Shown piece by piece: positions 1 to 64,000 of a stretch of DNA of 64,000 nt. The notes under the pieces are model-generated. The model was not told where the DNA came from, ran no database searches, and worked only from the letters and a program-made list of their open reading frames with translations. The stretch is from Nocardia goodfellowii (GTDB lineage: Bacteria > Actinomycetota > Actinomycetes > Mycobacteriales > Mycobacteriaceae): NCBI RefSeq assembly GCF_017875645.1, contig NZ_JAGGMR010000001.1, positions 4,402,001 through 4,466,000 on the forward strand, in the 5' to 3' direction. Within the stretch, counting starts at the first letter, position 1, and every line of letters begins with the position of its first letter. The position numbers and the translations under genes were made by a program.

Positions 1-641
1 CGGTAGCGGGACACAGCCTGGGCGAATTCACCGCCCTGGCGATTGCCGGTGTCCTGGACGAGGAGTCGGTGCTCCGGCTGGTGCGCCGGCGTGGTGAGTT
101 GATGGCCGAGGTTTCCGCGAGATCAGACGGTGCGATGAGCGCGGTCATCGGCCTGCCCCACGAACAGGTCGAAACCCTGTGCGCGACAGTCGAAGTCGGT
201 CTGGTCGCGGTCGCGAACTACAATCAACCCGCCCAGACTGTGGTTTCCGGCCACACCGTCGCGGTCGCGGCGCTGGAGGACCTCGCCCGCGCCGCGGGCG
301 CCCTGAAGGTGGTGCGGCTCAAGGTAGGCGGCCCATTCCATTGCGCACTCATGGGTGAGATCGCCGACGAATTCGGCGCCGAGCTCGACCGATACACAAT
401 GCGTCCGCCGACGATACCCGTCTTCAGCGCGGTCACCGCCGACCACGTCGACGATCCCGCCCAGATCCGAGCTCTCCTGCGCACGCAACTCGTCACCCCT
501 GTGCGCTGGGTGGAGACCATCCGCCGAGCGGTCTCCGAAGGGTACGACGAACTGGTGGAGCTGGGCCCGGGTCAGGTCCTCACCGGCTTCTCCCGCCGCA
601 TCGCCCCGTCCATCTCGTCGATGACCGTCTCGGCCCCATAG
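1..641 (+). CDS. Acyltransferase (FabD-like malonyl-CoA:ACP transacylase), 3' part
   Basis: The open frame runs in from the left edge, so the 5' end is missing. The first visible residues contain the GHSLGE nucleophile elbow of acyl-CoA:ACP transacylases (catalytic Ser). Further on are a VANYNQPAQTVVSG stretch and a GGPFHCALM stretch carrying the catalytic His, both typical of FabD or polyketide-synthase AT domains. About 213 residues are visible, ending soon after the LVELGPGQVLTGF C-terminal motif, so it is probably a stand-alone transacylase rather than an internal PKS domain. The family moves malonyl or related acyl groups from CoA to an acyl carrier protein. Whether it serves fatty-acid or secondary metabolism cannot be told, because its upstream neighbours are outside the window. 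Confidence 0.85.
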   Translation, partial: VAGHSLGEFTALAIAGVLDEESVLRLVRRRGELMAEVSARSDGAMSAVIGLPHEQVETLCATVEVGLVAVANYNQPAQTVVSGHTVAVAALEDLARAAGALKVVRLKVGGPFHCALMGEIADEFGAELDRYTMRPPTIPVFSAVTADHVDDPAQIRALLRTQLVTPVRWVETIRRAVSEGYDELVELGPGQVLTGFSRRIAPSISSMTVSAP

Positions 642-890
642 CACGCTGGCGGAATCTGACCAGCAAACGCGGCCGGAAGCCAGTTGCTCTGACACTGCTC
701 GGATCACACCGACAAGCCCGTCGCCGCCAGGACGGCACCAAGGCAGCCTGAATCAGGACCGGCGTGCCCGTGCTGACCCTGGTCGGCATTGCCGGGGCCG
801 TGCATCCTCGGTGCCGGTGCGCTGGAGTTTCTCGGCGGCATAGCGGGCCGCCCGCCTCATCACCGGCGGTCCCGCACTCGCCGCCAACCC
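642..890. other. Intergenic stretch without a recognisable gene
   Basis: About 250 bp between the acyltransferase stop and the operators of the next gene. I see no frame with convincing coding character and no clear terminator. Confidence 0.4.
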
Positions 891-939
891 TACCTTGACG
901 AGTCAATGTAATGCCTTTACCTTGGATACTCAAGGTAAA
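891..939 (+). promoter_or_regulatory. Two tandem palindromes in the hydrolase promoter
   Basis: A perfect dyad lies at 916-939: arms TTTACCTTG and CAAGGTAAA with a 6-bp spacer. A second, imperfect dyad lies at 891-910: TACCTTGAC and GTCAATGTA, 8 of 9 matching, 2-bp spacer. They share the TACCTTG core. A possible -35 TTGACG sits at 895-900. The arrangement fits binding of a TetR- or MarR-type repressor directly over the promoter of the 953 gene. No regulator gene is adjacent, so the regulator would act in trans. Confidence 0.6.
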
Positions 940-952
940 GGGAGGGTGTGCT

Positions 953-1858
953 GTGCATCGACAATCAACGATTCCGGCGATGGTCGAGTTGGCGGCGTCG
1001 CTGGGTGTCACGATCCATGATCCGGCGCCGCCTCGGGAGATCGGATTCTCCCGGGCGGACTGCCGGCTGCACGGATTGGATTGGGGTGGAACACGATTCC
1101 CGGTACTGCTGCTGCACGGCGGCAGATTGACCGCGCACACTTGGGATTTCGTCTGCCTGGGCCTGCGCGGTGCCGCTCGGTTGGTCGCACTGGATCTGCG
1201 TGGACACGGTGACAGCGACTGGTCCGGCGACTACCGCATCGAGACCATGGCGGCGGATGTCGTCGCGGCTGCCGAGTATTTGGGTTTCGACCGGTTCGTG
1301 CTGGTCGGAATGTCACTCGGCGGCGTGGTCGCGGCCCACGTCGCCGGCCGGTGGCCCGACCGGGTGCAGCGGCTGGCGCTCATCGATATCGCACCCGGCG
1401 TGGACTTCGAAAGCACCCGGCGAATGCGGGCATTCATCACCGGGCTCGGCCCGGTGCGGGAACTCGACACGGTGGTTCGGGCCGCGATGCGGGTCAATCC
1501 ACGTGCCAACCGAGCGGCGGTCACCTATCGCATGAGCACGCTGTTTCGCCGTGCGCCCCATGGCGATTGGGTGCCGAAGGCCGATCCGAGGCCGCCCGAT
1601 TTCCCTGCCGTTCTCGCGGCCATCGACCGGCTGCCCGCGCAACTGACCCGGGTGCCGGTGCTCCTGGTGCGTGGCGCACGCAGCAGGGCGCTCCCGCAAG
1701 CCGCCGCCGAACAGCTGATCGAGCGCATTCCGGACGGGCAACTCGTGGTAATACCGGACGCGGGGCACAACGTCCAGGAGGACAATCCGGCCGCGCTGGT
1801 CACCGCGTTGCGCGCCTTCTTGACCCGCGGACCGTCCAACGATCTGTCGCACACCTGA
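953..1858 (+). CDS. Alpha/beta hydrolase
   Basis: About 301 residues with the alpha/beta-hydrolase plan: an LLLHGGR oxyanion-hole strand near residue 48, the nucleophile elbow GMSLGG (Ser) near residue 120, and a C-terminal DAGHNV segment supplying the catalytic His. I chose the GTG at 953 because GGAGGG lies 7 bp upstream; an in-frame ATG at 911 would place the start inside the operator palindrome. Family members hydrolyse esters, lactones or C-C bonds; the substrate is not predictable here. The gene is monocistronic, with the oppositely oriented peptidase gene downstream. Confidence 0.8.
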   Translation: MHRQSTIPAMVELAASLGVTIHDPAPPREIGFSRADCRLHGLDWGGTRFPVLLLHGGRLTAHTWDFVCLGLRGAARLVALDLRGHGDSDWSGDYRIETMAADVVAAAEYLGFDRFVLVGMSLGGVVAAHVAGRWPDRVQRLALIDIAPGVDFESTRRMRAFITGLGPVRELDTVVRAAMRVNPRANRAAVTYRMSTLFRRAPHGDWVPKADPRPPDFPAVLAAIDRLPAQLTRVPVLLVRGARSRALPQAAAEQLIERIPDGQLVVIPDAGHNVQEDNPAALVTALRAFLTRGPSNDLSHT

Positions 1859-1917
1859 CGCGTGATCGGGTTGCGTGACGACCGGTCGGAGCAGCCCCTG
1901 ATGAGATCACCGAGGTG

Positions 1918-3474
1918 TCACAGGCTGCAGCGCGCGTCGACGGGCGGTGCTTGGAGGTCGAGAAGATACGCGTCGACGACGCGGTCGACGCACTCGCTGC
2001 CGCCCAGGAGGTAGGCACCGTGTTGCTTGCCTTCGACGGAAAGCAGGTTTGCGCCCAGAGCGTGTGCCATCGCGATGCCGCCCTCGTGTGGCGTCGCGGG
2101 ATCACCGGTAACCGACACCACGAGCGTCTTGGGAAGGTCATCGACAGGTGCGAGCCAGGGCTCGTCGCCGGTGGGCGGCGCGGGCCACGCCTCGCACTCG
2201 CTGCGGTAGTCGCCCGCGGTGAGTACGTCGAGGTCGAACATCGGCGCTACTTCGCCTGCCTCGCGTGCCAGCGCGGTGGTTTCCCCGGACGTCGGGCGCG
2301 GCCAGTCCATGCAGCGCACGGCGATGTTCGTGTCGAGGTCGAGTGCGTAGTCGCCGTCCGCGGTGCGGCCGTAGAACGTGTCGCGCAGGGCGAGCATCTC
2401 GTCGGCCCGGCCTCTCGCAAGGGCAGTGAGCGCTGCGATGATGCCGGGCCATCCCGCCTGCGAATACAGCCCGCCGACGATACCGAGGTAGACGTCCCAG
2501 ACGCTCACCTCTCTGCCGTTGGCGGTCGGTGGCGTCTCGACGAGCGGTTGGACGATCTCGTGGAGGCGATCGTTCGCCGCTGTGGGATCGGTGCCGAGCA
2601 CGCAGTCGGGTGTCTGGGCGCAGGACGCGGCGAGGTCGTTGAACCGCGCCTGCATGCCGGCGAACTGCGAGAGGCGGAACTCTGATGCTGTCAGGTCGGG
2701 CGCGATGGCCCCGTCGAGCACGATCGCGCGAACTTTTTCGGGGTAGGTCGTGGCATACATGGCACCGAGCTGGGAGCCGTAGCTGTAACCGAGGTAGGTC
2801 AGCTGGTCGTCGCCGAGCGCCGCTCGCATGATGTCCATGTCCCGCACCACGTTTGCCGACCCGGCATTCACCAGGTTCGCGACCCCGCCAGAGCCCTCGG
2901 CGCAACGTTCGGCGAGCTCGGCCGCCTGGTCGGCACTGGTGACGTCGTATACGACGCCGAACCGGGGTGCCGTGCCCGCGTCGTACTCATCGTCGGTGTA
3001 GCAGTCGAGGGCCGGGGTGGACGAGCCGATTCCGCGCGGATCGAAGCCGACGATGTCGAAGCGCTCGGCGACGGGGCCAGCCTGCCACTGGGCCGCGGTC
3101 AACGCGACGAAGTTGGTGCCGGAGCCGCCGGGGCCGCCCGGGTCGATCAGCAGCGAGCCCTCGGCCGCACCCCTGGCGGGCAAGCGCAGGAGCGCCACGT
3201 GCGCCCTCTCGCCCTCCGGTTCGTCGTAGTCGAGCGGCACCTCCACCGACGTGCACTCGAGCGCCGGGTTCGCGAACAGCTCGGCGTCCGCTGTGTTCGT
3301 CGCGGTGGCCCCGCACGGGCCCCAGTCGAGTTTTTGGTCGAGGTAGGAGCCGAGGCCTCCGTCCGCCTGGGAGTCCGGTGGGGAAGAGGCGGCTGTGCAG
3401 CCGGTGAGCAAGAGCAGTGCCGACGTGGCGGCGGCGAGCAGGGTCGTGGACCGTCGAGATCGATGTGATCGCAT
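1918..3474 (-). CDS. Secreted lipoprotein alpha/beta hydrolase, TAP-like (S33) peptidase
   Basis: 518 residues. The N-terminus carries basic residues, a hydrophobic stretch and a lipobox (LLLTGC), so it is a predicted lipoprotein anchored outside the membrane. The serine-hydrolase core shows DPGGPGGSG (oxyanion region), DPRGIGSS, and the nucleophile elbow GYSYGS. The C-terminal part with GDPATPHEGG and KQHGAYL resembles the TAP C-terminal domain of Streptomyces tripeptidyl aminopeptidases (catalytic Asp and His). The start at 3474 places the lipobox correctly and has AAGAAG upstream; an earlier in-frame start would add about 36 residues without signal character. Likely role: exopeptidase or esterase at the cell surface. 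Confidence 0.85.
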   Translation of the reverse strand: MRSHRSRRSTTLLAAATSALLLLTGCTAASSPPDSQADGGLGSYLDQKLDWGPCGATATNTADAELFANPALECTSVEVPLDYDEPEGERAHVALLRLPARGAAEGSLLIDPGGPGGSGTNFVALTAAQWQAGPVAERFDIVGFDPRGIGSSTPALDCYTDDEYDAGTAPRFGVVYDVTSADQAAELAERCAEGSGGVANLVNAGSANVVRDMDIMRAALGDDQLTYLGYSYGSQLGAMYATTYPEKVRAIVLDGAIAPDLTASEFRLSQFAGMQARFNDLAASCAQTPDCVLGTDPTAANDRLHEIVQPLVETPPTANGREVSVWDVYLGIVGGLYSQAGWPGIIAALTALARGRADEMLALRDTFYGRTADGDYALDLDTNIAVRCMDWPRPTSGETTALAREAGEVAPMFDLDVLTAGDYRSECEAWPAPPTGDEPWLAPVDDLPKTLVVSVTGDPATPHEGGIAMAHALGANLLSVEGKQHGAYLLGGSECVDRVVDAYLLDLQAPPVDARCSL

Positions 3475-3565
3475 GCGCACTTCTTTGGTTGAGCCGCGAT
3501 GTGTACGAGACGCGGCGGGATGTGACGGGGCGTTCGTGGCCGAGTGCACCGCGATGCTCGCGGCG

Positions 3566-3981
3566 TCAGCTCTCGATCCCATCCGTTCCGGAGTCCAGGA
3601 GACGGTGGTGTCGGAAGGTGAGTGCTCGCTCGATCCCCGCGAGGGCCGCGGCGATGGTCAGCGTCGTATTCGCCCATGCGGGCAGGTCGATGGGCGAGAC
3701 GAACGGCGGCCAGCGATTCGTCCACAGCGGCAGGTGGGTGACCACCTCGAGCAGCTGCGGAGCGTCGCCGTCGAGGCATCCGGAAGGTCGATCGCAAATC
3801 GCGTGCGCTCGAACGAGAGGGATGGGCGGAACGGTGGCAACGGTGAATCGGGCTGGTGAACGGGTGCCGACCACGCACCCGAATCGCCGTCGAGGTCTTC
3901 GAGGCCGTGCAGGTCCTCGCCCGTCGGGCCGAACCCGGAGTCGTACCAGCCCTTCATGTCTAGCCCTGTGCCGAACCGCAA
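3566..3981 (-). pseudogene. Frameshifted remnant of an unidentified gene
   Basis: Two minus-strand frames read as one protein if joined by a frameshift near 3840. The first begins MRFGTGLDMKGWYDSGFGP; the second continues through PLWTNRWPPFVSPIDL and ends LLDSGTDGIES. Both have the codon character of real actinobacterial coding sequence, whereas their continuations past the junction do not. I do not recognise the family. It lies head-to-head with the TetR gene and its operator, so it was probably that regulator's target. Confidence 0.4.
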
Positions 3982-4008
3982 TAGGAAGAAGGACCGTCTC
4001 GGGATGTT

Positions 4009-4051
4009 TCTAGCATCATCATGCTAGAGAATTTAGCATGATGATGCTAAA
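4009..4051. promoter_or_regulatory. Twin 20-bp operator of the adjacent TetR gene
   Basis: Two perfect dyads with 8-bp arms lie side by side: TCTAGCAT-CATC-ATGCTAGA at 4009-4028 and TTTAGCAT-GATG-ATGCTAAA at 4032-4051. They are also near-exact reverse complements of each other, so the whole site is a palindrome of palindromes. It ends 12 bp before the TetR start and lies between that gene and the broken divergent gene. This strongly suggests autoregulation by two cooperatively bound dimers. Confidence 0.8.
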
Positions 4052-4063
4052 GATCGCTATCAT

Positions 4064-4735
4064 ATGGTCATGCCCAAACGAATCGACCCGGATGTCCGCC
4101 GAGAGCAGATCGCCGACGCCGTGATCGACGAAGTCGTCGCGCATGGGCTGCGTTCGGTGACCCTCGCCCGCATCGCCGCTCGCACCGGCTTGACCATCGG
4201 GAGCATCCGCCACTACTTCGGCGACACCATCCGCGAGGTCATGCGCTTCACGCTGAGCGTGCTCATGCAGCGCGCCGCGCGGCGCGCGACGACGATGTCC
4301 GACGATCCGGTGGCCCGGCTCATCGATGTCATCGCCTTCGTCGCGCCGACCAGCGATACGGAGCGCCGGGAGAACATCGCCCTCGTCGAATACCGCGTCA
4401 TGGCGCGCACGGACCCGGAGATGGCGGCCGACATCGCCGCACTCTCGCTCCAGGGCGCAGAAGTGATCCGCTCGCTGCTGCGCGACGCGCTGGCCGACCG
4501 CGTGATCGACGAGGAGGCGCTGCGCCGCGAAGCGCTACTGCTGTTGACCCTGGTCGAAGGCTTCTCGTGCAGTGCGGCGCTGTTGTCCACCCCACTGCAC
4601 GAGACAGACGTCCGTGCCGTCGTGGCGGCGACCATGCACCGTCTGCGCGACGCCTACCCACCCGTCGAAGAAGCCGCCGCGGACGCGGCGACCCCGCCGC
4701 AGGAGGGCCCGTGTTCGGTTGCGGCTCCGGGGTGA
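4064..4735 (+). CDS. TetR/AcrR-family transcriptional regulator
   Basis: 223 residues. The N-terminal HTH runs from roughly residue 10 to 55, with VTLARIAARTGLTIGSIRHYF as recognition region; the rest is the helical ligand-binding and dimerisation part. The start at 4064 (an alternative ATG is at 4070) has no strong ribosome site and lies just after the twin operator. Likely targets are its own promoter and the frameshifted divergent gene. The LysE-type exporter starts 18 bp downstream and may be cotranscribed, so control of export is plausible. Confidence 0.88.
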   Translation: MVMPKRIDPDVRREQIADAVIDEVVAHGLRSVTLARIAARTGLTIGSIRHYFGDTIREVMRFTLSVLMQRAARRATTMSDDPVARLIDVIAFVAPTSDTERRENIALVEYRVMARTDPEMAADIAALSLQGAEVIRSLLRDALADRVIDEEALRREALLLLTLVEGFSCSAALLSTPLHETDVRAVVAATMHRLRDAYPPVEEAAADAATPPQEGPCSVAAPG

Positions 4736-4753
4736 CACTGGTGTGATCTGATA

Positions 4754-5392
4754 ATGCTGTCAAACCTGTTGGCGTTCACCGCCATAGCGATCGTGCTGGT
4801 CGCGATTCCCGGACCGGCGGTGGTGTTGACGTTGAAGAATGCCCTATTGCGGGGGCGGGCCGCCGCGCTCGCAATAGCGTTCGGAGTGTTGGTGGCAGAT
4901 CTGGTGTGGGCCATGGCCACCGCCGCCGGACTGACGGCTCTGCTGGTGTCTTCTCAGCTCGCCTTCGATATCGTGCGAATAGTCGGAGCTCTGTACCTGC
5001 TGTATCTCGGTGTGCGGCTGGCACTGTCGCGAGACCTCTCCGTTCTCGATTCCGCCGTGCCCGCGAGTCCGTCGAGCGATCGTCGAGGCACCCTGCTGCG
5101 AAGCTTCCGCGAGGGGCTGCTGTGTGACCTGTCGAATCCGAAGACCATGATCGTCTTCGCCAGCGTCATCCCGCAATTCCTCGGCAGCGCAAGCCATCCC
5201 GGCGAAGCATTCGTGCTCGGCGTGGCCTTCGCGGTCCTGGGGATGTGCTCATTGCTGGTGTACGCGATGGTGTTCGGGACCGCTCGGCGCGCAGTGCGGA
5301 ACACCCGGATTGTCCGGGCGCTCCTGCGCGGGAGCGGAGCTGTGCTGGGACTGTTCGGTGTCGCTCTGCTCGCCGAGACCTCTGCGGCGTAG
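4754..5392 (+). CDS. LysE/RhtB-family amino-acid exporter
   Basis: 212 residues with about five to six hydrophobic helices. The N-terminal IPGPAVVLTLKNALLRGR segment and LYLLYLGVRLAL are typical of LysE/RhtB exporters, and the central loop contains GLLCDLSNPKTMIVF. The family exports basic amino acids, homoserine, threonine or related small molecules through the inner membrane. It follows the TetR gene by 18 bp and may be controlled by it. Confidence 0.88.
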   Translation: MLSNLLAFTAIAIVLVAIPGPAVVLTLKNALLRGRAAALAIAFGVLVADLVWAMATAAGLTALLVSSQLAFDIVRIVGALYLLYLGVRLALSRDLSVLDSAVPASPSSDRRGTLLRSFREGLLCDLSNPKTMIVFASVIPQFLGSASHPGEAFVLGVAFAVLGMCSLLVYAMVFGTARRAVRNTRIVRALLRGSGAVLGLFGVALLAETSAA

Positions 5393-5502
5393 CTCTCAGC
5401 CGATCACATCCGCTGCCGAGGGAGCGAGGCCGATCCAGCAGCGGCCATGAATGTCCTCCGCGAGCACGGGAGTTCCGCGGCACAGCCGCCGCTCGTCCTG
5501 GG

Positions 5503-6999
5503 TTACCTCGGTGGATCGCCGTCGACCAGGGCGGCGAGTTCTTTCGCCCGGGGGGCGTAGGCGAGCGCGGAGCGCGGGTGGTCGAAGGTCATCACCGGGC
5601 GGGTTCGGGGGTTGTGCGGTTCCCAGCCCGGGTCGCCGGATTGGGCGAAGGCGACCCAAGCGGCGTGCATAGTGTCGGCGAGTTGCTGGGGTGCGCCGGG
5701 TCCGGTGAGGGGTGCGGCGCCGGCGAGGGTGTCGAAGACGAAGGGGATTTCGAGGGCGTGCATGGCGCCCAGGTCGCGGTCGGTGCGGCGCCAGCCGAAT
5801 TCGTAGACGTGGACCGGTGCGCCGGTGGCGGACTGGGCGTCGGCGAGTTCCATGGTGGGTGCGCGGAAGGCGTGGTCGGTGAGGATGGCGGCGAGCAGGT
5901 CGCCCGGTGCGGCCTCGGGGCGGTCGGCCGCGTAGATTTCCCCAAGGGCGGGGTCGAGACCGTAGCGGGTGAGCATGACCGGTAGCGCTTCCGCGTTCAC
6001 CAGCGCCGCTATCCCGGTGGGTACCAGGAACAGCCGGAACTCCTCGGCGGTGTAGCCGAGCAGCAGCGGTACATTCGCCGCCGCGCCCGCGGCCACAGAT
6101 TCGAGCACGTCGCCGGTGAGCACCTCGCCGTCGAGGACCGGGAACAGGCACGTGATGCCGAGGCCGCTCGACACGATCGACGGTCCCCAGCGCTTCGGGT
6201 CGGGATCGGCCAGGTACTGGGCGCTCAGGGTCTCCTGCGCGGCCAGCAGCGCGGCGGGTTCGACGTCGGCGAACGCCTCGGCCGTGGCCGGAATGCCAAG
6301 CACGGCAGCCAATTCCGCACCGACGAGTCGACCGTCCGCGGCGGTGGCGGCCATTCGCGCGGTGCCGCTCTGCACGATGGCTTTCGCGAACAGTCCCCGA
6401 GCGGGTGGCGCGGCGAGCAGGGCCGCCACGCTGATGCCGCCGGCCGATTCACCGAAGACGGTCACGTTGGCGGGGTCGCCGCCGAAAGCCTCGATGTTGT
6501 CGCGCACCCATTCCAGGGCGTAGATCTGGTCGCGGAGACCACGATTGGCGGGCGCGCCGTCGAGGACGGCGAAGCCGGAGACGCCGAGCCGATAGTTCAC
6601 CGACACCAGCACCACACCGTCCCGGGCGAAGGCCGCACCGTCATAGGCCGTGCGCGAGTTCGCGCCGCGGGTGAACGCGCCGCCGTGAATCCACACCATC
6701 ACCGGCAGCCCCCGTGCGTCCGTATCCGGTGTCCACACATTGACATTCAGGTATTCCGCGCCCGGAATGTGGTCACTGCCCAAGATCTCGGCGATGGCGG
6801 GCGGATACGGCGACTGCATGCAGGTCGCGCCGAATTCGACCGCCGGGCGGATGCCGTCCCAGGCTGCCGGTGGCGCGGGGGGCGCGAACCGCGCCGCTCC
6901 CACCGGTGCGGCGGCGTAGGGAATACCGAGAAATACGCTGACGCCGTTGACGATTCGTCCGCTCACGCGTCCGCCGGTGACTGCGACTATGGGGTCCAT
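5503..6999 (-). CDS. Type-B carboxylesterase
   Basis: 498 residues. N-terminal FLGIPYAAAPVGAARF and PVMVWIHGGAFTRG (oxyanion hole) are followed by the elbow GESAGG with the catalytic Ser. The C-terminal third has a YEFGWRR stretch and HALEIPFVFDT with the probable catalytic His. I start at the ATG at 6999, which begins MDPIVAVTGGRVSG as in the family; the upstream in-frame extension has no family character. Such enzymes hydrolyse a wide range of esters; no signal peptide is visible, so it is probably cytoplasmic. Confidence 0.9.
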   Translation of the reverse strand: MDPIVAVTGGRVSGRIVNGVSVFLGIPYAAAPVGAARFAPPAPPAAWDGIRPAVEFGATCMQSPYPPAIAEILGSDHIPGAEYLNVNVWTPDTDARGLPVMVWIHGGAFTRGANSRTAYDGAAFARDGVVLVSVNYRLGVSGFAVLDGAPANRGLRDQIYALEWVRDNIEAFGGDPANVTVFGESAGGISVAALLAAPPARGLFAKAIVQSGTARMAATAADGRLVGAELAAVLGIPATAEAFADVEPAALLAAQETLSAQYLADPDPKRWGPSIVSSGLGITCLFPVLDGEVLTGDVLESVAAGAAANVPLLLGYTAEEFRLFLVPTGIAALVNAEALPVMLTRYGLDPALGEIYAADRPEAAPGDLLAAILTDHAFRAPTMELADAQSATGAPVHVYEFGWRRTDRDLGAMHALEIPFVFDTLAGAAPLTGPGAPQQLADTMHAAWVAFAQSGDPGWEPHNPRTRPVMTFDHPRSALAYAPRAKELAALVDGDPPR

Positions 7000-7260
7000 G
7001 GTTCTCCAATCGAGTTCGCGGTCACCGTATCGCGGGTGCGTGCGCGTGCGGGCGAGTTTCCGGAACCGTCCGGTCTCGCACCTGGAGGCTGCCAGGACCG
7101 AGGGCCAGCTCACCGAAGCCGACGCCGACGTCACCGGGAATCGGCGGTAGCCGGAATAAGCAGCTGCGGGCGGCTGCATCCTGGGTAAGGGGCGGGGCCT
7201 ATGCCGGCCGTCGCGCAGTCATGGAACCACTGTCATTGCCGGGCCACGTAGCATCATTCG

Positions 7261-8331
7261 GTGTCAGCTTTGCCGCCCCCCAAATCATCTCGGGATCATG
7301 GACAGACGGATGGGCCGGTGCGGCGTTCGCGCGGCCGGGGGCAGGTGATCGTGGATTGTGCGGTTTACGTAGACGGATTCCGGCTGCCGGGTCTGTTCAC
7401 TCCCGTCGACGCGCTGACGGAAGTCCGTTCGCGGGGAACGGGTTTCGTGTGGGTAGGGCTGCACGACCCCGATGAGAAGCAAATGACCGAGATCGCGAGC
7501 ACCTTCGGTTTACACGCGCTGGCGGCCGAGGACGCGGTCAAAGCGAACCAGCGACCGAAACTGGAACGATACGACGACACCATGGTGTTGGTGATGCGCA
7601 CCGTCGCCTATGTCGAGCATGAACTGCACAGCGTCAGCGAGATCGTGGAGACTGGCGAAATCCTGCTGTTCGCCGCCTCGGAGTTCATTGTCGCGGTGCG
7701 GCACGGCGAACACTCCGGATTGGCCGGCGTCCGCCAGGAGCTCGAGGCCGATCCCGATCGGCTACGCCTCGGTCCGGGCGCGGTGCTGCACGGGATCGCC
7801 GACTATGTGGTCGATTCTTACCTGGCAGTCAGCGAGTTGGTAGAACTCGACATCGATGCGATGGAGGAGGAGATCTTCACGCCAGGGCGTTTCGTGGCCA
7901 TCGCCTCGATCTATCAACTCAAGCGCGAGATAGTCGAACTGCGCCGCGCGGTCGCTCCGCTGGCCGTCCCATTGCAGTCGCTGGGCAAACCTGGCGTGCC
8001 CCTGCCCAAAGAGGTTCGCCGCTACATTCGCGATGTCGCCGACCACCACACCAAGGTCGCCGAGCGCATCAGCGACTTCGATGAGGCGCTGACCACCTTG
8101 GTCGGTGCCGCGTTGGCCAAGATCGCAGTCCAGCAGAACACCGATATGCGCAAGATCTCCGCACTGGTTGCCCTGGCCGCGGTGCCGACGATGATCGCCG
8201 GGATCTACGGCATGAACTTCGATCACATGCCCGAACTCCGACAACCCTGGGGTTATCCGGCGGTCCTGCTGGTGATGGTGACTATCTGCACGGGCCTGTT
8301 CCTGGCTTTCCGGCGCAATCACTGGCTGTAG
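7261..8331 (+). CDS. CorA-family Mg2+/Co2+ transporter
   Basis: About 356 residues. A long soluble N-terminal domain is followed by a helical stalk and two C-terminal membrane helices. The GMN signature is present in GIYGMNFDHMPEL between the two helices, and the chain ends with the basic tail RRNHWL. CorA pentamers form divalent-cation channels in the membrane. The GTG at 7261 is used; a GTG near 7348 would remove an unconserved 29-residue leader and is an alternative start. Confidence 0.9.
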   Translation: MSALPPPKSSRDHGQTDGPVRRSRGRGQVIVDCAVYVDGFRLPGLFTPVDALTEVRSRGTGFVWVGLHDPDEKQMTEIASTFGLHALAAEDAVKANQRPKLERYDDTMVLVMRTVAYVEHELHSVSEIVETGEILLFAASEFIVAVRHGEHSGLAGVRQELEADPDRLRLGPGAVLHGIADYVVDSYLAVSELVELDIDAMEEEIFTPGRFVAIASIYQLKREIVELRRAVAPLAVPLQSLGKPGVPLPKEVRRYIRDVADHHTKVAERISDFDEALTTLVGAALAKIAVQQNTDMRKISALVALAAVPTMIAGIYGMNFDHMPELRQPWGYPAVLLVMVTICTGLFLAFRRNHWL

Positions 8332-8373
8332 CCGGCGGTTTCGCGGAGTGCGCCGCAGTTGCCGGACGGGGCC

Positions 8374-9192
8374 TCAAGGGTGCACCTGGTGGCCGCGCTC
8401 GGCGACCACGCGGACTGCTTCGGCGATGGTGGGGAAGTCCTTGCGAAGGATGTTGCCGTGATTGCTGGGCACTTTCGCGTGGATTTCGATATTCGGGTTT
8501 CGTTCGACGACCTTGTGCAGGCTGGCGCGGATGAGTTCTTGCTGATCACCTTTGCTGCCCAGGGAGGACCCTGAGGCGTTCACATACCGGGTCGGGACCG
8601 TGATGCTGTCCATCACCGGGCCGAGGACCCGTTCGCGAGCGATCTCGCCGGCCTCGATGTTGCTGTCGGCCATCTGGTCGGCGGTCATCCGCGCGCCTAG
8701 ACCGATCGTGCGCATCAGCGGCATCAACCAGCCCAACCGGCGCCACAATTTCCGCATCCTCTCGATATCGACCTCATCGATCCAGTCGTGCGGTTGCGCG
8801 CCCTCGACCAGCACCGCGCCGATCGTCCGATCAGGGTTGCGGGCGGCCCAGTGCGCCGCGACGAATGCGCCATAGGACCAGCCGACTACCAGCGCACGGT
8901 CCACGCCTCGGGCCGCGAGCACGGCGTCGACATCGGTGACGTTGGTTTCGAACGAGTAGTCCGCCGAAGTCTCCGACTTCCCACGGGCTCGCATGTCGTA
9001 GGTGAGGTGGCGCCATTGCGGCCCCAGTTCGGTGATGACATGCCGCCAGTACTTCTGAGTGGCGACGTGGCCGTTGACATAGAGAACCGGGATGCCGGAA
9101 CCACCGGTATCGGTGACGGCCAGGGCCGTGTCACCGACCGGGACCATGCCGGTCCATGTCGAGTCAGTGGGGGAAACGCTGTTGTTCCGCAT
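8374..9192 (-). CDS. Alpha/beta hydrolase
   Basis: 272 residues with YVNGHVAT (oxyanion strand), DMRARGKS, the nucleophile elbow GWSYGA and a C-terminal SNHGN segment with the probable catalytic His. The start at 9192 is fixed by AGGAG 7 bp upstream. It is divergent from an unusual HTH regulator, with CGTTGCG-type palindromes between them, so it is the likely regulated target. Substrate unknown. Confidence 0.82.
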   Translation of the reverse strand: MRNNSVSPTDSTWTGMVPVGDTALAVTDTGGSGIPVLYVNGHVATQKYWRHVITELGPQWRHLTYDMRARGKSETSADYSFETNVTDVDAVLAARGVDRALVVGWSYGAFVAAHWAARNPDRTIGAVLVEGAQPHDWIDEVDIERMRKLWRRLGWLMPLMRTIGLGARMTADQMADSNIEAGEIARERVLGPVMDSITVPTRYVNASGSSLGSKGDQQELIRASLHKVVERNPNIEIHAKVPSNHGNILRKDFPTIAEAVRVVAERGHQVHP

Positions 9193-9321
9193 CGGTTTTC
9201 TCCTAGTGGCGGTGGTTCGGGGCTCTTTCCTGACAGTGGAAAAGCTACGTAGCTTTCCTGGACTAGGCAACATAAATCCTTGTGAGCGAACGCCGTTCAT
9301 GCAGCTAGATGGAAAGATATT

Positions 9322-9371
9322 GTTGCGCTGGGTTTAAAGTTAACGCAACGATGCGCTGGTGGATCGTTGCG
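9322..9371. promoter_or_regulatory. Palindromic operator cluster (CGTTGCG motif)
   Basis: A perfect dyad lies at 9344-9371: CGCAACGAT, 10-bp spacer, ATCGTTGCG. A third half-site GTTGCG at 9322-9327 pairs with CGCAAC at 9344-9349. The sites sit between the divergent hydrolase and HTH-regulator genes, so regulator binding could control both promoters. Confidence 0.6.
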
Positions 9372-9438
9372 ATGTCCTGCACCTGGGCGCTACAGTCGGC
9401 ACGTAGGGAACCCGAGCGGAATTGCCGAGGAGAATCGC

Positions 9439-10197
9439 ATGTCCGGAGGCAGGCTCAGCCAGTCCGAACGCAAGCAGATCGCGTTGGGGTTGGCCGAAAA
9501 CCTTCCTTACGCGGCAATCGCACGGCGCTTGGGCCGCCCCACCTCGACGATTACCCGCGAGGTGATGCGCAACGGCGGGCCCACGGGCTACCGCGCCGAC
9601 CTCGCTCAACGTGCCACCGGACGCCGCGCGCACCGGCGCGCGCAGCCCGCGCCGCGAGGGCAGCGAGCGCCGGTGCCAAGCGGCGGGCGTGATGCCGAGG
9701 CGATACGCCAGTACGAGGAGACCTTCACCGCCATGCTCATGCATCAGGGCATGCCCAAAACGACGGCCCGGGTGTTGACCTGCCTTTTCACCGCGGACGC
9801 GGGCAGTCTCACCGCAACCGAGCTCGTGCACCGCCTCCAGATCAGCCCGCCCTCGGTCTCCAAGGCGATCAAGTCCCTCGAAAATGAGGGATTGGTCCGC
9901 CGGGAATCCGATACGCGCCGCCGCGTTCGCTACATCGTCGACGACAATGTCTGGTACCAGTCGACGATCGAGGCAGCCCGGGGCATGGCCGAGGTCGCCG
10001 CGATCAGCCGGCAAGGCGTCGACATCTTCGGCCGCGGCACCGCGACCGCGATCCGGCTGGAGGGCATGGCGCGATTCAGCGAGGTCATCAGCGAGACCAT
10101 CCTCCGGGCCGCAGCACAGGGGCGCGAGGTTCTCCGCACAAGAACCGAAGCAAGCTCGCAAGACGCGGAGAAGGTGATTGCCGACGAAATCGTCTGA
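9439..10197 (+). CDS. HTH regulator: IS30-type N-terminal HTH plus MarR/GbsR-like domain
   Basis: 252 residues with two DNA-binding parts. Residues 1-65 (SQSERKQIALGLAEN, AAIARRLGRPTSTITREV) are a transposase-like HTH of the IS30 kind. After a basic linker, residues 85-170 form a winged helix of MarR/GbsR type with SPPSVSKAIKSLENEGLVRR as recognition helix and wing. The start at 9439 has GAGGAG upstream. It probably binds the adjacent CGTTGCG palindromes and controls the divergent hydrolase. The double-HTH layout recurs in actinobacteria as far as I know; its ligand is unknown. Confidence 0.82.
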   Translation: MSGGRLSQSERKQIALGLAENLPYAAIARRLGRPTSTITREVMRNGGPTGYRADLAQRATGRRAHRRAQPAPRGQRAPVPSGGRDAEAIRQYEETFTAMLMHQGMPKTTARVLTCLFTADAGSLTATELVHRLQISPPSVSKAIKSLENEGLVRRESDTRRRVRYIVDDNVWYQSTIEAARGMAEVAAISRQGVDIFGRGTATAIRLEGMARFSEVISETILRAAAQGREVLRTRTEASSQDAEKVIADEIV

Positions 10198-10357
10198 CAC
10201 ACATCGTGATCGACGATTGCCAGGCCTGCCCAAGCCCTGAAGCCGTGGACACGATTTCGATACTGACTTGCTGCACTGCGGCCCTCCGTGTTGTTCGCAC
10301 CCGACCGCCGGCAGTCACCCTGCGGAGCCGCCGATATTCGGCAAGGCGCGCAACTGC

Positions 10358-11314
10358 CTAGCGCGGGATGCCGGGTCCACAGGTCACTGTGGCTGTCGGC
10401 CAGAATCGGCCGCAGCGTCGACGCGGCTCCGCGATGATCACCAGCGGCCAGTGACAACATCGCGTCGAGCAGGAACGCGAGTTGTCCGTGCAACTGATCC
10501 ACCTCGGCCCGCTGCGCTTCCGTCAGCGCGCCGTCGTTCACGGTGGTCAGCAATCGCCGGCGGTGTCGGTCGCACCCGCCGCCAGTTGCGCCCGTACCGC
10601 GGTGAGACTGCGCTGCAGCCGCAACGCCGGATCCCGGTTCAGGGTGGCGGCGCGGGCCAGGAACGCCGTCGAGGCGGGGACGCCGCCGCGCGACTCCGCC
10701 CGCGCGGCGGATTGCTCCAGTTCCGCCGCGACCTCGTCATCGGGCCCGGCACTGGATAGGGCCCGATGCCACGCCCGCCGATCCGGATCGGCCTCGGGAT
10801 CGACGACTTCGGCGAGCCAGCCGTGCACCGCGCGCCGCTGCTCCGGCTCGGCGGCCCGATAGACCACGGATCGGGCCAGCGGATGGCAGAAGCGCACGCG
10901 CGCACCGAATTCCGCCAATTCTCCGGAGTCCATGGCCGCGGGCAGTTCGATACCGGCGCGTTCGGCGGCCGACCACAGCAGCCCGGCATCCCCGGTCGGC
11001 TCGGCACTGGCGATCGTCAGCAGCAACCGGTTCGGTGCGGGCAGATTCGCCAACCGGGCGCGGAAACTGTGCTCGATGGCGGCGGTCACCGGATACTCGT
11101 CCGGCCGCGCGAACCCGCCCGCCAAGTCCGCGCTGCGCGGTAACTCCACCAACGCGAGGGGATTCCCGCGGGCCTCCGCAAGAATGCGCTCGCGCACACG
11201 GTCATCCAGTGACGCTCGGACCCTCGCGGTCAGGAGTCGGCGCGCTTCCTGATCGGACAGTCCGGCCGGCTCGAAGCCGGGCAGCGCAGCCGAAGTCGTT
11301 GCGCGGCCGGACAA
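10358..11314 (-). pseudogene. Remnant of a large LuxR-type ATPase regulator
   Basis: The minus strand encodes a middle piece of an AAA/LuxR (MalT-like) regulator: RVRERILAEARGNPLALVEL, FRARLANLPAPNRLLLTIAS, RFCHPLARSVVYRAA and AWHRALSSAGPDDEVAAEL. The frame ends near 10547, while the matching continuation (LTTVNDGALTEAQRAEVDQL) lies in another frame to about 10358. The N-terminal Walker motifs and C-terminal LuxR HTH are both absent. It is therefore truncated at both ends and frameshifted. Confidence 0.75.
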
Positions 11315-11439
11315 CCGGGAGCCGATGATGCACCAGCGCCGCTACAGCAGCGACCCGGAACTGACGAAGCTGGTCTCGGATCTCGGGGAATACAGCGGTA
11401 GCGCTGCCCCTGGTCGGCACGGCCGGAAATAATCGCCGA

Positions 11440-11469
11440 ATCCCCGCCGGCCTATTGCCCGGCGGGGAT
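11440..11469. terminator. Strong hairpin ahead of the catabolic operon
   Basis: ATCCCCGCCGG and CCGGCGGGGAT form a perfect 11-bp stem with an 8-nt loop and no T-run. It may end transcription coming from the left or form part of the leader of the 11597 operon. Confidence 0.5.
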
Positions 11470-11596
11470 GGCCGAACCTGAACTATCCATCGGGTGAATA
11501 GTTGGTATCCGTGAGACCCTGTTCCCCTTTGGGTCGGCTGCCCTGAGACTGGTGACTCGCACCACAGTCAGTCGAACCGTCGATAAGGACAGAATT

Positions 11597-12616
11597 GTGC
11601 CTCACCTGCTGTCTCACCTGAGTCATGTCGAAATCACCACCCCGGACATCGCCGCGTCGGCACGTTTTTATGTCGAGCAGTTCGGGATGCGGGCTATCCA
11701 TGAGGTCGATGGTCGTGTGTATCTCCGTTGCTGGGGTGATTACTACAGCTACAGCCTGGTCCTCGTCGAGGGTGCCGAACCGGCGTTGCAGCGGATGGCG
11801 TGGCGGACGACCAGTGCAGAGGCGCTCGAGCAGGCCGCCGAACGTATCGAAGGCGCCGGAATCACGGGGGAGTGGACGACCGGTGCGTTCGGATTCGGCC
11901 GAGCCTACGAGTTCACGGGGCCCTACGGTCACCCGATGCGCCTGTTCTACGACGTGGAAAAGTTCACGGCGGAACCGGAATTCGAGTCCATCTACCCGGA
12001 CCGGCCGGAAAAGCGTTCCGCGCATGCCGGGGCGCCTAGGTTCCTCGATCACGTCACGATCGCGGCGACCGATGTACGTGGCTTCTGCGCCTGGTATTCC
12101 GAAGCGCTGGGCTTCCGCACGATGGCTTTCACCGATCTGGAGGAAGCGCCCATCACGGTTTTCGGTGTGCTGTCGACCAACGAGAAGTCACACGATCTCG
12201 GGGTGGTTCTCGATACCTCGGACCGGGCCGGTCGGATCAACCATGTCGCGTTCTGGGTCGATACCTATCAGGAACTGCTCGTGTGCGCGGATGTGCTGAT
12301 GGAGCGCGGTACCGCCATGGAGTACGGGCCTTCCATCCACGGCATCGGGGAACAGAACTTCTTGTACTTCCGCGAGCCGAGTTCCATGCGTGTCGAACTG
12401 AATTCAGGCGGATATCGCAACTACGTACCGGACTGGGAACCGCATACCTGGAAGCCGTCCGAAGGCTCGAACAACCTCTACCGCAACGGCGCCATGCCGC
12501 ATTCGATGACCGAGTCCTTCCCGTTTGCCGAGGGCTTCACGGCGACGGAGGAAGGAGCGTCCGAGGAGATGAAAGCCGAGCTGCTCAATCCCTACGCGAC
12601 CCCCGGCCACGGCTGA
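11597..12616 (+). CDS. Type I extradiol (catechol 2,3-) dioxygenase
   Basis: 339 residues, two vicinal-oxygen-chelate modules. The C-terminal module carries the Fe(II) facial triad expected for type I extradiol enzymes: His in FLDHVTI, His in RINHVAFW and Glu in SMRVELNSGG. The length and bidomain plan match biphenyl-diol or catechol 2,3-dioxygenases, which open an aromatic diol next to its hydroxyls. I chose the GTG at 11597, which has AAGGA 7 bp upstream; the frame is open further upstream without conservation. It is the first gene of the operon and sets its theme of ring cleavage. Confidence 0.9.
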   Translation: MPHLLSHLSHVEITTPDIAASARFYVEQFGMRAIHEVDGRVYLRCWGDYYSYSLVLVEGAEPALQRMAWRTTSAEALEQAAERIEGAGITGEWTTGAFGFGRAYEFTGPYGHPMRLFYDVEKFTAEPEFESIYPDRPEKRSAHAGAPRFLDHVTIAATDVRGFCAWYSEALGFRTMAFTDLEEAPITVFGVLSTNEKSHDLGVVLDTSDRAGRINHVAFWVDTYQELLVCADVLMERGTAMEYGPSIHGIGEQNFLYFREPSSMRVELNSGGYRNYVPDWEPHTWKPSEGSNNLYRNGAMPHSMTESFPFAEGFTATEEGASEEMKAELLNPYATPGHG

Positions 12617-12663
12617 CCCGGCTCGCCACATCCGGTGTCGTTGCGTAGTGAAGGAGTAACGGA

Positions 12664-13608
12664 GTGAAGATCGCACGTCGGCAGACCGACGATGGGCCGA
12701 TCCTGGCAGTGCTCGCGGAGGGTGACCTGCTGGTCGACCTCGAACCGGAGACCGAGCTGGTGGCTCTGCTCGGTGATCGTGGCCGAGTCCACGATGTCGC
12801 CGACCGAGCCCTGGCGCGGCGGAAGACGGTGACCCGCCTGGACGAGGCGGTGCTGCTGGCACCGTTGAATCCGCCGACGTTCCGGGACTTCTCGACATTT
12901 CCGGACCATACGGCGGGAGTGGTGAAGTTGCTCGACCCGAACGCCACCGTGCCCGCGGAATTCTGGGAGATCCCGACGTTCTATTTCTCCAACCCTTATG
13001 CCATCACCGGACCGTATGCGGACGTGCCGATCGCACCGGGCTGCACGGATTTCGATTTCGAACTCGAGGTCGGCGCGGTGGTCGGCACGGTCGGCCGTGA
13101 CTCGAGCGTCGAGGAGGCGGCCGAGCACATCGCCGGATATGTGGTGATCAACGACTTTTCCGCCCGAGACGTCCAGTTCCAGGAAATGCGGCTGCGTTTG
13201 GGGCCGGCGAAGGGCAAGGACACCGCGACGGCGCTCGGTCAGTTCTTCGTCACCGCCGACGAACTCGCCGACCGGGCCTCAGGTCCGTCCTTCGACCTGC
13301 GGATGGAGGTCGCGGTCAACGGGGAGACGGTCGGCGTGGACACGCTAGATCACATGGCATGGAGTTTCCCGGCGCTGGCCGCGTACGCCTCGCGAGGCAC
13401 CGAGATCCGGCCGGGCGATCTGCTGGGATCGGGAACCTGCCGCAGTGGATGCCTGGCCGAGTTGTGGGGCAGGCACGGTCGTGACGTGCGTCCGGCGCTG
13501 CGGCCGGGTGATGTGGTCACCACAACCGTCGATGTCCTCGGCGAGACCCGCAACCGCATCGTCGAGGCCGCTGCGGTGCGGCCGATCCGCGCGTGGAGGC
13601 AGGCATGA
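12664..13608 (+). CDS. Fumarylacetoacetate hydrolase-family enzyme (first copy)
   Basis: 314 residues. An N-terminal cap is followed by the FAH core: DFDFELEVGAVVG carries metal-binding acids, and INDFSARDVQFQEM is the family signature. The C-terminus has GDVVTTTVDVLGETRN. FAH-fold enzymes hydrolyse C-C bonds of oxo-acids, or hydrate or decarboxylate them, downstream of extradiol cleavage. GTG start with AAGGAG about 8 bp upstream. The stop overlaps the next start (ATGA at 13605), so the two are translationally coupled. Confidence 0.88.
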   Translation: MKIARRQTDDGPILAVLAEGDLLVDLEPETELVALLGDRGRVHDVADRALARRKTVTRLDEAVLLAPLNPPTFRDFSTFPDHTAGVVKLLDPNATVPAEFWEIPTFYFSNPYAITGPYADVPIAPGCTDFDFELEVGAVVGTVGRDSSVEEAAEHIAGYVVINDFSARDVQFQEMRLRLGPAKGKDTATALGQFFVTADELADRASGPSFDLRMEVAVNGETVGVDTLDHMAWSFPALAAYASRGTEIRPGDLLGSGTCRSGCLAELWGRHGRDVRPALRPGDVVTTTVDVLGETRNRIVEAAAVRPIRAWRQA

Positions 13609-14594
13609 ACTACCGGGTGCTGATCACCGATCATCCCGCGGCCACCGTCGATGTCGAGCGTGCGGTGTTCGACACGGCCGGGGTCGAGATGGTGGTCGCG
13701 GAGTCCACTGATCCGGCAACGCTGGCCGCTCTGGCCGCGGATGTCGACGCTATCGCCACTTGCTTCGCGAAGGTCCCCGCCGCGGTGCTCGACAATGCGC
13801 CGCGCTGCCGGACCGTGGCGCGATTCGGCGTGGGTGTGGACAACATCGACGTGGCGCGGGCCGGTGAGCTGGGCATCGTGGTGACGAATGTGCCGGTGTA
13901 CTGCGTCGACGAAGTCGCCGATCACACACTGATGCTGCTGTTGGCGCTGGCACGGCGGTTGGTGTCGTTCGCTGCCGACACCGCGGCGGGCAGCTGGAAT
14001 CGCGGGTTCGCCCCGGTGCCGATTCGTTTGCGCGGCAAGACCTTCGGCATCATCGGTGTGGGTGCGATCGGTTCCGCGCTGATTCCCCGGGTGGCGGCGC
14101 TGGGTATGGATGTGCTGGCACTGCGCCGCCGCGGCGGCGAGGTCGAGGGTGCCACCGCGGTGAGTTCTCTCGACGAACTGCTCACCGCCGCTGATGTCGT
14201 CTCGCTGCATCTGCCGTTGAACGCGGCCACGCGCCACTTGATCGGCGCACGTGAGCTCGGGCTCATGAAACCCACAGCGCTGCTGCTCAACACCTCGCGC
14301 GGCGGCCTGGTCGATACCGCCGCACTGACCGCGGCGCTTTCGGAAGGCCGTTTGGCAGGTGCGGGTCTCGACGTCACCGAACCCGAACCACTACCCGCCG
14401 ACCATGCCCTGCGGAGGATGGACAACGCCGTACTGACCCCGCACTATGCGTTCAGTTCCGACGGGTCGACGGCCGATCTTTCGCGGGCCGCGGCCCAGCA
14501 CGTCCTCGACGTGCTCGCCGGTCGCCGACCGGACTCGATCGTCAATCCGGAAGTACTCACCTCCCCGGCGCTGCGCACACCGGAGCTGGCGTGA
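13605..14594 (+). CDS. D-2-hydroxyacid dehydrogenase (NAD-dependent)
   Basis: 329 residues, PGDH/CtBP-like. The Rossmann nucleotide site reads GIIGVGAIGSALI. Catalytic residues are visible as Arg in LLLNTSRGG, Glu in DVTEPEPLP and His in VLTPHYAFSS. The substrate segment ARFGVGVDNIDV is typical. It reduces a 2-oxoacid or oxidises a D-2-hydroxyacid with NAD(P). The ATG at 13605 overlaps the upstream stop; a GTG at 13593 is possible. In this operon it could handle a hydroxypyruvate-like or other short oxo-acid released after ring fission (inference). Confidence 0.88.
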   Translation: MNYRVLITDHPAATVDVERAVFDTAGVEMVVAESTDPATLAALAADVDAIATCFAKVPAAVLDNAPRCRTVARFGVGVDNIDVARAGELGIVVTNVPVYCVDEVADHTLMLLLALARRLVSFAADTAAGSWNRGFAPVPIRLRGKTFGIIGVGAIGSALIPRVAALGMDVLALRRRGGEVEGATAVSSLDELLTAADVVSLHLPLNAATRHLIGARELGLMKPTALLLNTSRGGLVDTAALTAALSEGRLAGAGLDVTEPEPLPADHALRRMDNAVLTPHYAFSSDGSTADLSRAAAQHVLDVLAGRRPDSIVNPEVLTSPALRTPELA

Positions 14595-15577
14595 TGAGCA
14601 CCGAGTACGCCGACCTGACCGATACGGTCACCGCGCATTTGCGCGCCAGGGGTCTCGCTGCTCCGGAGACCGGACTGGCTGTGCGCGCGCTCACCGGCGG
14701 CGTCTCCAACGATGTTGTCGCGGTTACCGGTCAGGGTGTCGACGTTGTGGTCAAACGAGCCCTGAGCCGGCTACGGGTCCGGCAGGAGTGGGAAGCCGAT
14801 GTGGGCCGGCTGATCACCGAGGGCCGCGCGCTGCGTCTGGCCGCGACGGTCGCGCCGGAATCAGTGCCACCCGTGCTGGATCTGTCCGACGGTTTCCTCG
14901 TGATCGGCCGGGCACCCGACCACTGGCACACCTGGAAGGCCGACCTGATGGCCGGGGTAATCGATGTTCACGTCGCGGCCCGGCTCGGTGAGTTCCTGGC
15001 GGAACTACAACGGAACACTGCCGGCCGGGTCGACCGGCTGCGGAGTGAGTTCGGGTCGCGGACCGCGTTCGAACAACTGCGGGTCGATCCGTTTCACCAG
15101 CAGATCCGCGGGCGATATCCCGACCTCGCACCGCAGATCGACCGCACCATCGCGGTCATGGCGGAAACCACCGAATGCCTTGTGCACGGGGACTATTCAC
15201 CGAAGAACGTGCTCGTCGGCGACTCCGACGCCGAGCTGTGGGTCATCGACTGGGAAGTCGCCCATCTGGGCGACCCCACCTTCGATCCGGCCTGGATCAT
15301 CGGCCATCTGCTGCTCAAGAGTATCCGCCGACCCGACTACAGCGACCGTTACCGTGCGGCGGCCGCGACCTTTCTCGACGCCTGGAATCGCACCGATCCG
15401 GAGTCGGTGGCCCAGCTGATCCGCCAAACCGGCTGTCTCGTGCTGGCCCGCGTGGACGGCCGCAGCCCCGTCGACTACCTCGACGAACCGGCACAGGTGG
15501 CCGCCCGCTCGCTCGGCCGCCGGTTGCTCGGCGATCCCCCTCATTCACTACCGGACGCTTGGAGGCTTCTCGTATGA
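14594..15577 (+). CDS. APH/choline-kinase-type phosphotransferase
   Basis: 327 residues with the small-molecule kinase fold. Visible are the N-lobe strand LTGGVSNDVVAV, the catalytic loop VHGDYSPKNVL (Asp, Asn) and the metal-binding VIDWEVAHLGDPTFD, which replaces the DFG motif. It starts in a TGATG overlap with the dehydrogenase stop and ends in an ATGA overlap with the enolase homologue. The family phosphorylates hydroxyls of small molecules. Placed between a hydroxyacid dehydrogenase and an enolase homologue, it most simply makes the phosphorylated substrate of the latter (inference). Antibiotic resistance is a less likely role here. Confidence 0.85.
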   Translation: MSTEYADLTDTVTAHLRARGLAAPETGLAVRALTGGVSNDVVAVTGQGVDVVVKRALSRLRVRQEWEADVGRLITEGRALRLAATVAPESVPPVLDLSDGFLVIGRAPDHWHTWKADLMAGVIDVHVAARLGEFLAELQRNTAGRVDRLRSEFGSRTAFEQLRVDPFHQQIRGRYPDLAPQIDRTIAVMAETTECLVHGDYSPKNVLVGDSDAELWVIDWEVAHLGDPTFDPAWIIGHLLLKSIRRPDYSDRYRAAAATFLDAWNRTDPESVAQLIRQTGCLVLARVDGRSPVDYLDEPAQVAARSLGRRLLGDPPHSLPDAWRLLV

Positions 15578-16887
15578 CCGACACCGCTATCCGCGATATC
15601 ACCGCCTGGGAAGGACTCGACTCACGCGGCAAACCCACGGTGGGGTGCGAGGTGCTGCTCGCCGGCGGTGCGCGCGGGCAGGCCTACGTCCCCTCCGGGG
15701 CCTCGACCGGCCGCCACGAAGCGCGCGAGCTGCGCGACGGCGGCACCCGTTACTCCGGGCAGGGCGTGCGACGCGCCGTTGCTAACGCCACCACGATCCT
15801 CGCCGACTCCGTGCGCGGCCTCGATGCTCTCGACCGTGTGGCGGTAGATGCCGCGCTGCGGGCCGCCGACGGAACCCCGGACCTGGGTGCGGTCGGTGCG
15901 AATGCCGTGCTGGCGGTATCGGTCTCGACCGCACTGGCCGCCGCCGACGCCCAGCGCATCCCGCTCTACCGGCTGGTCGCGGCAGCGGGGGACGACCCGC
16001 TGCTGCCGCTGCCGATGGTCAACATCATCTCCGGTGGCGCTCATGCCGGCCGCTCGATCGATGTGCAGGACTTCCTGGCCGTCCCGGTCGGGGCGCAATC
16101 CTTTTCCGAGGCCATCGAATACAGCGCGCGGGTCCGCCAGGGCACCGCGGACGTGCTGGCAGAGCGCGGTCATTCGGTCGCGCTGGTCGCCGACGAAGGC
16201 GGGCTCGGACCCGTACTGCCGACCAACCGGGCCGCGCTGGACATGGTGGTCGCCGGCATCGAGCGCGCTGGTCTGCGACCCGGCTCGGATATCGGGATCG
16301 CGGTCGATATCGCCGCCACCCAGTTCCTCGCCCAGGACGGGCACTATGTCCTGGCCGCCGAGGGTGATCGCCGGCTGAGTGCGGCCGAACTGATCGACGA
16401 GCTCGCCGATTGGTGCGAGCGCTACCCGATCATCTCCTTGGAAGACGCACTCGGCGAGGACGATTGGACGGGATGGGCGCGGGCGACCGAACGGCTCGGC
16501 CACCGGCAACTGCTCGGGGACGACTTCTTCGTCACCGACCCCGAACGGCTGCGTCGCGGTATTCGGGACAAGGCCGCCAACGCCGTGCTCGTCAAACCCA
16601 ATCAGACCGGCACCCTCTCCGACGCCCACACGGTGGTGCGGCTGGCGCAGGACAACGGCTACCGCACCGTGCTGTCGGCGCGGTCGGGAGAAACAGAAGA
16701 CGCGTGGCCGGCTGATCTGGCACTGGGCTGGCGGACCGGTCAGATCAAGGTCGGCTCCACCATGCGTTCCGAACGCACCGCGAAATGGAATCGGCTGCTG
16801 CAGATCGAAGCCCAGCTCGGCGACCGGATCGAATACGCGGGCGCCGTCGCCATCTCGGCCCCGGCCGGCGATCGGGCACGCGCATGA
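15574..16887 (+). CDS. Enolase homologue with altered active site
   Basis: 437 residues, full-length for enolase and nearly colinear with the E. coli enzyme. Conserved: the mobile loop PSGASTG (41-47), His157, Glu208 in ADEGG, metal ligands Asp245, Glu290 and Asp317, base Lys341 in VKPNQTG, the RSGETED loop (370-376), and Lys404. Two near-invariant positions differ: the Glu after Gln in the DIQEF motif is Asp166 (DVQDF), and the active-site His of SHRSGE is Ala369 (SARSGE). This suggests a dehydratase acting on a substrate other than 2-phosphoglycerate. Its place inside a ring-cleavage operon next to a kinase supports recruitment to a special pathway. Confidence 0.85.
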   Translation: MTDTAIRDITAWEGLDSRGKPTVGCEVLLAGGARGQAYVPSGASTGRHEARELRDGGTRYSGQGVRRAVANATTILADSVRGLDALDRVAVDAALRAADGTPDLGAVGANAVLAVSVSTALAAADAQRIPLYRLVAAAGDDPLLPLPMVNIISGGAHAGRSIDVQDFLAVPVGAQSFSEAIEYSARVRQGTADVLAERGHSVALVADEGGLGPVLPTNRAALDMVVAGIERAGLRPGSDIGIAVDIAATQFLAQDGHYVLAAEGDRRLSAAELIDELADWCERYPIISLEDALGEDDWTGWARATERLGHRQLLGDDFFVTDPERLRRGIRDKAANAVLVKPNQTGTLSDAHTVVRLAQDNGYRTVLSARSGETEDAWPADLALGWRTGQIKVGSTMRSERTAKWNRLLQIEAQLGDRIEYAGAVAISAPAGDRARA

Positions 16888-17870
16888 ACCGGGTGGTCGA
16901 AGGCTACGGACTGGGGACCTTCGCCGACGGCACGCGAACGTTCGCCGGAGTGGTCGCGGGTGACCGGGTGGTGGAGCTCGCACCGGAGCAATTGGGGCCC
17001 GGGATCGTCACCACCGCGGATATCTTCGACGCCTGGGATACCGTGCGCACCGCGCTACCCGACATCGCCGCGCGCGCGGGCGTCGACGGTACGCCGTTGG
17101 CGCGGCTCCGTATTCTGCCCCCGGTACAACCGCGCCACATCTTCCAGGCGGGAGCGAACTACCGCAGCCACGTCGCCGAGATCATCATCTCGGGCAAAGC
17201 CGCTGACGACACCCGCACCGATGCGGAGCTCGAGGCCGCGGCCGCGGCGATGATGGACGAGCGAGCCCGGACGGGCAGCCCGTTCTTCTTCACCGGCCTG
17301 GCCTCGGCGATGTGCGGCGCCGACGACGACGTCCTGCTCGTTCCCGAATCCGACCAGATCGATTGGGAGGCCGAACTAGTCGTCGTCATCGGGGCCGTCG
17401 CCGACAACGTCACGCGCGCCGACGCCCTCGACTTCGTCGCCGGCTACACCGTCGCCAACGATGTCAGCGCCCGCGATCTGCAATTCCCCGCCGAACACCG
17501 GCCCCTCGGCGGGGACTGGCTGCGCGCGAAGAACCGGCCCACATTCTTGCCCGTGGGGCCGTTCGTGATCCCGGCCGACAACCTCGGCGACTATCGGGAC
17601 CTCGAAATCGAATTCCGCCTCAACGGCGAACGCATGCAACACGACCGGGCCGCCAACATGCTCTTCGACGTGCCGACCCTCATCGCCCAGGCCTCCGCTG
17701 TCACTCCCTTGCTGCCGGGCGACCTCATCCTCACCGGCAGCCCGGCGGGCAACGGCGGAAAGTGGCAACGCTGGCTCACTCCGGGCGACGTGATGGCGGC
17801 ATCCATCAGCGGGATCGGCACCCTCCGCAACACCTGCCAGGCGGCACCAGGAAAGAAGGCCACAGCATGA
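16884..17870 (+). CDS. Fumarylacetoacetate hydrolase-family enzyme (second copy)
   Basis: 328 residues. IFQAGANYRSHV and WEAELVVVIGAVADNV are followed by VANDVSARDLQF and ILTGSPAGNGGKW near the C-terminus, the usual order of FAH cores. It shares fold and signatures with the first FAH gene but is clearly divergent, so it probably acts on a different intermediate. The ATG at 16884 overlaps the enolase-homologue stop, and its own stop overlaps the cyclase start. An insertion of about 35 residues rich in Ala and Glu follows the first core strand. Confidence 0.88.
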   Translation: MNRVVEGYGLGTFADGTRTFAGVVAGDRVVELAPEQLGPGIVTTADIFDAWDTVRTALPDIAARAGVDGTPLARLRILPPVQPRHIFQAGANYRSHVAEIIISGKAADDTRTDAELEAAAAAMMDERARTGSPFFFTGLASAMCGADDDVLLVPESDQIDWEAELVVVIGAVADNVTRADALDFVAGYTVANDVSARDLQFPAEHRPLGGDWLRAKNRPTFLPVGPFVIPADNLGDYRDLEIEFRLNGERMQHDRAANMLFDVPTLIAQASAVTPLLPGDLILTGSPAGNGGKWQRWLTPGDVMAASISGIGTLRNTCQAAPGKKATA

Positions 17871-18880
17871 CCTCCGAAAACCCCACGGCCACCGCACCGG
17901 TCTTCGACCCGGACAATCCGGCCGCCACGATCGAGGCGATGGCCCACCGGTGCAGCAACTGGGGTCGCTGGGGTGCCGACGACGTCCACGGCACCCTCAA
18001 CTTCCTCGACGAGGGCGCGCGGATCCGGGCGGCCCAGCTCGTCACCACAGGCCGAACCTTCTCGCTGGCACAGCCTTTCAACGCCGAAGGCCCGCAGAAA
18101 GGATGGCGGCGGCGAACCAACCCCGTCCACACCATGACCGACACCGGTCTGGACGCCGAATTCGGTGACCAGGGCTTCCCCTTCGGCATGGGCGGGGCCG
18201 ACGATGTGATCGCCATGCCGCTGCAGTGCTCGACCCAGTGGGATGGGCTCGGCCATATCTTCGACCACGGCCGCGCCTGGAACGGGCGCCGCGCCGGAGC
18301 CGTTGTCACCTCCGAAGGCGACCAGGTCACCGGCATCGAAACCGCCGCCGACCGGATCGTGGGCCGAGCCGTACTCCTCGACGCCGGCCGCGCCCTCGCC
18401 GGTGAACTCGGCCTCGAACATCCCGAGCTGCCGGACGGGTTCGCGCTCACCCCCGAGCTGCTCGACCGCATCATCGACCAGCAGGGAGCCTCGGCCCAGG
18501 TGGGCCGCGGTGACATCCTGCTCGTACGCACCGGCCAGTACAGCCGCACCCGGCGCGAAGGGTGGGGTGATTACGCCGGTGGCGCCGCGCCCGGCCTGTC
18601 GTTCCGCTCGGCGCCCTGGCTGCACGATCGGGAGATCGCGGCAATCGCCACCGACACTTGGGGATTCGAAGTGCGGCCCACCGAGTTGCACGGCGCCTTC
18701 CAGCCACTGCACCAGATCGTCATTCCCCATATGGGTCTCTACATCGGCGAAATGTGGGACCTCGATGACCTCGCCGAACATTGCTCGCGCACCGGCCGAT
18801 ACGAGGCGTTCCTCGTTGCCGCGCCGCTACCGGTGACCGGCGCGGTCGGGTCACCGGTCAATCCCATCGCCGTCGTGTGA
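17867..18880 (+). CDS. Cyclase-family hydrolase (kynurenine formamidase/isatin hydrolase fold)
   Basis: 337 residues. The segment CSTQWDGLGHIFDHGR is a metal-binding region equivalent to the HxGTHxDxPxH motif of the family, though the pattern is changed to QWDGLGH. A further conserved part is GDILLVRTGQY. Family members are metal-dependent amide or lactone hydrolases such as kynurenine formamidase and isatin hydrolase. With an ACMSD-like amidohydrolase downstream, the pathway has a kynurenine- or indole-like flavour, but no specific substrate can be read from sequence. ATGA overlap with the upstream FAH gene. Confidence 0.82.
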   Translation: MTSENPTATAPVFDPDNPAATIEAMAHRCSNWGRWGADDVHGTLNFLDEGARIRAAQLVTTGRTFSLAQPFNAEGPQKGWRRRTNPVHTMTDTGLDAEFGDQGFPFGMGGADDVIAMPLQCSTQWDGLGHIFDHGRAWNGRRAGAVVTSEGDQVTGIETAADRIVGRAVLLDAGRALAGELGLEHPELPDGFALTPELLDRIIDQQGASAQVGRGDILLVRTGQYSRTRREGWGDYAGGAAPGLSFRSAPWLHDREIAAIATDTWGFEVRPTELHGAFQPLHQIVIPHMGLYIGEMWDLDDLAEHCSRTGRYEAFLVAAPLPVTGAVGSPVNPIAVV

Positions 18881-18912
18881 CAACGAAGACAAGCTAGAAA
18901 GGCCTCCGCCCC

Positions 18913-20034
18913 ATGCCCTCAATGAAGAAGGTAGGAATCATCGGCGCCGGTATCGCCGGAATGTCGGCGGGTATCCTGCTGGCCGACCGCGGTATCGATG
19001 TCGAAATTCTCGAACGCGCCGACGGCCCGCGATCGGCCGGTTCCGGAATCACGCTGCAAGGCAACGCGCTACGCATCCTGCGGCAGCTCGGCGTCTGGGA
19101 CCGGATCGCATCGCAGGGATACTCCTTCGACACCGTCGGCCTGCGCGCACCCGACGCCGAAGCCACCGTCCTGGTTGTCATGAACGACGTGCGGACCGGC
19201 GGGGACGACCTTCCGGCGACCGTGGGAATGCGGCGGCCAGAACTCGCCGCGATCCTGCGCGACCGCCTCGACGCGGCCGGCGGCCGGATCCGATACGGCG
19301 CCGACGTGGTGGGCATCGACTCGTCCGGGAACACCGCGACCGCGGTCACCGCGTCCGGGGAGCGCAGGTCCTACAATCTGCTGATCGCCGCCGACGGCGT
19401 CAACTCTCCCTGCCGCGGTCTGCTCGGTATCGATGTCACCCCGCGTCCCACCGGGGTCGGTGCCTGGCGGGTAGTGGTCCCGCGTCCCAGCGACGTCGTG
19501 CGCACCGACCTCATCTACGGCGGCCCGCACCACGTCGCCGGATATTGCCCCACCGGCGACGACTCGATCTACGCCTACATTGTCGAGGACGCCCATGTCC
19601 GAGACAACGCTCAGGGACCGCTGATCTTCAAGGAACTCGCGGCCGGCTACGGCGGTCCGTGGAAACAGATCGCCGATTCGATCGATGCGAACACCCCGGC
19701 CAACTACACCTGGTTCACGACCCATCTCGTTGAGGGCCTCTGGCATCGCGACCGGGTGGTCCTGATCGGGGACGCCATCCACAACTGCCCGCCGACGATC
19801 GCCCAGGGCGCGGCCATGGCGCTGGAAGACGCCGCGGTGCTCGTCGAGGAACTGTTCGCCGGCGACGCACCGCTCGATGCCGTATTCACCCGATTCCAGG
19901 AACGCCGGTTCGAACGAGTCAAGACCGTGGTCGAATCCTCCACCCAGTTGGTGCAGTGGATGGTCGACGGCCACCGCGGCGACATGGCCGAAGTCATCCA
20001 GCGTGTCTCCCATATGGTGAAGGAACCGGCGTGA
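18913..20034 (+). CDS. FAD-dependent aromatic monooxygenase
   Basis: 373 residues of the p-hydroxybenzoate hydroxylase type. The FAD-binding GAGIAGMSAG lies near residues 11-20, ILERADGPRSAGSGITL follows, and the second FAD motif is RVVLIGDAIHNCPPTIAQGAAMALED. These enzymes hydroxylate aromatic rings using NAD(P)H and O2 and could supply the diol for the dioxygenase. The start at 18913 is followed by another in-frame ATG at 18922. The stop overlaps the next GTG (GTGA). Confidence 0.88.
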   Translation: MPSMKKVGIIGAGIAGMSAGILLADRGIDVEILERADGPRSAGSGITLQGNALRILRQLGVWDRIASQGYSFDTVGLRAPDAEATVLVVMNDVRTGGDDLPATVGMRRPELAAILRDRLDAAGGRIRYGADVVGIDSSGNTATAVTASGERRSYNLLIAADGVNSPCRGLLGIDVTPRPTGVGAWRVVVPRPSDVVRTDLIYGGPHHVAGYCPTGDDSIYAYIVEDAHVRDNAQGPLIFKELAAGYGGPWKQIADSIDANTPANYTWFTTHLVEGLWHRDRVVLIGDAIHNCPPTIAQGAAMALEDAAVLVEELFAGDAPLDAVFTRFQERRFERVKTVVESSTQLVQWMVDGHRGDMAEVIQRVSHMVKEPA

Positions 20035-21080
20035 GGGGCCCGATCGTCGACGTGCACGCGCACGCGCTGCTTCCGGCCGTCGAAGCCTACGTCGCCGAAC
20101 TCGACCCCGAGGGCCTGGCTGCCGCCAAGGCTCTCGACGCCCGCCGAAACGGACCCGAATCCCTCGCCGCCTCGGGCCGGATGATCGGCGAACGATGGCA
20201 ACTCCTGACCGACCTGCCCACCCGCCTGACCGCGATGGAGGCTGCCCGAGTCGACGTCCAGCTGGTGTCTCCGTCACCGTCCCACTACTACCCGTTCCTC
20301 GGACCGGACCAGGCAATCGATGTCGCCCAGCGGGTGAACACGGCCATCGGTGAGCTGGTCGGCCGGGCCCCCGGCCGGCTCCGGGGACTGGGTGTCGCCC
20401 CGCTACAGCACCCCGAACGGATGGTTCCCGCCCTCGACGACGCACTCGGCCGCGGACTGCTGGGCGTGGAGATCGGGTCCTTCGGTGCCTCTGCTACGGG
20501 CGGGCAAGCCGGCACCGTGGAACTGTCCGATCCGGCGCTGAACCCGTTCTGGGCTGCCGCCGAGTCGGCCGGCGCGGTCGTTTTCCTCCATCCGTTCGGG
20601 TGCTCCCTCGACGAACGACTCGACCGGTTCTATCTGGCCAACACCGTGTCCCAGCCCGCGGAGAACGCGGTAGCACTGTCGCACTTGGTCTTCGGCGGAG
20701 TCCTCGATCGCTACCCCGGTCTGCGCGTGGTTGCCGCGCACGGCGGTGGTTACCTTCCGACGACCATCGGGCGCTCCGACCATGCCTGGCGGGTCCGGCC
20801 CGAAGCCCGCGGGTGCCAGCACCCGCCGTCGACCTACCTGCGGCGGCTCTGGTTCGACTCGCTCACCCACGACAGCGGGCAGCTCACGGAGCTGATCCGG
20901 GTGGCCGGTCCCACGCGTGTGCTCCTCGGTTCGGATTTCCCCTTCGATATGGGAACCGACGACCCCGTCGCCGCGGTACGCGCCGCGGGCCTGCCCGAAG
21001 CGGTCGTGCGGGCCGTACTGTCCGGCAACGCCGCGGCACTGCTACCGGACATCGGAGACCCGGAGGACCTGGTCACGTAG
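20031..21080 (+). CDS. ACMSD-like amidohydrolase/decarboxylase
   Basis: 349 residues. The N-terminal metal motif is VDVHAHALLP; further ligands are His in FLHPFGCS, His in VVAAHGGGYLP and Asp in LLGSDFPFDMG, the order seen in the amidohydrolase_2 family. This family includes 2-amino-3-carboxymuconate semialdehyde decarboxylase and resorcylate decarboxylases. It could therefore decarboxylate an aromatic acid or a ring-fission product. GTG start in a GTGA overlap with the monooxygenase stop, so it is translationally coupled. Confidence 0.87.
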   Translation: MRGPIVDVHAHALLPAVEAYVAELDPEGLAAAKALDARRNGPESLAASGRMIGERWQLLTDLPTRLTAMEAARVDVQLVSPSPSHYYPFLGPDQAIDVAQRVNTAIGELVGRAPGRLRGLGVAPLQHPERMVPALDDALGRGLLGVEIGSFGASATGGQAGTVELSDPALNPFWAAAESAGAVVFLHPFGCSLDERLDRFYLANTVSQPAENAVALSHLVFGGVLDRYPGLRVVAAHGGGYLPTTIGRSDHAWRVRPEARGCQHPPSTYLRRLWFDSLTHDSGQLTELIRVAGPTRVLLGSDFPFDMGTDDPVAAVRAAGLPEAVVRAVLSGNAAALLPDIGDPEDLVT

Positions 21081-21131
21081 GGTTTCGGAGGACAGGATGC
21101 GCGCGATGGCGGCCAGGGCGGAGGAGTGCCG

Positions 21132-22085
21132 GTGAAGGAAGTCGACTTGAACCTGCTGCCGCATCTGCACGCGCTGCTCGAACTGCGCAACGTCTCTCGC
21201 GCCGCCGAACGGGTGCACCTGAGCCAATCGGCGATGAGTGCGGCACTGGCCCGGCTGCGCCGGCATTTCGACGACGAACTCCTGGTCCGTGCCGGACGGG
21301 AGTACACCTTGACCGCGTTCGCCCGTAGTCTCGCGCCGGCTGTCCAGGAGGCTCTGGCGCGAGTGCAGGACGCGATGCAGATGCGGTCGGAGTTCGATCC
21401 CGCCGACACCGACCGAACCTTCGTCCTCGCCGCCTCCGACTACGCGACCACGGTCGTGGTCCGGCCGTTGCGCCGGCTGATCGCCCAGCAGGCGCCCCAC
21501 GTATCGGTGGAAATCGTCCCTACCGCCGGGATCGACCTCGGCCTCGAAGTATTCGGCCAGGTGGATATCGTCGTCGGACCGATGGGATTCGATTTCGGCG
21601 GCAGCTACCGGCAGTTGTTCCGCGACGAATTCGTCGCCGTCATGGACAGCGGCAACCCATTGCTCGAGCGCGCCGAACTGACCCTTGCCGACCTCGCCGC
21701 CGTGCCGCACGCCGCCGGCGAGTTCGGCCCCGGCGTGACGACACCGCCCATGCAGTTCCTCGCCGACGCCGGTATCGCCCCCGTGGTGGCCGCTCGGGTA
21801 TCGGGCTGGCAGATCCTGCCGTTCCTCGTCGAAGGCACCGACCTCGTCGCACTGGTCCCTCGCCTGCTGGCCACCCGATTGGCCACCGGGCTGGCGGTGA
21901 CCGTCGTCGAATTCCAGGCGGACCTCGAGATACCGATCGTGGAGGCCATGTTCTGGCATCCTCTGCACACCACCGACCCCGCCGGCACCTGGCTCCGTGA
22001 GTCGATCCACCAGGTCTGCCGTGAAATCCGTGACGAAGACACCGGACCGATTCATCCGGTCCGGATCGGGCTGCCCAAGTCCTGA
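21132..22085 (+). CDS. LysR-type regulator, probable operon activator
   Basis: 317 residues. The N-terminal winged HTH reads NLLPHLHALLELRNVSRAAERVHLSQSA, with the recognition helix up to about residue 45. An effector-binding domain follows, of the NodD/LinR-like kind with FRDEFVAVMDSGNPL. I chose the GTG at 21132 because GGAGGAG lies 5 bp upstream; the in-frame GTG at 21126 overlaps that site. It follows the amidohydrolase by 51 bp in the same orientation and probably senses an aromatic intermediate to control the 11597 operon. Confidence 0.88.
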   Translation: MKEVDLNLLPHLHALLELRNVSRAAERVHLSQSAMSAALARLRRHFDDELLVRAGREYTLTAFARSLAPAVQEALARVQDAMQMRSEFDPADTDRTFVLAASDYATTVVVRPLRRLIAQQAPHVSVEIVPTAGIDLGLEVFGQVDIVVGPMGFDFGGSYRQLFRDEFVAVMDSGNPLLERAELTLADLAAVPHAAGEFGPGVTTPPMQFLADAGIAPVVAARVSGWQILPFLVEGTDLVALVPRLLATRLATGLAVTVVEFQADLEIPIVEAMFWHPLHTTDPAGTWLRESIHQVCREIRDEDTGPIHPVRIGLPKS

Positions 22086-22129
22086 TCGACCGTTCCGATG
22101 CGGGCACGGGGTCGGGGTCGATCGCCGGA

Positions 22130-22807
22130 TCACCCGGCCCGTAGGTATCTTTCGACCATCGTCGCCGAGTGCGCGATCTGCTCGTCGAGTGTGGGTGCCG
22201 GGCTGATGAAGTCCGCACCCTGCATCGTATGCAGCACGGCCATCGCGTACACGGCGCGAAAGGCTTGCCGCGCCGGTATCGGGTCGCCGGTGAGTAGTCC
22301 GGTGCGCTCCAGCGCGGCGACGAACATATCTCCGAGCAGGGCGGTATGCCGTTTGCCTCGCTCGAAGACCACGCGATGCTCGGGTGCGATGGCGATAACC
22401 GGCCGGAGGAACTCGGCGTTTCGCTCGAACAGGAGCAGCACGGCGGCGACTGCCCGGCTGATCATTTCCCCGGGCGGTAGGCCCGGCTCCCGCGTCTGCC
22501 GGAACAAGTGGTCCCGGTCGGCTGCCATTTGCGTCATCTTGTGTTCGTAGACGGCCAGGAACAAGGCTTCTTTGCTCGCGGCGCGCTCATAGATGGCCCG
22601 CGGATTGATACCGGACGTTTCACTGAGCGCCGCGATCGTGAAGCCGCTGTAGCCGGCGGACTCCAGCAGCGTGATTCCGGCATCCAGCACCCGCTGCCAT
22701 GCTTCGCGGCTGCGCTTTTGCCGCGGCTGCCTGATCGCGAGGGTCTCGGGAAGTTCCGGGGTTGCCGTATCGCGTTCCGGCATATCGGGGGATTTGCGGG
22801 AGGCCAT
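22130..22807 (-). CDS. TetR-family transcriptional regulator
   Basis: 225 residues. After a disordered, basic N-terminus the HTH spans roughly residues 25-70 (FTIAALSETSGINPRAIYERA). It is convergent with the LysR gene and divergent from the second FAD monooxygenase. A perfect 22-bp palindrome lies 35 bp upstream of its start. Repression of itself and the monooxygenase is the simplest model. Confidence 0.87.
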   Translation of the reverse strand: MASRKSPDMPERDTATPELPETLAIRQPRQKRSREAWQRVLDAGITLLESAGYSGFTIAALSETSGINPRAIYERAASKEALFLAVYEHKMTQMAADRDHLFRQTREPGLPPGEMISRAVAAVLLLFERNAEFLRPVIAIAPEHRVVFERGKRHTALLGDMFVAALERTGLLTGDPIPARQAFRAVYAMAVLHTMQGADFISPAPTLDEQIAHSATMVERYLRAG

Positions 22808-22842
22808 TGACAAATGGTGACACGGAGCACAAGATTGTCCGT

Positions 22843-22864
22843 AACCGAAGTGTTCACTTCGGTT
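22843..22864. promoter_or_regulatory. TetR operator palindrome
   Basis: AACCGAAGTG and CACTTCGGTT form a perfect dyad with 10-bp arms and a 2-bp centre. It lies between the TetR gene starting at 22807 and the divergent monooxygenase, in the position expected of an autoregulatory operator. Confidence 0.75.
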
Positions 22865-23050
22865 TGTGCGAGTGATCCGCGTAACGCCGGTGCGACCGCC
22901 GTCCAGGAAATCCGATGGCGGGCGACGCGGACCCACATCGAGTCGGTCGGACGCCGGCGCACAGTCACCGATACCGGCCGACATTTATCCGAAGAGTCTG
23001 TGCTGCAACAGCTCTGGGATCGGCCAGGAGTTATGGAAAGAGAGGCCCGA

Positions 23051-24292
23051 ATGGCCCGGCAATCAACGAAGAACGGCAGGGTCGCGGTGATCGGTGGGGG
23101 GCCGGCGGGAATGGCGACCGCGCTGTCGGTGCGTCAAACGGGCCACGAGGTCACCGTGTTCGAGCGTTACCCGCATGCGCGCGTAGCGGGAAATATCCTC
23201 AACCTATGGCCCGCGCCGATCAAAGCGCTCGGGCTGATGGGCGTCGACACCGCCGGGCTCGGCGCCGGCTGCTTCACCGAGTTCCGCAGCCACCGGGGAA
23301 AGAGACGGGCCCGGATCCAACTCCCCGACGACATCGTCCGCGACTACCACGGCGGCTATATCGGACTGCTGCGCCGTGAGCTCTACGAGCGCATGCTCGC
23401 GACCCTGCCCGAAGGCGTCATCCAATTCGACCGCGGTGTCACGAGTTTCGAACAGGACCGTAGCGGTGTCCGCCTGCACATGTCCGACGGCGCCATCGAA
23501 GAAGCGGATGTACTGGTCGGCGCGGACGGTATCGATTCCCTGGTCCGCCGCACTCTGTGGGGTGATTCCCCCAAGCGTGAGCACAATCTGCACGTCCTCG
23601 CCGGATTCGTCCTCGGCAAAAAGATCGACGGCGTCGAATACAACGAGAACATCCTCAACCACAGCCGCACCGTCCAGGGCACCTGGAGCGGCATGCTCTA
23701 CCGCGGCGAGTACGGATACCAATGGTGGGTACTCGAAGCACACGACGCCGACGCCGACGCCGAGTTCACCCAAAACATCGGGGCCAGAGCAAGAATGCTG
23801 GCCGCCGAATTCGGTGCCCCGCTGACGACGCTGATCGATGCGACCGATCCAGGCAATATGCAGCGCTGGCCGATTCGCGATCGCAAACCCATCGGCCGAT
23901 GGTCCTCGGGCCGGGTCACGCTGGCCGGCGACGCCGCCCACCCGACCTCCCCGTATGCCGCCTACGGCGCCGGAATGGCCACTGAGGACGGCTATTTCAT
24001 CGGCCGCACCCTGGCCGGTGTGGACCTGACCGAGCACGACGCCGTGACAGCGGCCCTGGCCCGGTACGAGAAACCCCGTAAACCGCACACCGCGCGGCAA
24101 TCGAACCAGGCGTACTACCTCGGGCAACTGTTCCACCACACCCCGCGGCCACTGCGCCGGCTCCGCGATGCCATCCTCGACCACACTCCGCTCCTGCAGA
24201 AAGTGGCAGGTGATTCCAGCCCCGGTGAGATCATCGAGCAGATCGCACTGATCGACGAAGCCGAACAACGCTTCAACGCGCTGCGCTCCTGA
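23051..24292 (+). CDS. FAD-dependent monooxygenase (second)
   Basis: 413 residues. The FAD dinucleotide site is VIGGGPAGMATAL near residue 14, followed by VFERYPHARVAGNILNLW; the second FAD motif is RVTLAGDAAHPTSPYAAYGAGMATED. It belongs to the aromatic hydroxylase group. I prefer the ATG at 23051 (GAGAGG 5 bp upstream); an ATG at 23033 has its AGGAG only 2 bp away. It is separated from the main operon by LysR and TetR genes and is probably under the TetR operator at 22843. It may feed the same aromatic pathway. Confidence 0.87.
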   Translation: MARQSTKNGRVAVIGGGPAGMATALSVRQTGHEVTVFERYPHARVAGNILNLWPAPIKALGLMGVDTAGLGAGCFTEFRSHRGKRRARIQLPDDIVRDYHGGYIGLLRRELYERMLATLPEGVIQFDRGVTSFEQDRSGVRLHMSDGAIEEADVLVGADGIDSLVRRTLWGDSPKREHNLHVLAGFVLGKKIDGVEYNENILNHSRTVQGTWSGMLYRGEYGYQWWVLEAHDADADAEFTQNIGARARMLAAEFGAPLTTLIDATDPGNMQRWPIRDRKPIGRWSSGRVTLAGDAAHPTSPYAAYGAGMATEDGYFIGRTLAGVDLTEHDAVTAALARYEKPRKPHTARQSNQAYYLGQLFHHTPRPLRRLRDAILDHTPLLQKVAGDSSPGEIIEQIALIDEAEQRFNALRS

Positions 24293-24392
24293 CCGAACCG
24301 GGCCCCGCGACCGCCTGGTGCCCGATTCGGACCAAACCGCTTCGCTTGACTGGACGAAACCCCTGTGACCATTCGAGGAAAGGGCATTCGTC

Positions 24393-24644
24393 ATGACGCA
24401 GGCAGCGGGCACGGTGAAGTGGTTCAACAGCGACCGGGATTTCGGTTTCGTCATTCCCGATGAAGGTGGGGCTGATCTCCTGGTCGAGGGCTCGGATTTC
24501 CTGGCCCAGGACGGTGACGGGGAGATCCGGGAAGGGCAGCTGGTCAACTTCGATATCAGGGTGGGGTCGAAGGGACCGCAGGCCTTGCGGGTGAGCCCAC
24601 GGTCCGAAACTCCGGATCAGTCTGCTGGAATGCGCCAGCGGTGA
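24393..24644 (+). CDS. Cold-shock-domain protein, divergent
   Basis: 83 residues. The start AAGTVKWFNS is classical, but both RNA-binding motifs are altered: RNP1 is RDFGFV instead of KGFGFI, and RNP2 is LLVEG instead of VFVHF, which removes the usual His and Phe. The C-terminus is extended and polar. An AGGAAAGG ribosome site precedes the ATG. It may bind nucleic acid differently from housekeeping CspA proteins. Confidence 0.85.
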   Translation: MTQAAGTVKWFNSDRDFGFVIPDEGGADLLVEGSDFLAQDGDGEIREGQLVNFDIRVGSKGPQALRVSPRSETPDQSAGMRQR

Positions 24645-24778
24645 TTCCGGCGCTGGCGGGTCGGCGGTGTTCTCGGCTTCCATCAGGGGGAATCGTGTTT
24701 GCATCGCGGACGACAGCGTCTGTCGCTAGATAACTGGGTCGTTACGGTCCGTTCATCAGCGACGGTGAGCATTGACTC

Positions 24779-25912
24779 ATGAGCCGATGCCAAGTGATCG
24801 GATGGGTGGTTCTACTGGTCGCGGTGCTCGCTGCGGCCAAACTGCTGGACCGGTGGGGCTTTCCCGCGCCACAGATGATCCTGGCCATTGTGGTCGGCGG
24901 CGTACTGGCGGCGGCCGGGCGGCTGCCCGCGCCGCTACCGGGTGAGGTCTCGGTGGGTGCGCAGGCGATGCTTGGTGTGTTGATGGGCAGCTATCTGGAA
25001 GTATCGCTGCTGTCCACGATCGGGCTCGCACTGCTGCCGGTGCTCGGCATCACCGCCGCCACGCTGGTGGTAAGCGTGCTGGTGGCATGGGTGTTCGCGC
25101 GGGCGGCCAAGGTGGAACTGCCGACCGCCACACTCGGCCTGCTCGCCGGTGGTTCGGCCGCGGTGGTCGCCTGTGCACACGAATTGGACGCGGACCCGAG
25201 GCGGGTGGCGTTCATGCAGTACCTCCGCGTCGCCCTCGTCGCGCTCAGCGCGCCCGCGGTCGCCGCATTGCTCGATGACGAGGACCGGATCGCGAGCATC
25301 ACCGCATCCGCCGGCGACGTGGTACTCGGCGCGGGCGTCACCAATCCCGATCTGCCGGAGTGGATGATCGTCGGTCGAGGTGATCAAGTCGCCGGACTGT
25401 CGATCGCGGTGATGCTCTGCTTCATCGGCATCCGACTCGGCAAGCGCCTCGGATTGCCGAGTCCGGCTTTGATCGGCCCGATGCTGATCACCGCCGCGCT
25501 CACCGCGGTGGGCATCAGCCACGGCTACGCGCCGACAAACTTGTTCAAGGAACTGCTGTTCGTCCTCATCGGTTTCGAGGTCGGAACCAAGTTCACCAAA
25601 ACGGTGATCCTGGAAATGGCCAAGATGATTCCGAGTATGGCGGTGGCCATCGCCATACTCTCCGCCGCGGCCGCCGGACTCGCCTACGGTCTGGCCTTGC
25701 TGGTCGATCTCGAGTTGTCGGACCTCTATCTGGCGACCACCCCTGGCGGCATCAATGCGGTCTTGGCGACCGCGGAGGAAATGGGCGCGAACATGCCGCT
25801 CATCACGACTGTCCAGAGCGTGCGACTGTTATCAATGGTGTTGCTGCTGCCGTTGTTGATGCGCGGCTTGCGCTATGTGGGAGTGCGCCGAGACACGGGC
25901 GCACCGGTATAA
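24779..25912 (+). CDS. AbrB-type (PF05145-like) integral membrane protein
   Basis: 377 residues with about ten hydrophobic helices in two similar halves, each with a pattern like LPAPLPGEVSVGAQAMLGVLMG and a matching FKELLFVLIGFEVGTKF. This internal duplication is typical of the AbrB/ammonia-monooxygenase-like membrane family, not of the DNA-binding AbrB. TTPGGINAVLATAEEMGANMP near the C-terminus is a family hallmark. The transported substrate is not known. Confidence 0.8.
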   Translation: MSRCQVIGWVVLLVAVLAAAKLLDRWGFPAPQMILAIVVGGVLAAAGRLPAPLPGEVSVGAQAMLGVLMGSYLEVSLLSTIGLALLPVLGITAATLVVSVLVAWVFARAAKVELPTATLGLLAGGSAAVVACAHELDADPRRVAFMQYLRVALVALSAPAVAALLDDEDRIASITASAGDVVLGAGVTNPDLPEWMIVGRGDQVAGLSIAVMLCFIGIRLGKRLGLPSPALIGPMLITAALTAVGISHGYAPTNLFKELLFVLIGFEVGTKFTKTVILEMAKMIPSMAVAIAILSAAAAGLAYGLALLVDLELSDLYLATTPGGINAVLATAEEMGANMPLITTVQSVRLLSMVLLLPLLMRGLRYVGVRRDTGAPV

Positions 25913-26332
25913 CTCGATGCGCGCGGTGCCTCTACCCGTTCCGGCTTGCGGTACTGCCGAACGTCCCTCCCTCGACGGCTGAGGTCGAACGAGTCCCACC
26001 ATCACGGCGGCCGCGGTTGTCTTCGCAAATCCTTTACTGCTGCCGTGAGCAGCCGTTCGAGAACGTTCGCAGCTGTCGCGTTCCGGGCGAGCAAGTGAGC
26101 CGTAGCCGTTGGCTGCCAGCCGATCTCGGAACACCCGATAGTGCCGTCAGTGTCGCGCGGTCCCTTGGCTCCATTCCAGGCTCCACGGCGGTCACTGCCC
26201 GCTGGGCGAGATCCGCACCGTAGCCTGCTTCCGCGGGCTCGACCCGTCGGAGGCGGTGCACCGCTTCAGCCGCAGCGTGGACCCCGGCCATTCGCCACTC
26301 GGGCTGCCCGGCTTCGACCGTGGAGCAGAGGT
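25913..26332 (+). pseudogene. Intergenic stretch holding a DUF6461-like fragment (26202-26320)
   Basis: Most of this stretch has no gene. At 26202-26320 the + strand reads LGEIRTVACFRGLDPSEAVHRF, which matches the N-terminal block of the protein at 26967-27644 (LGEIFSVGFFRNLDPSEVVRRF). Only about 40 codons survive. It is the third trace of this family in the window. Confidence 0.65.
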
Positions 26333-26599
26333 TCAATCCAGCAGGCACCCCTCTCGACCACCGCGGTCGATGCACTCGTAGAAGTAGCGACGGTAGGTCG
26401 CGTCTTCGCTGGACTCGGCGGGGTAGTCCTTGTCGCACTTCTTGGTATCGCGTCGTTCACTCAGCGCGTTGTTGACGCACCTTTTCCATTCCGTGTGGTC
26501 GCTGGCACGCGCAGGGGTGGCGAGGACAGCGCCCGTGAGAACCGCTGTCGCGAACACGACTGCGATCAGTCGAACGTATGCGGCGATTCCGCGAGCCAT
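26333..26599 (-). CDS. Small secreted Cys-containing protein
   Basis: 88 residues. A basic N-terminus and a hydrophobic stretch end in ATPARA, a good signal-peptidase I site. The mature part of about 50 residues has four Cys (RCVNNA, KKCDKD, YECIDR, EGCLLD), probably two disulphides. AGGAG lies about 7 bp before the ATG. The family is unknown to me. Confidence 0.7.
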   Translation of the reverse strand: MARGIAAYVRLIAVVFATAVLTGAVLATPARASDHTEWKRCVNNALSERRDTKKCDKDYPAESSEDATYRRYFYECIDRGGREGCLLD

Positions 26600-26966
26600 A
26601 TTCGTCTCCTGTCTCGGCCCGGTCAGACGCGTCGGGTGGATTCGGCTGGTTACGCGTTCCATCCAAGCCATAGACGTTAAAGCGAGCGCCATGGTTTCGG
26701 GGGGCAGCAGCCGCCGTGTCCGCACCGCCCTGCCGAGTGTTCGGCGCGGCGCTACCGAGCTACGAATCAACCGGCTGTATTGCCGCGTGGCGCGGTGACC
26801 GAATCGGTCGATTCGGGATTGTTCGACGGTCGACTAGAGCTGAAAGCTGTTCGTCGCATGAGCATGTCCTTCTCAGCACAGCGAACTGGTGTGCGAGGCG
26901 GGGGACGGAGTTCGGCCCGTACCGTGCAGGCATCGGCGGAAGGCCGTTTCCGAAAAGCGCACCGGG
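26600..26966. other. Intergenic stretch, nothing recognised
   Basis: About 370 bp between two minus-strand genes. It contains the ribosome site and presumably the promoter of the secreted protein; no other gene or repeat is convincing. Confidence 0.4.
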
Positions 26967-27644
26967 TCAAGCGGTGGTGTGGTGGGGCGGTGTCCATCGG
27001 TAGGCGATAGGTCCGATGAGCATGGACTGGTCCAGCATGTCTGCCGTGAACGACACTCCGGTGACCTTGGCCGCCAGGGCGAAGGCTCTCGGCGCGGGGC
27101 TGCTGTAGCTGATGTCCCAGGCGTCGGAGTCGCTCTCGTCTTCCGGCTCCAACTCCATGCCCAGCTCGCGCATGTAGTCGTTGAGCCGGTCGGGGTCGCT
27201 ACCCCAACGGTCATGCGGGTGCTCCAGTCGGTGGCCGGTCACGATCGTCCCGTCGATCGCGTACTCGAGGCTGTGCTCGGCGTAGCCGTGGATGGTGATC
27301 GCCAGGACCTCACACTCTCTCGATAGTTCCGCCAGCGCCTTGCGGTCGGTCATCCACCACCCGACCGGTTCGATGGCCACACTCCATGCACCGGCCCGCA
27401 ACACGCCCACATGACCGCCGCCGTCCCCGCCGCCGGTCTTGCCGAGGAACTCGACCATCCTGTCGTTGAGCTCTGCGAAGTCCGACTCCTGGCCGGAGTC
27501 GTCGCCTTTGCTGAAGCGCCGCACCACCTCCGACGGGTCCAGGTTTCGGAAGAAGCCGACGCTGAAGATCTCGCCCAGCGGGTCCGCTCGGCTCTCGGCT
27601 GCATCGAGCCACTGAAATGGTGCCAGGGGATCGGTTGTCGCCAT
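26967..27644 (-). CDS. DUF6461-like protein, intact copy
   Basis: 225 residues. Conserved blocks are DPLAPFQWLDAAE at the N-terminus, LGEIFSVGFFRNLDPSEVVRRF, WSVAIEPVGWWMT, CEVLAITIHGYAEHSLEYA and RLNDYMRELGMEL near an acidic C-terminal segment. I relate it to an uncharacterised actinobacterial family that I believe is DUF6461; function unknown. The ATG at 27644 is used (an ATG at 27653 is possible). Broken relatives lie at 26202 and 52671, and a MarR-tail fragment lies at 27784, mirroring the 52.7-55.6 kb arrangement. Confidence 0.72.
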   Translation of the reverse strand: MATTDPLAPFQWLDAAESRADPLGEIFSVGFFRNLDPSEVVRRFSKGDDSGQESDFAELNDRMVEFLGKTGGGDGGGHVGVLRAGAWSVAIEPVGWWMTDRKALAELSRECEVLAITIHGYAEHSLEYAIDGTIVTGHRLEHPHDRWGSDPDRLNDYMRELGMELEPEDESDSDAWDISYSSPAPRAFALAAKVTGVSFTADMLDQSMLIGPIAYRWTPPHHTTA

Positions 27645-27783
27645 ATGGGTCATGGTGGCAGAGCCCACCGACAACCCTTCGATCGTCTGGAACGCCTGAT
27701 CGACCCACTGCCCTCAGCGCGGACTTCCGTTGTCTCCGTTGTCATCCCAGCGACTCCTCCGGCTGATCCGCGAGTCAGCAGAT

Positions 27784-27860
27784 CGCTGAGCGCGCGGCAG
27801 ATGGCCCAGCTGCGTACCATCTCGACTCGTCTGCGTGAGATCACCGACCCCTATGCGTGA
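27784..27860 (+). pseudogene. 3' tail of a MarR gene
   Basis: The + strand reads ARQMAQLRTISTRLREITDPYA and a stop. This is almost identical to the last residues of the MarR protein at 55212-55649, including much of the nucleotide sequence. The rest of the gene is missing. Confidence 0.75.
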
Positions 27861-27946
27861 GTGCGGGCTACACGCAGTCGATCCCGTCCGCTTCGCCAGT
27901 GCCCCGATCCTGAAGAAAGCCTCATCGACGGCCCGGATGCCGTGTC

Positions 27947-28186
27947 GTGGGTGAAATCCGCCAGCTACCCAGCCGACCGGACGGGCGTGTCGCGCCCGTT
28001 CGCTTTGCACCTTACGATCGCAACGGCCTCACTATTTGCCTGCACTGCTACGAGGACACCCTGTTGCCCAAGCATTCGACAACCCAGGGGCTCGCGTCTG
28101 GTGAGCACTGGCGGCGCCTGGCACGTCGCTCGGCGGGAGGCCGTCGGCAAATCCCTTGGGCTGTCCTGGGTTTCGCCGCAGTCTAA
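27947..28186 (+). CDS. Small unknown protein or integrase N-terminal remnant
   Basis: 79 residues from a GTG. The opening GEIRQLPS resembles the N-terminus of some actinobacterial tyrosine integrases (GxIRKLPSGR), and a CLHCYED pair of Cys follows. There is no core integrase domain. It may be a decayed piece of a mobile element or an unrelated small protein. Confidence 0.3.
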   Translation: MGEIRQLPSRPDGRVAPVRFAPYDRNGLTICLHCYEDTLLPKHSTTQGLASGEHWRRLARRSAGGRRQIPWAVLGFAAV

Positions 28187-28200
28187 AAGGGAAGAACCTG

Positions 28201-28227
28201 TCCAGGCCGGCAGCTGATCGGCCTGGA
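28201..28227 (+). promoter_or_regulatory. Hairpin overlapping a ribosome-binding site
   Basis: TCCAGGCCG and CGGCCTGGA make a perfect 9-bp stem with a 9-nt loop. Its 3' arm runs into the GGAGGAGGT ribosome site of the 28241 gene, so folding would mask part of it. Confidence 0.5.
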
Positions 28228-28240
28228 GGAGGTCACTATC

Positions 28241-28579
28241 TTGTCTGAAGAGCAACTCGCACCCAGGGTGGACGCGACGCCGGAGCCGGGCGTAGACCGG
28301 CGCGAGGGCCTCGCCACGCTGAGCCTGCGCGAGGCGAATGGGGTGCCCACTCTCGTTGCGGGAGAGGGAACTCTGTTGCCCGCGAGCATCACCGCCGTCG
28401 ACGAGAGCGGCGCGCCCGTCGCGGTGTATTCGGCGCAGTTGGTTTCGGGATCGCTGTCGGCCGGTGCGAATCCAGGCACCGACGGGGACTTCGGACTGGT
28501 CGACCTGTATGGCGAGGCCATCGTCAGTGACCTGTCGAAGAACCAGGAAAACTCCGAAAATTCAGGTTCGATCTCGTAG
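28241..28579 (+). CDS. Hypothetical protein
   Basis: 112 residues from a TTG start with an excellent GGAGGAGGT site upstream. Two parts: an acidic N-terminus, then GVPTLVAGEGTLLPASITAVDESG and PVAVYSAQLVSGSLSAG, suggestive of a small beta-rich domain, and a polar tail. No signal peptide or membrane helix. Not recognised. Confidence 0.55.
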   Translation: MSEEQLAPRVDATPEPGVDRREGLATLSLREANGVPTLVAGEGTLLPASITAVDESGAPVAVYSAQLVSGSLSAGANPGTDGDFGLVDLYGEAIVSDLSKNQENSENSGSIS

Positions 28580-28609
28580 GCCCCCGGCAGAAACCGCAGA
28601 GCCCGATCG

Positions 28610-29509
28610 TTAGCGCCCTTGCGCCGGATAACTGACTCCGGTCAGCTGCTCGGAGACCTCCCACAGCCGCCTTTGCCGGTGAGGGTCACGCGAGTGGGCG
28701 CTCGATCGCGCCTGGTCCGGATATCCTGCGATGCCGAAAAGTCCTGACGGACCGTAGTATTCGCCGCCTACGACCGTAGGATCGGTTGCCGCTCGCAGCG
28801 TCGGTAGCGCACCCATGGCCGGTGTCCGGCCGAAGAGCCGGGCGATGGCGAGGTTCGGCAGCCGGAATGCCGCCGGCGAGTAGCGGAAGACGTCGGTACT
28901 CGCCCCGCCGGGGTGAGCGGCCACCGCCACCGCCGGGGTATCGGCGAGACGGCGATCGAGTTCATAGGTGAACAGCAGATTCGCCAATTTCGATTTCCCG
29001 TAAGCGTTTCCGATCGGCGCGGCCGGATCCTCGGGATCGATGCGGCCGAACCGGTGGCCGATGCTGCTGACGGTGACCACTCTCGCCGAGTCGGCGGCGG
29101 TGATGCGGGACCAGAGCAGTCCGGTCAGTGCGAAGTGCCCGAGGTGGTTGATACCGAACTGCGCCTCGAAGCCGTCTTCAGTGGTTCCGGACAGTCCGGT
29201 CACACCGGCGTTGTTGATCAGTAGATCGATGCGGTCGTGACAGGCGCCGATGATCGTGGCAGCGCGGTGGACCGAGGCGAGGGAAGCCAGATCGAGTTCG
29301 ACGGTCCCGATCACGGCGCCGGGTGCTCGGCGTCGGATGCGTTCGGTGGCGGCCTCGGCTTTACCTTGATCACGACAGGCGAGCACGAGTTCGGCGCCTC
29401 GCTGTGCCAGTGCCATGGCGGTTTCGAAACCCAGGCCGGTGTTCGCTCCGGTGACCACCGCGACCCTTCCGGTGAGGTCGGGCATGTCGGCTGTAGTCCA
29501 CTTGCGCAC
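28610..29509 (-). CDS. Short-chain dehydrogenase/reductase
   Basis: 299 residues. The NAD(P) motif TGANTGLG is at about residue 20; NNAG follows in LLINNAGVTG, then the catalytic Ser in VVTVSSIGH and the YxxxK in NAYGKSKLAN. It resembles the protochlorophyllide-reductase-like SDRs common in actinobacteria. The GTG at 29509 has AGGAG upstream; starting further out would run through the operator. It is divergent from a TetR gene and very likely its target. Confidence 0.88.
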   Translation of the reverse strand: MRKWTTADMPDLTGRVAVVTGANTGLGFETAMALAQRGAELVLACRDQGKAEAATERIRRRAPGAVIGTVELDLASLASVHRAATIIGACHDRIDLLINNAGVTGLSGTTEDGFEAQFGINHLGHFALTGLLWSRITAADSARVVTVSSIGHRFGRIDPEDPAAPIGNAYGKSKLANLLFTYELDRRLADTPAVAVAAHPGGASTDVFRYSPAAFRLPNLAIARLFGRTPAMGALPTLRAATDPTVVGGEYYGPSGLFGIAGYPDQARSSAHSRDPHRQRRLWEVSEQLTGVSYPAQGR

Positions 29510-29531
29510 GGGAACTCCTAATATGAATGCG

Positions 29532-29562
29532 TGGTTCACATTAAAGTGAACCAGTAGTTCAC
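29532..29562. promoter_or_regulatory. TetR operator, three GTTCAC half-sites
   Basis: TGGTTCAC-6 bp-GTGAACCA (29532-29553) is a perfect dyad with 8-bp arms. A further GTTCAC at 29557-29562 makes a second dyad with the central GTGAAC. It lies between the divergent SDR and TetR genes. Confidence 0.8.
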
Positions 29563-29593
29563 GTTGTCTGCAAGGCGAGGCCAGGAGGCTCAG

Positions 29594-30163
29594 ATGAACG
29601 CCAGACCCCAGCGCGCGGACGCGCTACGCAATCGCCAGGCGATTGTCGGCGCTGCCCGCGAACTGGTGATCAGCCATGGTCCCGGCGTCGGAATGGATCA
29701 ACTCGCCGCCGCCGCGGGGGTTGCGGTGGGCACTCTGTATCGACATTTCCCGACCAAGAAGGACCTGATAGAAGCGATCGTGGACGAGCTCTCGTCTACG
29801 ATCGGCGAGTCATTGGACGCCGCTCTCGCGCGGGCCGAACTCGATCCGGGCGTGGCCGTCGAAGAGTTGATCGGACTTCTGCGCAGCGTGGTGCTGGATA
29901 TGAGTCAAGAGCGCCTTTTCCGGTTCGCCGCCGCCGAGGTGGCTGAGGCGCCTTTCCTGAAGTTGCAGACGCGCGGGCGTGCCGCCGTTGACCGGTTGGT
30001 GGCCCTGGCGCACCGCGCGGATGCGCTGTATCCCGATATCACCGGTGATGATGTGATCCTGCTGCTGGCTTCGGCACCCGCCGTGGATGTCGAAGAGCCA
30101 CAGCGACTTCGGTGGTTGGCGCTGGCTCGCCGGGCATTGACCCCCCACGTCGGGCGGGTGTGA
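29594..30163 (+). CDS. TetR-family regulator of the divergent SDR
   Basis: 189 residues. The HTH includes MDQLAAAAGVAVGTLYRHFPTK, and the C-terminal domain is of the SbtR-like kind with LIGLLRSVVLDMSQERLFRF. AGGAGG lies 5 bp before the ATG at 29594. The operator with GTTCAC half-sites is immediately upstream, so autorepression and SDR repression are likely. Confidence 0.88.
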   Translation: MNARPQRADALRNRQAIVGAARELVISHGPGVGMDQLAAAAGVAVGTLYRHFPTKKDLIEAIVDELSSTIGESLDAALARAELDPGVAVEELIGLLRSVVLDMSQERLFRFAAAEVAEAPFLKLQTRGRAAVDRLVALAHRADALYPDITGDDVILLLASAPAVDVEEPQRLRWLALARRALTPHVGRV

Positions 30164-30390
30164 GTGAGGGGTGACAACGGTTCCCGAGTCGGCGTGGCCG
30201 GACGCACTTGGGGTGTCTCACTGTTATCCAGGCGTCAGCAAGATTCCCGAAATCATCCTGATGCCTCTGTGCGCGAATGGGTTGGCCGCGAGGCGATCTC
30301 GTCGACGCGTGCTCGTGCTGACGAATGCGCAATGGTGGTGCCCGGGTGCCGGCGCGGTCGTGTCCATGCACGGTCTCCGGCGGCGCCTCG

Positions 30391-30810
30391 CTATGCCGGC
30401 GCGGCGGGCGAGAGAGACGCGAGGCCTGCCTCTGCGCAGGCGTCGTCTTGTTCGGGGATGCCTCCGCTGACCGCGATCGCGCCGACCACAACATCGCCGC
30501 TCCGGATCAGCCGAGAACCCGCACCCGCGATGATGGGTGTGCCCGCAACCTGATCCAGCTGCGCGAACAGTGCGGGCCACGTCTGCTGCATACGCATCAA
30601 CTCACCGCCGTCGCGCTGGAACAGCGCCACGCTGGACGCTTTCGCCGGGGCGATACGCGCCGATAGTGGTGGCGCACCGTCCATTCGATCGACAATCAGC
30701 ACATGCCCGCCGCCATCGACGATCGCGACCGTCACTCGCGCACCGAGCGCGGTGGCATGTTCGCGTACCCGGGTGCTGACGGTCCGCGCTTGCTCCGAAG
30801 TGAGTGACAT
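30391..30810 (-). CDS. GlcG/HbpS-family heme-binding-type protein
   Basis: 139 residues. VTVAIVDGGGHVLIVDRMDGAPP, SARIAPAKASSVALF and GAIAVSGGIPEQDDACAEAG are the family's signature stretches. Members include GlcG and the heme-binding HbpS; many have no known job. It is divergent from a MarR gene with a dyad in between. Confidence 0.85.
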   Translation of the reverse strand: MSLTSEQARTVSTRVREHATALGARVTVAIVDGGGHVLIVDRMDGAPPLSARIAPAKASSVALFQRDGGELMRMQQTWPALFAQLDQVAGTPIIAGAGSRLIRSGDVVVGAIAVSGGIPEQDDACAEAGLASLSPAAPA

Positions 30811-30831
30811 GCTCCACCTTCAAATCTATGG

Positions 30832-30849
30832 GTCCAACCAAGCTTGGAC
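30832..30849. promoter_or_regulatory. Dyad between GlcG-like and MarR genes
   Basis: GTCCAA-6 bp-TTGGAC, a perfect short palindrome in the divergent intergenic region, is a plausible MarR operator. Confidence 0.5.
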
Positions 30850-30906
30850 GTCCCAAGGATAACCACATTCCTGGGGAGGACCAAGAGTTTGGCTACACTT
30901 CGGTCC

Positions 30907-31353
30907 ATGCCTCTGCAGGAAACACCCACCCGCCTGCGCAGTAAACCGACATGGCTGATCAGCAAGACTGCTGTGCGGGCGCACCGGCTCATCGGCGACG
31001 CGATGGCCGCGGTCGGGGGCCGCGCCTACCACTTCGCGATCCTGGCCGCACTCGACGAATTCGGCCCTGACAGCCAGGTGCGGATCGGCCAACGGTGCGG
31101 AATCGATCAGAGCGATATGCACGCCATGCTCGCCGAACTGGTCGAACAAGGACACGTCGCACGCGCCCCGGACCCCAGCGATCGACGCCGCAACCTGATC
31201 ACGTTGACCCGTTCGGGTCGACGCAGACTCGAAAAACTGGACGCAGCACTCTCGGTTGTCCAAAACGACCTACTCGACGGCCTGTCGTCCACCGAGCGAG
31301 ATCATCTCGCCACGCTGCTCACCCGCGTCCTCGGGCAAGGAACCGAGTTCTAG
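30907..31353 (+). CDS. MarR-family regulator
   Basis: 148 residues. The winged helix contains VRIGQRCGIDQSDMHAMLAELVEQGHVAR, followed by the wing DPSDRRRNLITLT, the usual MarR pattern. The start at 30907 gives the standard length. It is divergent from the GlcG-like gene and probably represses it. Confidence 0.88.
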   Translation: MPLQETPTRLRSKPTWLISKTAVRAHRLIGDAMAAVGGRAYHFAILAALDEFGPDSQVRIGQRCGIDQSDMHAMLAELVEQGHVARAPDPSDRRRNLITLTRSGRRRLEKLDAALSVVQNDLLDGLSSTERDHLATLLTRVLGQGTEF

Positions 31354-31434
31354 GGAATCCTTCCGCCGATTATGTAGTGGACGCCAAGTCGCGCGGGGCA
31401 GGGGGAAACGGCTGTTGGTCGCAGCCTGAAGTCG

Positions 31435-31932
31435 CTACCCGTGGCCTTGTGGGTCCGTGCCGAGCCGCCGGCGATGCAGTTCACGGATATTCGCGGTGAG
31501 CTCGGGAACTGGGCCTTCGACCACCACGCCCGGTGCCACCTGCTGGATCGGCAAGGCCGTCACCGGTGCTTGCGGCGCACCGAATTCTGTTCGCCACTGG
31601 GCGAATTGGGCTGATGACGCGACGTAGACGATCCGGCCGATACCTGCCAGGGCATGTGCGGCCGCGCACATGGGGCAGTGCTCACCGGAGGTGAACACGG
31701 TGGCGCCTGCGCGCTCAGCGGGGGAGAGCCGTGCGACCGCCCAGCGGGCCAGCTCGATCTCGGGGTGCGCCATGGGGTCGGCCTGACTGGTTTCGCGGTT
31801 GCGGTCCTCGGCGAGCCGGTCGCCCGAGGACGAGACCAGCACCGATCCGAAGGGGTTGTCGCCGGCGGCAAGCGCTTCCGCGGCCAGTTCGATGCAGCGC
31901 CGCAGATGGCCGAGCTCGGTGTCGGAGAGCAT
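31435..31932 (-). CDS. Nucleoside/guanine deaminase (CMP/dCMP deaminase fold)
   Basis: 165 residues. The zinc motifs are intact: AHPEIE supplies His and the catalytic Glu, and SGEHCPMCAAA supplies the PCxxC-like Cys pair. The NPFGSVLV segment is typical of guanine or cytosine deaminases and related nucleoside deaminases. It is predicted to be a cytoplasmic Zn enzyme hydrolysing an amino group from a base. Confidence 0.87.
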   Translation of the reverse strand: MLSDTELGHLRRCIELAAEALAAGDNPFGSVLVSSSGDRLAEDRNRETSQADPMAHPEIELARWAVARLSPAERAGATVFTSGEHCPMCAAAHALAGIGRIVYVASSAQFAQWRTEFGAPQAPVTALPIQQVAPGVVVEGPVPELTANIRELHRRRLGTDPQGHG

Positions 31933-32241
31933 GCACGCATCCTAACCACGCCGCCATACTCGACAAGGGCAACCGATGACCGTCGACAACTCGACCATCG
32001 AACCCGGGCCACTGCCTCTGCCACGCGCCTCAACGCATACAAGCGTGGAACGGATTTCCACGAGTTCACCGGACGCACCATTATGGCGAATGGCCAATGG
32101 CTCGACCGGGCGGTCGACTAGCACAAGCAAACCGAAACCATTGAGCGGCAGGTACTTTCACAGCACGCGCTCTCAGGTCAGCGCCACGGGGAAGAGCGCG
32201 GTGAAATGCCGCGACCCGCGCGGTCTGCAGCAGTGGCGGAT
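31933..32241. other. Intergenic stretch, nothing recognised
   Basis: About 310 bp between two minus-strand genes; it must hold the deaminase promoter. Short frames here lack coding character. Confidence 0.4.
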
Positions 32242-32796
32242 TCACATTCGCGCGAGGATATCGAGTGCGATACGGGTCGCGGCCGCACGGCTTTCCTCAT
32301 CGCCGAGTTCCAAATCGCCCATCATGGACAAGCTCCAGCTGATCGCCAGCAGTGCTTGACGAGCATGGAACACCGCGAGCGGTGCCGGGTCGGGACCGGC
32401 CATCAAGTCCGCTAGTACCCGGAATTGGTAGCGCAGGCTCGTCCCCACGCCGAGATCCCGGAAAGTGGGCTGGTTTTCGGTCCAGAACCGAATCATGTCC
32501 TTGCCCAGGCCGTGCAGCAGAGCTCCATAGCGGGTGAGGATGTGTTCGGCGCGGACCGGGCCCGGAGGTTGGGTCTGGGACCACCGGACGATCTCGTCGA
32601 CGCCGCGGCGGAGATCCTCCGAGAGGCTGGCGACGATGTCTTCCTTCGTCCGGAAGTGGTAGTAGAGAGCTGCTTTCGTCACGCCCAATCGCTCGGCGAT
32701 CTCACGCAACGAGGTCTTCTCGTAGCCCCGTTCGGCGAACAACTCCATTGCCACGGAACGAATCCGTTCCCTGGTGTCGCTACGGCGGCCGTCCAT
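32242..32796 (-). CDS. TetR-family regulator
   Basis: 184 residues. The HTH reads TSLREIAERLGVTKAALYYHFRTKEDI, a textbook TetR recognition region. GAGAGGG lies before the ATG. It is divergent from the methyltransferase gene with about 100 bp between, and probably controls it. Confidence 0.9.
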   Translation of the reverse strand: MDGRRSDTRERIRSVAMELFAERGYEKTSLREIAERLGVTKAALYYHFRTKEDIVASLSEDLRRGVDEIVRWSQTQPPGPVRAEHILTRYGALLHGLGKDMIRFWTENQPTFRDLGVGTSLRYQFRVLADLMAGPDPAPLAVFHARQALLAISWSLSMMGDLELGDEESRAAATRIALDILARM

Positions 32797-32898
32797 CGAT
32801 CCCTCTCTTTTGCTTGACGACAGGCTAATTGACACCTACTTTGGGGCGCAGCGGAGATAGCTAGCCGGTCGTAAAGTTAGTTGAATCGGGAGGGGTTC

Positions 32899-33747
32899 AT
32901 GACCGAGATTGCGCCGAGAGTGCCGGTCGACGGTGTGGCGGTGACCGCGATCGGAGTCGCTGTCATCCGCGCACGTGAGTCCGAACGCCTGGATCGGTTG
33001 TATGACGATCCGATGGCCCGGGTGTTCGTCGATGCCGCCCGTAGGGGGTTCACCGCGCAGCGCTGGGAACAACTGCTGAGGTTGGCCGATGAGTTCTACG
33101 AGGGCCGCACCGTGGGGGTGCGCTTGGTCGACGACCGGGTCCGCGAGGCGCTGAATGCCGGGATCGCCCAGATCGTGCTGCTCGGTGCGGGTTTGGACAC
33201 TCGCGCCTTCCGCATGAGCATGGCGGCTGAGACGGCGGTCTTCGAGATCGACCTTCCTGAGACGTTCGCGTTCAAGGAAATGGTGTTGGACAGTGCCGGT
33301 GCGACACCGACATGTGCACGTCACGTCGTCGTCGCCGATCTGCGTGGCAATTGGCGAGACAAACTGCTAGACAGCGGTTTCCGGACCGACATTCCGGCGT
33401 ACTGGGTGGACGAGGGCACGCTCGGCTTCTTGACCCAGCAGTGGAGTCAGCAGGTCGTAGCGACCCTCACCGAACTGTCCGCGCCCGGAAGCCGTTTCGG
33501 CGCGGGGCGCTACATCGCTGAGCCCGACAACCCGCGGTATCGAGATCTGCGGAGTCTTGTCGCGAGTGAGTCGGCATCGTCTACCGCGGCGGATCCGGCT
33601 GTCTCGGACTTCGATGTCGAGCAATGGCTCACCGATCTCGGCTGGAACACCGAATTCCATAGCTGGAACGACATGGTGGCCGGACTCGGGCGAGCGGTAG
33701 ACCTGCCTGATGCGCATGCCGGCAACATCGCCGCGGTGCGACGGTGA
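32899..33747 (+). CDS. SAM-dependent methyltransferase (TIGR00027-like)
   Basis: 282 residues. VAVTAIGVAVIRARESERLDR and DDPMARVFV open the family; the SAM site reads QIVLLGAGLDTRAFRM, then FEIDLPETFAFKE and the late YWVDEGTLGFL. This large mycobacterial and nocardial family is annotated as putative O-methyltransferase with leucine carboxyl methyltransferase relatives. The ATG at 32899 has GGGAGGGG upstream. Confidence 0.87.
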   Translation: MTEIAPRVPVDGVAVTAIGVAVIRARESERLDRLYDDPMARVFVDAARRGFTAQRWEQLLRLADEFYEGRTVGVRLVDDRVREALNAGIAQIVLLGAGLDTRAFRMSMAAETAVFEIDLPETFAFKEMVLDSAGATPTCARHVVVADLRGNWRDKLLDSGFRTDIPAYWVDEGTLGFLTQQWSQQVVATLTELSAPGSRFGAGRYIAEPDNPRYRDLRSLVASESASSTAADPAVSDFDVEQWLTDLGWNTEFHSWNDMVAGLGRAVDLPDAHAGNIAAVRR

Positions 33748-33804
33748 CGACGGCCCTGCGGGCAATCGCAGCCTCCAACGGTGACGCGCTGACCGTCTGC
33801 TGCT

Positions 33805-34395
33805 TCAACCCCCGAGGTAGGCCTCGCGACGGTGCATTCGCCACACGGACAGGTCACCGTCGAGCGTGATGTGTTCGACCACCGAGAATCCGAACCGTTC
33901 ATACAGCGGAAGGTTTCGTTCCGTCGAGGTATCCAGCCAGCAGGCATGCCCGGCTCGATCCAGTTCGGTCAGGCCATGTTTCATCAGCGCCGTGCCGAGG
34001 CCGGCTCCTCTGGATTGTGGTGTGGTGCCGATGGTGGCCAACAGCCAGGCGCCGTCGGGCACCGGCAGCGCCGACATTCGTTCCTCGGCCACCACCAGGC
34101 GATCTAGTCGGTCGCCGTGCAGGTCCGCGATTTCGGCCGACACCGCCGCGCTCGGCGCTGGGGTGTCGGGCGGCAGGAAGGCGATCACGCCATGGCCGTC
34201 GGTGTCGATGTAGGCGTTCCCGTATGGAAGCGCCATGTGTTCGAGATAGATGCGCTGTAGCGATGAGATGCGTTGCAGGTGATCGCCTTTCGCGACGCAC
34301 CAACTTGTCCAGGGGTAGTCGGCGAAGGCCTCGCCGAGTACCTGCGCGGCACGGTCGAGGTCTGGGGTGGACAAGGTGCGGATTGCAGTGGGCAT
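33805..34395 (-). CDS. GNAT N-acetyltransferase
   Basis: 196 residues. The acetyl-CoA loop is in SRGAGLGTALMKHGL, preceded by WLLATIGTTP, and the C-terminal ERNLPLYERFGFSVVEH is typical. The ATG at 34395 is 4 bp downstream of a perfect operator that it shares with the divergent TetR gene. Its acceptor substrate is unknown. Confidence 0.87.
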   Translation of the reverse strand: MPTAIRTLSTPDLDRAAQVLGEAFADYPWTSWCVAKGDHLQRISSLQRIYLEHMALPYGNAYIDTDGHGVIAFLPPDTPAPSAAVSAEIADLHGDRLDRLVVAEERMSALPVPDGAWLLATIGTTPQSRGAGLGTALMKHGLTELDRAGHACWLDTSTERNLPLYERFGFSVVEHITLDGDLSVWRMHRREAYLGG

Positions 34396-34399
34396 AGCC

Positions 34400-34421
34400 A
34401 ATTTGTACCCATGTACAAATT
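34400..34421. promoter_or_regulatory. TetR operator between GNAT and TetR genes
   Basis: AATTTGTAC-CCAT-GTACAAATT, a perfect dyad with 9-bp arms, is A/T-rich in a GC-rich genome. It abuts the GNAT start, so binding would block that promoter. Confidence 0.8.
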
Positions 34422-34508
34422 TGCTGTCCAGTCTATTTCCCGCCCGCGTACGATCGCAGCCTGGCGTTCGGTGTCCCAGGCCGAACCAAACGTGCGATGG
34501 AGAGATCG

Positions 34509-35072
34509 ATGGCTTATCTGGCCCGCGCCGCGCGCCGTCAGTCGATCGTCGAGGCGGCAGCCACGGTGGTGGCACGAGACGGACTGAGCGCGGTGACGGC
34601 GCGCACCGTCGCGAGCGAGCTCGGCGGCTCACAAGGACAGATTCACCATCACTTCTCCTCGACCGATGAACTCGCCGCCGATGCGTGGCGGCAGTACGCG
34701 GCCCGCGAGATAGCGGCCTACCAGCACGCGGTCCTCGACCTCGAGCCGGCCGCCGCGCTGGCACTGTTCTTTTCCGACCTGGTCGGCGACAGCGGCGAGG
34801 GTCACGCACTGGCTCGTTGGGCCGAGGCAGGTGCGCACGCCCAGCTGCGCGGCCCGGTCGCGAGCAGCTATGTCGAAACCCTCACGCAATTGACTGACGT
34901 CCTCACAGCCGTGATGTCAGGTGCCGTCGCCGATGCGACCCAGGCGCGAGCGGCCGCCGCTCGCCTGCTGATGCTCGGTGTCGGTCTCGCCGGAATCGCC
35001 CGGATCACCGATGACCCGCCAGTGCCGGTGCGGACGGTCATGGCTTCCGCGATTCGCGTCGAAATCCCCTGA
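34509..35072 (+). CDS. TetR-family regulator (BetI-like)
   Basis: 187 residues. The HTH includes VTARTVASELGGSQGQIHHHFSS, with the GQIHHHF form seen in BetI-like TetRs. The ATG at 34509 has GGAGAG just upstream; the ATG at 34497 is an alternative. It is divergent from the GNAT gene. Confidence 0.87.
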   Translation: MAYLARAARRQSIVEAAATVVARDGLSAVTARTVASELGGSQGQIHHHFSSTDELAADAWRQYAAREIAAYQHAVLDLEPAAALALFFSDLVGDSGEGHALARWAEAGAHAQLRGPVASSYVETLTQLTDVLTAVMSGAVADATQARAAAARLLMLGVGLAGIARITDDPPVPVRTVMASAIRVEIP

Positions 35073-35509
35073 CAGATGCCTCGGGGCGTCGCCGGTAGGG
35101 GTTCCGAACCGCACCCGCACCGTCTTCGAAGTCACCGCGGACGCCGAGCGCCTGGCCCCCGGTGTCGCCTTCGTCAACGCCGGGCTGGCCTTGCGTCTCC
35201 TTCGATCCGATCATCGACAGAACCTTCGACCTCGGCTGCTCCCCGGCGGCCGCGCGATCAAGCAGGCACGGCCTCGTGGCGAGCTGCGCCACGCAGCTGA
35301 CCCGCTATCTGCGCACCCGCCAAAACTATGGCCTGACAAAAGCATTCGGCCAACCATCCACAGGGCCAACGACCTCTGCCGCGGCTTGACAGTCAGCGGA
35401 ATCGGAGGTCTTGGATCCGCTGTGGCGGCGCCTATACCGCGCGCCGGATACCGCTCTCGCGTCCTCGGAGGCAGGTGGACCAGCTGACCCGTTGTGCTCG
35501 CCTAGCAGG
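35073..35509. other. Stretch without a supported gene
   Basis: About 440 bp. A short run at about 35110-35190 (TVFEVTADAERLAPGVAFVNA on +) looks once-coding, but the frame decays at once. No family recognised. Confidence 0.35.
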
Positions 35510-35860
35510 TCAGCAGCGTTGGTTCATCCGGATGTCCGGCCACGGCGGTCGACGCAGCAACGTACCCGTTACGAAGGCCGCAGCGATCAGGCCCGTAATC
35601 GTCCCGATGGTCGCCGCGATCAGGCCCGTCCGCGCCTGTATCAACCCGATCCGATCCTCGGCCGCTTCCCACGTCACCTCGCCGTCGTGCACGACGAACA
35701 TCCCGACCGGCCGCGCCCCGTTGTACCCGTAGGCGGAGACCATAATGATCGTGGACCCCTCGGGCGTGTGGTGGGGCTCCTCGTAGACCAGCGCACCCCG
35801 CAGAGCCTTCTCGTCGAACCTCTCGCGCAACGTCACAGTGTTCCCCTCGATATTTTCCAT
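35510..35860 (-). CDS. Small membrane-anchored hypothetical protein
   Basis: 116 residues. The first two thirds are soluble (GALVYEEPHHTPEGSTIIMVSAYG, then VVHDGEVTWEAAEDRI). One hydrophobic helix follows (IAATIGTITGLIAAAFVTG) with a short basic tail, so the soluble part faces the cytoplasm or outside on a single anchor. Not recognised. Confidence 0.55.
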   Translation of the reverse strand: MENIEGNTVTLRERFDEKALRGALVYEEPHHTPEGSTIIMVSAYGYNGARPVGMFVVHDGEVTWEAAEDRIGLIQARTGLIAATIGTITGLIAAAFVTGTLLRRPPWPDIRMNQRC

Positions 35861-36106
35861 TGTCGCCCATAAACCTACGCTGCGAATCCGCCCGGCCGCT
35901 CGAGCCGAGAAGCTCAGCGGTGCAGAAGTGTGATCGTTGGCGGTCGGTCCGGGCACGCGAGCACCCGAATGCTTGCACGCACTGTCATACCGCTGAGCGC
36001 TCGACTGGGCTGAGTATCCGCTGGGGCTCAGGACCCCGCAAATCGTTGCGGCACATCCGGTCCCGTTGGGGCTGCCCGCCGGTGTACATTGCCGAATCGA
36101 GCTAGC

Positions 36107-36505
36107 ATGCCGAGGATGCTGAACAATGCGCGTATCGAAGCCCGCATCCCCACTCAGAATCTCGTCCGCGCTCGCCGCTGGTATGCCGAGAAACTCGGCC
36201 TCGAACCAGCGGAGGAACGTGAAGGCGGCCTGCGGTATGAAGGCGCGACAGGCGTCTTCTGCCTGTTCGCCTCGGCGGGTGCGTCGGACGGTTCGTTCAC
36301 GCAGATGGGCTTCTACGTAGACGACATCGAGGCGACGGTCACCGGCCTGCGTGCGCGCGGGGTGGTGTTCGAGCAGTACGACGGCGCCGTGGACGGGGTG
36401 ATGGATATCGAGGGCAACTACCCGAGCAAAGGGCGTGGGGAACGAGCCGCCTGGTTCCGTGACAGCGAAGGCAACATGCTCGGCATCGCCGAGATAGTGC
36501 GCTGA
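36107..36505 (+). CDS. VOC-family (glyoxalase-like) protein
   Basis: 132 residues, one vicinal-oxygen-chelate domain: NARIEARIPTQNLVRARRWYAEKLGL opens it, MGFYVDDIEATVTGLRARGV is the middle, and AAWFRDSEGNMLGIAE closes it. A classical metal-ligand set is not complete, so it may be a binding protein or an enzyme of unknown substrate. The ATG at 36107 is used; 36116 is possible. Confidence 0.82.
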   Translation: MPRMLNNARIEARIPTQNLVRARRWYAEKLGLEPAEEREGGLRYEGATGVFCLFASAGASDGSFTQMGFYVDDIEATVTGLRARGVVFEQYDGAVDGVMDIEGNYPSKGRGERAAWFRDSEGNMLGIAEIVR

Positions 36506-36578
36506 TCACGGGCACGCTGAGTCCGCAGGCAATACCGCGCGTTCGTCGGCGCGCGCTCCGCGGTGCGGGCTCAGGCGG

Positions 36579-36740
36579 TCAACGCAACACCTCATCGAGC
36601 GCTTCTGATGGTGTCTTGAAGTCGAGAGTTTGTCGAGGACGCCCGTTGAGTTCATCGGCGATCGCATCGAGATCGGTTTGACTGTAAGTCCGCAAATCCA
36701 GGTGACGCGGAAGATATTGGCGCAGGAGACCGGTCACGCA
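36579..36740 (-). pseudogene. IS30-family transposase, C-terminal fragment
   Basis: The minus strand reads LLRQYLPRHLDLRTYSQTDL, then IADELNGRPRQTLDFKTPSE and a stop. This is the characteristic end of IS30-family transposases. Everything upstream has been lost. Confidence 0.85.
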
Positions 36741-36807
36741 GCTGTATGACGGTCACTGGACAGGGTAGATCGGCTATCGCATCATCCGCCTCTGGCTCCC
36801 CTTTATG

Positions 36808-37968
36808 TCAACCCGTTGAAGCGGGTGCGGGGTTAGCCTGTTTGTTGGGTCCGGGTTGTGGCTTGTCCGAAGGATCGGTGCTCGGGTTGGAGCCGGTCGC
36901 GCTGGAGTCAGTAGTCGTCCCCGATTGCCCTCCCGGGCCCGCCAATTCACATCGCTGTTGATCGGCGAGCATGCGGGTGTAGACGACGTTGGAGAGTCGG
37001 CGTTTGAGTGCGCGCATCGCTTCCATCGAGGTTTTCCCGCCCGCTTTGCGGGCGTCGTAGTAGACGCGGCCGGCGGTGTGGTTGCGGAGTTGAACGATGG
37101 CCATGATGTGGAGCACGCGGTTGATTTTGCGGTTGCCGGCGCGCGAAAGTCGGTGCCGTTGCTGATCTCCGGAGGAGGCGTCCAGGGGCGCGGTGCCGTT
37201 CCAGGACGCGAACCGGTCGCGGCTGGCGAAGCGGTGGATGTCGGCGGTGTCGGCCAAAAGCCTTGCCGCCGAAGAGGGTTCGATTCCGTGCAGATCCATC
37301 AGGGTGGAACCGCGGTCGATGATCAGCTGGCGCAGTTCTTTGTCCGCGGCCTTGGTCTTGCGGTCGATGGTCTCGAGTTCCTCGATCAATTCGATGACCA
37401 GCCGCAGCTGGACGCGGCCGACTGGATCGCCTGGTCGCAGGTCTGCGATCAGGTTGCGGGCCTGGGGTGCGGACAGGAATTTCTTGGCGCCGCCGGGGAT
37501 CAGTTCGAGCAGGATGCGGTGGATGCGGTTGAGGGTTTCGGTGCGGGCGCGTCCGAGTCCGTCGCGGCGGTCGGCGAGCAAGCCCAGCGCCACCAGTTCT
37601 GGGTCGGCGGTGACCCGGCGCAGGTTCGGTGCGTGCAGGGCGGCCAGAGCGACCGAGTGTGCGTCGACGGCGTCGGTTTTGCGGCCGTTGCCGGTGGCGA
37701 AAACACGCACTTGCGCGGAAAGTTTCGCGGGGATGTCGATGACGGTTTCGCCGTTGTGGACCAGCCGGTGGGCGAGGTGGCGGCCGATGCCGTTGCAGCC
37801 CTCGATCGCCCAGGTCCGGTCGGTGAATCGTTGTCCGGCGGTGAGCATTTCGGTGTAGCCGAGGATGTCGGTGGTGTATCGCCGGACCGCCAGTATCCGT
37901 CCGGTCGGGTCGATGGCTTCGATGGTGGCCGAGCGTTTGTGTGGGTCCATGCCGATGATGACGGTCAT
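36808..37968 (-). CDS. IS110-family transposase
   Basis: 386 residues. The DEDD N-terminal domain begins VIIGMDPHKRSATIEAID (Asp), has AIEGCNG (Glu) and RKTDAVDAHSVA (Asp pair). The C-terminal transposase_20 part has LHGIEPSSAARLLA and FASWNGTAPLDASSGDQQRH with the conserved Ser. GGAAGGA precedes the ATG at 37968. It looks intact. IS110 enzymes insert without classical inverted repeats and are guided by a bridge RNA from the element's own non-coding end. Confidence 0.9.
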   Translation of the reverse strand: MTVIIGMDPHKRSATIEAIDPTGRILAVRRYTTDILGYTEMLTAGQRFTDRTWAIEGCNGIGRHLAHRLVHNGETVIDIPAKLSAQVRVFATGNGRKTDAVDAHSVALAALHAPNLRRVTADPELVALGLLADRRDGLGRARTETLNRIHRILLELIPGGAKKFLSAPQARNLIADLRPGDPVGRVQLRLVIELIEELETIDRKTKAADKELRQLIIDRGSTLMDLHGIEPSSAARLLADTADIHRFASRDRFASWNGTAPLDASSGDQQRHRLSRAGNRKINRVLHIMAIVQLRNHTAGRVYYDARKAGGKTSMEAMRALKRRLSNVVYTRMLADQQRCELAGPGGQSGTTTDSSATGSNPSTDPSDKPQPGPNKQANPAPASTG

Positions 37969-38180
37969 CGGTGTCCTTCCTGCTCGCTGTGGATGGTGTC
38001 CGTGCGAGGAGGGCACCGCTACTTCGAGCCGGGGCAGACCCCTTTCCAGCCACTCCCGCACGGCACCCCGTGAGAGGCAAGCCAGAAGAGAGCCACACCG
38101 ATCACGCTGGCGGGCAGCCGCTGTAAGGGAGCATCTCACCGGGCACCTGAACCAGATCCTGGCCGGGACCCGGTCCTGAC
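37969..38180 (-). ncRNA. Putative IS110 bridge-RNA region
   Basis: About 200 bp upstream of the transposase start, within the expected non-coding end of an IS110-type element. For the IS110 group the bridge RNA is transcribed from this side. I could not define its loops or the element ends from sequence alone. Confidence 0.35.
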
Positions 38181-38305
38181 ACCAGTCTTAAGTAGCCGCT
38201 GTGCGCTCGGTTGGCGGATGAGATCCGCTGCCGCTCAGGACATCCGAACATGCCGACGTGCGCGCATCATCTGCGGTGAGCAGTTCGGGAATCGTTGTCC
38301 CCGGA

Positions 38306-38869
38306 TCAGGACGGCAGAGTGCCCGTGGTCCAGACAGGCGCGGTTTCCACGCGTGAGAATCGCCAGCCTTCGGGGGTGCGGACGGCATCGAATCGGTAGG
38401 GCCCTCCCGATGTGAATACCGGTTCCGGGGCCATCCTGCCGGCAACGGTGGCGGTCGGAACAATCGCGAAGATTGTGTTCGCCCGGACCGCCGCCCGGTC
38501 GCCCGCCAAGTCGATCTGCACGTTGCTGATGTAGTGCAACTCTCGTCGTTCGTTCGAATGGTTCCGGCTGGCCAGCGCGATCACGGCGTCACGTCCCTGC
38601 GCCTCACCGCCGGGAGACTTGGCCGTCACGTCGGTGGTGTAGATCGTGGTGAACATGTCGAATCGGCCTTCGTCGACGGTGGTTGCGAGGCGGTCGACCA
38701 AGGCATGGATCGCCTGACGGTCCAGCAGTTCCCGCAGTTGACGCCGAGTGGGATCCTCCTCGGTCGCGGTGGCGCTGGTCGAGCATGCGGCGGCCGGCAG
38801 CGCCAATGGCAACGCGAGGATCAGGAGTGTATGGCGGAGTCGGTCAGAGGAAGCGACGTTGTTAGTCAT
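38306..38869 (-). CDS. SnoaL-like lipoprotein
   Basis: 187 residues. The signal LLILALPLALPAAAC ends in a lipobox Cys. The mature part is an NTF2/SnoaL-like fold: LLDRQAIHALVDRLATTVDEG, FTTIYTTDVTAKSPGGEAQG, HYISNVQIDL and PYRFDAVRTPEGWRFSR. Such domains are binding or cyclase-type modules. Predicted to be attached to the outer face of the membrane. Confidence 0.8.
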   Translation of the reverse strand: MTNNVASSDRLRHTLLILALPLALPAAACSTSATATEEDPTRRQLRELLDRQAIHALVDRLATTVDEGRFDMFTTIYTTDVTAKSPGGEAQGRDAVIALASRNHSNERRELHYISNVQIDLAGDRAAVRANTIFAIVPTATVAGRMAPEPVFTSGGPYRFDAVRTPEGWRFSRVETAPVWTTGTLPS

Positions 38870-39004
38870 GCGGCCAGCCTCCAACCCTGACGCATGGTCA
38901 AGGTCAACCATCGTCCCGCCGCGACGCCCGCACAGCCGCTGGGTGCGCGTCAGCGAGCGGCACCATATTGCCGATTACAGCGCATGTTCGACAGTCGTGC
39001 TCTC

Positions 39005-39388
39005 TCAATGGCAACGACATCCCCGGCGGCTGGCCCGAGCTCGCCGGATTGGCTCCAGCGCATCCAGTCGTCGTGGTCGATGACGAGATCGTGGTGTTCG
39101 GGCCCAACGGCCTGCCGTCGTTCTCGGCGATGCAGCCCCGTATCCATCAACGCAACCCTGCCGCCGTGCAGGCACTAGCCGCGACCTCGCCCGCCACCTA
39201 CGTCATCTTCGATCTTCTCCACATCGGAGGCCGCTCGCTGATCCAGCTCCCGTATCAGCAGCGGCGCGCCGTGCTTGAGCAGATCGGTCTGCAAGGTCCG
39301 CTTTGGCGGATTTCTCCGCGCCTGACCGGCCGTGGCCGACCTGCTCGCCGAATCGGCGCGGGTGGGGCTGGAGGGGCTGTTGTAGCCA
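39005..39388 (+). pseudogene. ATP-dependent DNA ligase fragment
   Basis: The + strand reads LNGNDIPGGWPELAGLA, VDDEIVVFGPNGLPSFSAMQ, TYVIFDLLHIGGRSLIQLPY and QRRAVLEQI, matching the nucleotidyltransferase core of LigC/LigD-type ligases after the active-site Lys. The frame then shifts and LLAESARVGLEGLL follows in another frame before a stop. Both ends, including the Lys motif, are missing. Confidence 0.75.
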
Positions 39389-39542
39389 GGCTTACCGCCG
39401 ACATTTCCCGTTACCGATCCCGGTGGAATGCGATACTTTTCGAGGCGGGGTAGCGCCGGGCAATGGATCACGGTGGTGTAGACCGTGACCTGCTGTGACA
39501 ACGCTCGACGTTCGACCACGAGCAACGGCCGGGAGCCACGGG

Positions 39543-41087
39543 ATGGAACTGAGCATCTTCAAGATCCCACGAAATTCGTTGGAGGCACTTCGCGCACGTC
39601 TCCAAGACAACGGCTATACGTTGATCCGCGCATACGCTGACAGTGGATGGGATTCGGAATTCTGGTTCGAGGAGGGCGAGGATGCCGTTATGGGGTGGGT
39701 GAAGCGGTACGAGTCGTTCTTCCAGAACCGGGAAGTTCCCACCAGGAAGGAGCATGCGGGCCTGCACATCTTCCACCACGACTCCTCGTGCTACGCCGTG
39801 TCCTATGGATCAGGCCACCACCAGGCCCGGTCGCTGTGTGACTACGAGTTCGGTCTCGACTTAGCCAAACGGATCGCCAACGAACGCGATGTCAAGCAAA
39901 CCGGGACGAAGCGGTCCCACAGCGTCAGGAGGAGGGAGAGCCGGGTCTACCGGTCGCACACCTACCTCGACATCGAGGGCGGCGAGTCGATCGACCAGAT
40001 CCGTGCGGCGATCATCGCATCGAAGCGGGAAATGTACGGCTCGGTCGGCAGTTTCAGCGCCGCTGCCGCCCTGTCCCCGCCTATCGACATACCAGGAATC
40101 CCCGCGTTTCTGTCGGCTATCGAGACGGAACTGAAAAACCCGGAACAGTTCAGTCTGCCCCGGGAAAAACCGGTGAAGGACAAGCAACTGCTGGCCGTAC
40201 TGGACGACCTCCTCCTCGATGCTATTCTCGGAGTCGGCGACCAGGGTGAATTCGCCACAAATAGCTTGGATCTGTGCGATGCCGACTTAAACTCCCTGTT
40301 TGGAAAGCCCGGGAAATATGACCTGAAAGCTCGCCACAAGAAGTCGATGCTGTTCCCGGAGAAGGGTTTCGACCACGACCTCACCGTCGCAGACCTCCGC
40401 CTTTACATAAGTTCCCGACAACTGACGCGCGACGAAGTATTCGCCATAGAGATCACACGGTTTACGGACGGCGGTGACTGGTACAAGCCGCACCTAACCT
40501 TGAAACAGGCCCTGGAATACACGGTCGACTCGCACAGGGCGACACTGTCCGGCGGGGTCTGGAAGCAATTCAACCAGGACTACCTGGCTTTCATCGATAA
40601 GTACGTGCGGGAAATCAAGGTCGAGCCGACCGAGGAGATTTTCGAGGTGCTTACCGGAACAGAACCGTCATTCAATGATTCCAATCAGGTCGGCGGGGCG
40701 GGTTACAAGAAGGCCGACAAGGATTTCAGTCTGGCGGTTATCGCGTCCGGAACACCGGTCGAAGCGTGGGACCTGAGCCTCGAAAAGACCGTGTTCGCCG
40801 TTAAGTTCGGCACCGCACAGAAGCTCGGCTATGTCTGCGACCAGGCGACAACGGTCCTGGAACTCATCCGGAACAATGCCACCGTCACCGACCTAGCCAA
40901 ACCTGAACGATACTGCCTGTGGCTCGGCTACAAGGCGAAGAAGCTGCCCGCCAACATCGCCGACATCAAATCGGTCATCCTGAAGCAGAAGATTGCCGAC
41001 TGGGCGAAGCTGTGCCTCGACGTCGGAGTTGTCCCGGTCATCAAACTGAGTAGGCACGCCGGAAGCGACCCGACGCTGAGCTTCTAG
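39543..41087 (+). CDS. TIGR04141/DUF6119-like sporadically distributed protein
   Basis: 514 residues. The opening MELSIFKIPRNSLEALRARL and the central LYISSRQLTRDEVFAIEITR, KPHLTLKQALEYTVDSH and late SLEKTVFAVKFGTAQKLGYV resemble the TIGR04141 (DUF6119) family, which I recall as patchily distributed and often near phage-defence genes. Codon use is less GC-biased than in its neighbours, a sign of recent transfer. It sits alone in an island of remnants. Its biochemical role is unknown. Confidence 0.72.
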   Translation: MELSIFKIPRNSLEALRARLQDNGYTLIRAYADSGWDSEFWFEEGEDAVMGWVKRYESFFQNREVPTRKEHAGLHIFHHDSSCYAVSYGSGHHQARSLCDYEFGLDLAKRIANERDVKQTGTKRSHSVRRRESRVYRSHTYLDIEGGESIDQIRAAIIASKREMYGSVGSFSAAAALSPPIDIPGIPAFLSAIETELKNPEQFSLPREKPVKDKQLLAVLDDLLLDAILGVGDQGEFATNSLDLCDADLNSLFGKPGKYDLKARHKKSMLFPEKGFDHDLTVADLRLYISSRQLTRDEVFAIEITRFTDGGDWYKPHLTLKQALEYTVDSHRATLSGGVWKQFNQDYLAFIDKYVREIKVEPTEEIFEVLTGTEPSFNDSNQVGGAGYKKADKDFSLAVIASGTPVEAWDLSLEKTVFAVKFGTAQKLGYVCDQATTVLELIRNNATVTDLAKPERYCLWLGYKAKKLPANIADIKSVILKQKIADWAKLCLDVGVVPVIKLSRHAGSDPTLSF

Positions 41088-41546
41088 AAAATGAGCGGGC
41101 CCGGTATCCGCTAGTGCCGTGTCAGGCAACGTTGGGTAAATTACCGACCGCACGAAAGTCCTTGGCCTCGAAGGCTTCTGATCCAACCGCATCTCGGTGA
41201 GAACGCACTGAACTGCCGATGAGCGCTCACACGACGTCGGCGATGTGCACCTTCAGCGCCTCGGAGTCGGGCGCGACGTCGGTGCCTGGGCCCGACTCGA
41301 CCGCGATCACCATCTCTCGAATTGCCCGATAACCAGGAGTCAGGCGCGCTGGATCCGGTCTGGCCAGCCCATGCGCTCACCGTCCTAGCGATAGTTGCCC
41401 GATGGCCGTAGTTATCTGGCAACCACCGGTACGCCTGGGAAGCGGGGGCCTCCCTGTCGGCGCTGATTCATCGCGTTACGAAATGTCGGCGGCACCGGTC
41501 CCTTGAGAAGGGGCCTGAAGCTTCTCCTAGCTGGACATACTGTGGG
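41088..41546 (-). pseudogene. Debris region with a short coding remnant (41227-41330)
   Basis: On the minus strand about 33 codons read YRAIREMVIAVESGPGTDV and end SEALKVHIADVV with a stop. It has real-gene codon character but no complete gene. The rest of the stretch shows nothing recognisable. Confidence 0.35.
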
Positions 41547-41576
41547 TTGACAGGGGCTAGAAGTCGCGTTTACTCT
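41547..41576 (+). promoter_or_regulatory. Sigma-70-type promoter
   Basis: A perfect -35 TTGACA at 41547-41552 is followed after 18 bp by TACTCT (41571-41576) as a weak -10. It drives the hairpin leader and the two-gene cassette downstream. Confidence 0.6.
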
Positions 41577-41612
41577 GTTCGTGAGTTGGGCAACAGGTGT
41601 GCCCGACGGATG

Positions 41613-41642
41613 CCCAAGCCTTCAATGGTTTGGGGTTTTTTG
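41613..41642 (+). terminator. Intrinsic terminator or attenuator
   Basis: CCCAAGCC and GGTTTGGG pair around a 6-nt loop, followed by GTTTTTTTG. It ends about 60 bp after the predicted transcription start, so it would release a short RNA or attenuate the operon. Confidence 0.7.
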
Positions 41643-41652
41643 TTTTCCAGCC

Positions 41653-41683
41653 AGGCCTCCGGCGATCTGCCGGGGGCCTTTGT
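41653..41683 (+). terminator. Second GC-rich hairpin in the leader
   Basis: An 11-bp stem AGGCCTCCGGC / GCCGGGGGCCT with one G-T pair and a 5-nt loop, then TTTGT. It lies between the first terminator and the ribosome site of the 41702 gene. Confidence 0.65.
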
Positions 41684-41701
41684 CGTTCCGGAAGGGATTT
41701 C

Positions 41702-41911
41702 ATGTCGATCAACGCGCTCGCAAGCAGCGGATGGGCGGTGTTCTGGGTGCAGTTGCCGTTGCTCGTTTCAGCACTAGTAGTCATCGTTGTAGCAACCACC
41801 GCGCTGTGGCGGGCTCGCCCGGAGGACGTTCCACGGATCTTTGAGGCCTTCGCGACGCCTTCGGTCGCCGGGCTGGTACCGCTGCTCGCCGCCGACGAGC
41901 CATCCCACTGA
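41702..41911 (+). CDS. Small single-pass membrane protein
   Basis: 69 residues. One hydrophobic helix (WVQLPLLVSALVVIVVATTAL) near residues 14-35, then a basic and proline-containing cytoplasmic part (WRARPEDVPRIFEAFA). GGAAGG lies about 6 bp before the ATG. First gene of a two-gene unit behind the promoter and tandem hairpins. Family unknown; the style recalls small genes of actinobacterial integrative elements. Confidence 0.65.
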   Translation: MSINALASSGWAVFWVQLPLLVSALVVIVVATTALWRARPEDVPRIFEAFATPSVAGLVPLLAADEPSH

Positions 41912-41929
41912 CCCGCGCGAAGGAGTCTG

Positions 41930-42469
41930 ATGAGTCGCAGGGGTATCCGCCGTCAGGACGGAGTAGGTGAGCACGTCGTAAATCGGCTTGCTTGGGTCGA
42001 GACCGATGCACTGCTCCCGAGGTACTTCCAAGGCGGTCAACTCGGATATGAATTGTCAGATCTGTTCGAGCTCGCAGAATGGAACGGACACCCGCCGCCA
42101 GGCATGAGCCACCACCTATTGCACGTACTTTGGGCACTGAAGCACCATGAACTCCGAACAGTGGTAGCACCGGATACTGGCCCCGTCGCGTGCAAGGTAT
42201 GTGGGCTGCCTCTGCACTATCGCGGCCGAGGCCGGCACCCGGAATACTGCGGTTCGCGATGCAAGCAAACCGCGTACCGACGTCGACGGGGACAACTACC
42301 TCGCCCGCAGCACATGACGATCGACATCATGCACTCCCTCTTCCTCTTCGAGTTGCACGTATTGCGCGACTCGGCATACCGGGCAGTTGACCGCCGCTGG
42401 TTCCAGCTCCACGGTGAGCTTCGAGATATCGAGAGTTGCGAGTCTCGCGCCGCGGCCTACGGGACTTGA
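41930..42469 (+). CDS. Zinc-finger protein of unknown function
   Basis: 179 residues. The N-terminal half contains YELSDLFELAEWNG and SHHLLHVLWALKHHELRTVV. A C4 cluster CKVCG...YCGSRCKQTAYRRRRG at about residues 88-120 resembles the FCS/CGNR-like fingers often seen in actinobacterial proteins. AGGAG precedes the ATG, 18 bp after the previous stop. Probably DNA- or RNA-binding. Confidence 0.65.
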   Translation: MSRRGIRRQDGVGEHVVNRLAWVETDALLPRYFQGGQLGYELSDLFELAEWNGHPPPGMSHHLLHVLWALKHHELRTVVAPDTGPVACKVCGLPLHYRGRGRHPEYCGSRCKQTAYRRRRGQLPRPQHMTIDIMHSLFLFELHVLRDSAYRAVDRRWFQLHGELRDIESCESRAAAYGT

Positions 42470-42581
42470 GTGCCATTCTCGGTATCCTTCGCAATATGCA
42501 ACTTTCTGGAGAGGAATACCGAAACACCCAGAAGTGGACACGGAGCAACGGCAATAGAGAGCCTGCCCCGCACGAGGTTGC

Positions 42582-42968
42582 GTGCGCCGTGTCGGCGCGT
42601 TGCGCGGCACCTGCACGATTGAGGCCGGCTACCTCCGACGCACGGCAGATGACGACACGATCGAGTGGTACGGACTTTGGCTCGTGGAGGGATTCCTGAT
42701 TCACGTGAACGCGAAGTATGCTGCTACGCAACTGGAATCGGGCAGCGGATCGACGAAGCCCGTCAGCTTCGATAGTTGGCGTCGACCGTTGTCCGAGATC
42801 AAGGCCCTTGGGATCGCATCGATCGACAGTTCACAGCCCGGGCAGTGGATGTCTTTGTCCGGCGTGGCCACTCTTGAGGTAGCGGGTTGCTCTGACAAGT
42901 TCTCCTGGCCGTTTAGCGCGGAGGATGACCAGACAAATCTTGTTGCAAGGCTCCTTGAGCTCGGTTGA
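42582..42968 (+). CDS. Hypothetical protein, possibly 5'-damaged
   Basis: 128 residues from a GTG at best. DDTIEWYGLWLVEGFLIHVNAKYA and QWMSLSGVATLEVAG look like a folded beta-rich protein. No good ribosome site precedes the start, and another frame upstream (MQLSGEEYRNTQKW from 42496) may be its original N-terminus, implying a frameshift. Not recognised. Confidence 0.45.
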   Translation: MRRVGALRGTCTIEAGYLRRTADDDTIEWYGLWLVEGFLIHVNAKYAATQLESGSGSTKPVSFDSWRRPLSEIKALGIASIDSSQPGQWMSLSGVATLEVAGCSDKFSWPFSAEDDQTNLVARLLELG

Positions 42969-43063
42969 TCGGCAGAGTCGTGAACGGGCGCCGACCGGAC
43001 TGGCACCGAAACCGATCTCGACACCCTGTGGGAGGAGTCGCCGTGACCCTGCCGTTCCCACAC

Positions 43064-43068
43064 ATCCC
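43064..43068. repeat. IS21 target-site duplication, left copy
   Basis: ATCCC directly before the left IS end; the same five bases follow the right end at 45217-45221. Confidence 0.85.
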
Positions 43069-43139
43069 TGTCAGCGCTCTTCCAATACCCGGCCACTGGC
43101 GCTCTTTGAAAAGTAGGCCACCCATCCACCATCGGAAGG

Positions 43140-44366
43140 GTGATCTCAGTGCAAGATTGGGCGCAGATCAGGTATCTCCACACCAGCGAGGGCCTGTCCA
43201 GGCGGGCGATCGCGGCCCGCTTGGGCCTCTCACGCGACACGGTCGCCAGAGCGATCGCTTCGGAGTCGCCACCGAAGTACGAGCGGGTCTCGGGGCCCTC
43301 GGCGTTCGATCCGTTCGAACCCCACGTGCGGGCACTGCTGACGGAGTTTCCGTCGATGCCGGCCTCGGTGATCGCCGAGCGGGTCGGCTGGTCGGGATCG
43401 CCGTCGTGGTTCCGCAAGAAGATTGCCGATCTTCGCCCGGAATATGCGCCGAAAGATCCCGCCGACCGCCTCGAGTATCGGCCCGGTGATCAAGCTCAGT
43501 GTGATTTGTGGTTCCCGCCGACTCGGATTCCGTTGGGCGCCGGGCAGTTCGGGGCACCACCTGTTTTGGTGATGGTGGCTTCGTTCTCGCGGTTCATTAC
43601 CGCGATGATGATCCCGACCCGCACCACCGCCGATCTCCTGGCCGGAATGTGGGCACTGCTGTCAGGGCAGTTGGGGATGGTTCCCCGAAGACTGTTGTGG
43701 GACAACGAATCCGGCATCGGCAAGGGCGGACACTTAGCGACCGGGGTGAGCGCGTTCACCGGGATGTTGGGCACCCGGATTGTTCAGTGCAAACCGTTCG
43801 ACCCGGAATCGAAGGGCATCGTCGAACGCGTCAACGGCTATCTGGAAACCTCGTTCCTGCCCGGACGAGCCTTCGCCTCACCGGCTGATTTCAATTCTCA
43901 AGCGGCTCAATGGATTCCGATCGCGAACACGCGCCGGGTTCGGCGCATCGCTGCGGCACCGGCGGAGCTGATCGGCACCGACCGCGCCCGCATGACCGCG
44001 TTGCCGCCGATCGCGCCGACGGTCGGGTTCGCCGGGCAGGCCCGGCTCCCGCGCGACTACTACCTGCGTGTTCTGGGCAACGACTACTCGATCGACCCGA
44101 CCGTGATCGGCCGGATGATCGATATCCGCGCCGATCTGAACACCGTCACCGCCCGCTGCGACGGATTGCTGGTCGGCTCCCACCGGCAGGCTTCGTCGAA
44201 ACAGCGAACCATCACCGACCCCGCTCATGTCGATATCGCTGCCAGACTGAGAGAAGCGTTCGGGCACAAGCCATCTCACCACGAAAATTGCGACGGACTG
44301 GTCCGCGATCTCGCCGACTACGACGCCGTGTTCGGTGTCGATTTCGACGACACCGGGGTCGCGTGA
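43140..44366 (+). CDS. istA: IS21-family transposase IstA
   Basis: 408 residues. The N-terminal HTH is LSRRAIAARLGLSRDTVARAI. The DDE catalytic core shows Asp in AQCDLWFPP, Asp in RLLWDNESG and Glu in GIVERVNGYL, and the C-terminal MuA-like domain has YYLRVLGNDYSIDP. GTG start with GGAAGG upstream. The stop overlaps the istB start (TGATG). It is full-length, so transposition may still be possible. Confidence 0.93.
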   Translation: MISVQDWAQIRYLHTSEGLSRRAIAARLGLSRDTVARAIASESPPKYERVSGPSAFDPFEPHVRALLTEFPSMPASVIAERVGWSGSPSWFRKKIADLRPEYAPKDPADRLEYRPGDQAQCDLWFPPTRIPLGAGQFGAPPVLVMVASFSRFITAMMIPTRTTADLLAGMWALLSGQLGMVPRRLLWDNESGIGKGGHLATGVSAFTGMLGTRIVQCKPFDPESKGIVERVNGYLETSFLPGRAFASPADFNSQAAQWIPIANTRRVRRIAAAPAELIGTDRARMTALPPIAPTVGFAGQARLPRDYYLRVLGNDYSIDPTVIGRMIDIRADLNTVTARCDGLLVGSHRQASSKQRTITDPAHVDIAARLREAFGHKPSHHENCDGLVRDLADYDAVFGVDFDDTGVA

Positions 44367-45154
44367 TGGCCGCGCCGAGCGACACCGCCAAGCAGATCGA
44401 GTACTACGCCAACGCCTTGAAAGCGCCGCGGATCCGTGACAGCGCCGCACGGCTGGCCGACCAAGCCCGTGACGCCGGCTGGACCCACGAGGAATACCTC
44501 GCCGCGGTCCTGTCGCGGGAAGTATCGTCGCGCGAGTCCTCCGGCGCCGAAATCCGTATCCGCGCAGCGGGATTCACTGCCCGCAAAGCGATCGAGGAGT
44601 TCAACTTCGATCACCAGCCCGCTCTCAAACGCGACACTATCGCCCACCTGGGCACCGCCCAATTCATCGCCAAAGCCCAGAACGTGGTGCTGCTCGGACC
44701 GCCTGGCACCGGCAAAACCCACCTCGCGATCGGGCTCGGCATCGCCGCCGCCCACCACGGCCACCGCGTGTTGTTCGCCACCGCCGTCGAGTGGGTCACC
44801 CGCCTGCAAACCGCCCACCAACAGGGACGTTTGGCCGCCGAGCTGGTCAAGCTGCGCCGCTACGGGCTTTTGATCGTCGACGAGGTCGGCTACATCCCAT
44901 TCGAACAAGACGCAGCGAACCTGTTCTTCCAATTGGTCTCCAGCCGTTACGAACACGCGTCATTGATCTTGACCTCGAACCTGCCGTTCTCCCGATGGGG
45001 AGACGTGTTCAGCGACCACGTCGTCGCCGCAGCCATGATCGACCGCATCGTCCACCACGCCGACGTGTTGACCTTGAAAGGCAACAGCTACCGACTCCGC
45101 AACACCGAAATCGACACACTCCCATCCACACGAACCGACAACACGGCAGACTAG
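44366..45154 (+). CDS. istB: IS21-family ATPase IstB
   Basis: 262 residues. Walker A is LLGPPGTGKTHLAIGLG and Walker B is GLLIVDEVGYIPFEQD, followed by LTSNLPFSRWGDVF (sensor 1). IstB is the DnaC-like AAA+ helper that drives target selection for IstA. It begins in a TGATG overlap with istA and is complete. Confidence 0.93.
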   Translation: MAAPSDTAKQIEYYANALKAPRIRDSAARLADQARDAGWTHEEYLAAVLSREVSSRESSGAEIRIRAAGFTARKAIEEFNFDHQPALKRDTIAHLGTAQFIAKAQNVVLLGPPGTGKTHLAIGLGIAAAHHGHRVLFATAVEWVTRLQTAHQQGRLAAELVKLRRYGLLIVDEVGYIPFEQDAANLFFQLVSSRYEHASLILTSNLPFSRWGDVFSDHVVAAAMIDRIVHHADVLTLKGNSYRLRNTEIDTLPSTRTDNTAD

Positions 45155-45216
45155 ACAACCATCAAGTGGCCGATTTTCGAAGAGCGCCACCGGCCGGATT
45201 ACGAAGAGCGTCGACA

Positions 45217-45221
45217 ATCCC
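45217..45221. repeat. IS21 target-site duplication, right copy
   Basis: ATCCC directly after the right IS end, matching 43064-43068. Confidence 0.85.
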
Positions 45222-45526
45222 AGAACAGGCAGGGCCGCAGTGCTGAGGTCTGGAGTCGTTCAGTGCATCACACTCTCCCGTCGCTCGACGCCGCGCTGAC
45301 CTGGCGAATACGCCTGAGCCCGCTCTGGCAGCTGATTCCGTTCACCTACCAGCGGCCACACCCGCTGTCGCGCAGGGCTTCCGTCACCGGCTCGCTTACA
45401 AACGCCCGGTATGCCGCTGGGCGCGCGGTTCGGCTGGCCGCCAGGTGATTTCGCGAACGTGCACATGTCGATGAGCGTGCTTCGCGAATGATGTTGTGTG
45501 CCAGCGCTCGGGGGAACATGGCACTG
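45222..45526. other. Stretch without a supported gene
   Basis: About 300 bp right of the IS element. Short frames exist on both strands, but none has a start with a ribosome site or a recognised motif. Confidence 0.35.
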
Positions 45527-46021
45527 TCAGTCGACCAGTCCCCGGTCGAGGGTCGCCACCAGTTCATCCAACACCTCAAGGAATTCCGTCCGATGGATTT
45601 CGGTGGTGAAGACGGTCCCGTCGTGCTCGGGATGCAATCGCAGATGTTCGTGGCGCCAAAATTTCAGCGTGATCGTCAAAAAATCCCCTGTGTGGAACAG
45701 GCAGGTCAAGACGTTGTCAGTCGTGGCGCCCCAGTCGAGGAAACCCGGGAAAGGTTCCGACAGTCGGCCGTTGGGATCCTCGCGCGGGCGTACCGATGTC
45801 GCGGTACGCCGAACAGAGTTGCGGAATTGGGGGTGTACACCAGGTTGTCGTCGCAGGTAATCCATTGGTTCGCTGCCCAGAGGTCGACGCGGCGATATGG
45901 AGCTTCGGCGGGGTGTGAAAGCGCCCGGGAACGCGCCGAGGGAAGTGTCCGGGCTGCCCACTTCCGCGGCGAACTTGCGTCTGTCACCGATCAATGTCAC
46001 GTCCGCACCGTGACAGATCAC
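45527..46021 (-). pseudogene. Multiply frameshifted hypothetical gene
   Basis: Three segments in different minus-strand frames make one plausible protein in order: DRRKFAAEVGSPDTSLGAFPG, then RRVDLWAANQWITCDDNLVYTP, then FLDWGATTDNVLTCLF with LTITLKFWRHEHLRLHPEHD and FTTEIHRTEFLEVLDELVATL. The pattern matches an actinobacterial hypothetical family that I cannot name. At least two frameshifts separate the parts. Confidence 0.55.
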
Positions 46022-46388
46022 ACCGGCAGGCGCAACGCAAATAGGTCGACTGAGTACTACTCAGTTGACTGGCTCGCTGCCGAGTGAGGGCAAGCAGGTG
46101 ATATCCGCTCATGCCGCTGAGCGCGCGTTGGTCAAACGCCCAGATAAGTCGACCGACAGCGCTTTTCGACGCGCGGAAATGCCGATTATGTGTCGTGTCC
46201 TCCAACCCTCGAAGCGCAACTGGAGGAACGAGGGCGCAGCAGTGCTGTAGCTCTATCAGCTGCACTTGCCCGGTACAACGGCATCCCCCCTAGACCACCC
46301 TAGCGAGGGGTCGCCGGTTGGACGTCGAGGCTAGCGTCGGCCCGTCGCTTGGAAAGAGTCGAATCGAGTCGTTGTCTGCGGCGACTCC
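46022..46388. other. Intergenic stretch, nothing recognised
   Basis: About 370 bp downstream of the caspase/hydrolase unit. No gene, clear terminator or repeat is convincing. Confidence 0.35.
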
Positions 46389-47153
46389 CTAATTGCACAT
46401 GGCACGGAGCTCGGGTGTGCGTAGGTACGCCTGTACGCCATGGAAGGCGAGATTGCCGATGGTTAGATCTGGAATGTCTTCCACCCCAGCGAATGTACGT
46501 CCGAGGCCGCCTCGTGGAACGGCCACGATGTCGCCGACGTCAGCCAGATTGACCCAGCGCTGCACACCCGGCGGGCGGGCACGGTCCGAGGGGTCCAGCC
46601 GATCGAGCACCACCCCGGGCATTGCCAGAGGACTGCCGACTGTGATCAGGAGATCAACGGACAGGTGCGGGTTTTGCCAGAGCGTCTCGTAGGCTACGAC
46701 GCTGCCTAGCGAGTGCGCCACGACCGCTGTCGGTTTGATCTCGGTGATAGCCGCAGCGACGGTGGCTCGCGCCGCCGTTCTCCGTGGCGAATCCGCCTTG
46801 GCCAGATACGTGTGCACCTCGCGGCAAAACAGCACCGCGAGTCGGCGCGCGGTGTCTCCGTGTTTACGGGTCAGCCAGTCCGACGCTTGCCGGAGGCGCG
46901 CCGTGCGCGGACCTTGCGCTACCGCACCTACCGGCTGGAGTTGGTCCACCCACGCAATCAACATCTCCTGCTCTGCCGGCTCCAGCGTCATCGGGTCGTC
47001 GCTCCCTTGGCCGATGCCGCGCCGAAGGTGCTCGGAGTAGTAGGCCACATGTACCTGTCGCCCGAGCGCATGGCACCATTCCACACTCAGATCGTCGGCT
47101 GTCCTCCCCGGGCGATAGTTGTTTATGCCATGCACTCCCACGATATTGCTCAT
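46389..47153 (-). CDS. Alpha/beta hydrolase coupled to the caspase-STAND protein
   Basis: 254 residues. The oxyanion strand IVGVHGINNY opens the protein; the nucleophile elbow is VVAHSLGSVVAYE (Ser148). Asp205 or Asp208 in VNLADVGDIVAV and His239 in LAFHGVQAYL complete a PGAP1/lipase-like triad. Its ATG overlaps the stop of the upstream 1276-aa gene (ATGA), so the two are made in fixed ratio. It may be the killing effector (a lipase or esterase), a substrate of the caspase domain, or a modulator. These roles are inference. Confidence 0.83.
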   Translation of the reverse strand: MSNIVGVHGINNYRPGRTADDLSVEWCHALGRQVHVAYYSEHLRRGIGQGSDDPMTLEPAEQEMLIAWVDQLQPVGAVAQGPRTARLRQASDWLTRKHGDTARRLAVLFCREVHTYLAKADSPRRTAARATVAAAITEIKPTAVVAHSLGSVVAYETLWQNPHLSVDLLITVGSPLAMPGVVLDRLDPSDRARPPGVQRWVNLADVGDIVAVPRGGLGRTFAGVEDIPDLTIGNLAFHGVQAYLRTPELRAMCN

Positions 47154-50100
47154 GCCGATCCGTCCTCGTTGTAGTGAAATGCGATCAGCTCGCGTTCGGC
47201 GCCTACCAGCAGGTAGCCGTCATCGGTGAGGTCCATGCAGTGCACGGCCCCGGGTACAGTGATCACATACGGAGACCCGATGTCGTCTACGAGCCAGATC
47301 CGAACTGAACCGTCCGCGGCCCCGGTGTACACAGTTGGCCGTCCGTGCAGCGTTCCGGCGCGAACGACAACAGCCACCCCCTTGTGCGCCCCGGGCAGTC
47401 GGATACATTCCGAGGGCGTGACAATGTTCTGCAGCAGGACAACACCTGCGCTTTCGACGCGGATCTCGAATACTCGGTCTCCGATGCACAACGTGCGCTG
47501 GCCTGCCGAAATCTGCGCCTTGTCGGCGAAGCCATCCCAATTGGACGCCCCTAGAACCTTCCCCGTCGACGGATCCCATGCGACGGTCTGGCCGTCGTCC
47601 CAGAACACCCTGCCGAAGGCTTTATCGCCGACACTCTGAGTGCCGAGCATGAACACGGGGGACTGTCCGCTGAACTGCGGTGGCCCGGCTTGGCCCGACT
47701 CGGGATCGACCAAGTATACGGACCCGCCACCGTCTCCGACCAACAAGTGGTGTTTGCGCATCGGCAACGCGCCCTGAGCGGTTTCGCCTATATCCTGGCA
47801 TGCGGTCACCTGTTGAACTTCGAAACCAGGCGGTCGATAGCCGCGAGTCCACCATGTGCTCAATACGCCGTCTTCGTCACCGGAGGCCACAGTCGTGCCG
47901 TTACTGCTGATCGCGATGCAAGAGACTGGTGCGCTGTGCGCTGGTCTCGTCTCGACCGGGGTGGCCGAATCCACGCAATACAGCGACACTATGCCTTCGT
48001 CATCGCCGACGGCGAGCCATTCTCCATCGGCGCTCACCGCCAGTGCCGTTGGAGAAATCCATTCGTGGACGTCGGACTTCCATCTCAGTTCGTTGTTCTG
48101 CATGACCACTACGCGGCCGGTGTTGTCACGGCACGCGAGTGTCTGGCCTCCGGCTGATACGCGAAGCTCAACCGCAGCCGCAGACATTACCTGTATGACT
48201 TGGCTGGTCATTGTTGCCAGATCCCACCGATGGATGGTGGACCCTAGACTGGCGAACACAGCAGGATCGCTCCCCCACGCCACCGCCCAGCAATCTGCGG
48301 TCAGCCCGGTATCGAAACTCCACCACGGCCCATCGCCAGTTTTCAGCCAACCGCTGCCATCGCGGTGCATTACAATGATATTCGCTCCAGCCGGTTCCAC
48401 AGCCAGGGTGCCGACATGCCCTGTCCAGTTCGATTCGATGTTGTCCGGGACGACTTCGACCAATCCGTCGCAGTCGCTAGCAACCGCGAAGCATCTGCCG
48501 CTGCCAGACATGGCTACAATGCCTGCGCCATCGATGGTTAAGGGGATCCGTGTCTGAATCTCCTCGGTGGCGAGCCATGTTGCGACGGTATGGTCCGCAC
48601 CAGACCATGCCAAGGTGAGGCCATCATTGGTTACCGCGATCGATCGGATACCCGAAAAACTCTGTGATTGTAGGGTTTTCAGCGGATTCCAGTAGAAGCC
48701 TTCCCGCGACCATAGAGGTTGCCACGGGAGGGACCGGGACGTCCGCTTTGCCAGATCCTGTGCACCCACACGTGCGGCGGCTAGTGCCAACGAATAACGC
48801 GTCGGGGTTTGGTCCAGCGTGCGAACGAGCTCGATCAATGATTCCGGTGCCGCAGCGCATCCTGACAGCCGTTCCACGGTACCCGGCAGAAGCAGAAAGC
48901 CCGGGTCAGAAAGGATCTCGTGGCTCCGGCTGCCGGCCTCGGCCAACACATGCTGCAACACATACGGCTCGGCGGCTGCCCAGTCGCGGTCGTTTGTGGG
49001 GCCCAGTGGATCGAGCATCGAGTCGAGTAGATCGGCGGGCTGCCACAGGTGATCGACGAGAGCCTGGTGAAACAGCCGGTATACGGTGGTTCCGTCGACG
49101 TCGGATGACTGCCGAATATAGAACTTTGCCTCGGTCAGAGCCTGACGCACCTCCGCCAGCGAAATTTTCTTACCTTCACAAAAGCAAGCAGCGATTCGGG
49201 CGAGCACGGTGACCGGCATGCCCTGCTCGCGTGCGCGTGCAAGCGCGGTGAGAACCGGCCGTACAAATGGTTGATCTGCGCGCGCGGCAAGGTCGATCTC
49301 CAGCACGCTTGGAAGGGAGTGCGGCACCGCTCTGCCCAGTCGTAGGGCCGCGTCGGCCGAAAGTGTACGAGCATCAGGAAATGAGCTAACGAGGTGTCGG
49401 GTGTAAAGGCCAGCGACCAAAAACGGGCCCCCGCCGTGCAGGCAGGAAAGTATGCGCGCCACCTCTGCGGCGAACGCTCCGACGGCGCCGCCACCAGACT
49501 GCCTATAGCTAGCGACTGTCCGCAGCAGGGTGGTGACGTACTTGTAGAGGTCCTCCTCAAGAACGTCTACTGTCACCTCGTCCAGGTCGTAGAGCTGATC
49601 TTGTTTCTGGGCGAGGTCCAACAGCGGTCGCAACTGACTATAGGGGCGAAACCCAGCCAACAGGCGGGCCACGGGACCGCCGTCGGCCCGCTCAGACTTG
49701 GCGAGCGGCAACAGGAACTCATGGAGCACCGCCATCGGGTTCTGAGCTTCGTCCACAGCGTCCACAACGATCACTGGCGGCGGCTTTTTGCTGGAACGCA
49801 GTTGCCGCAACAAATCCTCCATCCCTCGGCCTTCGTCAAGACCGAGCTGGTTGGCGACCGACCGGACGATCGCTGCGACCCCACGCTGTCGTGCATGGAC
49901 GGCCGCGAGGTTGTCCACCTGGTATGGCGTGCGTTCGACGTCGTCCCAGAGCATCTTGGTTGGTCGCCGCAGAACCGGGTGAGCTGCACAAACCATAATT
50001 CCCAGCAGGGCGGATTTACCAGCACCGGGACTGCCCGTGACTACGCAAATACCCCCGGCTCGGGGCTGATCCATCCACGCCGACAGGCCGACCAGTTGTT

Positions 50101-50980
50101 TCTTGCGCCCACTGAAACAACCCACCATCCGGTCGGTCAAGCGGCCGATACCGGCAGCCCGATCCAGAAAATGTCGAGCGTCGAGGCCCTCGTCCAGTTC
50201 GTCCAGGAACGGACGAAGCCCCGGGTTCAGCCCGGCTCTCATCCAGGTGTGCTTGTTGTCCGTGTATCCGACGTTCGCGAAGAAGTGCAGTTGCGGGTCC
50301 GTACTGATGTCCTGGAGGGTCGCGGTGACCGTTTGGCTGTAGGAGTCGGCCTCGACAGACAGCCGCTGGACCTCCTGTCGTAAGGCGCGGGCAACAGTGG
50401 TCACAGGGACATAGCGCATGGTCGCATCGACATCGAACTCGTTAGCCCGCAACCCGTTCAACACGGCGACCAGCGCTTGACTGAACCGGCCGTCATAGGC
50501 GGCCTGGTCTGGCTGGCAGGCAGCAATCACCCATCCCCGGGTCTGGTCGGCGTCGATGCGGTACTGCCACGGCAGTCGTGCCGCAGTGCCGGAGTAGCAC
50601 AGATCCAGCAAGAACAAAGTGCGTAGTCCGCGGAGCTGAACGTATTTCAGCCACTGGTCCACGTCGAGTGCCGGATCCTTCACCCCATCCGAACCCAGCA
50701 CGTAGACGGTGCCGTCACCTTCGGCGAGTTCGCCGTGGCTGAGCACATGCACGATCAGTAGATCATCTACGGCGCACGCCTTCATCACATCGACGATCCG
50801 GGCCCCGACCTCGGCGGAACTCATCGTGTCGGCTAGAACCTCAACAACCTCATAGTCGATCTTCCGCAGCGCCGTCGACACCTGGCTGACCAACTCTTGG
50901 GCGAACGCCAGCTCAACCATTCCAGCGTGGTTGCTGACGCCGATGCTGATTGCCTTCAAACGACGTTCGCGATCAACCAA
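47150..50980 (-). CDS. Caspase (C14) - NTPase - WD40 protein
   Basis: 1276 residues in three parts. Residues 1-240 are a caspase-fold peptidase: LLIVHVLSHGE holds catalytic His82 and LFLLDLCYSG holds Cys128. Residues 270-700 are a STAND/NACHT-like switch with Walker A TGSPGAGKS (315-323) and Walker B VIVVDAVDEA (403-412), then a helical part. From about residue 790 to the end are WD40-like beta repeats (LTLAWSGADHTVATW, GTTVASGDEDGVLSTW, TVYTGAADGSVRIW). The start is TTG with AAAGGAG 8 bp upstream. The plan matches bacterial conflict STAND proteins: repeats sense, the NTPase oligomerises, the protease fires. Coupled to the hydrolase gene. Confidence 0.9.
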   Translation of the reverse strand: MVDRERRLKAISIGVSNHAGMVELAFAQELVSQVSTALRKIDYEVVEVLADTMSSAEVGARIVDVMKACAVDDLLIVHVLSHGELAEGDGTVYVLGSDGVKDPALDVDQWLKYVQLRGLRTLFLLDLCYSGTAARLPWQYRIDADQTRGWVIAACQPDQAAYDGRFSQALVAVLNGLRANEFDVDATMRYVPVTTVARALRQEVQRLSVEADSYSQTVTATLQDISTDPQLHFFANVGYTDNKHTWMRAGLNPGLRPFLDELDEGLDARHFLDRAAGIGRLTDRMVGCFSGRKKQLVGLSAWMDQPRAGGICVVTGSPGAGKSALLGIMVCAAHPVLRRPTKMLWDDVERTPYQVDNLAAVHARQRGVAAIVRSVANQLGLDEGRGMEDLLRQLRSSKKPPPVIVVDAVDEAQNPMAVLHEFLLPLAKSERADGGPVARLLAGFRPYSQLRPLLDLAQKQDQLYDLDEVTVDVLEEDLYKYVTTLLRTVASYRQSGGGAVGAFAAEVARILSCLHGGGPFLVAGLYTRHLVSSFPDARTLSADAALRLGRAVPHSLPSVLEIDLAARADQPFVRPVLTALARAREQGMPVTVLARIAACFCEGKKISLAEVRQALTEAKFYIRQSSDVDGTTVYRLFHQALVDHLWQPADLLDSMLDPLGPTNDRDWAAAEPYVLQHVLAEAGSRSHEILSDPGFLLLPGTVERLSGCAAAPESLIELVRTLDQTPTRYSLALAAARVGAQDLAKRTSRSLPWQPLWSREGFYWNPLKTLQSQSFSGIRSIAVTNDGLTLAWSGADHTVATWLATEEIQTRIPLTIDGAGIVAMSGSGRCFAVASDCDGLVEVVPDNIESNWTGHVGTLAVEPAGANIIVMHRDGSGWLKTGDGPWWSFDTGLTADCWAVAWGSDPAVFASLGSTIHRWDLATMTSQVIQVMSAAAVELRVSAGGQTLACRDNTGRVVVMQNNELRWKSDVHEWISPTALAVSADGEWLAVGDDEGIVSLYCVDSATPVETRPAHSAPVSCIAISSNGTTVASGDEDGVLSTWWTRGYRPPGFEVQQVTACQDIGETAQGALPMRKHHLLVGDGGGSVYLVDPESGQAGPPQFSGQSPVFMLGTQSVGDKAFGRVFWDDGQTVAWDPSTGKVLGASNWDGFADKAQISAGQRTLCIGDRVFEIRVESAGVVLLQNIVTPSECIRLPGAHKGVAVVVRAGTLHGRPTVYTGAADGSVRIWLVDDIGSPYVITVPGAVHCMDLTDDGYLLVGAERELIAFHYNEDGSA

Positions 50981-51901
<921 letters not shown>

Positions 51902-52372
51902 TTGCCCGACCCGTCCACCGCCAAGAAGATCGCAGCGACAACTCTGGTCATGACCGGACTTGCCGCGCTTTCCGCAACCTTCGCTCCCGCGGCGAACGCG
52001 ACCAATGGAGTCGAGGCAAGCATCAGCAGTCCATCCGCGGGAGCGGTAACTCTCAGTTGGCGGGTCTACCTTCCCGCAGGTAGTACCGCGGCCTGTGACA
52101 TGGCCATCGAGAACAGTGCCAACACCGCCGGCACGTACCGAGAATTCGATTACTCTGCTATCGGAGGCTCGGCCAATCACCAAGGGCGATGGATCAGTAA
52201 CTCGCTCCAGGCTTCGGCTCCCGCGGGCAGCACCGCGTCCGGCGATGTCTATTGCACATTCCTGAACCCCAGCGGCGAGGCAACCACCGGCGGATGGCAG
52301 GGCAGCACAATGGTGAGGCTCCCGATCAAGGGAGGCATTCCGACGATTCCGCCCGGCGGCGCGGTGGGCTGA
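51902..52372 (+). CDS. Secreted hypothetical protein
   Basis: 156 residues from a TTG with TAGGAG about 6 bp upstream. The signal sequence AAKKIAAT... ends in PAANA, a good signal-peptidase I site. The mature part has two Cys (AACDMA, VYCTF), probably one disulphide, and beta-rich sequence (TLSWRVYLPAGSTA, STMVRLPIKGG). Not recognised; likely a small exported beta-sandwich protein. Confidence 0.7.
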   Translation: MPDPSTAKKIAATTLVMTGLAALSATFAPAANATNGVEASISSPSAGAVTLSWRVYLPAGSTAACDMAIENSANTAGTYREFDYSAIGGSANHQGRWISNSLQASAPAGSTASGDVYCTFLNPSGEATTGGWQGSTMVRLPIKGGIPTIPPGGAVG

Positions 52373-52670
52373 GCCGCGCGGCCTGCCGGCCGCGTGGGAA
52401 CAGCAGTGCAGGTTCCGCGGACAGCGATTAAACGTCGAACCTGAACTCCCGCGTGGGGAAATGGCACTTCGCGACCATCCACCGTGTCGAAGTTGTCGAA
52501 CAAGCACTGGTCTCCGTCACCCAGGCATGGCAGTCGAGCAGCGGTGTCGCGGTGGCCCAGCAGCCTCCACGCCGAGGCAAAGCCGAAATGAGCGCGGTGT
52601 TTGGAATACCTTCTGGCGAAGGAAGAAACGAGGCCGCCGATTGTCGGTAATAGCTGCCATCATGCACGGT

Positions 52671-53330
52671 ATGGCGACTTCCGATCCGTTGGCCCTGTTC
52701 TACTGGCTCAACGCCGACGACGGCAAGACTGCCGACTGGGCGAGATCTTCACCGTGTCCTTCTTCCGCGGACTTGACCCGTCGGAGGTGGTACGCCGCTT
52801 CAGCCGCGGCGAGGACCACGGCCGGGAATCGGCCTTCGATGAGCTTATGGAGCAGGCCGGCGATTCCTCCTCGAGAACAAGTGAGGGACGCGCCGTGGGT
52901 GTTTGGCAGGCCGGTGAGTGGAGCGTGGCGATCGAGCCGTTCGGGTGGATGGCCACGCTCCCCGATGTCCTGGCTGAATTGTCGCGTGATTGCGAGGTAG
53001 TGGCCATCACTCACCACGCGTACGCCGAAGACATGTTCGCGTACGCGATCGACGGCAGGCTCGTCACAGGCTAAAGCCCCTTGCATTGCCCTCACATTCG
53101 ATTCGGCTCGGAGCCCGACCGGCTTTATGGGTTCATGCGGGAACTCGGTATGGACCTGGATATGGAGGAAGAGGAGCGTGACTGGGACGGCGAGGATGAC
53201 GGGGATGATGACGACATCGACTTCTTTGCTGCCTTGCCGGCAGCTTTCGCCTTGGCCGCGCAGCTCACTCAGGTGCGGTTCGCACCGGAAATGCTTGATC
53301 GTGCGATGCTCGTCGGGCCTGTCGCGCCCC
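52671..53330 (+). pseudogene. DUF6461-like gene, frameshifted copy
   Basis: It starts MATSDPLALFYWLN in one frame, continues GEIFTVSFFRGLDPSEVVRRF and WSVAIEPFGWMAT in a second, stops after DGRLVTG, and resumes as SEPDRLYGFMRELGMDLDMEEEE and APEMLDRAMLVGP in a third. It aligns throughout with the intact protein at 26967-27644. At least two frameshifts have broken it. Confidence 0.8.
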
Positions 53331-53334
53331 GGGC

Positions 53335-53510
53335 TTTGGCCAGCTGCCGAACCAGCTGGCCAACAGCGCTTCCCGAAACCTCCGGCGAGATGCCGGGGAA
53401 TTCGGCCATGACGATGACCGCCGGTCCGGAACCTTTGCGGAAGATGGTGCGGGTCTTGCCTTCATAGGTGAACGCGTCACTCTGGGAGTCGATGAGATCG
53501 TCGTCGGATA
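53335..53510 (-). pseudogene. Dienelactone hydrolase, N-terminal fragment
   Basis: The minus strand reads DAFTYEGKTRTIFRKGSGPA then VIVMAEFPGISPEV, the opening of a dienelactone-hydrolase-family protein up to its oxyanion region. It then runs into the tail of the broken DUF6461-like gene. The catalytic domain is gone. Confidence 0.65.
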
Positions 53511-53579
53511 TGTGTGGCCCTTCTCGACATGGACCCTCACTTTCACCCGTCCGGCACCTCGTTGTCTTGGAAGAATTGG

Positions 53580-54488
53580 TCAGGCGGGGCAGCGTGCATG
53601 GACGGTGTTCGACCACAGCGTCCCGGTCAGGTCGCGCTTACTGTCGCGCCCGTCGTTGGCGGAGAAATTCAGCGTGTTCGAGCCGTGGCAGATCTTGCCG
53701 GATTCGACTGCGATCCGGCCGTCGGCATCGGCGCGCAGGGGGCCGAGGCTTTGCTCGAGCCATAGCGGGTTGGAATAGTCGTTGCCGACGACGATTCGGA
53801 TGTGGATATTCGAGCGGGGCAGGAATCCGCTGCCGCTCACCTTGAACGAACCGTCGCCGTGGGCCGCTACGCCGATGACCGGTGACGGCGTCGGAGCCGG
53901 GGTAGGCGGCTTCCTTTCGCCCGGCACGTAGACCTCCACCGGCACGGTCCACCCTTGCCGGCATTTGCTGTCGCAGCCCTCCACCACGACCCGATGGGTG
54001 CCCGGTGTGGTCGTCCGTTCGGTATGGCCGTCTCGGCCACTGGAATTGATATCGGTCTGGTTGCCGTCGACGCTGACGATGAATTTCTGGTAGTAGAACG
54101 GAGTGGTGTCGCCCCATTCGACGTGAATTTTGTTGCCGTACCCGTAGACAGCCACCGTCATACCGCTGCCCTGCGCGGGCGACCAGACGATCTGGCCGTT
54201 CTCGAAAGGCTGGTAGCGACTCGCGATTCGATTGCGTTCGGCCATATCGGCGGGGAATCCGGGCGGCTTGTGCACCGGGATCTGCTCGGGGCCGGTGGGG
54301 CAGCCGATCGGGCTCTGCTCGCCGCCCATCTTGTCCCACCTCCCGCCGATGTATCCGCTGGGGCGCTGTGGGCAATGGTGACCCTGTTCGTGCAGGGGAG
54401 CGGCGAGCGCATACTGGCCTGCCGATGCCAGCAGTGCCGCGCCGGTGAGAACGATACCCACGCGCCGTGCGGTCGAGAATGTGGACAT
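53580..54488 (-). CDS. Secreted LGFP-repeat-containing protein
   Basis: 302 residues. Signal peptide IVLTGAALLASAGQYALA precedes APLHEQ. One LGFP-like repeat (IGGRWDKMGGEQSPIGCPTG) suggests cell-wall association, as in mycolate actinobacteria. A middle beta part contains QIVWSPAQGSGMTVAVYG, and a C-terminal domain with KVSGSGFLPRSNIHIRIVV follows a Pro-rich linker. GGAGG precedes the ATG at 54488, which overlaps the stop of the upstream isomerase-fold gene (TGATG). Confidence 0.78.
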   Translation of the reverse strand: MSTFSTARRVGIVLTGAALLASAGQYALAAPLHEQGHHCPQRPSGYIGGRWDKMGGEQSPIGCPTGPEQIPVHKPPGFPADMAERNRIASRYQPFENGQIVWSPAQGSGMTVAVYGYGNKIHVEWGDTTPFYYQKFIVSVDGNQTDINSSGRDGHTERTTTPGTHRVVVEGCDSKCRQGWTVPVEVYVPGERKPPTPAPTPSPVIGVAAHGDGSFKVSGSGFLPRSNIHIRIVVGNDYSNPLWLEQSLGPLRADADGRIAVESGKICHGSNTLNFSANDGRDSKRDLTGTLWSNTVHARCPA

Positions 54489-55132
54489 CACAACCTCCTG
54501 AGTTGTCGGAGTCCGGAAAGTCCAGCTCCGGACAGTTGTTCGAGGGCCTTCGGCCGCCCCGTCAGCGTGAGCAGCAACGCGGTCATCGGCCCGCGTACGA
54601 CGGGGCCGGTGCCCACTGTCCAGTCGGTGTCGGTGGCCGTCAGCTGGAATCCGCGCAGGCGGCGCCGGGCCCAGAACGGCCAGCCCATCGACCACACCCG
54701 GGTGGCGGCCACCGCGGCGTCGCCGGGTGGCACCACGATCGGGCGGTGCAACGGGATCGCGATGTCCTGGCCGTGAACGATGGTGTCGAACAAGATGTTT
54801 CGCACGTTCGTCACGGCCGGCAGGGTGCGCGAGGGCGCGCATGCGCGTAATTCGGAAACCAGGTCGGCATCGGGCCGATCGGCATAGTTGCGGGTGAGGG
54901 TGTCGATCATTGTGTTGTAGCGACCGCCCGCGCGGGCGAGGGCGGTCAGCGTCGCCCCCACGGCCAGGGGGTGCGTGCCGACAATGACGTGTGCGGCCAC
55001 ATCTCGAATGCGCCAGCCCGCACATAGCGACGGCGCCTCCCATTCGTCGGCGCTCAGCCCGGCCAGCACCTCGGCGATAGCGAGGCGCTGTTGCTCGATT
55101 ACCTGCCACGCGCGGTCCTCGTCGAATGCCAC
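54488..55132 (-). CDS. Maleylpyruvate isomerase/mycothiol-dependent family (TIGR03083-like)
   Basis: 214 residues, DinB-like four-helix fold. SLCAGWRIRDVAAHVIVGTH has the metal-binding His pattern of mycothiol-dependent isomerases; NILFDTIVHGQDI adds another His. Family members use mycothiol or act as uncharacterised metal proteins. I prefer the GTG at 55132 (GGAGG 8 bp upstream) to the GTG at 55141. It is divergent from a MarR gene through two operators and coupled to the LGFP gene. Confidence 0.82.
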   Translation of the reverse strand: MAFDEDRAWQVIEQQRLAIAEVLAGLSADEWEAPSLCAGWRIRDVAAHVIVGTHPLAVGATLTALARAGGRYNTMIDTLTRNYADRPDADLVSELRACAPSRTLPAVTNVRNILFDTIVHGQDIAIPLHRPIVVPPGDAAVAATRVWSMGWPFWARRRLRGFQLTATDTDWTVGTGPVVRGPMTALLLTLTGRPKALEQLSGAGLSGLRQLRRL

Positions 55133-55154
55133 GGGTCCCACCTCCGCTACTATT

Positions 55155-55196
55155 AAGTCAGCTTCACTGACTAATTTAATCAGCTTATCTGACTAA
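55155..55196. promoter_or_regulatory. Two tandem MarR operators
   Basis: AGTCAG-5 bp-CTGACT centred at 55164 and ATCAG-5 bp-CTGAC centred at 55186 lie 22 bp apart, two helical turns. They sit between the divergent MarR and isomerase-fold genes. Confidence 0.7.
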
Positions 55197-55211
55197 CCAC
55201 AAGGAGTGATC

Positions 55212-55649
55212 GTGGCTGAGCCCGTCCCGAACGTCGGCACCCTGATGTTCATCGCGTATCGGTCGATAGAGAATCAGGTCTTCGCCGCACTCGCCGCTGC
55301 GGGCTTCGGCGAGATCACCCTGGCTCAAGGGCGGTTGCTAGCCAGAATCGGACCGGAGGGCAATCGCCTCACCGACCTCGCCGAACAGGCGCAGATCACC
55401 AAGCAGACTGCCGGATTCCTCGTCGACCAGCTCGAACGCGCCGGTTATGTGGAACGTGTCTGCGACCCCACCGACGGCCGCGCGCGCCTCATCCGCCTCG
55501 CCGACCGCGGCCTGCGCGGCACCGAGATCGCCAATGCCGAGGCCGCGCGTGTGGAAGCCGAATGGGAGAAACACCTCGGCGCGCGGCAGATGGCCCAGCT
55601 GCGCACCATCATGACTCGGCTGCGCGAGATCACCGATCCCTATGCGTGA
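55212..55649 (+). CDS. MarR-family regulator
   Basis: 145 residues. The winged helix has LTDLAEQAQITKQTAGFLVDQLERAGYVER and the wing CDPTDGRARLIRL. The GTG at 55212 has AAGGAG 5 bp upstream. It probably binds the tandem GTCAG/CTGAC sites and controls the divergent isomerase-fold/LGFP pair. Its last residues recur in the fragment at 27784-27860, so this locus or a relative was duplicated. Confidence 0.9.
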   Translation: MAEPVPNVGTLMFIAYRSIENQVFAALAAAGFGEITLAQGRLLARIGPEGNRLTDLAEQAQITKQTAGFLVDQLERAGYVERVCDPTDGRARLIRLADRGLRGTEIANAEAARVEAEWEKHLGARQMAQLRTIMTRLREITDPYA

Positions 55650-55694
55650 GCTGACTTCCTGCGGGAAAGTGTTCCGCGGAAAGCGATCAGGTCA

Positions 55695-56062
55695 TCATCT
55701 GCCACGTGGGGCCCTTCGCGAAGAGTGAGCCCTCACACTCCTGTCGGCGAGCCTCGCCCTCGACGAGCAGTTCGTTCCCCCGAACTCGATCGCTACGGTG
55801 ACCGTCGGCATCGCCGCGGTCCGGAGGCGGAGCCCGACCGCGCCACGATCTCGGTACCCGATCATCGTGACACCATCGAGCGAGGCGATGCCGGCAGAGT
55901 ATCCGAAATCCCAACCGGCCTCATCACCATTGTCGAACCCGAAGCTTCCCACGCCGCCCCATTCAATCGCGTGGTTCACCAGCCGCCATGGGTAGCCACC
56001 GCACGCACCGAAATATGGCCAGCGCGAAGCAGATTCGGATGGGGGTCATCCATGTTGGACAT
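55695..56062 (-). pseudogene. Small frameshifted hypothetical gene
   Basis: An N-terminus MSNMDDPHPNLLRAG in one frame continues in another as PYFGACGGYPWRLVNHAIEW, then GFDNGDEAGWDFGYSAG and GVTMIGYRDRGAVGLRLR. Both segments have coding character. A single frameshift or sequencing error near 56015 would explain it. Not recognised. Confidence 0.45.
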
Positions 56063-56247
56063 GCCCCCGGCCATAGGGGTTCTCAGAACCAAGGCTCAGC
56101 GCTCGTCGTAAATATCGTCGTAGTCCTGCGGAGCGCGGACTCGACGTGGTCCCCGCATCGAAGGACTGCAGGCGGCGGAGTAATGGTGAACCCTTGACGT
56201 CACCCCGTCGGCCGGGGAACGGCCTCGCCCAGAGGCCATTCAATAGC

Positions 56248-56493
56248 TCAGCAGCGAAGTTGGCTATCGTCGAGTATTCCCGGCGGCAGAAAAGAACGCA
56301 CGATGCAGGCCGAACCGGTTTGTATCCACGGAACACCGGGGACGGCGGTCGGCTGCGCCGCTGGGGCACCCGGGTCGGATGCATCCGACGACGGCTCCAG
56401 AACGATTTCCGCGCCCGCCGAGCCAGTGCCGATGGTCAGCGCCGTCGCAGCTGCGATAATCGCACCAACGGTAAAACGCTTGATGGAGAACAT
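56248..56493 (-). CDS. Small secreted protein
   Basis: 81 residues. Basic N-terminus MFSIKRF, hydrophobic core and SAGAE cleavage region form a clear signal peptide. The mature part of about 52 residues is Ala/Pro-rich with two Cys (SACIVR and the C-terminal LRC). AGGAGGGG lies just before the ATG. Unknown family. Confidence 0.7.
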   Translation of the reverse strand: MFSIKRFTVGAIIAAATALTIGTGSAGAEIVLEPSSDASDPGAPAAQPTAVPGVPWIQTGSACIVRSFLPPGILDDSQLRC

Positions 56494-56631
56494 ATTCCCC
56501 TCCTGTACAGAATGTTCGATCTAATACTGGACAAGGCAGTTGTGTCGATGATCTTCCCCGTCCACACCTTGCCTTACCTCGATCGGGCCCGTGTCAAACC
56601 CGATCTCGTAGCCCGGTTCCCAAGCGTTCGG

Positions 56632-56990
56632 TCACCCGCCCAGCCTGCCCGGGTTGTCGTCGGCGGGTTCGACCGGTAGGTGCGGTTTGCCCTTGCGCCG
56701 GAAGTAAATTTGACTGCTCACCTCGGCGAGGATGATCAACAGCACGAGTTTGAGTGCACCGATCAAAGGGACGCTGTCGATCGGCATCGTATAGGCCAGT
56801 ACCACCGTGGTCGCCGCGTCCAGGAACAGCGCGGAACCCCAGATTATCGTGCCCACGTACATAACTCGCCGGAAAGCCGGCGTATCACGCCAGGCGAGGT
56901 CGATCTGATCGCGCAACGGGCCGCCTGTCCACGCAGCGCATACTACTGCCCGCAGTTTGGGGCCGAGACCCAGTGCGCCCGCGAAGAAGT
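56632..56990 (-). pseudogene. VC0807-like membrane protein, 5'-truncated
   Basis: The readable part contains LRDQIDLAWRDTPAFRR and two to three membrane helices (IIWGSALFLDAATTVVLAYT, LIGALKLVLLIILAEV), the C-terminal half of a VC0807-like family protein. The frame extends upstream to about 56990 without a start and then decays. A TTG at 56916 is a weak alternative start for a short surviving protein. Confidence 0.5.
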
Positions 56991-57102
56991 GCCACGGATT
57001 CGAGACCGACCACGGTGGCCATTCCGTGAAAAAGCCTCAGCAGCAGCAGCTCACCGCCTGGTTCATGCCGGTGCTCGATTGTTCTACGGTCAGCGGAGCG
57101 CC

Positions 57103-57495
57103 CTAGATGACCGCTATTGCATCCACTTCGATCAGGTAGCCGGGTGCGGCGAGAGTCTCCACCCCGACCAGCACGTCGGTGGGTTTGTGGTCGCCGAAAA
57201 GCCCGACCCTGGCCTGCTCGATGACGGGCAGGTACTCCCTGCGATGCCCGACCACATAGATCGTTATTTTGGTTACCTGATCCGGTCGCGCGCCGGCAGC
57301 GGTAAGGGCACGACCAAGGTTGGCGAACACTTGCCGGGCTTGTCCTGCCAGATCCCCGGAGTGGACCAGGTTGCCGTCGATGTCGTCGGACATCTGCCCA
57401 GCGACGAACACCATGCGGCTGCCCGTCGCGATGACGACGTGGCTGTAGGTCTGTGGTGTATCCAGACCGTCTGTCTGGATGATTTCGATGGCCAT
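57103..57495 (-). CDS. RidA-family (YjgF/Rid) protein
   Basis: 130 residues. Conserved are SHVVIATGSRMVFVAGQMSDD, GQARQVFANLGRALTAAGA and VGVETLAAPGYLIEVDAIAV. The catalytic Arg of true RidA imine deaminases, usually near the C-terminus in this motif, is not obvious, so it may belong to another Rid subgroup. 16 bp downstream of the ABM gene, same strand. Confidence 0.85.
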   Translation of the reverse strand: MAIEIIQTDGLDTPQTYSHVVIATGSRMVFVAGQMSDDIDGNLVHSGDLAGQARQVFANLGRALTAAGARPDQVTKITIYVVGHRREYLPVIEQARVGLFGDHKPTDVLVGVETLAAPGYLIEVDAIAVI

Positions 57496-57511
57496 CGACG
57501 TGGTGCCGCTT

Positions 57512-57805
57512 TCAATGGGTGGTTGCTCGAAAGGTTTGCTCGGTGAGTCGGTAGGCGAGTTCGAAGTGGGTGACGTGGGGGTCCGGTACGAGGCCGAAGT
57601 CATCGTCATCAGGGTAGTCACGGGCCATGTCGGTGTCGTCTGCTGCGTAGCGCCGCACAGCGTCGCTGTCGGCCCAGGTGGTCAGCAATGTGATTCGGAC
57701 GCGTGCTCCGTCCCGCTTGTGCAGAACTGTCGCGTCGAGAAAGCCTTCGATACTGCGCATCTCGGCGACCGCATTGTCCAGTAGGTGCCGGGAGAGCTTC
57801 GGCAT
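57512..57805 (-). CDS. Antibiotic-biosynthesis-monooxygenase-fold protein
   Basis: 97 residues, ferredoxin-like ABM fold: MRSIEGFLDATVLHKRDG, VRITLLTTWADSDAVRRY and a C-terminal THFELAYRL. Such domains act as cofactor-free oxygenases or small-molecule binders. It forms a pair with the RidA gene. Confidence 0.78.
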   Translation of the reverse strand: MPKLSRHLLDNAVAEMRSIEGFLDATVLHKRDGARVRITLLTTWADSDAVRRYAADDTDMARDYPDDDDFGLVPDPHVTHFELAYRLTEQTFRATTH

Positions 57806-57840
57806 TTCAGCTGGCCAGACCGGTCGCCGGGATCTAGCGT

Positions 57841-58197
57841 GTGCTCATGGATTTCGTTTACAACCTGGTGGTGGCGACCCACCTGCTCGGTATGGCCGCG
57901 GTGGTCGGCGGCTATGCGGCTGGGCAGACCAAGGTCAACGAAGTGATGGTGTGGGGTGCGCGGGCGCAGATCATCACCGGGGTGATGCTGGTGGGGCTGG
58001 CCGAGTCGATCGACTCGCTCGGTAAGGACCCGAATATGACCAAGATCGGCGTCAAGCTGGTTTTGTCGATTCTCGTCGCGGCGTTCGCGGAGATGGGGCG
58101 CGCGGATGCCAAGCGGGGCAAGGATATTCCGTGGATGACGCACGCCGCGGGTGGGCTGGCGATTGTCGCGGTTCTCGTCGCTACGCTCTGGACTTAG
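57841..58197 (+). CDS. Small integral membrane protein
   Basis: 118 residues with about four hydrophobic helices: FVYNLVVATHLLGMAAVVGG, QIITGVMLVGL, VKLVLSILVAAFAEM and HAAGGLAIVAVLVATLW. A His in the first helix and HAAG in the last could bind heme or metal. Start GTG 57841 or ATG 57847. Function unknown. Confidence 0.7.
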   Translation: MLMDFVYNLVVATHLLGMAAVVGGYAAGQTKVNEVMVWGARAQIITGVMLVGLAESIDSLGKDPNMTKIGVKLVLSILVAAFAEMGRADAKRGKDIPWMTHAAGGLAIVAVLVATLWT

Positions 58198-58208
58198 TTC
58201 CGGGCCGA

Positions 58209-58244
58209 GCTCAGGGTGGCAGAGCAGGCCCTGCCACCCTGAGC
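58209..58244. terminator. Bidirectional hairpin between convergent genes
   Basis: GCTCAGGGTGGCAG and CTGCCACCCTGAGC pair perfectly over 14 bp with an 8-nt loop. It lies between the convergent membrane-protein and DyP genes and could end both transcripts. Confidence 0.75.
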
Positions 58245-58257
58245 GCACCGGACGATC

Positions 58258-59469
58258 TCAGGATTCGAACAGCGACTGCCCGATATACCCGCCGGGTGCT
58301 TCGATCCCCGGCGGGATCACGAACACCGACGACCCGACCGGCGTGGTCCACACGTTGAGGGCGTCGAAATCCGCCAATCGCTGTTGCACCGGCAGATATT
58401 GGGTGTCCACGTCTCGCTGGAACGCGGTGAACAGCAGGCCCGAATTGGAGACCTGCCCCCGCTCGGGCGCGTCGTCGTAGTTGTAGCCGCGCCGGAAGAA
58501 CCGTTCGCCGGCATGGGTGTGGTGTGCTCGGGCGATATGCGACGACTGCGGGATGACCGGGATTCCGTGCTGGTCGACTGCCGTGAAATCCGGGAGGTCG
58601 AATTCGCTGGTCCCGGTCAACGGTGCGCCGGTGTCGAGTTTCCGGCCGACGCTGAGTTCCCTTCCCTCCGGGTCGATTTCGTCCCAGGTTTCCAGGTTCA
58701 TCGCGATCCGCCGCAGCACCATCGAGGTGCCGCCGGTCAGCCAGGGCTGGGCGGCGCCGTCGTCCCAGACCAGCCGATCGAAGTCGGGGGTGCCGGCGGC
58801 GATGTTCTCGGTGCCGTCGACCTGGCCCATCAGATTGCGCGGCGTCTGCCGTGGTGTGGCGTTGCGGAAACCGCGTTGCACCCAGCGCACCGTGGTCAGT
58901 GTGGTGACGCTGCGGCACAGTACGCGCACCGCGTGCGCCACCGTGGTGACCTCGTCCGCGCAGATCTGAATGACCAGATCGCCGTCGCTCCACCGAGATT
59001 CCAGTTTGTCGATGCGGAACGGCGGCAGCGGACGCAACCACGCCGGTTTGCGATGTTCCAGGCCCGCGCGGGTGAACACCGCCGGGCCGAACCCGAAGGT
59101 GACGGTGAGCCGGGCCGGACGCTGGGTCAGTTGCGGTTCGGTGTCGGCGAGCGCGGGCGCGCCCTGGGTCAGGCGGGCCGCGTCACCGGACCAGATCCGC
59201 AGGATGCCTTCGATGTCATCGCGGGTGGTACCGGGACGTAGATCGAACGCCACGAGTGCCACGTGATCTTGTGGCGCGGTCGCGATCCCGGCCTGGTGCG
59301 GGCCGTAGAACGGTTCGGTCGCGACGGACGCGGGCCGGTGCTCGCCGGTCTCGGAACGGGTCAGCGCCGCCGCGCCGAGGCCGAGCCCGGCCACGCCTGC
59401 CGCGGCGGCACTGCCGCCGAGCAGACGCCGCCGGGTGAACCCACCGGGCCGCGATCGCCGCTCAGGCAC
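58258..59469 (-). CDS. Tat-exported DyP-type heme peroxidase
   Basis: 403 residues. The twin-arginine signal FTRRRLLGGSAAAAGVAG precedes the mature enzyme. The GxxDG motif is MGQVDGTENI, the probable proximal heme His lies in SSHIARAHHTH, and RRGYNYDDAPERG carries the distal Arg region, as in EfeB-like DyPs. GTG start overlapping the stop of the PCu(A)C gene by 8 bp. Role: peroxidation or heme/iron handling outside the membrane, here coupled to copper chaperoning. Confidence 0.88.
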   Translation of the reverse strand: MPERRSRPGGFTRRRLLGGSAAAAGVAGLGLGAAALTRSETGEHRPASVATEPFYGPHQAGIATAPQDHVALVAFDLRPGTTRDDIEGILRIWSGDAARLTQGAPALADTEPQLTQRPARLTVTFGFGPAVFTRAGLEHRKPAWLRPLPPFRIDKLESRWSDGDLVIQICADEVTTVAHAVRVLCRSVTTLTTVRWVQRGFRNATPRQTPRNLMGQVDGTENIAAGTPDFDRLVWDDGAAQPWLTGGTSMVLRRIAMNLETWDEIDPEGRELSVGRKLDTGAPLTGTSEFDLPDFTAVDQHGIPVIPQSSHIARAHHTHAGERFFRRGYNYDDAPERGQVSNSGLLFTAFQRDVDTQYLPVQQRLADFDALNVWTTPVGSSVFVIPPGIEAPGGYIGQSLFES

Positions 59470-60010
59470 CGGGGGCGGGGGTCGGCTGGGCGCCGTGCTC
59501 GCCGCCGGTGCCGTATTCCTCCTGGTTGCCGGGGAAGTCACGCACCTGGGCGGTGAACGTCTTGGACGAGCCGTCACCGAAGACGAGGGTGATCGAGGTG
59601 TCCGAACCGGTGCGCAGCGCCTGATGCAGACCCATGAACATGATGTGGTCGGCGCCGGGCCGCAAGGTCAGGCTGGCGTGCGGGGCGAGGGTGAAGCCGC
59701 CGGGCTTGGGCTGCATCACTTTGGTGCCGTCGGCCTTGGTGACGATCTCGTGCAGTTCCACGCTGCTGGAGACGGGGCTGGAGCCCGCCACCACGGTGAC
59801 CGGCTGCGCACTGTCATTGGTGAGGGTGCCGAACGCCGCGGACATACCGCTGGGGGCCGCCTTGACCCACTGGTCGGTGATGGATACCTGTTCGGCTGCG
59901 GGCTGGGCGGTCGCGGTGTCGTCGGACGAACAGGCGGCGAGCAGCAGGGGGACCGCGCCCAGGGCGAGGACGCCGCGTGTCAGGCGGGTAAGGGAGGTCG
60001 GGACGGACAT
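59462..60010 (-). CDS. PCu(A)C-type periplasmic copper chaperone, lipoprotein
   Basis: 182 residues. The lipobox VPLLLAAC gives a predicted membrane-anchored lipoprotein. The Cu-binding motif shows ELHEIV...VMQPKPGG and HIMFMGLHQAL, the H(M)X10MX21HXM-type layout of PCu(A)C. It delivers Cu to cytochrome c oxidase. GGAG about 7 bp upstream of the ATG. Translationally overlapped with the DyP gene. Confidence 0.9.
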   Translation of the reverse strand: MSVPTSLTRLTRGVLALGAVPLLLAACSSDDTATAQPAAEQVSITDQWVKAAPSGMSAAFGTLTNDSAQPVTVVAGSSPVSSSVELHEIVTKADGTKVMQPKPGGFTLAPHASLTLRPGADHIMFMGLHQALRTGSDTSITLVFGDGSSKTFTAQVRDFPGNQEEYGTGGEHGAQPTPAPGA

Positions 60011-60168
60011 GGAGATACTCCGAATCTGTAGGAGATCGGGGTCGTTCGGGCAGCCGTCAGCCCTGCACGAGATGAGACACGGCAGAACCTGCACGGCGGC
60101 ACGCGGCGCGAGTGTGCACGGCGTGCCATAACGAGGACCCGATCGGGAACTGGAAATGAGGAAGCGCG

Positions 60169-60759
60169 TCAGGCCGACGCGGGTGGTCCTCGAGTCCCGA
60201 TTCCGGAGCTGACCAGCAGTCGCCGCGCGGTGCCGCGCACCGGAACGACCGCGCCGATCGAGAACGGTCGATCCGATTCGACGGGCCGGGTCCGCAGCAT
60301 GCGCACGGTCTCGCGCACGCCTGCGGCGGCTCGGGCGAGTCCGATCTCGGCGGCGCGAATGAGCAACGCGCCCACGGGGATCGCCAGCACGTGGGCGAGC
60401 AGCATGAGCCCGGCGGAGTGCGCCACGTGCTGATGGCCGGGCGCCAGCGTCAGGGCCGTATGCCCGACCGCCTGGCCCGCCATGAGCAGCAGGGCGAGCG
60501 CACCGAGGTCGGAGCGGCCGGATCCCGGCGAGCCGCGGAGCGCGCCGACCACGACACCGATCAGGGCGCAGGCGCCGAGCAGCAGCGCGACCGAGGAATC
60601 ACCGGGGGAGACCACACCGCCACCGAGGGCGTGCGCCGCGACGCTCACCGCACCGGAGGCGGATCCGACGAACGCGCCCCGACCGGGTCGCCGGACGGCA
60701 GCCGACGGGGTGGATCGACGCAGTCGCGTCGCTACCTCCGCCGGTTTACGCACCGGCAC
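60169..60759 (-). CDS. Membrane protein of the copper/DyP group
   Basis: 196 residues with about four to five hydrophobic helices (VALLLGACALIGVVVGALRG, ALALLLMAGQAVGHTAL, AGLMLLAHVLAIPVGALLI) and a His-rich loop LAPGHQHVAHSAG. It is upstream of the PCu(A)C gene on the same strand and probably takes part in copper handling. Function inferred from context. Confidence 0.75.
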   Translation of the reverse strand: MPVRKPAEVATRLRRSTPSAAVRRPGRGAFVGSASGAVSVAAHALGGGVVSPGDSSVALLLGACALIGVVVGALRGSPGSGRSDLGALALLLMAGQAVGHTALTLAPGHQHVAHSAGLMLLAHVLAIPVGALLIRAAEIGLARAAAGVRETVRMLRTRPVESDRPFSIGAVVPVRGTARRLLVSSGIGTRGPPASA

Positions 60760-60803
60760 ATACTACCGTCGGTCGTAGTGGCGGGCGCGGCGGGACCGGG
60801 ATG

Positions 60804-61508
60804 TCAGACAGGGCGGAATCCCGCACCGACGCCGCCCATTTCGTCGATTTCGGCGAGGATCATCCCGATCTGGGTGGCGACCGCGGGATCGGGCACCGGC
60901 ACGGGCAGCGCTCGGTCCGAGATGGCGACCGCCCGGCTCTCCGCTCGGACGTGCCCGACGTTCATGCCGACCAGACGGTCGCCGAGGGTGACCGGTGCGC
61001 CGGAGTCACCGGACTGCGATCCGGCCTCGTTCTGGAACCACCACGGATGCGCGTCCCACACCACCCCGCAGCCGAATCCGGTGGTGCGGCCGCTCTTGCA
61101 GACCAGATCGCCGGGTCGCGGCGGTTCGCCGATACCGTCGATCCGGGTCGCCGACACCTGCCGGACCGGCACCACCTTGGCGGGGTCGAATTCGATGACC
61201 GCGTAGTCGTCGCCGTGGTCGACCAGCGCCACCGTGCCGACCGCACCCGCCTCGCCGGTCCGCTCGGCCAGCACCGGCATCCCGAGGTCCGCGCAGTGCC
61301 CGGCGGTCAGTCCGACCAGGCGTCGCGCACGGTCATAGCCGATGGTGGTCAGCGTGCAGGCGTTCTGCTCGCCCAGCGTGATGCCGGAGCCGCCGCCGAG
61401 CACCGCGGTCTGCTCCGCGGCGCCGGGACCGGCGCACAGTGCGGTCGCCAGAACGGCGGCCAGCGTCACCAGCAACAGGGGGAACCGAACCCGCGCGTCG
61501 GCACACAT
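60804..61508 (-). CDS. Secreted S1-family serine protease
   Basis: 234 residues. Signal peptide LLLVTLAAVLATALCAGPGAA. The chymotrypsin triad is visible: His in LTAGHCADL, Asp in DYAVIEFDP, and Ser in SGDSGAPVT. Cys pairs (ACTLTT, VCKSG) fit the fold. Start at 61508; an ATG at 61547 would extend the N-terminus without signal character. Probably an extracellular or cell-wall protease or chaperone-like pseudoprotease. Confidence 0.88.
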   Translation of the reverse strand: MCADARVRFPLLLVTLAAVLATALCAGPGAAEQTAVLGGGSGITLGEQNACTLTTIGYDRARRLVGLTAGHCADLGMPVLAERTGEAGAVGTVALVDHGDDYAVIEFDPAKVVPVRQVSATRIDGIGEPPRPGDLVCKSGRTTGFGCGVVWDAHPWWFQNEAGSQSGDSGAPVTLGDRLVGMNVGHVRAESRAVAISDRALPVPVPDPAVATQIGMILAEIDEMGGVGAGFRPV

Positions 61509-61572
61509 ACAGTCAACTGTGCACTGGCCGCCGCGCGGCTGGGCCACCCTTCCGTTGCGGGTAGGACACGGT

Positions 61573-61746
61573 TCAGTTGGTACGCGGGCAGACGCAGCCG
61601 CGGTCCAGCGCGCTGGCGGCGGTGGCGTCGCAGAAGCGCCGGGAGATCTGATCGTGCGCGTCGCGGGGATGCGCGCAGGCGGGGCAGCCGCCCTCGCCGG
61701 CGGTCGGATTCGTGGCGGGCTTGGTCTGTACGTCGGTAGCGGACAT
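61573..61746 (-). CDS. Cys-rich RGCxCP mini-protein
   Basis: 57 residues. Two CxxC-like clusters: GGCPACAHPRDAH and, after ISRRFCD, the terminal DRGCVCPRTN. This pattern of a short RGCxC tail occurs in many small actinobacterial proteins, probably Zn-binding. Stop at 61573. Confidence 0.6.
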   Translation of the reverse strand: MSATDVQTKPATNPTAGEGGCPACAHPRDAHDQISRRFCDATAASALDRGCVCPRTN

Positions 61747-61850
61747 CCGGGCTCCAGTGTCCTGTGTCGTGCACGGATCCAGCGGCGTCGGACACACCGA
61801 GAGACTTGCGAATACTTCGCGCCTCAACGCTACGCCTACCCCGGGAACGC

Positions 61851-61886
61851 CGACGGCCACCCGGGTCGTGATCCGGGTGGCCGTCG
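61851..61886 (-). terminator. Terminator hairpin of the nuo operon
   Basis: CGACGGCCACCCGG and CCGGGTGGCCGTCG pair perfectly over 14 bp, 8-nt loop, about 13 bp past the nuoN stop. The position fits the end of the nuo transcript. Confidence 0.75.
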
Positions 61887-61898
61887 AGTTCCGGGCGT

Positions 61899-63509
61899 TC
61901 AGCGGATGAAGACCGAGGCTCGTTCCGCGAGATCCAACAGCGGCTGCGGAAAGACGCCCAGGACCACGGTGGCGGCGGCGGTGACGCCGACCACGGACCA
62001 GGTCATGATCGGGGGCACGACAACCGGTGCGTCCGTGGGCGGTTCGGTGAAGAACATCAGCACGATCACCCGGACATAGAAGAAGGCCGCGATGGCGCTG
62101 CAGATGACGCCGACGATGACCAGGAAGGCGGCCTGGTCGGCGGCGGCCGCCTGGAACACCGCGAACTTGCTGACGAAGCCGGAGGTCAGCGGGATACCGG
62201 CGAAGGACAGCAGGAACAGGGCGAACAGGATGGCCAGCCAGGGGGAGCGGCGGCCCAGGCCCGCCCACTGGGACAGCGCGGTGGCTTCCGCGCCGGCGGG
62301 TGTGCGGACCAGGCTGACGACGGCGAAGGCCCCGACGGTGCCCAGTCCATAGGCGACCAGATAGAACAGCAGCGCCGCGGTGCCCGCGTCGGTGGCCGCG
62401 ACCAGGCCGGTCATCAGGAAACCGGCGTGGGCGACAGAGGAATACGCGAGCATGCGCTTGACGTCGGTCTGGGTGATGGCCAGGACGGCGCCGACGACCA
62501 TGGTGGCGATGGCGACGGCGGCCAGCACCGGACGCCAGTCGTCGCGCAGGCTGGGGACGCCGACCTGCAGGACGCGGAGCAGCGCGCCGACCGCGGCGAT
62601 CTTGGTGGCGGCCGCCATGAACGCGGTAACCGGGGTGGGTGCGCCCTGGTAGACGTCGGGCACCCAGGATTGGAACGGCACCGCGCCGATCTTGAACAGC
62701 AGCCCGACCGCGAGCATCGCCACACCGAGCAACGCCAGCAGCGCGTTGGAGGGATGAGCGAAGAGGGCATCGGAGATCCCGGCGAGTTTGACGGTGCCGG
62801 CCTGGCCGTAGAGCAGGGCCACGCCGTAGAGGAAGAATGCCGAGGAGAACGCGCCCAGCAAGAAGTACTTCAGCGCCGCTTCCTGGGAGAGCAGGCGGTG
62901 CCGCCGGGCCAGCCCGCACAGCAGGTACAGCGGGAGCGAGAGCACTTCCAGCGCGATGAACATGGTGAGCAGGTCGTTGGCGGCGGGGAAGAGCAGCAGG
63001 CCGCCGACCGCGAGCATGGTCAGCGGGAACACCTCGGTGGTGGCGAGGCCCGCCTTCTCGGCGGTCCGTTCGGCGGCGCTGCCGGGCACCGCCGAGGCCT
63101 GCGGGGTGAAGGCGTCGATACGGCGCGGACGGGCCGCGTCGAGCGCCCAGGTGCCTGGGCCGGAACGCCTTTCGGCTCGCGGCTGGGCGTGCCGCTCGGC
63201 CATGAACACGATGCCGAGCAGCGACACCACCAGGATCGTGCCCTGCAGGAACAGGCTGACGCCGTCGACCGCCACCGCGCCGGCCACGGCGGTCGCGGAG
63301 GTGCCCGCCAATCCGAGCACCGCCACCAGCGCCGCGACCAAACCGGTGATCGCCAGCAGCACCTGGGTGACGTACCGGGCGCGGCGCGGGACGAACGCCT
63401 CGACCAGCACCCCGGTCACGGCCGCGCCGAAGACGAGCAGCATCGGCATGATCAGGCTGTATTCGATACTCGGTGCGGGCACGGTGGCCGCGAGAACTGC
63501 GGTGGTCAC
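61899..63509 (-). CDS. nuoN: NADH-quinone oxidoreductase subunit N
   Basis: 536 residues with about 14 membrane helices. ILVVSLLGIVFMAER, LLLFPAANDLLTMFIALEVL and QEAALKYFLLGAFSSAFFLYG carry the conserved antiporter-like Glu and Lys residues; YSSVAHAGFLMTG and PFQSWVPDVYQGAPTPVTAF are typical of NuoN. The GTG at 63509 overlaps the nuoM stop (GTGA). It is the last gene of the complex I operon and one of its proton-pumping subunits. Confidence 0.95.
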   Translation of the reverse strand: MTTAVLAATVPAPSIEYSLIMPMLLVFGAAVTGVLVEAFVPRRARYVTQVLLAITGLVAALVAVLGLAGTSATAVAGAVAVDGVSLFLQGTILVVSLLGIVFMAERHAQPRAERRSGPGTWALDAARPRRIDAFTPQASAVPGSAAERTAEKAGLATTEVFPLTMLAVGGLLLFPAANDLLTMFIALEVLSLPLYLLCGLARRHRLLSQEAALKYFLLGAFSSAFFLYGVALLYGQAGTVKLAGISDALFAHPSNALLALLGVAMLAVGLLFKIGAVPFQSWVPDVYQGAPTPVTAFMAAATKIAAVGALLRVLQVGVPSLRDDWRPVLAAVAIATMVVGAVLAITQTDVKRMLAYSSVAHAGFLMTGLVAATDAGTAALLFYLVAYGLGTVGAFAVVSLVRTPAGAEATALSQWAGLGRRSPWLAILFALFLLSFAGIPLTSGFVSKFAVFQAAAADQAAFLVIVGVICSAIAAFFYVRVIVLMFFTEPPTDAPVVVPPIMTWSVVGVTAAATVVLGVFPQPLLDLAERASVFIR

Positions 63510-64000
63510 TTGTGCGTACCTCCGGGAATGGCGGCCGGTCCGGCCTCGGTGACGGCGGGGACGGACGGCTTCGGGTCTTCGCGGCCGATGGTGGTCAAGG
63601 TCTGGGTCACCGCGGGATCGATGAAGTCCAGCACCGGTTTCGGGTACACGCCGAGAAAGATCAGCGCGGCGATCAGTGGCACCACCACGGCGTACTCGCG
63701 CGGGACCAGGTCGCGCAGTTTCTCGTTGCCCGTGGTGACCGGTCCGGTCATCATCCGCTGGTACATCCACAGCACGTAGAGCGCGGCGAGCACCAGCGCG
63801 GCGGAGGCCACGACCGCGGCCGCCGGATAGCGGCTGAAAGTTCCGACCAGAACCAGGAATTCGCTGACGAACGGTGCGAGCCCGGGCAGGGACAGGGTGG
63901 CGAGACCGGCGATGAAGAAGGTGCCCGCCAGCACCGGCGCCACTTTCTGCACCCCGCCGTAGTCGGCGATGAGACGGGTGCCGCGGCGTGAGACCAGGAA
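63506..64000 (-). CDS. nuoM: NADH-quinone oxidoreductase subunit M, 3' part
   Basis: About 164 C-terminal residues are visible; the rest lies beyond the right edge. ATLSLPGLAPFVSEFLVLVG and ALYVLWMYQRMMTGP are conserved NuoM segments, and the tail ends in PGGTHK. It overlaps nuoN by 4 bp, as usual in nuo operons, and encodes a proton-pumping membrane subunit of complex I. Confidence 0.93.
   Translation of the reverse strand, partial: FLVSRRGTRLIADYGGVQKVAPVLAGTFFIAGLATLSLPGLAPFVSEFLVLVGTFSRYPAAAVVASAALVLAALYVLWMYQRMMTGPVTTGNEKLRDLVPREYAVVVPLIAALIFLGVYPKPVLDFIDPAVTQTLTTIGREDPKPSVPAVTEAGPAAIPGGTHK

Follow-up and report, generated by a model that had tools for sequence, protein, structure and literature searches.

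The genome of Nocardia goodfellowii encodes a one-chain receptor composed of a caspase domain, a STAND NTPase and WD40 repeats, and the gene of this receptor overlaps that of a lipase-like alpha/beta-hydrolase. We observed that, in the sample of related loci analyzed here, the pairing with the hydrolase depends on the caspase, not on the NTPase or the WD40 part of the receptor. This pairing, which recurs in many actinobacteria, suggests that the caspase receptor and the lipase-like enzyme act together, perhaps as a self-destruct switch. Hereafter, the window designates the whole stretch of 64,000 nucleotides that was analyzed.

The receptor gene and its coupled hydrolase

The receptor gene (47150..50980, minus strand) starts with a TTG codon at position 50980, with the sequence AAAGGAG located 8 nt before it, and its ORF encodes a 1276-aa protein with several domains recognized by Pfam. 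The N-terminal caspase domain (residues 1-245; 50246..50980, minus strand) scores 30.5 bits with PF00656 against a cut-off of 21.4, which places it in the C14 family. The dyad of His82 (codon 50735-50737) and Cys128 (codon 50597-50599), which a sequence-only reading of this DNA had described as intact, is well conserved: the caspase region is matched in 119 of 120 listed receptor homologues (the window's own protein included; the exception is P0123) and, among these 119, position 82 is a histidine in 117 and a gap in two, position 128 is a cysteine in 118 and a gap in one, and both residues are present in 117. The central part (residues 246-760; 48701..50245, minus strand) comprises the STAND NTPase and the region that follows it. 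It matches NPHP3_N above the cut-off (26.9 vs. 24.8 bits) and AAA_16, AAA_22 and nSTAND1 below theirs. The Walker A (residues 316-323, K322) and Walker B (residues 403-411, D407) motifs proposed earlier are supported as well, with K322 and D407 kept in 120 of the 128 aligned stretches and gaps in the other eight. Finally, the C-terminal region (residues 761-1276; 47153..48700, minus strand) contains the expected WD40 repeats (PF00400; 41.6 bits vs. a cut-off of 27) and is predicted to form a beta-propeller. The protein thus presents the layout of STAND/NLR-like receptors: an N-terminal effector, a central P-loop NTPase with Walker A and B motifs, and C-terminal repeats.

Relative to the related locus of Kutzneria (L011), the WD40 region is the least conserved part of the receptor (44% identity), compared with 73% for the caspase, 75% for the hydrolase and 63% for the NTPase, the latter value coming from one piece of an NTPase that is split over two ORFs in L011. 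Because it changes the fastest in this comparison, we read the WD40 region as the putative sensor. A receptor homologue with 87% identity comes from Nocardia sp. CA-135398, and the receptor is single-copy in its own genome (search at E 1e-5). A PF00656 search of this genome returned zero matches and missed the window's own caspase, and it is therefore silent on further caspases. No convincing membrane segment was found in the receptor or in the hydrolase (best 19-residue hydropathy averages of 1.6 and 1.67). In several genomes (L083, L139, L177, L178, L181 and L137), the receptor is split at about one common place, such that one chain carries the caspase and the NTPase and another the NTPase tail and the WD40 repeats; the hydrolase sits between the two halves in L137 and L181.

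The second gene (46389..47153, minus strand) encodes a 254-aa lipase-like alpha/beta-hydrolase. The stop codon TGA of the receptor gene and the start codon ATG of the hydrolase gene overlap as ATGA (47150..47153, minus strand) in the junction sequence GGCATGAGC; the translation of both ORFs and this junction agree with the positions, strand and overlap reported in the sequence-only reading. The same holds for its Ser/Asp/His set: Ser148 (codon 46710-46712), Asp205 (46539-46541), Asp208 (46530-46532) and His238 (46440-46442) are invariant over 49 aligned hydrolases, including that of the window. The fold and these residues assign the protein to the alpha/beta-hydrolases, and the catalytic aspartate would be either Asp205 or Asp208, as both are invariant. 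The match to PGAP1 (PF07819) reached 23.2 bits, slightly below its cut-off of 24.3. When comparing structural folds, 26 entries scored no more than one Z unit below the best one, esterases included. Since esterases, KAI2-type and RBBP9-type hydrolases score within about one Z unit of lipases, we use the term lipase as a guess made from the fold.

An IS110-type transposase (36811-38187) and the IS21 genes istA/istB (43110-45154) stand on one side of the pair; of the island of IS elements and pseudogenes previously suggested, it is the IS part that stood. A gene encoding a DUF6119 protein (39489-41084, plus strand; 73.3 bits vs. a cut-off of 27) is located between the IS110-type transposase and the istA/istB genes, near the receptor. 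A DUF6461 protein is encoded close by, on the strand opposite to that of the receptor gene (52601-53071, plus strand). The two upstream ORFs (51061-51588 and 51610-52023, minus strand) yielded zero Pfam matches. Upstream of the receptor gene also lies an uninterrupted run of 30 G (51370-51399, plus strand), the sole run of at least 15 nt in the window, which could be phase-variable or result from a sequencing artefact.

Distribution of the pairing across genomes

We searched for receptors with a caspase-STAND alignment (A2) that was picked without regard to the hydrolase. Matches were found in 17 of the 298 genomes of the order (E 1e-30), which indicates a patchy distribution, in 10 of the 394 genomes of the class (E 1e-60) and in 20 of the 346 genomes of one family of the order (E 1e-100). 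From these, we took 44 regions: 16 from the order, 11 from the class and 17 from the family. The window and genome G168, whose 144-codon match contains a stop, were left out of 18 order matches, and the window was left out of 12 class matches. The family was picked on known receptor hits and hydrolase loci were already known from it, such that this part of the search was not fully blind. A caspase was present in 37 of the 44 regions and the hydrolase adjoins the caspase-STAND gene in 35 of these 37 loci (18 of 20 when the 17 regions of the family are removed). The sequence-only reading had named an absence of the hydrolase beside receptor orthologues as a refuting result, and we observed the opposite. 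One of the two loci without hydrolase reaches the end of its contig (L112). The other is a true exception (L142), and its genome presented zero hydrolase matches at E 1e-5.

In the seven remaining regions, the same kind of STAND-WD40 chain carries a trypsin-like N-terminal domain (Pfam identified five, and a profile derived from these recovered all seven). None of these seven receptors is accompanied by the hydrolase, and six of them (L117, L118 and L120-L123) present Trypco1 directly upstream (two by Pfam, six by phmmer from one of those). The nominal P-value of the contrast between caspase and trypsin loci (9e-7; Fisher test) overstates the case because six of the seven trypsin loci belong to one genus and all seven to one family. 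Both receptor versions can coexist, as observed in genome G049. That the pairing tracks the caspase fits with the earlier proposal that the caspase could process or license the hydrolase. Alternatively, a single sensor might deploy the caspase and the lipase as parallel effectors, without action of one on the other, with linkage merely equalizing their doses. Related conflict systems indeed have several effector domains in common, as described by Kaur et al. (2020, PMC7159879). We consider this scenario unlikely, because the hydrolase accompanies caspase receptors and is absent beside trypsin receptors built on a shared NTPase chassis, and because the sequence of a hydrolase loop (see below) varies with the caspase subtype, which suggests a direct contact.

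The names of some receptor homologues (kinase, PP2C, DnaJ and Hsp70) raised the idea that the effector could vary, with the hydrolase accompanying the STAND core in each case. We rejected it: the caspase region is still recognizable in 119 of the 120 homologues, and in those examined the extra domains came on top of it. This set is biased because its search was seeded from the first 500 residues, and true trypsin swaps surfaced in the order search.

We also analyzed the pairing from the side of the hydrolase, using the best 80 of at least 482 confirmed relatives found with a hydrolase alignment. These loci overlap in genomes with the set described above (e.g., L011/L179 and L012/L165) and the two sets are not independent samples. 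A receptor ORF (caspase, STAND or WD40) was present within 2.5 kb in 40 of these 80 closest loci, in four gene arrangements. No receptor ORF was found near the hydrolase in 39 loci, and in the last one (L022) a fragment of a receptor lies at a distance of 5.7 kb. Divergent-caspase and trypsin profiles matched nowhere in the 40 unlinked loci. Mapped on a tree built from 81 hydrolases, linkage to a receptor requires 5 changes, against a mean of 27.2 when labels are shuffled (0 of 500 shuffles as low), and 37 of the 40 unlinked hydrolases fall into two clades: one dominated by Streptosporangiaceae (n = 33; support of 100/100) and one of Amycolatopsis (n = 4). Acrocarpospora catenulata possesses both solo (L041) and linked (L018 and L046) hydrolases. 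The hydrolase is not limited to its own genome within the genus: 12 of 35 same-genus genomes presented a weak match, the best of which (1.0e-15; G034) is followed by a caspase-STAND ORF (L004). The distances between hydrolases and those between caspases co-vary over 44 pairs (r = 0.68), and nearest neighbors are concordant in the two matrices for only 19 of the 44, which suggests that partners may sometimes have been reassorted.

The Ser-Asp-His residues are intact in 33 of the 37 solo hydrolases, implying that the enzyme can function without an adjoining caspase. A Gln replaces the catalytic His in all four solo Amycolatopsis hydrolases (L023, L028, L029 and L031), and the clade may have lost enzymatic activity or acquired another role. 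In the five unlinked loci that were scanned, the neighbors were PhoD (two loci), PIG-L with a polyprenyl synthetase and an amine oxidase (one), GlnE with PfkB (one) and an HSP90-like ATPase (one). This ATPase (HATPase_c_3; 8829-10622 of locus L042, plus strand) comes after the solo hydrolase in a Herbidospora locus, where L057 and L080 have PhoD instead. The pair could then regulate development or lipid homeostasis in mycelial actinobacteria instead of acting as a defense or death module, given that related hydrolases exist without receptor in the 33-member clade and the four Amycolatopsis loci, with metabolic neighbors where these were scanned. We find this very unlikely: the patchiness of the receptor in the order, the IS elements nearby, the fast divergence of the WD40 region relative to Kutzneria and the exchange of protease types are typical of conflict systems.

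A partner-dependent loop and the proposed mechanism

Comparing 41 caspase-linked with 37 solo hydrolases, we identified a motif, Q-G-x2-T-x3-R, at residues 80-88 (46890..46916, minus strand), which distinguishes the two groups. Gly81 is present in 41 of 41 linked and 0 of 37 solo sequences, and Arg88 in 40 of 41 and 4 of 37, respectively. Other positions separating linked from solo hydrolases are 12, 49, 50, 57, 179, 207 and 210. Shared ancestry could explain part of this contrast, as the solo hydrolases represent two lineages and thus only about two independent losses. Three hydrolases of unclear linkage were excluded from the solo count (L030, which begins at a contig end; L022, with its distant receptor fragment; and L016, with none) and all three possess Gly81 and Arg88. 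In the set obtained from the receptor search, both residues are kept in 26 of 27 hydrolases next to a canonical caspase (L140 has Arg88 only). Next to divergent caspases, seven of eight hydrolases lack Gly81 and Arg88 and present [TA]PxxxQ at this place; the eighth (L119) has G and R in columns 81 and 88 without the Q and T of the motif.

The simplest reading of these patterns is that the QGxxTxxxR loop constitutes a candidate caspase contact or processing site. The predicted model of the hydrolase is very confident overall, and the motif comes after one of its two least confident loops. Because Arg88 lies inside a predicted helix (residues 83-98), cleavage is no more likely than a docking or structural role. 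A tight coupling and a conserved loop would be expected of an inhibitor just as much as of a substrate: the hydrolase could be a brake or resetting partner that silences the receptor by binding the caspase via this loop, perhaps acting as a decoy substrate, or it could reverse an acyl modification. The position of Trypco1, a small protein that holds the partner slot in six of the seven trypsin versions, also suggests that this slot may be regulatory. We regard this possibility as doubtful. Ser148, Asp205, Asp208 and His238 are all kept in 41 of 41 linked hydrolases, which argues for enzymatic use and would not be needed in a pure binding partner; in the receptor-derived set, 34 of 35 hydrolases align all four (L144 has no letter at position 238).

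We favor, with middling confidence, a two-gene NLR-like conflict module, in which sensing by the WD40 repeats would lead, through assembly of the NTPase and action of the caspase, to the co-made lipase-type hydrolase as effector. By analogy with other STAND/NLR proteins, the WD40 region would sense a trigger, the STAND NTPase would then assemble in an ATP-dependent manner and the N-terminal caspase would be activated by proximity. The caspase would act on the hydrolase via the QGxxTxxxR loop by binding and perhaps cleaving it. As a second, executing enzyme, the hydrolase would most likely attack membrane or other lipids, and the outcome might be cell death or growth arrest and phage defense. 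A more specific and more tentative proposal is that of a caspase-to-lipase relay in actinobacterial NLR-like receptors: the caspase would recognize the lipase via QGxxTxxxR (or [TA]PxxxQ in a second subtype), a motif kept with a caspase partner and lost without one, and would switch on a membrane-destroying enzyme, such that one STAND-WD40 chassis would take either a caspase with a lipase or a trypsin with Trypco1.

Relation to known systems and implications

The association of caspases and alpha/beta-hydrolases has a precedent in the vWA-MoxR systems as presented by Kaur et al. (2020, PMC7159879): a VMAP protein with a caspase always has a neighboring alpha/beta-hydrolase gene, versions with a trypsin are frequently adjoined by Trypco1 or Trypco2, and the joint operation of bacterial caspases and alpha/beta-hydrolases was proposed from such gene neighborhoods. 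We found no biochemical test of this cooperation in the literature covered here, including the corresponding sections of PMC7159879. The adjoining hydrolase of the window pair and of the other caspase-STAND loci indicates that this feature is not confined to VMAP. In contrast to the ternary MoxR-vWA-VMAP set described there, the caspase, the NTPase switch and the sensor are combined here in one chain and the system comprises two genes. VMAP-C (PF20028) was not found in the genome at E 1e-10, nor in the Pfam-scanned proteins of the window, and we rejected membership in the VMAP systems on this basis. We likewise rejected the idea that VMAP loci share the same hydrolase: among 20 VMAP loci, each from a different genome and taken from those listed first, caspase and divergent-caspase profiles gave zero matches and only L219 presented a weak hydrolase match. 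Across 49 VMAP genomes, a weak relative of the hydrolase was located within about 7 kb of the VMAP gene at three loci. At one of these three, L222, a VMAP-M18 and caspase protein adjoins a hydrolase weakly related to that of the window (E 6e-11).

Other systems resemble parts of the pair. Metacaspase-NACHT-WD40 proteins are widely distributed (Asplund-Samuelsson et al. 2012, PMC3501461) and their domain order, as given there, is identical to that of the window receptor; the window pair has an alpha/beta-hydrolase partner gene, of which the account of these proteins in PMC3501461 makes no mention. The EACC1-caspase systems (System 4 as outlined in Kaur et al. 2020, PMC7159879) have a caspase at the N-terminus and C-terminal domains that vary, STAND NTPases among them. 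The receptor shares the N-terminal caspase and the STAND NTPase with them, yet its match to the NCBIfam model caspase_w_EACC1 is weak (30.7 bits vs. a cut-off of 140) and the two upstream ORFs are without Pfam match, such that membership was rejected. The receptor also presents the layout of effector, STAND NTPase and repeat sensor that PMC10907252 describes, in the relevant sections, for Avs and bacterial NACHT proteins; unlike Avs, it has a caspase domain and a separate lipase-like partner. No Avs or bNACHT defense model was matched, and PADLOC gave only two matches: the WD40 region matched HEAT-ARM_XIII, and mad8 was matched weakly. Alpha/beta-hydrolases are used with NOD-like receptors in fungi, where NLRs, some with WD40, carry a sesB-like lipase domain, as outlined in PMC4986451. 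In these fungal NLRs the lipase is the N-terminal domain of the receptor, whereas in the window the lipase-like enzyme has a coupled gene of its own and it is a caspase that is fused to the receptor.

The caspase/hydrolase and trypsin/Trypco rule for VMAP (Kaur et al. 2020, PMC7159879) and the metacaspase-NACHT-WD40 proteins (2012, PMC3501461) are thus already known from these accounts. New here are the loop motif and the finding that the protease/partner rule also applies to STAND-WD40 receptors made as a single chain. We found no description of a hydrolase partner of caspase-STAND-WD40 receptors, of a trypsin/Trypco1 exchange on that chassis or of the loop motif in the literature covered, which comprised the pertinent parts of PMC7159879, PMC8195603, PMC3501461, PMC10907252 and PMC4986451; supplements and preprints lie outside this scope, and the source data of Kaur et al. 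may list STAND cases.

The compact, ATGA-coupled gene pair and its nine-residue candidate contact, lost in caspase-free hydrolases, make the cooperation between caspase and hydrolase directly testable. Bacterial proteases are thought to switch on enzymes and pores. If our interpretation is true, a lipase would join the enzymes and pores controlled in this way, in parallel to the lipase domains of fungal NLRs, and the relay proposed here for actinobacteria would represent a lipase counterpart of the bacterial caspase-gasdermin pair.
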